Source of the DNA: Ilumatobacteraceae bacterium
Lineage (GTDB): Bacteria; Actinomycetota; Acidimicrobiia; Acidimicrobiales; Ilumatobacteraceae
Reading direction: 5' to 3'
NCBI GenBank assembly: GCA_030727685.1
Contig: JANRBC010000027.1
Span: 1-37,265 of the forward strand
Length of the DNA: 37,265 bases
Position 1 is the stretch's first letter. Each line of letters begins with the position of its first letter. The notes beneath the pieces were generated by a model, which saw nothing but the letters and a program-made list of their open reading frames with translations, was not told where the DNA came from and made no database searches. Positions 1-37,265 of the stretch are shown here, piece after piece. The position numbers and the translations under genes were made by a program.

Positions 1-27
1 TGGTCGGGTAGCGTAAAGAAGTCGTTT

Positions 28-100
28 GGGGCTATAGCTCAGTTGGTAGAGCGCTTCCATGGCATGGAAGAGGCCAGGGGTTCGAATCCCCTTAGCTCCA
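28..100 (+). tRNA. tRNA-Ala (anticodon GGC)
   Basis: Full cloverleaf: acceptor GGGGCTA/TAGCTCC, D-arm GCTC-AGTTGGTA-GAGC, anticodon stem CTTCC-ATGGCAT-GGAAG (anticodon GGC at 61-63), T-arm AGGGG-TTCGAAT-CCCCT, discriminator A; CCA not encoded. Confidence 0.97.
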
Positions 101-145
101 CTTTTGAATTCGGTGATGTTTCTCGGTGAGACTAAGTTTTACTCA

Positions 146-913
146 ATGGCAACGAGCACAAATTCGCAAGATTTTTCGCTAAATGGTTTGCGGGTGTTGG
201 TGACGGGTGGCGGTTCGGGCATTGGCAAAGCAATCGCCGATGCAATGACACACGCCGGTGCACGTGTTGTCGTGTGTGATGTAAACAACTCGACTAAACC
301 GAATTATGTTTGCGATGTTTCTAACTCGCGCGATGTCGATGCAATGTTTGCCGCGATTCAACGCGACCTCGGCGGTCTAGACGTATTAGTAAACAATGTC
401 GGCGTGCCAGGCCCCACGGCCCGCGTCGACGAAATGGATGCCGACGCATACGACGAGTGTGTGCGCATAAATCTGGGTGGCACATTTCGCTGCACTAAAG
501 CCGCCGTGCCGATGTTGCTAAAAACTTGCGGTTCGATCATCAACATTTCAACAAGCGCTGGCATCTTTGGCTATCCGTTGCGCTCACCATATGTCGCTGC
601 AAAGTGGGGCATTATCGGCCTAACAAAATCTTGGGCGATGGAGCTCGGCGCCGACGGTGTTCGATGTAATGCGATTTGCCCCGGCTCGGTCAGTGGCCCA
701 CGCATGGACGGGGTGATCGAGCGCGAAGCGGCTGCAACCGGCGTGAGCCCGCAAAGTATTCGTACCGGCTACGAGAACCAAGTTTCGATGAAGACTTTCA
801 TCGACGCGACAGATATTGCCGCAGCGGCAGTTTTTCTAAGTTCGCCTGCCGCCAGGTTCATTACTGGTCAGGTTTTGCCCGTCGATGGCAATATAGAAAC
901 CATGCGCGCCTAA
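146..913 (+). CDS. SDR family NAD(P)-dependent oxidoreductase
   Basis: TGGGSGIG nucleotide-binding motif, NNVG, YVAAK active-site motif. Start set to ATG 146 because the longer ORF from 59 runs through the tRNA; a TAAGTT -10 lies 7 nt upstream of ATG 146. Confidence 0.93.
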   Translation: MATSTNSQDFSLNGLRVLVTGGGSGIGKAIADAMTHAGARVVVCDVNNSTKPNYVCDVSNSRDVDAMFAAIQRDLGGLDVLVNNVGVPGPTARVDEMDADAYDECVRINLGGTFRCTKAAVPMLLKTCGSIINISTSAGIFGYPLRSPYVAAKWGIIGLTKSWAMELGADGVRCNAICPGSVSGPRMDGVIEREAAATGVSPQSIRTGYENQVSMKTFIDATDIAAAAVFLSSPAARFITGQVLPVDGNIETMRA

Positions 914-932
914 AATTTTTTGGGGATCAAAT

Positions 933-1994
933 ATGTCAACAGTTGAACTAGACGGCGCGGTAACTCTCAAGAATTTATTTAAGTCGTACGGAGACCGAGT
1001 TGTCGTTAATGACGTCTCGTTAGAAATTAAAGCAGGCGAGTTTTTCTCGATGTTGGGGCCGTCGGGTTGTGGCAAAACAACGACCTTGCGCATGATCGGT
1101 GGCTTTGAGCAGCCTGACAGCGGCAGCGTATTTATCGACAACCGCGATGTAACCCGCGACGAGCCAGAGGAGCGGCCGTTAAACACGGTTTTTCAGAACT
1201 ACTCATTGTTTCCACATCTCAATGTCAAAGAAAACGTCAAGTTCGGTCTGCGCTTCGAAAATAAGTTCACGAAGAATACGAAGCCTGAAGATCAAAGAGT
1301 TGGCGAAGCGCTTGAACTAGTGCAACTGGGCAGTTTTAGCGAGCGTCGAGTGCACCAACTTTCGGGTGGCGAGCAACAACGTGTTGCATTGGCTCGTGCA
1401 CTGATACTTGAGCCAAGTGTTTTGTTGCTCGATGAACCACTTGGTGCGCTCGATGCACAGTTGCGCGCCAGATTGCAGATTGAACTAGCGACCTTGCAAC
1501 GTCAAATCGGCATCACATTTATTTACGTCACGCACGATCAGCATGAAGCCTTCACAATGAGTGACCGCATCGGCGTGATGCGCGCTGGTCGATTGATGCA
1601 AGTTGGTGCGCCACGCGAACTTTATGAATCACCCAACTCGGTTGAAGTGGCTCAGTTCATTGGCGCCGCAAACTTGATTGCCGGCGAGGTAACCGCGCGC
1701 GGCGTGGTCGAGTTTGCCAATGAGAAATTTGTTTGTTCTGAATCAGCACCATTGGGCAAAGGCATGATGATGATTCGACCAGAGCGTATTCGAATTGGTT
1801 CGGGCTCGCACAAGGCGATGATCGAACGAGTTACTTTTGCGGGTTCAAGCCTGCGTGTTGCTCTTAAAGTAGGCACCGAAACTATCAACGCAGAAGTTGC
1901 GAACGATGAAACTTCGGCGAGTCTTAGTGCGGGTCAAGTCACGACGATCGATGTTCTGCCCGACGCCGTGCGTGTTCTGCCGCTTTCGATTTAG
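933..1994 (+). CDS. ABC transporter ATP-binding protein (PotA/spermidine-putrescine type)
   Basis: Walker [10 protein letters not shown], signature [15 protein letters not shown], Walker [13 protein letters not shown]-terminal TOBE-like region. Confidence 0.93.
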
Positions 1995-2863
1995 CTGTTT
2001 ATTTGGGTGACATCGGCAAGCGCTGCTCTCAGTCCGCCGCGTTCACCGTGTCGCTTGCGCCAGGTCGACAGACCGAACAATCCGATAATCAACACAGCGA
2101 ATGAAGTCAGAACGAGAAGAGTTGCAAGGGCGTTGAGTGCTGGCGTCGCACCACCACGCACTGACGAATAAATACGCAGTGGCACCGTCTCAGAACTGAC
2201 ACCAGCAGAGAGAAAACTTGTGATCACAAAGTCGTCGATCACAGTTGCGAAAACAACCACGAGACTGGCCATAACTGATGGCCAGAGCATTGGTAAAAGC
2301 ACGAAGCGCAACGCTTGCCATCTGGTGGCGCCAAGGTCTCTCGCTGCTTCTTCAAATGATGCGCCGATTGAAACGAGTCGTGCTCTCACGATGACGACGA
2401 CGCTGGCCAGTGAAAACGTGACGTTGCCCAACAACTGGGCAACGAACCCGAGTGGCACAGCGGTAAATAAACGGGTGAAAGTTAGGAGCAATGCGGCACC
2501 GACGACAATTTCGGGAGTAATCAGCGGCGTTGATGTCAAACCTTGGACAAAATTTGCACTACGACCACGAATGCGCTGTGAACCGATCGCCAAAGCAATG
2601 CCGAGCGGAGTGACAACAAGTATCGTCGCGAACGCCAACACGAGCGAGTTCGAAATCGCATTTCGGGTTTCATCGTTGCGAAAGATTGAGGCGTATGGGT
2701 CGGTGATCCACCAGCGAAGCGAGAAGCCTTGCCAAACTGTGCGACTTCGACCGTCGTTGAAAGAATAAATCACAGCGATTAAAACTGGTACGAGACTCCA
2801 GATGATGTATCCCCAAATTAGAAATTTAAGCGACAGGTTGCGATGGTTTGTTGCGTGAGCCAT
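1991..2863 (-). CDS. ABC transporter permease (PotC-like)
   Basis: Multi-TM protein with EAA loop (EEAARDLGATRWQALRFVLLPMLWPSV); follows the PotB-like gene. Confidence 0.9.
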   Translation of the reverse strand: MAHATNHRNLSLKFLIWGYIIWSLVPVLIAVIYSFNDGRSRTVWQGFSLRWWITDPYASIFRNDETRNAISNSLVLAFATILVVTPLGIALAIGSQRIRGRSANFVQGLTSTPLITPEIVVGAALLLTFTRLFTAVPLGFVAQLLGNVTFSLASVVVIVRARLVSIGASFEEAARDLGATRWQALRFVLLPMLWPSVMASLVVVFATVIDDFVITSFLSAGVSSETVPLRIYSSVRGGATPALNALATLLVLTSFAVLIIGLFGLSTWRKRHGERGGLRAALADVTQINS

Positions 2864-2867
2864 TGGG

Positions 2868-3785
2868 TTATCTCGTCACTTGTCGGGTTTGTTGCCGAGT
2901 GCTGCGCAGATAGAACGACATAAACAGCAGCAAGAACAACGAAAGTGCGAGCACAAGCAGTGCGCCATTTTGCGGTTGAGAACTGGCATTCAAAAAGAAG
3001 TCAATTTGATTGCCGATCATTTCGGTGCTTGGTGAGCGTGAAAGCAGATCATTCGTGTAGTAATCGCCGAACATCGGCAAAGCGATCAAGATTCCGGCGG
3101 CGACCAAACCGGCTTTTGACATTGGCAAAGTCACTAATCGAAAGGCTTGCCGTGAGTTCGCACCGAGATCGCGTGCCGCATCGACTAATCGCCAATCAAG
3201 ACGCTCGAGTGTCGCATAGAGCGGCAAAATCAAAAACGGAATATAGCCATAGACCAAGCCAAGAATCACCGTGATAGGTGAGCCGTCAAGCCAGTTGTAG
3301 TTGACCCCGAATATGCGCATGAAACGAGTGAACAAACCATCGACGCTAAGCAAATTGACCCACGCCAACATGCGCATTAGATAGTTGACCCAGAACGGCA
3401 CGATGATCAGCACCAGCAAAAGAATTTTGCGCTTGCCGGCGTGCCGTGCCAAAAAATATGCGATCGGAAACCCGATGACAAAACTCAGGCTCATCGCACA
3501 TACAACGTAAACAACTGTGCGAATCGCCACACCTTGTAGCGGGCCTGTCGCAAGACTCGTGAAAATTTGTTGTGCTTGCACGAAATTCCATGACAGCGGG
3601 TTCCATTGCGGCACGGCGTCACGAAAGACCGGGTCGATCGTGCCAAATGCGACGCACGCCACTGCGTAAAACGGAATCGCGAAAAGCACGATCAGCCACA
3701 CCGTGCCGGGAATTGCAAATCCCGCCCAGAGGCGAGGTGATTTATTCAATTTAATTTGCGTCAGCCAGCGGTAAAGCGTGTCCAT
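2868..3785 (-). CDS. ABC transporter permease (PotB-like)
   Basis: Multi-TM protein with EAA-type loop (DAARDLGANSRQAFRLVTLPMSKAG). Start ATG 3785 preferred; GTG 3797 also possible. Confidence 0.88.
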   Translation of the reverse strand: MDTLYRWLTQIKLNKSPRLWAGFAIPGTVWLIVLFAIPFYAVACVAFGTIDPVFRDAVPQWNPLSWNFVQAQQIFTSLATGPLQGVAIRTVVYVVCAMSLSFVIGFPIAYFLARHAGKRKILLLVLIIVPFWVNYLMRMLAWVNLLSVDGLFTRFMRIFGVNYNWLDGSPITVILGLVYGYIPFLILPLYATLERLDWRLVDAARDLGANSRQAFRLVTLPMSKAGLVAAGILIALPMFGDYYTNDLLSRSPSTEMIGNQIDFFLNASSQPQNGALLVLALSLFLLLFMSFYLRSTRQQTRQVTR

Positions 3786-4981
3786 TGGTCGAGCCACAGA
3801 GCATCGACTGCTGGCTCAAGTGAAACTTGGGCGAGGCCGGCCTCGTATTTTTCTGGCGTGACCAATGCATCGATCAACGACTCGGGGATTGTGCCACTCG
3901 AGATCAGAAGATCAACTGTTATTGATTCAAGCGCGGGCTGGTAGCCAACGTACTCACGGTTGAGCAATGCGTTATCTGTGTCACTCAAGAAGTTGATTAG
4001 TTGATGCGCAAGCACGGGCGCCTTCGCACTCTTGGTGATGCACATGAAGTCATTCTTGGCCACCGTCTTTTCTGGATACCAAAAGCCCAAAACATCTGGC
4101 GCCTCATTTTCTGGAAGATATTGCAATGCAGTGAATAAATCACCAGACCAAGTGAAGTTGATGTCGCGGTTGCCAGAAGGAATCTCTGTGTACGCCAAAA
4201 TATCAACTTTTGGATTAGTCGCCTCACGCAATGCAACTAAATCATCGCCAGCTTTTTGAATGATTGCCGCATCAGCCGTGTTGGCGTCGAAGTTGCCCGC
4301 ACGAAACATCGCCATTGTCAATGTGTCTCGGTATGAGTCGAGCACTCCGGCTTTGCCTTTGAACTGCGAATCCCAAAGCGTGTCATAGCCGTTGCTCGCA
4401 AATGCATTCTTGTCAATGCGATCGGTTCGATAGCCGATGCCGTTGCCATAAATAAAATACGGCACTGTGTATTGCGAGTCGAGATCGTAATAAGGACTTC
4501 GTAATCCGCTAATCACATTGCCAAAATTTGGAATGTACGACTTGTTGAGCGGCTGAAGCAAATCGGCAGCAATAAGTTTTGCCAACCCGGTATCTGTCAT
4601 GCCAAGGATTAGGTCTGGTTTGAAAGTGCCATTGCGCAACTTGGCGATGGCAGCTTCTTCTGTGTCGTAGATGCTGGTCACAACTTTGCATCCAAATTCT
4701 TTTTCAAAAATTGCGATCGACTCGGGGTTCTGATAGTCGGCCCAGTTGAGAACCTCGAGTGTGCCCGACTCGTTTGGCAAACCATCGGCAATTGCGTCAG
4801 TTGTTACTGGTAACTTCACTGGGTTTTGTGGCGTGCCGATTGATAAGCCACTCGACTCAGTTGATGATGAACCACCGCAGGCAGCAAGCAACGAACCGCC
4901 AATTGTGATCGCACCCGAAGTTATGGCGAGGTTTCGCAAGAAGTCGCGACGCCCCATTGGTCTAAATGGTTGGTTGGTCAT
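3761..4981 (-). CDS. ABC transporter substrate-binding protein (PotD/spermidine-putrescine-like), Tat-type lipoprotein
   Basis: N-terminus GRRDFLRNLAITSGAITIGGSLLAACGG (twin-arginine plus lipobox); 'LEVLNWADYQNPESIAIFEKEFGCKV' typical of PotD-like proteins. Confidence 0.9.
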   Translation of the reverse strand: MTNQPFRPMGRRDFLRNLAITSGAITIGGSLLAACGGSSSTESSGLSIGTPQNPVKLPVTTDAIADGLPNESGTLEVLNWADYQNPESIAIFEKEFGCKVVTSIYDTEEAAIAKLRNGTFKPDLILGMTDTGLAKLIAADLLQPLNKSYIPNFGNVISGLRSPYYDLDSQYTVPYFIYGNGIGYRTDRIDKNAFASNGYDTLWDSQFKGKAGVLDSYRDTLTMAMFRAGNFDANTADAAIIQKAGDDLVALREATNPKVDILAYTEIPSGNRDINFTWSGDLFTALQYLPENEAPDVLGFWYPEKTVAKNDFMCITKSAKAPVLAHQLINFLSDTDNALLNREYVGYQPALESITVDLLISSGTIPESLIDALVTPEKYEAGLAQVSLEPAVDALWLDQWTRFTAG

Positions 4982-4998
4982 GGACTAAACTTAGCAAC
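4982..4998. promoter_or_regulatory. Shared divergent leaderless promoter (potD-like / aminotransferase)
   Basis: Palindrome TAAACTTA-like core: plus TAAACT (4986-4991)+N7+ATG 4999; minus TAAGTT (4993-4988)+N6+ATG 4981. Confidence 0.65.
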
Positions 4999-6387
4999 AT
5001 GCGTTCGCTCGACCAAATAATCGAGGCCGAAGAGCAAACATTTCTGCGTCGGGTACCTAAGTCGGTTGCCCTCCACGAGAGAGCCTCGTTGTCAATTCCT
5101 GGTGGTGTGCCGTCGAGTTGGGCAAGTTCGCGACCGACCCCAGTATGGGTCAGTCATGGCGAAGGTGCATACGTTTGGGATGTGGACGACAACCAATACA
5201 TCGACTTTCATGCCGGCTATGGCGCCAACATTGTTGGTCATGCGAATCCGAGCGTGGTTGCTGCCGTGCAAAAGCGCGTAACACAGGGCACGCACTTTGC
5301 CCAACCCACACCCGACTCGATAGTCGTTGCCGAAGAGTTGTCGCGCAGATTTGGTTTGCCGCAGTGGAGATTTTGCAACTCAGGAACAGAAGCGACGATG
5401 GACGCCGTGCACTTGATGCGCGCAATCACGGGTCGCGATTTGATCATAAAAGTTGAAGGCTCGTACAACGGCCACCACGACTCTGTCGCGATTTCAATTT
5501 TTCGCTCGGCGCAAGAACTTGGCCCCGCCGACAAACCATGGCTCACCCCAGGCGCCGGAATTCCGCAAGCGATTGCCGATTGTGTTCGTATCGTGCCATT
5601 TAATGACATTGACGCGCTGAGACATGTGCTTGCTGAATACGACGGCCAAATTGCCGGAATGATTTTCGAACCAATTTTGATGGGCGCAGGCATAATCGTG
5701 CCACAACCGGGGTATTTGGCGGCGGTAAAGAAGTTGGTTCATCAACATGGCGCGCTTTTGACATTTGACGAAGTTAAAACTGGTTTAGTGATTCACCAAG
5801 GTGGCGCAACTGCAATGTACGGCGTTACTCCAGACATAATTTGTCTTGCTAAAGCATTGGGAGGTGGCTTGCCATGTGGTGCAATCGGTGGCACGACTGA
5901 AGTGATGTCGGCAATCGCGAATGGCAGTTATAGCCAAGTCGGAACTTTTAATGGCAACCCATTGACGATGGCTGCAACAAAAGCCGTTCTGACTGAAGTA
6001 TTGACCGACGACGCGTATGCGCAAGCCAACGATGTGGGTGCATATATTTTGAAACACGCTGTATCGACTTTGCAAAGTCGCGGACAAGGTGCACACGGAT
6101 ATCAGTTTGGTTTCAAAGTATCGGTTGTCTTCTGCGCTGAGCCAGCAAAAAACTATCGTGACTTTCTAGAAGTAAGCACAGGTGCGATGCACCTGAATTA
6201 TTTAAAGCAATTTAACCGCGGAGTGTTTTTGGCGCCGTGGGGCAAGAGCGAGTCGCTCACACTTTCAGTTGCTCATACACGCGCGCATGGCGATGTGTTC
6301 TTGCAGAATCTTTCGCAACTTGCAGAGGTGATCGAATCTATGAGCGAGCGCAACTCAGAGGTTTTTGTCGCAGGTAGTTTTAACTGA
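4999..6387 (+). CDS. Class III (fold type I) PLP aminotransferase / glutamate-1-semialdehyde aminomutase-like
   Basis: FCNSGTEATMDAVHLMRAITGRD..VEGSYNGHHDS; FDEVKTGL; LAKALGGGLPCGAIGG with PLP lysine. Start ATG 4999 chosen over upstream ATG 4966, which overlaps potD. Confidence 0.9.
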   Translation: MRSLDQIIEAEEQTFLRRVPKSVALHERASLSIPGGVPSSWASSRPTPVWVSHGEGAYVWDVDDNQYIDFHAGYGANIVGHANPSVVAAVQKRVTQGTHFAQPTPDSIVVAEELSRRFGLPQWRFCNSGTEATMDAVHLMRAITGRDLIIKVEGSYNGHHDSVAISIFRSAQELGPADKPWLTPGAGIPQAIADCVRIVPFNDIDALRHVLAEYDGQIAGMIFEPILMGAGIIVPQPGYLAAVKKLVHQHGALLTFDEVKTGLVIHQGGATAMYGVTPDIICLAKALGGGLPCGAIGGTTEVMSAIANGSYSQVGTFNGNPLTMAATKAVLTEVLTDDAYAQANDVGAYILKHAVSTLQSRGQGAHGYQFGFKVSVVFCAEPAKNYRDFLEVSTGAMHLNYLKQFNRGVFLAPWGKSESLTLSVAHTRAHGDVFLQNLSQLAEVIESMSERNSEVFVAGSFN

Positions 6388-7483
6388 TTTCAGCGCGATA
6401 GCGACGAATGAGTTGCTTGCAGTAGCGCTCCATATTTGTGTGGTAGGCGTTGCTGAACGAACGTGAAGCCACACCGCGCTGCACTCGAACACACACTGAA
6501 ATATCTTGTTGGTTGACCAAGTCGCTAAAACTAATAGTCGGCTCAAGATCAAACTCAGGATTATCGACAACTTCTTTCGGAAACAGGTAATACGTATAAA
6601 TAGTCGTGTGCGTTGCCGAGCGAGGCACGTAACGAGTGAAAACTGCGACTGTCGGTGAGATGTCAATCAACATATTTGGGTAGACATACGCACCGAAAAC
6701 CGAATAGTCGTCCAGATCATCCATTGAGGGCAATAACGGCAGGTTTTCGTCTTTCTTGAAAGACAACGAGGTAGCTCCAGGCGAGAGGCTCACACCCCAA
6801 TCGGAGCGATCTTCTTGAGTTGTTTTGCCGGTTTTATAAACAGGCACAAGATCGACGAGCTCGGGGTGCACGACACCACAGTGCAAGCATTCGCTGTAGT
6901 TTTCGGCGAGCACCTTCCAATTGGCTTTGACTTCGTCAATCGTGGTTCGCGCATTTTTGAGGGTTGCAAGATTAAATTTTTCAAGCTCGCGTGGCAGTGA
7001 GTAGTGGTCAGTAAGCCATGTCGTTAAAGGTGGGGCATTGGGGTCGAGCGAAACAAAAATCGCCCCTTGCCATTCGTCAACATTGACTGGTTTCAAACCC
7101 AAAGTCGAGCGATCAATCGAATCTTTTTCATGCAGTGGGGTGGCGACGAGTGCGCCTTCAACCGAGTAGCTCCACGAATGATACGGACAAGTAATCGCCG
7201 CGCCGAAACCAGAACCGCTTGCATCGCAAAGTTGCGAACCGCGGTGCTGGCAAACGTTGTAATAGGCGCGCAGTTGATTTTCGCGATTGCGCAAAATCAG
7301 AATGCTTTCGTTGCCAATGTCGACTACCAGGCGATCACCGACTTTGTTGAGTTCTTCACTGATGCCAGCAAAGCACCAATTCGTGCCGTAGATCTTTTGC
7401 ATTTCGCGGTTGAAGATTTCGGGCGAGTTGTATTCTTCGCGGTTAAAACTTTCGCTGAGCCCGTTGATTTCTTTTTCGGTCAT
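6380..7483 (-). CDS. Rieske non-heme iron oxygenase, alpha subunit (ring-hydroxylating / quaternary-amine demethylase-like)
   Basis: Rieske CQH...CPYH motif; mononuclear iron motif NYSECLHCGVVHPEL. Start ATG 7483 overlaps the upstream stop (ATGA). Confidence 0.9.
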   Translation of the reverse strand: MTEKEINGLSESFNREEYNSPEIFNREMQKIYGTNWCFAGISEELNKVGDRLVVDIGNESILILRNRENQLRAYYNVCQHRGSQLCDASGSGFGAAITCPYHSWSYSVEGALVATPLHEKDSIDRSTLGLKPVNVDEWQGAIFVSLDPNAPPLTTWLTDHYSLPRELEKFNLATLKNARTTIDEVKANWKVLAENYSECLHCGVVHPELVDLVPVYKTGKTTQEDRSDWGVSLSPGATSLSFKKDENLPLLPSMDDLDDYSVFGAYVYPNMLIDISPTVAVFTRYVPRSATHTTIYTYYLFPKEVVDNPEFDLEPTISFSDLVNQQDISVCVRVQRGVASRSFSNAYHTNMERYCKQLIRRYRAEIS

Positions 7484-8364
7484 TTGGTTTTCCACCCTAA
7501 ACCAGTTGGAATATCTTCGTAGTCGACTGTCCAGAGTCGACCGCCATTTAGATCTGACCCGTCGTAACAGCGATAGCCGAGCAGGCGTTGTTGTAGAGGG
7601 GTCAATGTTTTTGCGCGGTCTTCGGTGACGCCAAGGCAACCTGCTTCTTCGGGTGTGAGCCAGCCATATATATATGACATGTGAAGGCCGAAGCGGGCTT
7701 CGTTTTTTGTTTTGTTGGCACCTGCGCTGTGAAGAACCTTTCCGGTGTAGATCATGCCGCTGCCGAGTGGCATTGCTGCTTGTGTGATTTCGTCTTCGGT
7801 GGCCTCACGCTTGTAGTCGGTCCATTTGTGGCTGCCGGGCGCAACACGTGTCGCACCGTTTTCGGTTGTGAAATCAGAAAGCGCGAGCATGCAACTAATT
7901 TGGCAAATCGATGTTGTCGGCGTATTCATGGTCGGCCAGTCGTCAGAGTCTCGATGCATGTATTGCGGGTTTCCGCCTGGCATGACGATCATCATTTGGC
8001 CGGTGTTCATCCAGTAACTCGCGCAATGTGGTTTGAGCAGAGCATCGGCGACGCCGAGCAAAATCGGGTGCACGAGCACCTCGTCGGCAAAAGTTTGTGA
8101 GCGTTGCGCGAGGCGTGTGAACCGCTTGGTTTGCTCTCCCCAAAAATGATTGACGAGCTCGTGGCTTGTCTTTGGGCCGATCTGTGTCGAAGTTGTAGTC
8201 GTTTTGAGTTCTTCGAGCATTCGCGCTACGACTTCGGGGCTCAGCATGTTGTGCACGATCACACCGCCATCGCGGTCAAGAATTTCGAGAATTTCGCTGA
8301 GTGGTGCAGTCTTGCCATCAACAACTGCGAGATTTGGTTTGATCGTCGCAGTCTGCGTATTCAT
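7480..8364 (-). CDS. Phytanoyl-CoA dioxygenase (PhyH) family Fe(II)/2-oxoglutarate oxygenase
   Basis: HRD (HxD) at YMHRDSDDWP, distal His/Arg region VLHSAGANKTKNEARFGLHMSYI; ATG at 8364 six nt after a TAGGAT -10. Confidence 0.85.
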   Translation of the reverse strand: MNTQTATIKPNLAVVDGKTAPLSEILEILDRDGGVIVHNMLSPEVVARMLEELKTTTTSTQIGPKTSHELVNHFWGEQTKRFTRLAQRSQTFADEVLVHPILLGVADALLKPHCASYWMNTGQMMIVMPGGNPQYMHRDSDDWPTMNTPTTSICQISCMLALSDFTTENGATRVAPGSHKWTDYKREATEDEITQAAMPLGSGMIYTGKVLHSAGANKTKNEARFGLHMSYIYGWLTPEEAGCLGVTEDRAKTLTPLQQRLLGYRCYDGSDLNGGRLWTVDYEDIPTGLGWKTK

Positions 8365-8393
8365 GGACAAATCCTACCAATTAGCCTTCAGTC
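8365..8393. promoter_or_regulatory. Divergent leaderless promoters (phyH-like / LLM oxidoreductase)
   Basis: Minus TAGGAT (8376-8371)+N6+ATG 8364; plus TAGCCT (8382-8387)+N6+ATG 8394. Confidence 0.65.
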
Positions 8394-9191
8394 ATGCGTT
8401 TTGACCTGCAAATCAACCCAGGCAATTCAATTTGGCCGATCGCACGCGATGCTGCGGTGGCAGCTGAGGCCGCAGGATTCAAAACTTTGTGGACAGTCGA
8501 CCATCTTGCAGGCGATGTTATGCGCGCACCCGACATGCCTGAGTGTTTTACATTGCTCGGCGCACTTGCCGGTGTGACTTCAAAGATAGAACTCGGGCCG
8601 CTAGTTGTAAATGTCGGCAACCGTCACCCTGCGATTCTCGCCAACAGTGTGGCGACAATGCAACAGATTTCTGGTGGACGATTCGTTTTGGGTTTGGGTG
8701 CGGGCTCGTCACCGAATAGTCCGTTTGCTGCTGAACGCAGAGCAATTGGTTTGTTGCCTCCTGCCAAACTCGCTGACCGTCATGCTGCAGTTATCGAGGC
8801 TCTCGATGTAATGAATGAAATGTGGTCGCCAGCACGACGTGCCGAACTTGCAGCGTTTCCGATTGCGAACCCGAAACCAGATGTGATTATTGGCGCCAAC
8901 AGTGTTGCGCTGGCAAAAATTGCAGGCGAGCGCACGAATGGCATAAACATTCGCGCCAGCCATGATCAGGCTGGTGAATTTTTGGCAGCAGCAAAACTCG
9001 CACACGATAATTCGGGGATAGACAAACCTTTTACGGTTTCAGTTTGGGAGCATTACGACGAGGCGCTATTGCGTGGCGACGACCCGCGCTTAGATGTTTG
9101 GCGAAGTTGGGGTGTCGATCGCGTGATTTTGCTGATGTTCAAGTCAGTCGACTTCGCCGCGCTCAACCGCGCCGCCAAATTTTTAAACTAG
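8394..9191 (+). CDS. LLM class (luciferase-like / F420-dependent) oxidoreductase
   Basis: AAEAAGFKTLWTVDHL ... LGPLVVNVGNRHPAILANSVATMQQISGGRFVLGLGAGSS, typical of LLM proteins. Confidence 0.9.
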   Translation: MRFDLQINPGNSIWPIARDAAVAAEAAGFKTLWTVDHLAGDVMRAPDMPECFTLLGALAGVTSKIELGPLVVNVGNRHPAILANSVATMQQISGGRFVLGLGAGSSPNSPFAAERRAIGLLPPAKLADRHAAVIEALDVMNEMWSPARRAELAAFPIANPKPDVIIGANSVALAKIAGERTNGINIRASHDQAGEFLAAAKLAHDNSGIDKPFTVSVWEHYDEALLRGDDPRLDVWRSWGVDRVILLMFKSVDFAALNRAAKFLN

Positions 9192-9204
9192 CGACTAACG
9201 CAAT

Positions 9205-12078
9205 TTAGAGGACGAAGTTGATTAGGCGTTTGGGGACGATGACGATTTTGGCCGGAGTGGCGCCGGCTAGTGCGGCGATGACTTTTGCGTCGGCGAGTGC
9301 GAGTGCTCGCAATTCGTCGTCTGAGATGTCTGCAGGTGCAGCCAAACGGGTCCGCAGTTTGCCGTTGATCTGAACCGGTATCTCAATGGTTTCGCTGAGC
9401 AAAAGTTTGGGATCAGCAACCGGAAACGCTGCATACGTAATTGGTGCCTGGGTGCCGAGTTTTTGCCACAATTCTTCAGCGATGTGAGGGCACAGCGGAG
9501 ACAACATTTGAGTTAGCGGCACCGCGATTTCACGCGGTGTCGAGCCGACAGCATTGACATGCACGGTCAATGCATTATTGAGTTCGATCAGTTTTGAAAT
9601 TGCGGTATTGAATCGCAAGTTCTCCATGTCTTGGCGCACGCCGTCGATGCAACGGTGCAGGGCACGACGCAACTCAAGTGGTGCCGGCTCATCGGAAACA
9701 TGCAGCTCATTAGTTTCTTCATCGACCATGTTGCGCCAAGTGCGTTGCAGAAAGCGTTGCATGCCGACAACATCGCGGGTGTTCCATGGTCGACTGGCAT
9801 CAAGTGGACCGGTGCTCATTTCGTAGAGTCTGAATGTGTCGGCACCAAACTCGTCGTACATCTCGTCAGGCGTGACGATATTTTTTAAACTTTTGCCCAT
9901 CTTGCCGTATTCGCGAACGACAGTTTCGCCTTCGAATAAGTAATTGCCATTTTGCTCGACAACTTCGTTAGCGGGCACAGTTTGACCGCGCGAGTCGCGA
10001 TATGCGTACGCCTGAATGTATCCCTGATTAAAAAGTTTATGAAACGGTTCTTCGCTTGAGACATGACCAAGGTCGAACAACACTTTGTGCCAGAAGCGTG
10101 AATAAAGCAAGTGCAAAACTGCGTGCTCGACGCCTCCAACATATAGGTCGACGCCACCAGTGTGACCAGCATGCTTCGGGCCCATCCAGTAGCGCTCGAC
10201 TTGCGCGTCGACGAAGCGCTCGCTGTTGGTCGGGTCGAGGTAGCGCAACTCATACCAACACGAGCCAGCCCATTGTGGCATCACATTGACTTCGCGTCGA
10301 TATGTTTTTTTGCCGTCACCGAGATCAAGTTCAACTTTCAGCCAATCGGTAACTCGTGCGAGTGGCGGCATCGGGTCAGTTGTTTCGTCGTTGGGGTCGA
10401 GCGCTTGCGGCTTGAAATCGGTGAGTTCAGGAAGTTTGACGGGCAGTAACTCGTCAGGCACTGAATGCGGCATGTCGTTTTCGTCATAAACAATCGGAAA
10501 AGGCTCGCCCCAATAACGCTGTCGCGAAAACAACCAGTTGCGAAGTTTGTAAGTAATTGCCGACTCACCGCACTTATTTTTTTCAAGCCAAGAGTTAACT
10601 TGCACGATTGCTTCGCTCATCGAACGTTTGCCGTCGAGCGAAAGATTTTTGTTCGACGAGTTGATAAAAGTGCCTTCGCCGACAAACGCAGATGGCCAAA
10701 GCGTGCAATCGGTGGTTGGCGAAATGTTATTGCTCGCAAACCACTCATTTGGCGGCATTTGAATCGCAACAATTGGCAAGTTGTAGGCGCGAGCGAACTC
10801 AAAGTCGCGCTGGTCGCCAGATGGCACAGCCATGATCGCGCCAGTGCCGTAGCCCATCAAAACATAATCGGCGATCCAAACCGGAATTTGCTCGCCAGTA
10901 ACTGGGTTGGTCGCAGTTGCGCCAGTGTCGACGCCAGTTTTTTTGCGGTCGTCATTTTGGCGTTCATTGTCGTTGAGCTTGCGCGCTGACTCACGATATT
11001 TTTCAACGGCCGAGCGCTGCGATTTTGTAGTCAGTGCATCAACAAGCGGATGCTCGGGCGACAGAACCATGAAAGTCGCACCGAAAAGCGTGTCGGGCCG
11101 AGTTGTGAAGACTTCGATCTCGCCAGCCGAAGAAGAAAACCTCACGCGCGCGCCAGTACTTCGGCCGATCCAATTGCGCTGCATGAGTTTTATCGACTCT
11201 GGCCAATCGAGTCGATCTAAGTCGTCTAACAAGCGATCGGCATACGCAGTGATGCGCATTGTCCATTGGCGCATGTTGCGTTTGAACACAGGATAATTGC
11301 CGATGTCGCTACGACCTTCAGCGGTAACTTCTTCGTTGGCCAAAATTGTGCCAAGACCTGGGCACCAGTTCACTGGTGCGTTGGCGAGATAGACCAAGCG
11401 ATAGTCGTCGAGAATTTTGCGCTGCTCAACTTTTGAAAGTTGGTTCCATTCTTTTGTCGATTGAGATGCAGTCAGTTGTCGTTTTGAAGTAGCAAATTCT
11501 TTTTCAAGTTCGCTGATGTGGCGTGCTTTTTTGAGTTTCTCGTCATACCAAGAATTGAAAATTTGAAGAAATATCCATTGTGTCCAGCGATAATAACTTT
11601 CGTCGGTGGTGCTGACACTTCGTCGTTGGTCGTGGGCCAAGCCAAGTCGTCGAAGTTGGCGGCGCATGTTTGCGATGTTCGACTCAGTGTTGATTCGCGG
11701 GTGAATGCCGGTGACGATTGCATGTTGTTCTGCAGGCAGACCAAACGAGTCGTAGCCAATTGAGTGCAAAACATTTTTGCCCGTCATTCGCTTAAAGCGA
11801 CCGAAGACATCAGTTGCGATATAGCCAAGTGGGTGACCGACATGCAGGCCTGCCCCAGATGGATAAGGAAACATGTCAAGAATAAAAAGTTTCTCGCGAC
11901 CGGCGACTCCGGCTGTGTCAGCAAGTGGCCCGGCCGTGTTGGGTGCTTCAAAAGTGCGGTTTTGCTCCCAGTGGTCTTGCCACTTTTGCTCGATACCGGC
12001 GGCCAGCGAAGCGCTATATCGATAGGCAGGTATTGACCCTCCGCGGCCAGTTGACGGAGTGTCTGCAGTTGCGCCCAT
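9205..12078 (-). CDS. leuS: Leucyl-tRNA synthetase
   Basis: MFPYPSGAGLHVGHPLGYIATD (HIGH-like), KMGKSLKN (KMSKS-like), editing-domain TRPDTLFGATFMVLSPEHPLV. Confidence 0.98.
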   Translation of the reverse strand: MGATADTPSTGRGGSIPAYRYSASLAAGIEQKWQDHWEQNRTFEAPNTAGPLADTAGVAGREKLFILDMFPYPSGAGLHVGHPLGYIATDVFGRFKRMTGKNVLHSIGYDSFGLPAEQHAIVTGIHPRINTESNIANMRRQLRRLGLAHDQRRSVSTTDESYYRWTQWIFLQIFNSWYDEKLKKARHISELEKEFATSKRQLTASQSTKEWNQLSKVEQRKILDDYRLVYLANAPVNWCPGLGTILANEEVTAEGRSDIGNYPVFKRNMRQWTMRITAYADRLLDDLDRLDWPESIKLMQRNWIGRSTGARVRFSSSAGEIEVFTTRPDTLFGATFMVLSPEHPLVDALTTKSQRSAVEKYRESARKLNDNERQNDDRKKTGVDTGATATNPVTGEQIPVWIADYVLMGYGTGAIMAVPSGDQRDFEFARAYNLPIVAIQMPPNEWFASNNISPTTDCTLWPSAFVGEGTFINSSNKNLSLDGKRSMSEAIVQVNSWLEKNKCGESAITYKLRNWLFSRQRYWGEPFPIVYDENDMPHSVPDELLPVKLPELTDFKPQALDPNDETTDPMPPLARVTDWLKVELDLGDGKKTYRREVNVMPQWAGSCWYELRYLDPTNSERFVDAQVERYWMGPKHAGHTGGVDLYVGGVEHAVLHLLYSRFWHKVLFDLGHVSSEEPFHKLFNQGYIQAYAYRDSRGQTVPANEVVEQNGNYLFEGETVVREYGKMGKSLKNIVTPDEMYDEFGADTFRLYEMSTGPLDASRPWNTRDVVGMQRFLQRTWRNMVDEETNELHVSDEPAPLELRRALHRCIDGVRQDMENLRFNTAISKLIELNNALTVHVNAVGSTPREIAVPLTQMLSPLCPHIAEELWQKLGTQAPITYAAFPVADPKLLLSETIEIPVQINGKLRTRLAAPADISDDELRALALADAKVIAALAGATPAKIVIVPKRLINFVL

Positions 12079-12101
12079 GACCTCCGTATCCTAAACGGCG
12101 T
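12079..12101. promoter_or_regulatory. Shared divergent -10 element (leuS / rbfA)
   Basis: Plus TATCCT (12087-12092)+N9+ATG 12102; minus TAGGAT (12093-12088)+N9+ATG 12078. Confidence 0.55.
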
Positions 12102-12527
12102 ATGGCTAATCAGCGACGACGCTCAAAATCAGCGCGCACCGACACTCGGCGGCGCGTCGCACGAACCGCTCGGTTGAGCGAAACCTTGCGCGAGGTTATT
12201 GCCGACGAACTCACCAAAATTGATGACGATCGGTTGGGCTTCGTGACGATCACAACTGTGGACGTTGATTCTGAAATGAATCGTGGCATTGTTTTTTATG
12301 ATTCGATGCAAGGTGCTGAGGGTGACGAACAGATTCTTGAAGCGCTAAACGATCACCGCAAACGTCTGCAGAGCGTGATTGCCGACCAAGTTCGTGCTCG
12401 GCGTACACCGGTTTTGCAGTTTCGACCTGATGATGCGATTCGGGCCGCACAACGCATCGATGAAGTTTTGCGCCAAGATGAAATTCGTCGCAGAGAACTT
12501 TTTGGTGACAAGAAGTCTGAGAGTTAA
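12102..12527 (+). CDS. rbfA: Ribosome-binding factor A
   Basis: RbfA-like KH fold sequence (LRE VIADELTKIDDDRLGFVTITTVDVDSEM); immediately upstream of truB. Confidence 0.92.
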   Translation: MANQRRRSKSARTDTRRRVARTARLSETLREVIADELTKIDDDRLGFVTITTVDVDSEMNRGIVFYDSMQGAEGDEQILEALNDHRKRLQSVIADQVRARRTPVLQFRPDDAIRAAQRIDEVLRQDEIRRRELFGDKKSES

Positions 12528-12532
12528 TTTTC

Positions 12533-13411
12533 GTGGCGAGGCGTAAGCCACCAACGCGACATGGTTTGGTGATCGTTGACAAACCGTCAGGAATGACGAG
12601 TCACGATGTGGTCAGTGTTTTGCGCAAGCAACTCGGCGAACGTCGCATCGGTCATGCCGGCACGCTCGACCCAGATGCGACGGGCGTGTTGTTGGTTGGC
12701 GTCGGCTATGTAACTCGGCTGCTGACATTTCTTTCTGGTCTCGATAAGACATATACAGCGCAAATCGTTTTAGGCTCGGCGACGTCGACTCTTGATTCAT
12801 CTGGCACGGTGACCGCGACTCACGAAATGTCGAGCATCAGTGTCGAAGACGTGCAACGTGTCGTCAAAGAAAATTTCGTTGGCGAAATTTCGCAAGTTCC
12901 GCCGATGGTGTCGGCTCTTAAGGTTGACGGTGTTCGTCTGCACGAACTTGCACGACAAGGCATTGAAGTCGAGCGTGCTGCACGCGAGTTGACGATTCAT
13001 GGTTTTAAAGTTTTTGGCATGTCTGAGCCAGGTGTCATTGATGTCGAGGTTCATTGCAGTTCGGGTACATATATAAGGTCTCTTGCCGATGACGTTGGTC
13101 GAGCACTCGGTGGCTCGGCGCATTTGCGCAACCTTCGTCGCATAAGCGTCGGCGGGTTTTCGCAGAGCGAGTGTTCGAATCTTGAAGACCCAGTAGTACA
13201 TCCACCGATAACTGCTGTGAGAACGATGAGCCGTGTTGTTGCTGATGAACAGATGCAGACGATGATCAAACACGGTCGCGAACTAGAAAAGTTCGACTCG
13301 CCAGCGCCGTGGGTTCTGGTTGATGACGAAAATGCCGTGTTGGCTGTTTATGAACTGGGCCCATCAGGTCGCGCGAAGCCGAGCGTCGTAATGGCCAACG
13401 CAGTAGCGTAA
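12533..13411 (+). CDS. truB: tRNA pseudouridine(55) synthase
   Basis: GLVIVDKPSGMTSHDVV..RRIGHAGTLDPDATGVLLVGVG; GTG start. Confidence 0.97.
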   Translation: MARRKPPTRHGLVIVDKPSGMTSHDVVSVLRKQLGERRIGHAGTLDPDATGVLLVGVGYVTRLLTFLSGLDKTYTAQIVLGSATSTLDSSGTVTATHEMSSISVEDVQRVVKENFVGEISQVPPMVSALKVDGVRLHELARQGIEVERAARELTIHGFKVFGMSEPGVIDVEVHCSSGTYIRSLADDVGRALGGSAHLRNLRRISVGGFSQSECSNLEDPVVHPPITAVRTMSRVVADEQMQTMIKHGRELEKFDSPAPWVLVDDENAVLAVYELGPSGRAKPSVVMANAVA

Positions 13412-13416
13412 TTTTG

Positions 13417-14370
13417 ATGATTATTGTCAACGACTCAACTTTTGACTTTGGTCAAAGTGCGCCTCGCAAGCGCAGTGTCGTCACGATCGGTGCTTACGAC
13501 GGCGTGCATCGCGGGCATCAGGCAGTCATTGATCAGGTGCGTCAGCAAGCAGAAATTCTGGATGCGCGAAGCGTCGTAGTCACGTTTGATCGTCACCCGG
13601 CAAGTGTTGTTCGGCCGGCATCTGCGCCACTTTTGCTTACTGATCTCGATCAGAAAATTGAATTGTTGGCAAACACCGGCCTTGATGCGACATGCATCGT
13701 TAAATTCGACGAGGCGTCGAGTCGTGAAACACCTACTGATTTTGTGAAGCGCGTTCTTGTAGATGGATTATCTGCCAAGCGTGTGATAATCGGCGAAGAC
13801 TTTCACTTTGGTCATAAGCGCGGCGGCAATGTCGCACTACTTCGCGAACTCGGGCCGAAATTCGATTTCGATGTGACGCCGATTGAACTGATCAGCCGCG
13901 GTGATGGTGTCGATGAACCAGTAAGTAGCACTGCGATTCGTCGTGCCTTGGCTGGCGGTCAAGTCGAACTCGCCACACAGTTATTAGGGCATCACTTCGA
14001 GGTTCGCGGCAAAGTTGTGCACGGTGACCAACGAGGTCGAACGATTGGTTTTCCGACGGCGAATATCGAAGTGCCCAAGGCGATTTGTATTCCTGCTGAC
14101 GGTGTTTATGCCGGGGTTTTAACGCGAGCCAACGGCGACACGCATGTTTGTGCGATCAATCTGGGCCGACGACCCACTTTTTATGAGCACGCCGATCACT
14201 CGCTGTTAGAAGCCCATCTGCTCGACTTCGACGGCGACCTTTATGGCCAAGCAGTTCGGGTTTCGTTCTCACATTTCTTGCGCGGTGAACGCAAATTCGA
14301 AAACATTGACGCGTTGAAAATGCAACTCAAACACGACATCGAGCAAACTCGCGCCGTATCTGGTCTTTAG
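13417..14370 (+). CDS. ribF: Bifunctional riboflavin kinase / FAD synthetase
   Basis: TIGAYDGVHRGHQAVI, GEDFHFGHKRGGN, HGDQRGRTIGFPTANIE. Confidence 0.96.
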   Translation: MIIVNDSTFDFGQSAPRKRSVVTIGAYDGVHRGHQAVIDQVRQQAEILDARSVVVTFDRHPASVVRPASAPLLLTDLDQKIELLANTGLDATCIVKFDEASSRETPTDFVKRVLVDGLSAKRVIIGEDFHFGHKRGGNVALLRELGPKFDFDVTPIELISRGDGVDEPVSSTAIRRALAGGQVELATQLLGHHFEVRGKVVHGDQRGRTIGFPTANIEVPKAICIPADGVYAGVLTRANGDTHVCAINLGRRPTFYEHADHSLLEAHLLDFDGDLYGQAVRVSFSHFLRGERKFENIDALKMQLKHDIEQTRAVSGL

Positions 14371-16736
14371 ACCGCACTCATTTCGTAGAGCGTTGAGCGT
14401 CGTCGCAACGTGCGGCCAAGAGGCGAAGTTATTGCCCTGAAAGACTCTTCGTTCATTTCTTGACCGTGGCTTGCGCCGGCTGCGCGTGAAATATTTTCGT
14501 TCATGAGCGTGCCACCCAGATCGTTGCAACCAGCCTGCAAAAGTTGAGTCGCGCCAGCGTGACCGATTTTTGTCCATGAGACTTGAATATTGTCGATGTG
14601 GCCGCGATAAGCGATGCGGGCGATGGCGTGCATTAAAACGGTTTCTCTGAATGTTGGGCCACGACGCGATTTGTGTTGCAGATAGATCGGCGATGCCATG
14701 TGCACGAATGGAAGACCTACAAACTCGGTAAACCCGCCAGTTTCTTTTTGCAGATCGCGAGTTCGCACAATGTGTTTTGCCCAACTTTGCGGGTGTTCGA
14801 CAGACCCAAACATGATCGTGATGTTTGAGCGCAAGCCCGCTTTGTGAGCAACACGGTGACATTCAAGCCACTCTTCTGTGTTGATTTTGTCAGAGCAGAT
14901 AATCGCACGTACGTCATCATCTAAAATTTCGGCGGCAGTTCCGGGCAACGAGGCGAGGCCCGCTTCTTTTAATCGAATTATGTAATCGTGCAACGGTTCG
15001 CCGAGCCTCTTCGCGCCCTCGGTGACTTCGAGCGCGGTAAAACCGTGAATGTGCATCTCGGGTACGGCAGTTTTGACAGCACGGGCAACATCTATGTAAT
15101 AGTCGCCGTCAAAATCTGGATGAATGCCACCCTGCAGAGTTACTTCGGTGGCACCGAGTTGCCAGGCTTCGCTTGCTCGAGCGGCGATGTCATCAAGAGT
15201 CAAAAGATATGGGGTACCGCGGAGGTTCAAACTAAGTGGGCCTTTTGAAAATCCGCAGAACTTGCATTTAAACGTGCAGACATTGGTGTAGTTGATGTTG
15301 CGGTTGTGAACCCACGTAACAACATCACCGACTGCCTGCACACGCAGACTGTCGGCAAGTTGCGCAACTGCGTTTACTTCGGCGCCACGTGCGCCAAACA
15401 GCGTGACGATTTCGTCCTGACCAACTTCTTGTTGCAGTTCGACACCTCGCAAAATTTCGGCGATCGGACCAGAAATCTTTTTGTTTTCGATTTGCGTGCT
15501 GATCAAAACCGGCGGGGGATTATTCGCGCCTGAATACCATTGGGTAGAGCGGTGGCCAATCAAGACAACTTCTGCGCCATCGTGCACGACATCAGCCGCA
15601 GTTACTTTTTCTGGCCAGACTTGACCTGGGTCGTCTCGACCGAGACCTTCGGCGTCGCTGCGGTCGAGAATTTTAAAGTGCAACGAGTCGTCGAGCCATT
15701 TTGTTGGCGAGTTTGCAAATTCTGGATAAATCGTCAGTCGCGGCGCGAGAGCTTTTTCGCGTTTCTCTGTTGCGTCGCGAAGTTTGTCAAGCGAAGGCCA
15801 TGGCCGCTCTGGATTCACATGGTCTGCTGTAACCGGCGAAACGCCTCCCCAGTCGTCGATACCTGCATCGAGCAGCACGCCAAAGTCGTCGCTCAAATTC
15901 GGTGGGGCTTGCAAATGAATTTCGGGTGGCAAGATAATGCGAGCAGCGGCGATCGACCACAAATATTCGTCTTGCGGACATGGTTTTTCGCGTTGCATTA
16001 TCGTCAGCGGTTTGGGCAAAAAGTTCTGCACGATCACTTCTTGAATGTGGCCGTACTTCGCATGTGATTCGGCGATTGCTTCGAGGGCAATGATTCGATC
16101 TTGGCGAGTCTCGCCAATACCAACCAAGATGCCGGTTGTGAATGCGATATTCAGTTCGCCAGCGAAGTTGAGTGTGTCGAGTCGGCGTTGCGGCTCTTTG
16201 TCTGGCGCACCGCGATGGCAATCTAAATCATCGCGCAATGATTCGAGCATCATGCCTTGTGACGGTGAGACACGACGCAGCATTGCAAGTTCATCGCGGT
16301 AGAGCGCACCTGCGTTCGCGTGCGGCAACAAACCTGTTTCGCGCAATACGAGTGCAGCCATGTCGTGCAAATAGTGCACAGTGCTGTCGTAGTTGTTTTG
16401 CTTCAGCCAGTCTTTGGCGACTTCATAGCGCAACTCTGGGCGCTCGCCGAGCGTGAACAATGCTTCGTGGCACCCAAATTTTGCACCTTGCTTGGCAATT
16501 TCCAGAACTTGTTCAGGTGAGAGATATGGATTTTCTAGGCGAGCAGGTGGCTGCGCAAAAGTGCAGTATCCGCACTTGTCGCGGCACAACATCGTGAGTG
16601 GAATAAAAACTTTTGGCGAGAACGTAATTCGGCTGCCGAATGCTTGATCGCGAATTTTTCGCGCAAGGACCATCAGTTCGCTGGTTGGCTGCGTGACTAA
16701 AGACGACTGTGACGACGCGCGATGGCTCTCAGACAA
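14367..16736 (-). CDS. fbiC: FO synthase (7,8-didemethyl-8-hydroxy-5-deazariboflavin synthase), fused CofG-CofH
   Basis: Two radical SAM CX3CX2C motifs: CRDKCGYCTF (CofG half) and CTFKCKFCGFS (CofH half) in one 789-aa ORF. TTG start with GGAGGG upstream. Confidence 0.95.
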   Translation of the reverse strand: MSESHRASSQSSLVTQPTSELMVLARKIRDQAFGSRITFSPKVFIPLTMLCRDKCGYCTFAQPPARLENPYLSPEQVLEIAKQGAKFGCHEALFTLGERPELRYEVAKDWLKQNNYDSTVHYLHDMAALVLRETGLLPHANAGALYRDELAMLRRVSPSQGMMLESLRDDLDCHRGAPDKEPQRRLDTLNFAGELNIAFTTGILVGIGETRQDRIIALEAIAESHAKYGHIQEVIVQNFLPKPLTIMQREKPCPQDEYLWSIAAARIILPPEIHLQAPPNLSDDFGVLLDAGIDDWGGVSPVTADHVNPERPWPSLDKLRDATEKREKALAPRLTIYPEFANSPTKWLDDSLHFKILDRSDAEGLGRDDPGQVWPEKVTAADVVHDGAEVVLIGHRSTQWYSGANNPPPVLISTQIENKKISGPIAEILRGVELQQEVGQDEIVTLFGARGAEVNAVAQLADSLRVQAVGDVVTWVHNRNINYTNVCTFKCKFCGFSKGPLSLNLRGTPYLLTLDDIAARASEAWQLGATEVTLQGGIHPDFDGDYYIDVARAVKTAVPEMHIHGFTALEVTEGAKRLGEPLHDYIIRLKEAGLASLPGTAAEILDDDVRAIICSDKINTEEWLECHRVAHKAGLRSNITIMFGSVEHPQSWAKHIVRTRDLQKETGGFTEFVGLPFVHMASPIYLQHKSRRGPTFRETVLMHAIARIAYRGHIDNIQVSWTKIGHAGATQLLQAGCNDLGGTLMNENISRAAGASHGQEMNEESFRAITSPLGRTLRRRSTLYEMSAV

Positions 16737-16881
16737 CTTGACCCTCCGATGGGTATTGGCTTAACTATTTTGAGAGCGCCCGACCAAGTTTCTTTGCCGT
16801 GTTAGAGAGGCGAAGACACTTGTATTTGCCGTGCGCCTTTAACCGTAGCGCCGCCGTCACCGATGCGCAAGCGCAAGCTCG

Positions 16882-17667
16882 TTACGCCGATGGATTTGAT
16901 AGTGCGCGGAAGAGTGCGCGAACGTTGTCGCCCGAAATCGGCACGCGATGACCGGTGCGTGAGATAAAACCCAGTTGAACCCCGGTTGATGGGTCGAGCA
17001 CCGTAAAAACCTGCTCATGGCCGTCTGCGTCGACAATCACATCAGTAAGTAGCGGCACATTTGCAGCCTTCAACGCTTGTTGCACGAAGCCCGCATTGAG
17101 CACCTCGATCGCGATGTGTTGAACACCTGAACCGTGGGTTGCAAGATGCGCATCGACACCTGGGTCGCCAGGCCCAACCAGAACAACCGTGACGCCACCA
17201 GCGTCTGCGGTAACAATTGCCGAATCTTGTGTCGGTGTGATCTTGAAGCCAAGCGAAGTTAAAAACTGAATTGCAGCTGGCAGATTAGTGACGGCAACAA
17301 CAACATGATCAATTCGACAGGCGACAGTGTCGAGAGCGCTACGAAGTGCATCGGCCGTCTTGTTTGGCGCCGGCTCTGTACGAACTTCGGCGATTTCAAT
17401 GCGATGAGTTTCGGCAAGCAAGATTCGAAACAACTGCTCTGTGAAATCTGGATCAACCTGCTTGTCGATTGCCCATTGTCGGCGCAGATTCAAAACTTCA
17501 CGCACTCGCTGGGGTTGCATCACCGCAGTAGCAGTCTCGGCTTTGACCGCAGCAACTTGTTTGCAAACCGCCATGCGTTCAGCGAGCAAGTTGACAATCG
17601 CCGCGTCAATGTCGTCGATGTTCTTGCGCAACTCGTTTAAATTTTTTGAGTTTGTTGCCTCACTCAT
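16882..17667 (-). CDS. Chorismate mutase (AroQ-type) fused to a VOC / C-terminal-HPPD-like domain
   Basis: N-term LNELRKNIDDIDAAIVNLLAERMAVCKQVAAVKAE...RVREVL (AroQ); C-term IDHVVVAVTNLPAAIQFLTSLGF...GVQHIAIEV...VFTVLDPSTGVQLGFISRTG...DNVRALFRAL, reminiscent of the 4-hydroxyphenylpyruvate dioxygenase C-terminal half. Confidence 0.85.
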   Translation of the reverse strand: MSEATNSKNLNELRKNIDDIDAAIVNLLAERMAVCKQVAAVKAETATAVMQPQRVREVLNLRRQWAIDKQVDPDFTEQLFRILLAETHRIEIAEVRTEPAPNKTADALRSALDTVACRIDHVVVAVTNLPAAIQFLTSLGFKITPTQDSAIVTADAGGVTVVLVGPGDPGVDAHLATHGSGVQHIAIEVLNAGFVQQALKAANVPLLTDVIVDADGHEQVFTVLDPSTGVQLGFISRTGHRVPISGDNVRALFRALSNPSA

Positions 17668-18263
17668 CGGCGCCACCACTTTTTAGCGCGTGATGCTTTC
17701 GCCGCCGGCGGGTTCATCCGTTCGATATGTTTTGCCAACATGTCCATTTCGATGTTCACTTTGTCGCCGACCTTGCGCACGCCGAGCGTCGTGACTTGCT
17801 GAGTGTGCGGAATAACGGCAACAGTAAAAGTGTCATCAGTCAAATTGAACGCAGTCAGACTTATGCCGTCAACTGTGACTGAGCCTTTTTCAACAATTAA
17901 GTGCATCAAGTCGCGCGAGATGCGCACGACAAGGTTTGGCGCGGGGGCAACAATTTCGCCGACGCTGTCGACATGGCCCAAAACCAAATGGCCGCCGAGT
18001 CGATCACCGAGCGCCATCGGGCGTTCAAGGTTGACGACATCACCAATTTTCAGTGAGCCGAGATTTGTGCGCGAGAATGTTTCGTCGCTGACGTCAGTCA
18101 TCCACGAATTTGTGTCGAGATCGACAACGGTCAGGCAGCAACCATTGACGGCAATCGATGAACCGATTTTTGAACCCTCGAGCACGGTTTGCGCCGAGAT
18201 GCGCAGACGCGAACCATTCAGTTCAGAGACTTTGCCAAGTTCTTCAACGATGCCAGTGAACAC
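17664..18263 (-). CDS. ribE: Riboflavin synthase, alpha chain
   Basis: MFTGIVEELG start, internal duplicated lumazine-binding domains (SIAVNGCCLTV; GSVTVDGISLTAF). GTG start. Confidence 0.96.
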   Translation of the reverse strand: MFTGIVEELGKVSELNGSRLRISAQTVLEGSKIGSSIAVNGCCLTVVDLDTNSWMTDVSDETFSRTNLGSLKIGDVVNLERPMALGDRLGGHLVLGHVDSVGEIVAPAPNLVVRISRDLMHLIVEKGSVTVDGISLTAFNLTDDTFTVAVIPHTQQVTTLGVRKVGDKVNIEMDMLAKHIERMNPPAAKASRAKKWWRR

Positions 18264-18396
18264 GCCATTTGAGACTACTTATATAGATGGCTTCGCGGTG
18301 GGTGGTTTCGGTGGGGCGGCGCCGTAGATTGAAGGGGTCTACTTGGGCTAATACCTCGGGTGCGATGCCAACAACCAAAAGGTTGAGGCGACCAGA

Positions 18397-18434
18397 TCTC
18401 TCACGGGCTGCGAGTGCAGTGCCAATTTGAGAGA
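18397..18434 (+). promoter_or_regulatory. Candidate structured 5' leader hairpin of rpsO
   Basis: TCTCTCA (18397-18403) pairs with TGAGAGA (18428-18434); inner CTGC-GAGT-GCAG stem; about 20 nt before the rpsO ATG. Confidence 0.5.
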
Positions 18435-18454
18435 ATTCGAAAGGCAGAAAAGAA

Positions 18455-18718
18455 ATGGCGATTAGTCCAAAAAAAGACGTCATCAGCAAACACGGACAGC
18501 ACGCAAAAGACTCCGGTTCACCAGAAGTGCAAATTGCACTTCTCACTGAACGAATCAACAGTCTCACCGAGCACTTGAAGAGCCATGTTAAAGACCACCA
18601 CTCACGTCGTGGCCTTTTGATGATGGTTGGTCGTCGTCGCCGAATGCTTGACTACGTTCGCAAGAACGACATCGAAAAGTATCGAAAACTTCTCGAGTCA
18701 CTTGATTTGCGTCGTTAA
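18455..18718 (+). CDS. rpsO: 30S ribosomal protein S15
   Basis: [50 protein letters not shown]; precedes pnp. Confidence 0.98.
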
Positions 18719-18753
18719 TCAGTTTCTAATCTCGAATTAATAAACAAAAAAAT

Positions 18754-18830
18754 AACCAACGAACATAATGAAGTTGGTTGTCAGTTGAAGATCTCGCGGA
18801 CGATAAAAAAGTTTGCGAGGTTTCCAACTG
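18754..18830 (+). promoter_or_regulatory. Structured rpsO-pnp intergenic leader (two consecutive stem-loops)
   Basis: AACCAAC(18754-18760)/GTTGGTT(18773-18779); then CAGTTG(18782-18787)/CAACTG(18825-18830) enclosing CTCGC(18793-18797)/GCGAG(18815-18819). Confidence 0.55.
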
Positions 18831-18900
18831 GGAACCGACCTTGTGTTCACAAAAGTCTGTGGCTCCGTAAATAAACGGCGCAGACACGAAAGGAATAACC

Positions 18901-21390
18901 ATGGCCGAGGCCATTTCAGTAAGCGGTGCAATTTCAGGCACCGATAAAACTCTCTCATTTGAGACGGGTAAATTCGCTTTGCAATCGCAAGGTGCAGTAG
19001 TAGCAAAAATCGGCAAGACAACAGTTCTTGCCACAGCAAACGCAGCAAAGGGCGTGCGTGACGGCATCGACTTCTTTCCGTTGACAGTCGATGTTGAAGA
19101 GCGAGCATACGCAGCCGGCAAAATTCCGGGTTCGTTCTTTCGTCGTGAAGGTCGACCAAGTCAACAAGCGATTCTCACTTGTCGTTTGACAGATCGTCCA
19201 TTGCGTCCGGCCTTCCCAGATGGCTACCGCAATGAGACTCAAGTTGTAATCACCGTTATTGGTGCCGACCAAACCAACCCGCACGATGTTTTGGCGATCA
19301 ACGCAGCATCTGCGTCGTTCATGATCTCGGGCATTCCATTTGACGGACCAATCGGTGCAGTGCGTTTGGCTTTCAGTCAAGACGGCTCATGGATTGCACA
19401 TCCGACATTCGAAGAAGGCGAGCAATCAACTTTCGAATTGGTAGTCGCAGGTCGAGAACTCGACAATGGCGATGTTGCCGTGATGATGGTTGAAGCCGGT
19501 GGCACCGAAAAGAGTTTCACTTACTACGCCGACGGCGCACCAAAAGTTACAGAAGAAGTTATTGCTAGCGGCCTTGAGGCTTCAAAGCAGTTCATCAAAG
19601 AGTCGATCAAACTTCAACGTCAACTTGTTGCCAGCGTTATCGCAACTCGCGGACCAATCGAGCCGCTGAAATACACACCCGTGCTCGACTACACCGACGA
19701 GTTGTTCGCCGCAGTTGAGTCTGCAGCAACGACAAAACTTCAGCCGGCAATTCGCATTGCGCTCAAGAGCGATCGCAACGCAGCAATTGACGATGCAACT
19801 GCACAGACACTTGCCGAACTTGCCGAAAAGTTTCCTGGTCAAGAAAAGCAGATCAAAGAAGCCGTTCGCTCGTTGACCAAAAAGCTTGTTCGCAAGCGAG
19901 TTGTCGACGAGGGCATTCGTATCGATGGTCGTGGTCCAGCCGATCTGCGTCCGGTTTCAGCCGAAGTTGGTTTGATACCGACTGCACACGGCACCGGTTT
20001 GTTTCAACGCGGCGAGACTCAAGTGCTCAACGTATTGACAATGGCGATGCCAAAGATGAATCAGATGATCGACTCGATCACACCTGAGACTTCGAAGCGT
20101 TACATGCACGACTACAACATGGCGCCATGGGCGAACGGTGAAACCGGTCGCGTCGGCACGCCAAAGCGTCGCGAAATCGGACACGGTGCGCTCGCTGAGC
20201 GTGCGTTGTTTCCGGTTGTGCCAAGCCAAGAAGAGTTTGCCTACACATTGCGCTTGGTAAGCGAAGTGTTGTCGTCAAACGGTTCGACATCGATGGCTTC
20301 AGTTTGTGCGTCAAGTCTTTCATTAATGGATGCAGGTGTGCCGATCGTTGCGCCAGTCGCAGGTATCGCCATGGGTCTCATCTTTGATCAAGGCAAGTAC
20401 ACCGCATTGACAGACATTCTTGGTGCCGAAGATGCATTCGGCGACATGGACTTCAAAGTCGCCGGCACTGCAGACGCAGTGACGGCATTGCAGCTCGACA
20501 CAAAAATCGAGGGTATTCCGAGTGATGTTTTGGCGAAAGCTTTGCAACAAGCCAAAGACGCTCGTTTGAAGATTCTCGACGTGATGAACTCGGCGATCAG
20601 TGCACCGCGTGCAACTGTCAACGAGAGCGCGCCGAAGATTGTCACCTTCACGATTCCGCTTGACAAAGTCGGCGAAGTAATCGGACCAAAGGGCAAAGTT
20701 ATCAACACGATTCAGCAAGAAACTGGTGCTGAGATAAACGTGTCTGACGACGGCGCAACTGGCATCATCACAATTGGTTCACCAGACAACTCAAAAGTTG
20801 AAGATGCGAAATCTCGCATCTTGGCGATTGTTGATCCGCCAACTGCAGAACTCGGCGCTGTTTACACAGGTCGCGTTGTTAACACTGCGGCCTTTGGTGC
20901 ATTCGTAAATATTTTGCCTGGCCGCGACGGCTTGGTACATATTTCGAAACTTGGCAATGGTCAACGAGTTGCGCGCGTCGAAGACGTGCTTAACATCGGT
21001 GATGAAGTTCAGGTTCGCGTTGATGACATCGACGATCGTGGCAAGGTGAGCCTTAGCTTGATTGGTCCAGATGGCGAAGTCATCAAGGGCTCAGGTGGCG
21101 GTTCTGCCGGCGCGCAAGCCGATCGCGGAGATCGCGGTCCACGTCCTCGTTCGAATGACCGCGGTGATCGCAATGATCGTCCTCGTTCGAATGACCGAGG
21201 TGGTCGTGGTGATCGCAATGACCGTGGTCCACGAAATGATCGCGGTGGTCGCAACGATCGTCCACGTTCAAACGATCGTCCGCGCTCGAACGATCGAGAT
21301 GGCCGCAATGCTCCGTCAGATGCAGTCAGCGTAAGTTTCGAAGAAGAGTTTGACCGCGATTTGCGCAATGACCTCGGAGATCTCGGCTGA
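18901..21390 (+). CDS. pnp: Polyribonucleotide nucleotidyltransferase (PNPase) with Arg/Asp-rich C-terminal tail
   Basis: FFPLTVDVEERAYAAGKIPGSFFRREGRPS, DYNMAPWANGETGRVGTPKRREIGHGALAERAL, KH (IGPKGKVINTIQQETGAEI) and S1 domains. Confidence 0.98.
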   Translation: MAEAISVSGAISGTDKTLSFETGKFALQSQGAVVAKIGKTTVLATANAAKGVRDGIDFFPLTVDVEERAYAAGKIPGSFFRREGRPSQQAILTCRLTDRPLRPAFPDGYRNETQVVITVIGADQTNPHDVLAINAASASFMISGIPFDGPIGAVRLAFSQDGSWIAHPTFEEGEQSTFELVVAGRELDNGDVAVMMVEAGGTEKSFTYYADGAPKVTEEVIASGLEASKQFIKESIKLQRQLVASVIATRGPIEPLKYTPVLDYTDELFAAVESAATTKLQPAIRIALKSDRNAAIDDATAQTLAELAEKFPGQEKQIKEAVRSLTKKLVRKRVVDEGIRIDGRGPADLRPVSAEVGLIPTAHGTGLFQRGETQVLNVLTMAMPKMNQMIDSITPETSKRYMHDYNMAPWANGETGRVGTPKRREIGHGALAERALFPVVPSQEEFAYTLRLVSEVLSSNGSTSMASVCASSLSLMDAGVPIVAPVAGIAMGLIFDQGKYTALTDILGAEDAFGDMDFKVAGTADAVTALQLDTKIEGIPSDVLAKALQQAKDARLKILDVMNSAISAPRATVNESAPKIVTFTIPLDKVGEVIGPKGKVINTIQQETGAEINVSDDGATGIITIGSPDNSKVEDAKSRILAIVDPPTAELGAVYTGRVVNTAAFGAFVNILPGRDGLVHISKLGNGQRVARVEDVLNIGDEVQVRVDDIDDRGKVSLSLIGPDGEVIKGSGGGSAGAQADRGDRGPRPRSNDRGDRNDRPRSNDRGGRGDRNDRGPRNDRGGRNDRPRSNDRPRSNDRDGRNAPSDAVSVSFEEEFDRDLRNDLGDLG
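21121..21310 (+). repeat. Degenerate intragenic repeats encoding (D/N)R-rich tail of PNPase
   Basis: Recurring CGTCCTCGTTCGAATGACCG / GATCGCGGTGGTCGCAACGATCGTCCACGTTC-type units; encode DRGDRGPRPRSNDRGDRNDRPRSNDRGGRGDRN... Confidence 0.8.
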
Positions 21391-21391
21391 G

Positions 21392-22159
21392 ATGACGATT
21401 CGCGTCGGTGTCATTGGCGCTGCCGGTCGGATGGGGGCAACGGTCTGTTCTGCAGTCGTTGCCGATAAAAACTTAGAACTTGTCGCCGCGGTTGATTCTG
21501 CGTCGGCTGGTTCTGTGGTTCATGGCATCGCGGTGTCTTCAGAACTTCGTGCTCTTGCCGACGCCAAGGTTGACGTAGCCGTCGACTTCACGGTCGCGGC
21601 GGCTTCGCGTATCAATCTGCCTTGGTTGGCGATGCACAACATTCACGCTGTTGTCGGCACCACTGGGTTCACAGACAAAGACATCGAAGATTTTAAAAAA
21701 ATATTTTCGTCGAGTAACTGCATTGTCGCGCCAAACTTTGCAATCGGCGCCGTATTGATGATGCGCTTTGCCGAAATAGCCGCACCATTTTTTGAAACCG
21801 CCGAGATAATCGAGATACATCACGATGGCAAAGCCGACTCACCCTCGGGCACGGCAATTTCAACGGCAAAACGTATGGTCAGTGCGAGCAATGCATGGGC
21901 AAAAGATCCAACCACCCACGAGGCAATTGCTGGCGCGCGCGGCGCCAAAGGCCCTGGCGATATTCCGATTCATGCGGTTCGCATGCGCGGCGTCGTAGCC
22001 AATCAAGAAGTTGTGCTTGGCACTCAAGGTCAGACATTGACGATTCGGCATGACACCATCGATCGAGCGAGTTTCATGCCTGGTGTTGTGTTGGCGTGCA
22101 AAAAAATTGCCGAGCACAAGGGCTTTACCCTCGGGCTCGACAAATTTTTAGAAATCTAA
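21392..22159 (+). CDS. dapB: 4-hydroxy-tetrahydrodipicolinate reductase
   Basis: IRVGVIGAAGRMGATV, VVGTTGFT, EIIEIHHDGKADSPSGTA. Start ATG 21392, 1 nt after the pnp stop. Confidence 0.97.
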   Translation: MTIRVGVIGAAGRMGATVCSAVVADKNLELVAAVDSASAGSVVHGIAVSSELRALADAKVDVAVDFTVAAASRINLPWLAMHNIHAVVGTTGFTDKDIEDFKKIFSSSNCIVAPNFAIGAVLMMRFAEIAAPFFETAEIIEIHHDGKADSPSGTAISTAKRMVSASNAWAKDPTTHEAIAGARGAKGPGDIPIHAVRMRGVVANQEVVLGTQGQTLTIRHDTIDRASFMPGVVLACKKIAEHKGFTLGLDKFLEI

Positions 22160-22173
22160 GCGCTGATTTTTAA

Positions 22174-22246
22174 GTGCTGAACTAATCAGCACGGCGAATT
22201 GATCGGAGCGTGCTGAACTAATTAGCGCAGCGAGTTGACTGCAGCG
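22174..22246. repeat. Tandem 36-bp imperfect repeat forming two hairpins between convergent dapB and tpx (candidate bidirectional terminator)
   Basis: Copies 22175-22210 and 22211-22246 match at 29/36 positions by manual alignment; copy 1 contains GTGCTGA-ACTAA-TCAGCAC (perfect 7-bp stem); copy 2 forms the equivalent stem with wobble pairs. Confidence 0.7.
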
Positions 22247-22800
22247 TCATAATTCGGTTCGCTGGCGATCTCGCTAACCAACTCGGTGTGCAACACTTTG
22301 CCTTTTTCGTCGGCGACAACTATTGCTCGCGCCAAGACACCTTTAAGCACGCCGTTTGTCAGGTTGACTCCGAACGCAGAACCAAAATTTGATCTGAATG
22401 ACGAAGCAGTCTTGACGTTGCTGAGACCTTCGCTGCCACAGAAGCGACCCTGCGCAAATGGAAGATCTGCTGACACGCAGTAAACCTCGGTGTTTTGCAA
22501 ACTTGCAGCAATTTCGTTGAACTTGCGAGTGCTTGTTGCACAAGTCGGTGTGTCGATGCTCGGGAAGATATTGAAGATCACTCGCTTGCCGGCAATGTCT
22601 TTATTGCTGATGTCTTTGAGTGCGCTGGTTGTCAAAGAAAACTTTGGCAAAGATTTGCCCGTCTTAGGTAGTTTGCCGCTTACTGAAACCGGATTGCCAC
22701 CCAAAGTAACTGTGGAGCCTGTTTTTTTAACAGTTTTCTTTGCTGTCTTTTTTACGGATTTCTTTTTCGCTTTGTTTGCAGTCTTCTTTTTTGATGCCAT
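22222..22800 (-). CDS. tpx: Thiol peroxidase (Tpx-type peroxiredoxin) with lysine-rich N-terminal extension
   Basis: FNIFPSIDTPTCATSTRKFNE (peroxidatic Cys), SADLPFAQGRFCGSEG (resolving Cys); N-term MASKKKTANKAKKKSVKKTAKKTVKKTGS. Confidence 0.92.
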   Translation of the reverse strand: MASKKKTANKAKKKSVKKTAKKTVKKTGSTVTLGGNPVSVSGKLPKTGKSLPKFSLTTSALKDISNKDIAGKRVIFNIFPSIDTPTCATSTRKFNEIAASLQNTEVYCVSADLPFAQGRFCGSEGLSNVKTASSFRSNFGSAFGVNLTNGVLKGVLARAIVVADEKGKVLHTELVSEIASEPNYDAAVNSLR

Positions 22801-22812
22801 GGTTTCTCCTGG

Positions 22813-23403
22813 TCACGTAGTTTTTGGTCGGCCCTTGCGAGCTGATTGCAATGTTGATGCCATAAAAAGCGCACCCACAACCCACCATTGGTAGCGCTCG
22901 ATATAACTTAAAAAGTCGCGGATTTGCTCTTCGAACAATTTGCCGCCGCGCCATAACACAATCAACTTCAGTACGACACCCACGATCAAGAGCGGCACGA
23001 ACTTTTTCGGCGACATTCGTCGATGACCGAGCAGTAAGCAAACGATGTTGCTGCCCGGCATAAGCACGAGAATTGCGGGCCCTGCCTTGTCGACGAGGCG
23101 CTCTGTCCATTTATATATGGCAGGTAGTTCGCCCATGTTGCCCTCAACCCAGCCGAGGGCTTTTGCGCCATACCAGCGACCAACAAAATAAAGCGCAATG
23201 CCAGCGATCAGCACACGTGTAAAACCAATTATTGAATAACTCAAAAGATCGATGTAGGGCACTGAGCCGAACAAGTTGCGGTTTCGTGAACTGAGCATCA
23301 GTACAAGTCGCGGTCGTTCATCGACAAGTGCAGGGCCAATATTGCTGCCGATTGTGCCGGTTACAAATAACAAGGTTGTAAGCGTCAGCACTGCTTTTCG
23401 CAT
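22813..23403 (-). CDS. DedA/VTT (SNARE-associated-like) family membrane protein
   Basis: Multi-TM with ALYFVGRWYGAKALGWVEGNMGE...AGPAILVLMPGSNIVCLLLGHRRMSPKKF resembling DedA/VTT proteins. ATG 23403 preferred (TACCGT -10 seven nt upstream); GTG 23412 possible. Confidence 0.65.
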   Translation of the reverse strand: MRKAVLTLTTLLFVTGTIGSNIGPALVDERPRLVLMLSSRNRNLFGSVPYIDLLSYSIIGFTRVLIAGIALYFVGRWYGAKALGWVEGNMGELPAIYKWTERLVDKAGPAILVLMPGSNIVCLLLGHRRMSPKKFVPLLIVGVVLKLIVLWRGGKLFEEQIRDFLSYIERYQWWVVGALFMASTLQSARKGRPKTT

Positions 23404-23487
23404 TCGTAGCACGGTAGCCGACTTGCTACGGTAATTAAGAGATAGTCAAGATATTTGATATCAGCTACAAGTTTTTTTGGGGGAGCA

Positions 23488-25116
23488 ATGAAGGGTCTGA
23501 TGCAAAACACACCATTGACGATGGTGCATCTTTTTGAACGAGCCGAAAATTATCACGCCGACAAGACGATTACCACGGCAACTGCGATCGGCAAAGATCG
23601 CACAACTTACGGCGAGTGGGCCGCGCGAACACGCCAACTTGGTGGCGCGCTCGACAAACTAAAAATTTCAAGCGATGGTCGTGTTGCCACATTCGCCTGG
23701 AATACCGCCCGACATCTTGAACTTTATTTCGCCGCGCCGTGCACCGGGCGCGTCTTGCACACGTTAAATATTCGCTTGTTTCCTGAGCAACTCACTTACA
23801 TTGCAAATCACGCAGAAGACGAAGTTATTTTCGTTGACCGCTCGTTGTTCGCATTGCTTGCACCGCTTTTGCCGACGTTTAAAACTGTCAAACATCTCGT
23901 AATTATGGACGACGGCAAAGGCGATGTGCCCGACTCAGTGCCTGGCATGCAGATGTACAAGTACGAAGAACTAATCAAGGGTGTATCCGGGGTTGAATTC
24001 AAAATCACCGATGAAAATTTGGCAGCCAGCATGTGTTACACGAGTGGCACAACGGGCAACCCAAAAGGTGTCGTTTACAGTCACCGCTCGACTTATATGC
24101 ACACGATGGGTGCGATGATGGTGGATTCATTAGGTGCGCGCGAGAGTGATGTGATTTTGCCAGTCGTGCCGATGTTTCATGCCAACGCATGGGGGTTGGC
24201 GCATGCCGCAGTTGCGTGTGGTGCAAGTCTTGTTATGCCTGGTCCAGATCTTTCTGGCAAAGCGATCGCAAATTTGATCGTCGAAGAAAAAGTAACTGTT
24301 GCTGCAGGTGTACCGACAATTTGGATGGGTGTGTTGCCCGAACTAAAGGGTCGCGATACTTCTTCGTTGCGAGTTATCCCTGTTGGTGGCAGTGCGGTGC
24401 CAAAAGCTTTGAGTGAGGCATATCGCGAAACAATCGGTCTACCGATTTTGCAAGCCTGGGGCATGACCGAGACGAGCCCGATCGCCGCAACTTGCAATTT
24501 GTCGCTTGCTGATCAGAAGAAATCAAACGAAGAACAAGCAGAGTTACGCACGACAGTTGGCACAATTAATTTTGGCGTCGATTGTCGTGTCGTGTTGCCG
24601 GGCACGACGATGCCTGTGCCTTGGGATGGCGAAACAAGTGGCGAGTTGCAATGCGCAGGCTCATGGATCGCTTCGACTTATTACAACGACCCTCGCGCTG
24701 CCGAAAGTTTTACCGAAGACGGTTGGTTGCGCACCGGTGACGTTGCAACTATGGATTCTTCAGGTCGCATTCGGCTAGTTGATCGAACCAAAGATCTGAT
24801 TAAGACCGGCGGTGAATGGATTTCATCAGTTGAAATCGAAAACGAACTTATGTCGCATCCGAAAATTAAAGAAGCAGCAGTTGTTGGTGTGCCGCACCCG
24901 AAATGGTCAGAGCGACCTTTGGCCTGCGTTGTTACGAACCCAGGCGAAACCCTGACCAAAGAAGAGGTGCTCGACTACATTCGGCCAAGATTGGCCAAGT
25001 GGCAAGTGCCAGACGACGTCGTCTTCATTGATGAAGTACCAAAAACCAGCGTTGGCAAATTTTCTAAAAAGACACTGCGCGACAAGTTCGCAGATTATGT
25101 CTTGCCGACTATTTAG
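23488..25116 (+). CDS. AMP-binding acyl-CoA synthetase (FadD-like)
   Basis: AMP-binding motif [55 protein letters not shown]-term [15 protein letters not shown]. Start ATG 23488 with GGGGGAG upstream. Confidence 0.94.
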
Positions 25117-25126
25117 AAATTAACCT

Positions 25127-25143
25127 ACCGCACAAACTGCGGT
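25127..25143. terminator. Possible short hairpin terminator after acyl-CoA synthetase
   Basis: ACCGCA-CAAAC-TGCGGT perfect 6-bp stem, 11 nt after the stop codon; no T-tract. Confidence 0.4.
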
Positions 25144-25228
25144 GTCTGTTGGCCACTTGAGCTAGCAACCAGTTGCCTGGGGCATTTTCGAGCAAATAGC
25201 TGCGAATAACCGGCAAAACTGGCATTAC

Positions 25229-25264
25229 TTGACAGTGAGACAGTTATAGTCTTATTGTCTCACT
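25229..25264 (+). promoter_or_regulatory. Leaderless tetR promoter with overlapping perfect operator palindrome
   Basis: -35 TTGACA (25229-25234), 18-bp spacer, -10 TATTGT (25253-25258), 6 nt, then ATG 25265; operator AGTGAGACA (25234-25242)-N13-TGTCTCACT (25256-25264). Confidence 0.8.
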
Positions 25265-25867
25265 ATGGCGGTACCTGAAGTTGTAAGCCCATCGGCGTTC
25301 ACCGAAGTTGAATCGCGTGTGCTTGATGCCACAAAGTTGGCCATAGAAAAATGGGGCGTCTCGCGATTTACGGTTGCCGATGTCTGCGATCTCTCGGGCG
25401 TCTCGCGTGCGACTGTCTATCGAATGTTTCCGGGTGGCAAAGAAATTTTGCTTGAAGCACTTCATGTGCGTTCGCTCGATGAATTTTTCACAACGCTTCT
25501 AGACCGCGCACAGGGCGCAAAGTCGCTTGAAGACCTTCTCGTGCGTTGCATCGTGTCGGCAACTACTGAATTGCGTAACGACCAACATTTGGCGATGATG
25601 TTGGCGACCGAACCAGGCACAACGTTGATGCAGTTCACCATTGATGGCTTGTCGCGAATTGTTCGAGTTGCCGCCTCATACTTGGCGCCGCTTGTTACAG
25701 ACTTTTTGCCGAAGCGTGAAGCCGATGCTTTGGTCGAAGTTTTGTCTCGACTTGTAATTTCTTATTTCTTGACGCCATCAGATCGCTACGACTTCACAAG
25801 CGAAGCGAGTGTTGCCAAGTTCTTAACTACTCATATCAACGTTCACGAATTAACAAAACATAACTAA
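25265..25867 (+). CDS. TetR/AcrR family transcriptional regulator
   Basis: N-terminal HTH AIEKWGVSRFTVADVCDLSGVSRATVYRMFPGGKEILLEA. Confidence 0.92.
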   Translation: MAVPEVVSPSAFTEVESRVLDATKLAIEKWGVSRFTVADVCDLSGVSRATVYRMFPGGKEILLEALHVRSLDEFFTTLLDRAQGAKSLEDLLVRCIVSATTELRNDQHLAMMLATEPGTTLMQFTIDGLSRIVRVAASYLAPLVTDFLPKREADALVEVLSRLVISYFLTPSDRYDFTSEASVAKFLTTHINVHELTKHN

Positions 25868-25887
25868 ACAATAAAAAGGGGATAATC

Positions 25888-27015
25888 ATGTCAATCACAG
25901 AAAAGCAAAATGAAGAAATTATTGGTCGTGATCAGATCAATAACATCGAAGCGATTTTGAGCATTCCACTCACACCCGCAAATGAAATCGAACATGTTGT
26001 CAAAAACAATGCAGACTCGGTTTTTACCTGGGACTACTCACTTACTCGCGAGCCATTGCGCAAACTTTATGAAAAGGCCAAGACGAGCCAATGGAACGGC
26101 ACATACGATTTAGATTGGAGTACAGAAGTCGATGTTGAAAAGACAGTTGCAATCGACCAGGCTGCAATCGGCACGGGTGTCAATACAGATTTGTACGCAG
26201 ATACAAAACTCGCCAAGTGGGGCGACAAAGAATGGCTCGAATTTGGCATTCACAGCCGCAAGTGGAGCCTCTCGCAGTTTTTGCACGGCGAGCAGGGTGC
26301 GCTGATTTGCACCAGCAAAATTGTCGAGACGGTGCCATGGTACGACGCAAAGTTGTACGCCAGCACTCAAGTTGTTGACGAGGCTCGTCACGTAGAAGTG
26401 TTCGCTCGTTATCTCGACGAGAAACTTGACGGTGGTTACCCGATCAATCCGCACCTTAGTTTGTTGCTCGATGACATCGTCAAAGACTCACGTTGGGACT
26501 TCACGTATCTCGGCATGCAGATCATGGTTGAAGGTTTGGCGCTTGCAGCTTTCGGCTACTTGCACCAATTGACCAGCGAACCGTTGTTGAAAAAACTTTT
26601 GCGCTATGTCATGAGCGACGAAGCACGCCACGTGGCTTTCGGTGTTCTCAGCCTCAAAGAGGTTTACGACGGCATGAGCGACAAAGAAATAATGGATCGC
26701 CAAGAGTTCGCTTACGAAGCAAGCATTCGTATGCGAGATCGCTTCTTGCAACAAGAAGTGTGGAACCACATGGGTGTCGACCCAAAGACTTTGATTCCGT
26801 TGCTGGTCAACGACCCAACACGAAAAGTCTTCCAACAAATGTTGTTCGCCAAGATCGTGCCGAATTGCAAGAAACTCGGCTTGCTTGACCGTAACGACAA
26901 GTGGTTGCGCCGTCGATTCGAAGAGATGGGCGTCATTCAATTCGAAGACTGGGAAAACACAGACGACGAATACCTCAAGTTCGAAATCGGCAAAGACGTC
27001 GAAATACGTCACTAG
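25888..27015 (+). CDS. Ferritin-like / diiron-carboxylate protein (putative oxygenase or desaturase-like)
   Basis: Two DEARH motifs (VVDEARHVEVFARY; MSDEARHVAFGV), each preceded by a candidate ligand Glu (FLHGEQGAL; IMVEGLALAAFG): ferritin-like E...ExxH arrangement. AAAGGGG SD. Confidence 0.75.
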   Translation: MSITEKQNEEIIGRDQINNIEAILSIPLTPANEIEHVVKNNADSVFTWDYSLTREPLRKLYEKAKTSQWNGTYDLDWSTEVDVEKTVAIDQAAIGTGVNTDLYADTKLAKWGDKEWLEFGIHSRKWSLSQFLHGEQGALICTSKIVETVPWYDAKLYASTQVVDEARHVEVFARYLDEKLDGGYPINPHLSLLLDDIVKDSRWDFTYLGMQIMVEGLALAAFGYLHQLTSEPLLKKLLRYVMSDEARHVAFGVLSLKEVYDGMSDKEIMDRQEFAYEASIRMRDRFLQQEVWNHMGVDPKTLIPLLVNDPTRKVFQQMLFAKIVPNCKKLGLLDRNDKWLRRRFEEMGVIQFEDWENTDDEYLKFEIGKDVEIRH

Positions 27016-27040
27016 TCGTCGAATCTTCTCTAGAGCGTCG

Positions 27041-27069
27041 CGACTAACGAGCAAAAAACTCGTTAGTCG
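27041..27069. terminator. Strong stem-loop, likely terminator after the diiron gene
   Basis: CGACTAACGAG (27041-27051) - CAAAAAA - CTCGTTAGTCG (27059-27069), perfect 11-bp stem; no T-tract follows. Confidence 0.7.
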
Positions 27070-27087
27070 TGAGCAAGACCAACTGAC

Positions 27088-27099
27088 TACTATCTAGCC
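27088..27099 (+). promoter_or_regulatory. Candidate leaderless -10 for dapA
   Basis: TACTAT (27088-27093) followed by 6 nt then ATG 27100. Confidence 0.6.
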
Positions 27100-28002
27100 A
27101 TGCCAAGATTCGGTCAAGTTCTCACTGCAATGGTGACGCCGTTCGACAAGAACGGTGAGTTGAACCTCGACGGTGTGCGCCGTTTAGCCAAGTGGTTGCA
27201 AGACAACGGCAATGATGGTCTAGTCGTCGGTGGCACAACCGGTGAAGCATCGACGCTGACAGACGACGAGAAACTTGCGCTGTTTGCTGCAACCGTAGAA
27301 GCGGTGACGATTCCGGTTATTGCTGGCACGGTTACCAACGACACGAAGCATTCGATTCATCTGACCAAAGAGGCTTCAAAACTTGGCATCGCTGGCATCT
27401 TGGCTGTTGGTCCTTATTACAACAGACCGTCACAGGCGGGCATTCTTGCTCACATGAAAGCAGTTTGTGCGGCAACGACGTTGCCTGTTGTTGTCTATGA
27501 CATTCCGGTACGAACCGGGCGAAAAATCTCAACTGCCTCATTGGCGAAGTTGGCCAACGAAGTAAAAAATATTGCGGCATTAAAAGACGCAAGCGGTAAC
27601 CCGGCCGAAACCGCGGTGTTGATGACTCAGGTGCCAAAAAGTTTTGAACTGCTCAGTGGTGATGACGGTCTGACTTTGCCGTTGATGTCGATTGGGGCAA
27701 CCGGTGTAATCGGCGTCGCGACGCACTGGACGGGTGTCGACCATCAAGAAATGTTTAAAAAATGGAACTCAGGTGATATCGCTGGTGCTCGCGCGGTGAA
27801 TTCGCGAATGCTCGAGAGTTTTGCTTACGAAACTGGTGACGACAATCCGAATCCATTGCCGAGCAAAGTGATGATGAATCATCTCGGTCTTGATGTTGGC
27901 GAGGCGAGATTGCCAATGGGTCCACCACAGAGTGGTTTGGCTGAGCGTGCCGAAAAAGTGTTCAGCAATTTGCAAGCAGCGCGCGCTGCGGCAACAAAAT
28001 AG
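27100..28002 (+). CDS. dapA: 4-hydroxy-tetrahydrodipicolinate synthase
   Basis: AMVTPFDKNGELNLDG, GGTTGEASTLTDDE, GPYYNRPSQAGILAHMKAV, VYDIPVRTG, ALKDASGN. Confidence 0.97.
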   Translation: MPRFGQVLTAMVTPFDKNGELNLDGVRRLAKWLQDNGNDGLVVGGTTGEASTLTDDEKLALFAATVEAVTIPVIAGTVTNDTKHSIHLTKEASKLGIAGILAVGPYYNRPSQAGILAHMKAVCAATTLPVVVYDIPVRTGRKISTASLAKLANEVKNIAALKDASGNPAETAVLMTQVPKSFELLSGDDGLTLPLMSIGATGVIGVATHWTGVDHQEMFKKWNSGDIAGARAVNSRMLESFAYETGDDNPNPLPSKVMMNHLGLDVGEARLPMGPPQSGLAERAEKVFSNLQAARAAATK

Positions 28003-28058
28003 TGTCGCAAAAATTAGTTGCACGTAAATCAGCGATCTTTATCTAATGTCTGAACCAG

Positions 28059-29450
28059 ATGTCTAAACCAGTTCGCATCGCGTTTCTTGGTGGGCTCGGC
28101 GAAATCGGCCGAAATTGCATGGCTGTCGAGCAAGACAAGAAGATTTTGCTGATTGATTGCGGCTTGATGTTTCCGAAAGCCGAACACGGCGATGACATCG
28201 ACGTGATAATTCCAGATTTCACTTGGTTGCTTGAACGAAAAGATCGCATTGTTGGTTGTGTCGCAACCCACGGCCATGAAGACCATGTCGGAGCTTTGCA
28301 GTATTTGCTGCAAGACGCATCTTTTCCGTTGTATGGCTCGGCGCTGACTCTTGGCCTCGCGCGCAACCGAATTGCCGAGGCACGACTTACCGACAAGACG
28401 AAATTCATTGAAGTCAGCGACAACGATCGCATCAAAATTGGGCCGTTTGACGTCGAGTTCATTCCGGTTACGCATTCAGTGCCACATGCACATGCAATTG
28501 CGCTGCACACAGCACAAGGTGTGATCGTGCATTCGGGCGACTTCAAGATTGATCTCACGCCCGTTGATCATCGCCGCACCGATCTCGCACGGCTTGGTTC
28601 GCTTTCTTCGAACGAGGGCATTCGCTTGTTGATGCTTGATTCAACAAATGCGGGTGAGCGCGGTCACGCACCGAGTGAGTCTGATGTAGGCGCTGTGCTG
28701 CGAGCAATCTTCAACGAACATCGAGGCAAGCGCATAATCACCGCAAGTTTTGCCAGCCATATTCATCGTGTTCAACAAATCGCAGATGCGGCGATTGATT
28801 CGGGTCGAGTTGTCGTGCCTCTTGGCAGGTCGATGATCAACAACATTCGTCTCGCTCGCGATCTGAAAGTTTTGACGATTCCTGAAAAGAGCTTGGTCAG
28901 CGCAGACGCACTTGGCAAATATGACGATGAAGAAATCTGCATCATCTCAACTGGCTCACAAGGCGAAGCGATGTCGGCGCTGACAAATCTCGCAAAAGGC
29001 GACAGCCGCTATGTAAAAGTCGGCGAGAGTGATGTGGTTATTTTCTCGAGTCATGCGATCCCTGGCAATGAACACAATGTCAACAAGGTGATCGATGCAC
29101 TTTTGCGCCGAGGGGCGACTGTCGTGCACTCTGGCATTGCCGATGTGCATGCAACGGGTCACGCTCAAGCCGAAGACTTGAAGACGTATTTAAACGTCAC
29201 CGTGCCGCAATGGTTTGTGCCGATTCACGGCGAATATCGCCATATGGTTGCCAACGCCGAGTTGGCAAGAATTATGGGTGTTGCGCCGCAAAACGTTTTG
29301 TTGTGTGAAGACGGAGACTTGATCGAAATTAGCGACGGCGGCATTGATTTTTCTGGTCGCATTCCTGCCGAATATGTTGTGCCACAAAAATCGCGACACG
29401 CAGGCAAAAAATCGAAAGACAAACCAACTAAGAAACCCAAAAAGCACTAG
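28059..29450 (+). CDS. rnj: Ribonuclease J (lacking the usual C-terminal domain)
   Basis: FLGGLGEIGRNCMAVEQ, ATHGHEDHVGAL, beta-CASP region, HGEYRHMVANAELA; 463 aa ending in a Lys-rich tail. Confidence 0.95.
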   Translation: MSKPVRIAFLGGLGEIGRNCMAVEQDKKILLIDCGLMFPKAEHGDDIDVIIPDFTWLLERKDRIVGCVATHGHEDHVGALQYLLQDASFPLYGSALTLGLARNRIAEARLTDKTKFIEVSDNDRIKIGPFDVEFIPVTHSVPHAHAIALHTAQGVIVHSGDFKIDLTPVDHRRTDLARLGSLSSNEGIRLLMLDSTNAGERGHAPSESDVGAVLRAIFNEHRGKRIITASFASHIHRVQQIADAAIDSGRVVVPLGRSMINNIRLARDLKVLTIPEKSLVSADALGKYDDEEICIISTGSQGEAMSALTNLAKGDSRYVKVGESDVVIFSSHAIPGNEHNVNKVIDALLRRGATVVHSGIADVHATGHAQAEDLKTYLNVTVPQWFVPIHGEYRHMVANAELARIMGVAPQNVLLCEDGDLIEISDGGIDFSGRIPAEYVVPQKSRHAGKKSKDKPTKKPKKH

Positions 29451-29515
29451 TCGCTCTAAGTTGTTGCCGAGACTCGGGTGGGCGAGTAATCCCACTTGTA
29501 AACAGACCCCATTGG

Positions 29516-29527
29516 TACTGTTGATTT
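29516..29527 (+). promoter_or_regulatory. Candidate leaderless -10 for ftsK
   Basis: TACTGT (29516-29521) followed by 6 nt then ATG 29528. Confidence 0.6.
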
Positions 29528-31996
29528 ATGGCAAAAGTGCCCAAATCTAGATCTGCGCGCCCGAGTAAGGGTTCGCGTAGCGTCGCCAGCAGAGGCGAGC
29601 CAAGGGCTTCGAGTCGTGGCGAGTCGCATCGGGCCGACAATGTTCGACCAATTCGGGCATTGCGTGAGCATGACATTGAAGACGAGCCAACTCGCTATCG
29701 AGTCGTTTCGCAGCACGGCCCAATTTTCGGTGGATTATTTGAGGGCCGAGCACATGAGTTCAGCGGTTTAGGTTTAATCGCTTTTGGTGCGTTGCTTGTT
29801 TTGTCGGTCTATCTCAAATTGGCTGGCCCGCTGGGTCGGGCTCTTGACACTTTCGCGTCGGTCACTATCGGAGTTGGTCGGTTCTTCTTGCCAATTTTGT
29901 GTATTGGTTTGGGCATTGCCCTTGCGCGACGCAAGAGTTGGCAAAATCGAGTTCGAACATCGATCGGCTGGACATCTCTAACTGGTGTGCTGCTTGGTCT
30001 GACCCACGTATTTTTTAGCGATGTCGAAAATCGCACAGGTGGATGGTTCGGATACGTGGTGGGCGAGCCATCGCAAAACTCGTTGTCAGATATCGGCGCG
30101 ACAGTGTTGTTGGTCGCACTGCTCATCGGTTCGATCATGCTCGTATCTGGCAAATCAGCGCCAGAGTTGCTTGAGGTTTTGCGAAATGTTTGGCGAAAAA
30201 TTAGCGGCAAAGTTTCGTCGGCAACCGAAAATCTGTCGGGTGCATTAGACGAAAATCGTTACGGCAGCGAACAAGCAGATTTACCGGGTGGTTTTGCGCC
30301 GCAAGATGATCAGGGTCCAGAACTTTACGACTATGCACAAGACGGCCTTGACGATGATTTTCAAGACGAAGAAAAACAGCCACGTCGCGAACGCAAACGT
30401 CGCGAAAAATCTGAATCAAATGCTGGGTCGAAGCCTGCTGCAAAACCAGCGGCGAAACTTGCACCGGTTAAAGGTGAGCCACAACAAATTCCGCTTGGCC
30501 CGAGTGGTCAGCCCAGCAATTGGATGCTTCCTGAACTTGAATTTTTGTCGCTGACGAGCAACAAGAAAGCCAACGAAGAAGCAATTCGTGAGCGCGGCGA
30601 CCAACTTGTCGCGGCACTTGCCTCGCATGGTGTCGATACCGAATTGGTGGGCTACACGCGTGGTCCGACTGTAACGCGATATGAGTTGTCGCTCGGAGAC
30701 GGCGTTAAAGTTGCAAAAGTTACGACTCTTTCGCGCGATATTGCGTACACGATGGCGGCAACTGACGTTCGAATTTTGGCGCCGATACCAGGTCGTTCGG
30801 CAATCGGTATTGAAGTGCCAAACGAGCAACGCGAACTCGTCTCAATCGGCGACCTGCTGATTTCGCAAGAAGCTCGCACGGCGAGCCATCCGCTCGATGT
30901 TGCAGTCGGCAAAGATATTTCTGGTCGACCAGTCTTTTTAAATATCTCGACTACGCCACACTTGTTGATTGCTGGCGCAACTGGTGCAGGTAAGTCGAGC
31001 GTAATCAATTGCATCATCACATCGGTGTTGATGCGTGCGACACCTGATCAAGTGAAGTTGATTCTCGTCGACCCGAAGCAAGTTGAAATGGCGCAATATT
31101 CTCGCTTGCCACACTTATTGACCGCGCCAGTTACGAACCCGAAGAAAGCTGCCAACGCACTCGGTTGGGCAGTAAAAGAAATGGAGCGTCGATACGACTT
31201 GCTTGTCGAGGCGGGCTTCAGAGATGTTGCTGGTTACAACGCGGCTTACGACCGTGGCGAAATGTCGCCGCAAGAAGGTCAAGAAACAGACAAACAGTTT
31301 TCGCGAATTCCTTACATTTTGATTGTCGTAGATGAGTTGAACGACTTGATGATGGTGGCGGCACGAGACGTCGAAGACTGCATCACGCGCATAGCGCAAA
31401 AAGCGCGAGCGGTGGGCATTCATTTGGTTGTGGCAACTCAGCGTCCGAGCGTGAACGTAATCACGGGTGTTATCAAAGCGAATATTCCGGCTCGAATGGC
31501 GTTCGCTGTTTCAAGTTTGACCGATAGTCGAGTGATTCTTGATCAACCTGGCGCAGAAAAATTGGTCGGCATGGGCGACATGTTGATGTTGCCAGGCAAT
31601 ACATCGGTTTCGCAGCGACTGCAGTCGGCATGGGTCAGTGAAAACGAAGTTCGCAAAGTTGTCGGGCATTGGCGTCGTCAGGCGCCAGAAGTTGCTTATG
31701 TTTCGGGCATCGAAGGTGATGCGAATAAGTCGTCTGGTGGCGGAGCAGTATTCGGCGGTAGTAGCGGTGACGAAGATGACGACGAATTGATGCGCCAAGC
31801 AATGGATCTCGTCGTTCGCACTCAACAAGGCAGCACTTCGATGTTGCAACGAAAACTTAAGGTCGGCTTTGCTCGTGCGGGTCGACTAATGGACATGCTT
31901 GAACAACGCGGTGTCGTCGCGCCAAGTGAAGGTTCGCGCCCTCGTGAAGTGTTGATGACCGTTGAAGAACTCGAAATCATTCAAAAGGCGAGTTAA
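29528..31996 (+). CDS. ftsK: DNA translocase FtsK/SpoIIIE
   Basis: N-terminal TM segments, Walker A AGATGAGKSSVINC, IVVDELNDLMM, RPSVNVITGVIKANIPARMAF, C-terminal gamma domain (STSMLQRKLKVGFARAGRLMDMLEQRGVV). Confidence 0.97.
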   Translation: MAKVPKSRSARPSKGSRSVASRGEPRASSRGESHRADNVRPIRALREHDIEDEPTRYRVVSQHGPIFGGLFEGRAHEFSGLGLIAFGALLVLSVYLKLAGPLGRALDTFASVTIGVGRFFLPILCIGLGIALARRKSWQNRVRTSIGWTSLTGVLLGLTHVFFSDVENRTGGWFGYVVGEPSQNSLSDIGATVLLVALLIGSIMLVSGKSAPELLEVLRNVWRKISGKVSSATENLSGALDENRYGSEQADLPGGFAPQDDQGPELYDYAQDGLDDDFQDEEKQPRRERKRREKSESNAGSKPAAKPAAKLAPVKGEPQQIPLGPSGQPSNWMLPELEFLSLTSNKKANEEAIRERGDQLVAALASHGVDTELVGYTRGPTVTRYELSLGDGVKVAKVTTLSRDIAYTMAATDVRILAPIPGRSAIGIEVPNEQRELVSIGDLLISQEARTASHPLDVAVGKDISGRPVFLNISTTPHLLIAGATGAGKSSVINCIITSVLMRATPDQVKLILVDPKQVEMAQYSRLPHLLTAPVTNPKKAANALGWAVKEMERRYDLLVEAGFRDVAGYNAAYDRGEMSPQEGQETDKQFSRIPYILIVVDELNDLMMVAARDVEDCITRIAQKARAVGIHLVVATQRPSVNVITGVIKANIPARMAFAVSSLTDSRVILDQPGAEKLVGMGDMLMLPGNTSVSQRLQSAWVSENEVRKVVGHWRRQAPEVAYVSGIEGDANKSSGGGAVFGGSSGDEDDDELMRQAMDLVVRTQQGSTSMLQRKLKVGFARAGRLMDMLEQRGVVAPSEGSRPREVLMTVEELEIIQKAS

Positions 31997-32048
31997 TTCA
32001 CCGGTCATTGAATCGTCGATTGACATCGAATAGATAGCATTAAAAGTT

Positions 32049-33359
32049 GTGACACAGCGCTTTTATCTCGAGTCGCTGGGCTGTCCGAAAAATGATGTCG
32101 ACTCAGACAAAATAATTGGCACGTTGCTGGCTGATGGGTTGGTGCAAACCGACGATGCCAGCCAAGCCGATTTGGTCGTCGTCAACACTTGTGCGTTTAT
32201 TGAAGATGCACGCCGCGAGTCAATCGACACGGTTCTTGAACTTTCGAATCAGAAAAAAGTTGGTGCCCGAGTCGTCGTGACTGGTTGTATGGCCGAGCGG
32301 TATGGCTCTGAATTGGCAGACTCGTTGCCAGAGGCCGATCACATCGCTGGTTTCGGTGTGCCGATCATGCTGACCAAAAAGTCAGTCTCTGTGACTAGTC
32401 AAAGTGTGCCTGCATTTGATTTGTTGAATTTGCCGCGACCAAAGTCGCGAGCGCCATGGGCTTATGTGAAAATCGCCGAAGGCTGCGATCGCAATTGCGG
32501 GTTTTGTGCGATACCAAGTTTTCGCGGACCACAACGCAGCCGTGATATCGAGTCGATCTTGGCCGAAGTTGAGCAGCTTGAAGCCAAAGAAATTGTTTTG
32601 GTGGCCCAAGATTTGGCAAGTTATGGCAAAGACCGCCCGAACGAACTTGGTGCTGGTTCGATAGTTGGTTTAGTTAAACAGGTCGCGAGCAAAGTCGCCC
32701 GAACCAGATTGCTTTATCTTTACCCCAGCGACCTGAGCGATGAATTGATCGACGCAATTTGCAACACGGGAGTGCCATATTTCGATTTGTCTCTGCAACA
32801 TGTCTCAAAGGCTCACTTGCGAAGAATGCGACGATGGGGTGACGGCGAGCGTTTTTTGAATCGAATCATCGACATCCGTAAACGCGAACCTGATGCGGCG
32901 ATGCGCAGCAACTTTATTGTCGGCTATCCGGGAGAAACCGAAGAAGATCATGATCAGTTGTTGAATTTTGTTAACGAAGCCCAACTTGATTGGTGTGGGT
33001 TTTTTGCGTTCAGCCCCGAAGAAGGCACCCACGCGGTTTCTTTGCCTGATCGTGTGCCAGCAGGTCTAATGAACGAGCGGTTGGCCGAGCTTCGTGAACT
33101 GCAAGATTCGATCACTGCGCGTCGTCGTGATGATTTGATCGGCGAGAAGATGACCGTTTTGGTTGATGAGATTGGCGTTGCACGCAGCCATCGAGAGGCC
33201 CCAGAAATTGACGGCGTTGTGCACGTGAGCGAAACTTTGTCTGTGGCGACATTTGTTGAAGTCGAAATCGCAGATGCGCTTGGCCCAGACTTGGTTGCCG
33301 CCGGAGCAAATCACGATGCAAGTCACGATGCGAACGAGTTGGTAGACGATGCCCGTTAA
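32049..33359 (+). CDS. rimO: Ribosomal protein S12 methylthiotransferase
   Basis: FYLESLGCPKNDVDSDKI, NTCAFIEDARRESID, radical SAM EGCDRNCGFCAIPSFRGPQRSR. GTG start. Confidence 0.94.
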   Translation: MTQRFYLESLGCPKNDVDSDKIIGTLLADGLVQTDDASQADLVVVNTCAFIEDARRESIDTVLELSNQKKVGARVVVTGCMAERYGSELADSLPEADHIAGFGVPIMLTKKSVSVTSQSVPAFDLLNLPRPKSRAPWAYVKIAEGCDRNCGFCAIPSFRGPQRSRDIESILAEVEQLEAKEIVLVAQDLASYGKDRPNELGAGSIVGLVKQVASKVARTRLLYLYPSDLSDELIDAICNTGVPYFDLSLQHVSKAHLRRMRRWGDGERFLNRIIDIRKREPDAAMRSNFIVGYPGETEEDHDQLLNFVNEAQLDWCGFFAFSPEEGTHAVSLPDRVPAGLMNERLAELRELQDSITARRRDDLIGEKMTVLVDEIGVARSHREAPEIDGVVHVSETLSVATFVEVEIADALGPDLVAAGANHDASHDANELVDDAR

Positions 33360-33915
33360 TCCGAACGCGATGGCGACGTGGGCAAACGCCGTTACGGTTT
33401 CGCGCATTTTGGTTTCGCCGTTGCTGTTCATTGTCGTGCCCGACGACAATGCCGGTTCATGGTTGGCAGCATGGTTGTGGTTCGGTTTGTGCGTCAGCGA
33501 TGTGCTCGATGGTTATTTGGCACGACGTCACGGCACAACCAAGAGCGGTGCGTTTCTAGACCCGCTTGCTGACAAAGTTTTGGTGCTCGGCGCAATGTTT
33601 ACACTCGTTAGTCGCGACATGTTTGGTTTTTGGCCCGTCGTGATCATCGCCGTGCGCGAAGTTGTCGTCAGCATCTACCGCGTTGTGGTTGGAGCGCGAG
33701 GCGTGACTGTGCCAGCAAGTCGCTTGGCGAAAATCAAGACACTAAGCCAACAGGTTTCGATTGGTTTTGCATTGGCCCCATTTAGTGCTGTCGATATGAC
33801 TTATGCATGGCTCACGACTCTTTGGCTCGCAGTTGGGTTGACAATCATTAGTGGATTGCAATACGCGGTGCGTGCGTTGCGCCCAGCATTTAATTTGCGT
33901 CGGGCCGCCAAGTAA
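33349..33915 (+). CDS. pgsA: CDP-diacylglycerol--glycerol-3-phosphate 3-phosphatidyltransferase
   Basis: CDP-alcohol phosphotransferase motif SDVLDGYLARRHGTTKSGAFLDPLADKV. Confidence 0.93.
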   Translation: MPVNPNAMATWANAVTVSRILVSPLLFIVVPDDNAGSWLAAWLWFGLCVSDVLDGYLARRHGTTKSGAFLDPLADKVLVLGAMFTLVSRDMFGFWPVVIIAVREVVVSIYRVVVGARGVTVPASRLAKIKTLSQQVSIGFALAPFSAVDMTYAWLTTLWLAVGLTIISGLQYAVRALRPAFNLRRAAK

Positions 33916-35144
33916 TGCGTTGCAGTGTTGTTGCGGTAGGTACCGAACTTTTATTGGGTCAAATTGTCGATACGAATTCGTCGTGGCTCGGTGAGCAACT
34001 GGCTTCTGCGGGTATTGATTCTTTGTTTCAGGTAAAAGTGGGCGACAACTTGGGTCGCATCGTTGCGACGTTGCGCTCAACTTTAGAGCAAGCCGACGCG
34101 ATCATTATCTGTGGCGGTCTAGGGCCAACTCATGACGATATAACTCGCGAAGCGATTGCCGAGATTATGGGTGTTGAACTTGAAATGAACGACGAGGTGG
34201 CGCTCGTGATCGATCAGTTATTTACATCGCGCGGTCGCCGCATGCCACAAAATAATTTGCGTCAAGCCATGGTGCCTAAGGGTGCGAAAATCATCGAACA
34301 ACGACGGGGCACGGCACCAGGTTTGATTTGTCCCGTTGGTGAAAAGGTCATGTATGCAGTGCCTGGTGTGCCATTCGAACTTTACGAAATGTTCGAACGG
34401 GCGATATTGCCCGATTTGCTGGCCAGAAGCGGTGAGGCATCAGTTATTAAGAGTCGCGTTCTGCGAACTTGGGGCGATAGCGAAAGTGGACTTAACGAAC
34501 GACTAGTCGGGGTGATCAACGAACTTGAAAAAGTTGGCAACCCGACGCTGGCGTTTTTGGCCAGTGGCTGGGAAGGCATCAAAGTCAGACTTACAGCAAA
34601 AGCAAACACCGAGAGCCAAGCAATTGAGTTGCTCGACATTTGGGATGCAAAGGTGCGAGAGCAAGTTGAGGACCTCGTGTTTGGTGTCGATGGACAGAAC
34701 ATGGAGTCTGTAGTGCTGCAAAATCTGCGCGAAAGAAAACTGACTTTGGGTATTGCTGAGTCGGTAACAGGAGGCCTTATGGCTGGTCGTTTGACTGCGA
34801 TTGCGGGTGCAAGCGATGTGTTTCGCGGAGCGATCGTTAGTTACGACAGTGAAGTCAAGTTCGAACTTTTGAGCGTGTCGCGTGGGCCGGTCGTAAGTGA
34901 ATCTGCGGCAAAAGAAATGGCTGTCGGTGTTCGTAAAACACTCGGCAGCGACATTGGGCTGGCGGTGACTGGTGTTGCTGGCCCGACCGAACAAGACGGA
35001 GTGAAAGTTGGCACTCTTTGTGTTGGTCTCGCGATGCCCAATGGTGACGTGCGTTCGACAACTTTTAGTTTGCCGTACGGGCGCGAACAGATGCGACAGT
35101 TCTCGGTGATAAGCGCATTAAATTTTTTGCGTCAATCGCTTTAG
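33915..35144 (+). CDS. cinA: CinA family competence/damage-inducible protein (nicotinamide-nucleotide amidohydrolase)
   Basis: VGTELLLGQIVDTNSSWL, GGLGPTHDDITREAIAE, C-terminal AESVTGGLMAGRLTAIAGASDVFRGAIVSYDSEVK. Confidence 0.95.
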   Translation: MRCSVVAVGTELLLGQIVDTNSSWLGEQLASAGIDSLFQVKVGDNLGRIVATLRSTLEQADAIIICGGLGPTHDDITREAIAEIMGVELEMNDEVALVIDQLFTSRGRRMPQNNLRQAMVPKGAKIIEQRRGTAPGLICPVGEKVMYAVPGVPFELYEMFERAILPDLLARSGEASVIKSRVLRTWGDSESGLNERLVGVINELEKVGNPTLAFLASGWEGIKVRLTAKANTESQAIELLDIWDAKVREQVEDLVFGVDGQNMESVVLQNLRERKLTLGIAESVTGGLMAGRLTAIAGASDVFRGAIVSYDSEVKFELLSVSRGPVVSESAAKEMAVGVRKTLGSDIGLAVTGVAGPTEQDGVKVGTLCVGLAMPNGDVRSTTFSLPYGREQMRQFSVISALNFLRQSL

Positions 35145-35230
35145 ATTCAAGGCTTTTTGCTTGACGGCATCACGGTAGACTGATCGTGTTGTTGCACCCG
35201 AGCAATAACAAGAAAAGCATTTAGGTTTTT

Positions 35231-36523
35231 GTGGCAAACATTCTCATCGTTGGTGCTGGTGGGGTCGGTGGCGGTATGGCCTCGATTGCCGAGACTCGAA
35301 GTTTCTTCGATTCGTTCGTGCTGGCCGACATTAATTCTGGTCGCGGTGACGAGATCATCGCCAAACTCGAACAGCCAGGACGTTTTTCGTCGGCGCAAGT
35401 TGACGCCCGAAGCAAGTCGGAAATTGTTGCATTAGCCCAACGCGTTAAAGCCGATGTGATTGTCAATGCGTGCGATCCGAGACTCAACGAGCCAATTTTT
35501 GAAGCGGCTTTTGAAGCGGGTTGTACATATTTAGACATGGCGATGAATTTGAGCAAGCCGCACCCGACTAATCCTTACGAAGAGGTGGGCGAGCCTCTTG
35601 GCAAAGATCAGATCTCTGCTGACGATCGCTGGAAAGAAAAAGGTCTTCTTGCTTTAGTTGGTATGGGTGTAGAGCCGGGCTTGAGCAATGTGTTTGCCCG
35701 TTATGCATCAGATCATCTTTTTGACACGATCGATGAAATTGGTGTTCGCGACGGCTCAAACTTGTCGATTGACGGTCTCGATTTTGCACCAACATTTTCT
35801 ATTTGGACGACCATCGAAGAAACTTTGAACCCACCAATCGTTTGGGAAAAGAGTCGCGGACTTTACACGACTGATTGTTTCAGTGAGCCAGAGATTTTTC
35901 ATTTTCCTGCGGGTATCGGCGCATACGAATGCGTGAACGTAGAACACGAAGAAGTGCTCATGATTCCACGCGAGATCGATTGCAATCGTGTGACGTTTAA
36001 ATACAGCCTTGGTGCCGAGTTCATCGACTGGTTGAAGACTTTTGCCTACCTCGGTCTAGACAGCACCGAAAAAATTCGTGTTGGCGATGTCTCGGTTTCG
36101 CCGAGAGATGTCTTGGCTTCAGTGCTGCCAAACCCAGCCAAATTGGGCCACTTGATGCATGGTCGCACTTGTGCTGGTACTTGGGTAAAAGGCACGCACG
36201 ACGGCAAGCCCCGAGAGGTTTATCTGTATCACGTGGCTGACAACGAAACGACAATGCGTGATTGGGGTTCGCAAGCAGTTCTTTGGCAGACGGCGATGTG
36301 TCCAGTTGTGGCACTTGAATTGTTGGCTAACGGAAGTTGGAAAGGCACTGGAGTTCGCGGCCCAGAGGCATTTGACGCAGTGCCGTTTTTGAATTTGCTT
36401 GGCGAGTACAACACTCACCACGGCATCATGGAGATGGGGCCGGGTTTGTGGCCGAGTCCGAAGCCGACTGGACAACCAGGTTGGGACCGACCCGTCAAGC
36501 GCGCAGTGGTGCCTGGCGCTTAA
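35231..36523 (+). CDS. Saccharopine dehydrogenase NADP-binding family protein (Lys1 / carboxynorspermidine synthase-like)
   Basis: N-term ILIVGAGGVGGGMA Rossmann motif; VNACDPRLNEPIFEAAFEAGCTYLDMA; VGMGVEPGLSNVFARYA. GTG start. Confidence 0.85.
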   Translation: MANILIVGAGGVGGGMASIAETRSFFDSFVLADINSGRGDEIIAKLEQPGRFSSAQVDARSKSEIVALAQRVKADVIVNACDPRLNEPIFEAAFEAGCTYLDMAMNLSKPHPTNPYEEVGEPLGKDQISADDRWKEKGLLALVGMGVEPGLSNVFARYASDHLFDTIDEIGVRDGSNLSIDGLDFAPTFSIWTTIEETLNPPIVWEKSRGLYTTDCFSEPEIFHFPAGIGAYECVNVEHEEVLMIPREIDCNRVTFKYSLGAEFIDWLKTFAYLGLDSTEKIRVGDVSVSPRDVLASVLPNPAKLGHLMHGRTCAGTWVKGTHDGKPREVYLYHVADNETTMRDWGSQAVLWQTAMCPVVALELLANGSWKGTGVRGPEAFDAVPFLNLLGEYNTHHGIMEMGPGLWPSPKPTGQPGWDRPVKRAVVPGA

Positions 36524-36540
36524 ATTTTTGCGCGCGAAGA

Positions 36541-37265
36541 TTATTTGCCGGCGAGAATTTTGATAACTGGCGCAAAACTGTTTACGTCTTCGCCGCCGAC
36601 GATGACATAAGAAAAACCCCAGCGCTCACGACGGGCGAGAAGATCTTCGGCGATTTTTGCTGGTGGGCCCATTAATGCAAACGGCGAGTTGGCGACCATC
36701 TCGGGTGCAACTTTGAACATGTTCGCAGTGCCCGTGATTGCTTCTTCGGCACTGTCGCGAATGTTGACCAAAAAAGTTCGAATATTTAATTCGATATTTG
36801 ACATGCGAGAGCCGGCAGTTTGTTTAACTAAATCAACTTTTTCGGTGACGGCTTCGGCGCTCATCTCTGAGATCGTGTAAGCATTGACGACACCGTCTTT
36901 TAGAGATGGGTTAATGCCGACGATGTCAGCGAGTTGAGCGGCGAGTTTTAAGACTCGTGGCCCGCCGCCACCAATCAAAATTGGCGGACACGGTCGTTGC
37001 ACCGGCAGTGGGGTCGCGGTGTAGTCGGTGATGGTGTAGTGCTTGCCCGAAAACGAAAACTTCTCGCCGGTCATTGCACGTTTGATGATTTCTAATCCTT
37101 CAAGAAATCTGTCGATGCGCACACCAGGCTTGTCGTATTGCATGCCTGATTGAACATAATCAGTCGCCATCCAGCCGGCGCCGATGCCGATCTCGAGGCG
37201 GCCATCTGATAGCAAGTCGAGAGTGGCAAGTTCTTTTGCCAAAACAACTGGGTGTTTGTAGTCGT
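36541..37265 (-). CDS. LLM class F420-dependent oxidoreductase (5' end beyond window)
   Basis: Frame open to the window edge (DYKHPVVLAKELATLDLLSDGRLEIGIGAGWM), PCPPILIGGGGPRVLKLAAQLADIVGINPSL. Confidence 0.9.
   Translation of the reverse strand, partial: DYKHPVVLAKELATLDLLSDGRLEIGIGAGWMATDYVQSGMQYDKPGVRIDRFLEGLEIIKRAMTGEKFSFSGKHYTITDYTATPLPVQRPCPPILIGGGGPRVLKLAAQLADIVGINPSLKDGVVNAYTISEMSAEAVTEKVDLVKQTAGSRMSNIELNIRTFLVNIRDSAEEAITGTANMFKVAPEMVANSPFALMGPPAKIAEDLLARRERWGFSYVIVGGEDVNSFAPVIKILAGK

Follow-up and report, generated by a model that had tools for sequence, protein, structure and literature searches.

The two kinds of control element combined at the locus described here are known separately. 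In the bidirectional promoters of Warman, Grainger and colleagues (PMC12825309, PMC10268837), −10 elements of opposite strands overlap without a strong −35 element; where the −10 is symmetric, 18 bp is the commonest spacing of the two transcription start sites (TSSs) and positions −7 and −11 are reciprocal. The E. coli basal bidirectional promoters that were tested fire so seldom that transcription one way leaves the other unaffected (PMC12825309). Actinobacterial leaderless genes, according to Zheng et al. 2011 (PMC3160421) and Cortes et al. 2013 (PMC3898074), carry TANNNT a few bases ahead of the start codon and no Shine-Dalgarno sequence, each gene having its own −10.

The closest described gene pairs are from M. 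tuberculosis. The divergent neighbours prpD and Rv1129c both have leaderless transcripts, and lysG/lysE is a divergent pair with overlapping promoters, in which lysE is leaderless from a second promoter (PMC3898074; PMC5648196). The accessible sections of these two sources report no −10 common to two start codons for either pair. We analysed a window of 37,265 nucleotides from an Ilumatobacteraceae bacterium, in which a potD-like gene and an aminotransferase gene diverge from a 17-bp intergenic region. Unlike lysG/lysE, which extends over 108 bp and includes a regulator and an inverted repeat, and unlike the leaderless genes with a −10 each, this region appears to have one core for two genes.

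Results

The potD/aminotransferase region

The features of the region are as follows.

933-1994: PotA-like ATPase gene
1991..3797, minus strand: PotB-like and PotC-like permeases, downstream of potD (PF00528 twice; best NCBIfam models PotB and PotC)
3761..4981, minus strand: PotD/PotF-like substrate-binding protein with a Tat-like MGRRDF signal (NF007048, E=3.2e-25, under the curated cut-off)
4982..4998, both strands: whole intergenic region, 17 bp, holding both candidate promoters
4986..4993, both strands: candidate shared symmetric −10 core TAAACTTA, eight bases, six of them invariant in 26 distinct syntenic loci
4986..4991, plus strand: predicted aminotransferase −10 hexamer TAAACT, 7 nt before ATG 4999 (7-8 nt in relatives)
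4988..4993, minus strand (reads 4993-4988): predicted potD −10 hexamer TAAGTT, 6 nt before ATG 4981
4999..6387, plus strand: class-III (PLP) aminotransferase, glutamate-1-semialdehyde-aminomutase-like (PF00202, E=6.7e-64)

The nearest NCBIfam models for the aminotransferase are HemL-like, under their curated cut-off. Its 3' end overlaps that of a convergent Rieske oxygenase gene at 6380-6387. Among eight loci of the window's own group, most changes in the codons of the potD product's N-terminal extension MTNQPFRP (read from 4981) fall at third positions, which makes translation from 4981 credible; the aminotransferase start is conserved as ATG or GTG in all 26 syntenic loci.

A direct read of the sequence gives CAT at 4979-4981, GGACTAAACTTAGCAAC at 4982-4998 and ATG at 4999-5001, confirming the original prediction of start codons 17 bp apart with TAAACT-N7-ATG on the plus strand and TAAGTT-N6-ATG on the minus strand. 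The −10 elements of the two strands overlap within 4986-4993, and the start-codon A's (4981 and 4999) are 18 bp apart. Taking these A's as +1, A4988 is −11 on the plus strand and −7 on the minus strand, T4992 is −7 on the plus strand and −11 on the minus strand, and A4993 is the −12 T of the minus strand. If the A's are the TSSs, the 18-bp spacing and the reciprocal −7/−11 positions are those of the bidirectional promoters described above (PMC12825309, PMC10268837), from which the locus differs in that its products are predicted leaderless mRNAs of metabolic genes and its element is conserved across species.

There is no Shine-Dalgarno sequence in 4982-4998, and an operator would have no space outside the coding regions. 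We detected no inverted repeat of at least 7 bp in 4950-5030, and a promoter scan of the intergenic region reported no −35/−10 pair. A TTGGTC-like hexamer lies 17 bp behind the minus −10 (TTGTCA-like in another genus), within conserved Leu-Asp codons of the aminotransferase; it was set aside as a −35 candidate because protein conservation can account for its retention.

Leaderless-type −10 elements across the genome

The genome sample covered 1.13 Mb of the same assembly (133 contigs, ~80% of the assembly), with 1039 genes called de novo from dicodon statistics by a home-made caller, not a trained gene finder, that made no use of upstream sequence. TANNNT was found 6, 7, 8 and 9 bp before 104, 48, 41 and 38 of 986 called starts, respectively, versus about 7 at other spacings, and both potD and the aminotransferase gene carry it within the same 6-9 bp. 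The two −10 elements are thus positioned like those of the genome's leaderless promoters. Leaderless-type −10s were present on both sides of 49 of the 123 divergent pairs, a count that permitted alternative starts and is hence biased toward finding −10s; among these 49 pairs, the 17-bp gap of potD/aminotransferase is the smallest. Many of the 49 have back-to-back −10s at gaps of 29-39 bp. A very close leaderless-type pair of the window, PhyH dioxygenase/luciferase-like oxidoreductase at 8364(-)/8394(+), has separate back-to-back −10s, TAGGAT and TAGCCT, in a gap of 29 bp.

Besides potD/aminotransferase, two short-gap pairs of this genome have overlapping −10s.

C37, 3943(-)/3967(+), gap 23: GNAT acetyltransferase/phosphotransferase-like gene, ATCCTAAGGT
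C78, 22533(-)/22558(+), gap 24: PpoB2-family membrane protein/HTH regulator, ACTATAGT

The C78 pair reads TATAGT-N8-start in both directions, and the near-palindrome GATTACTATAGTTATC is invariant in all 15 genus loci (L288-L302). Since this longer near-palindrome is invariant beside an HTH gene, the shared −10 of C78 probably sits inside an operator, which would overlie a bidirectional promoter and serve autoregulation. Simple counting of CAT-N5-7-AAVTTA-N5-7-RTG across 201 genomes gave no clear excess over a reversed control, and a gene-anchored analysis was adopted instead.

Conservation in syntenic relatives

We collected 26 distinct loci, after removal of duplicates, in which potD and the aminotransferase gene are divergent and adjacent; they are related by descent and represent fewer independent events than 26. 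The named relatives are freshwater Acidimicrobiia/Ilumatobacteraceae MAGs, one of them labelled acIV. The core is TAAACTTA in 18 loci, TAACTTA in seven and TACCTTA in one, leaving six of the eight positions invariant (T, A, C, T, T, A), both −12 T's included, so that each half of the core is conserved. Bases to the left of the core are variable, as are those to the right except for a mostly conserved G, and every one of the 102 four-fold codon columns in the aminotransferase gene shows variation (mean pairwise identity 0.40). Such near-constancy of the core beside scrambled neutral bases makes a genuine shared promoter, not a chance match, very likely.

The −10 lies 7-8 nt from the aminotransferase start in 26 of 26 loci and 6-7 nt from the potD start in 16; in the other 10, the core is still present and a leader places the potD start 28-43 nt downstream. 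The predicted leaderless arrangement therefore fits throughout on the plus side, and for potD in the 16 loci only. The central proposal of one symmetric −10 serving two leaderless starts is well supported by the genome-wide positioning of −10s, by the conserved −12 T's and −11/−7 positions, and by the loss of symmetry where the genes are separated (below).

Discussion

We suggest that the 17 bp are very probably one bidirectional, −10-only promoter giving two leaderless mRNAs. A functionless match in AT-rich DNA would need little, TANNNT being a weak motif (which counts against our preferred explanation as well) and CAT-N17-RTG occurring 594 times in 1.13 Mb of this genome; both −10s are present in only one of these 594, the probability of both at 6-8 bp spacing is about 0.0002 (~0.02%) in a random genomic 17-mer and about 0.005 (~0.5%) after shuffling this 17-mer itself, and both halves proved to be conserved in the relatives, an outcome that would refute a chance match; chance is accordingly very improbable. 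The −10 could alternatively be used by the aminotransferase gene alone, its symmetry being incidental and the potD promoter lying inside the aminotransferase gene. The unbroken leaderless arrangement on the plus side would fit this, as would the 10 loci with a potD leader, which speak against the shared promoter, and two overlapping plus-strand registers (TAAACT and AAACTT) could account for the majority of the conserved positions. Against this stands the core's last A: required by the minus promoter alone, it is present in every one of the 26 loci, whereas elsewhere in this genome A follows the hexamer in 26 of 191 leaderless promoters. Moreover, in L223 a cupin-domain gene (PF07883; 2541-3001) sits between potD and the aminotransferase gene, each of which has a separate −10: TAGGGT-N7-ATG for potD and TAAGTTG for the aminotransferase gene, with G replacing the last A and the symmetry gone. 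This is a single locus that allows no statistic; the protein tree places it inside the clade carrying the shared core, so the separated state is most simply a loss. Where an aminotransferase orthologue has no adjacent potD (L036, L037), its leaderless-type −10 lacks the symmetry. We regard use by the aminotransferase gene alone as quite unlikely.

The conserved core might instead be the operator of a transcription factor controlling both genes, in keeping with the common co-regulation of divergent transporter/enzyme pairs and with C78, where the shared −10 lies in a longer palindrome. The central C of the core (4990) likewise never varies among the 26 loci; the −10 consensus accepts any base at this position, and the −10 model gives no explanation for the invariance. 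In three distant Actinobacteria (L244, L249, L252), potD and the aminotransferase gene diverge across 153-256 bp containing a GACTGA..TCAGTC repeat (L244 and L249 by repeat finder, L252 by eye), with a BetI/TetR-type gene near the pair in L249 and L252. This repeat is present in none of the 26 shared-core loci; conservation there extends over 7-8 bp, as much as a −10 occupies, with no conserved palindrome wider than the −10, which argues against an operator, and no regulator gene was found among the nine neighbouring genes examined. The sequence TAAACTTA occurs seven times in this genome and the reversed control 67 times. A transcription factor regulon built on TAAACTTA was considered and rejected, the six other genomic sites being no coherent promoter set. 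An operator thus appears quite unlikely, and we infer, indirectly, that the freshwater lineage once had a regulated intergenic region and lost it.

Returning to the bidirectional promoter, we propose that RNA polymerase with a housekeeping sigma factor would bind the TAAACTTA core in two alternative orientations. The rightward polymerase would start at or beside the A of ATG 4999 and the leftward polymerase at or beside the A of ATG 4981, and both mRNAs, beginning at start codons, would be translated as leaderless mRNAs. With a single docking site, the two orientations would physically exclude each other. Low basal firing would then lead to constitutive expression of both genes, with the core determining their ratio. 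The original prediction was that the shared site would couple uptake to catabolism; this is speculative, and shared constitutive output at a fixed ratio seems more likely than active coupling, because the basal bidirectional promoters tested in E. coli have firing rates too low for interference.

A conserved pair with one −10 between two start codons was not found in the mostly non-subscription literature, parts of which were available; relative to these sources the combination of the two known elements as a compact conserved unit is new, its novelty being unproven. The questions whether one −10 fires two mRNAs and whether the directions compete are reduced here to single-base tests with clear predictions.

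Tentatively, selection may maintain a class of minimal "two genes, one −10" units in streamlined freshwater Acidimicrobiia. These would replace a regulated ancestral intergenic region, and polymerase orientation alone would fix the product ratio. If this is true, the promoter, both TSSs and both translation starts of such units would fit in about 23 bp. The host organisms appear to have dropped the local regulator. Judged by its sequence, the potD/aminotransferase region is near the lower size limit for the control of two divergent genes, and selection has preserved it in many species.
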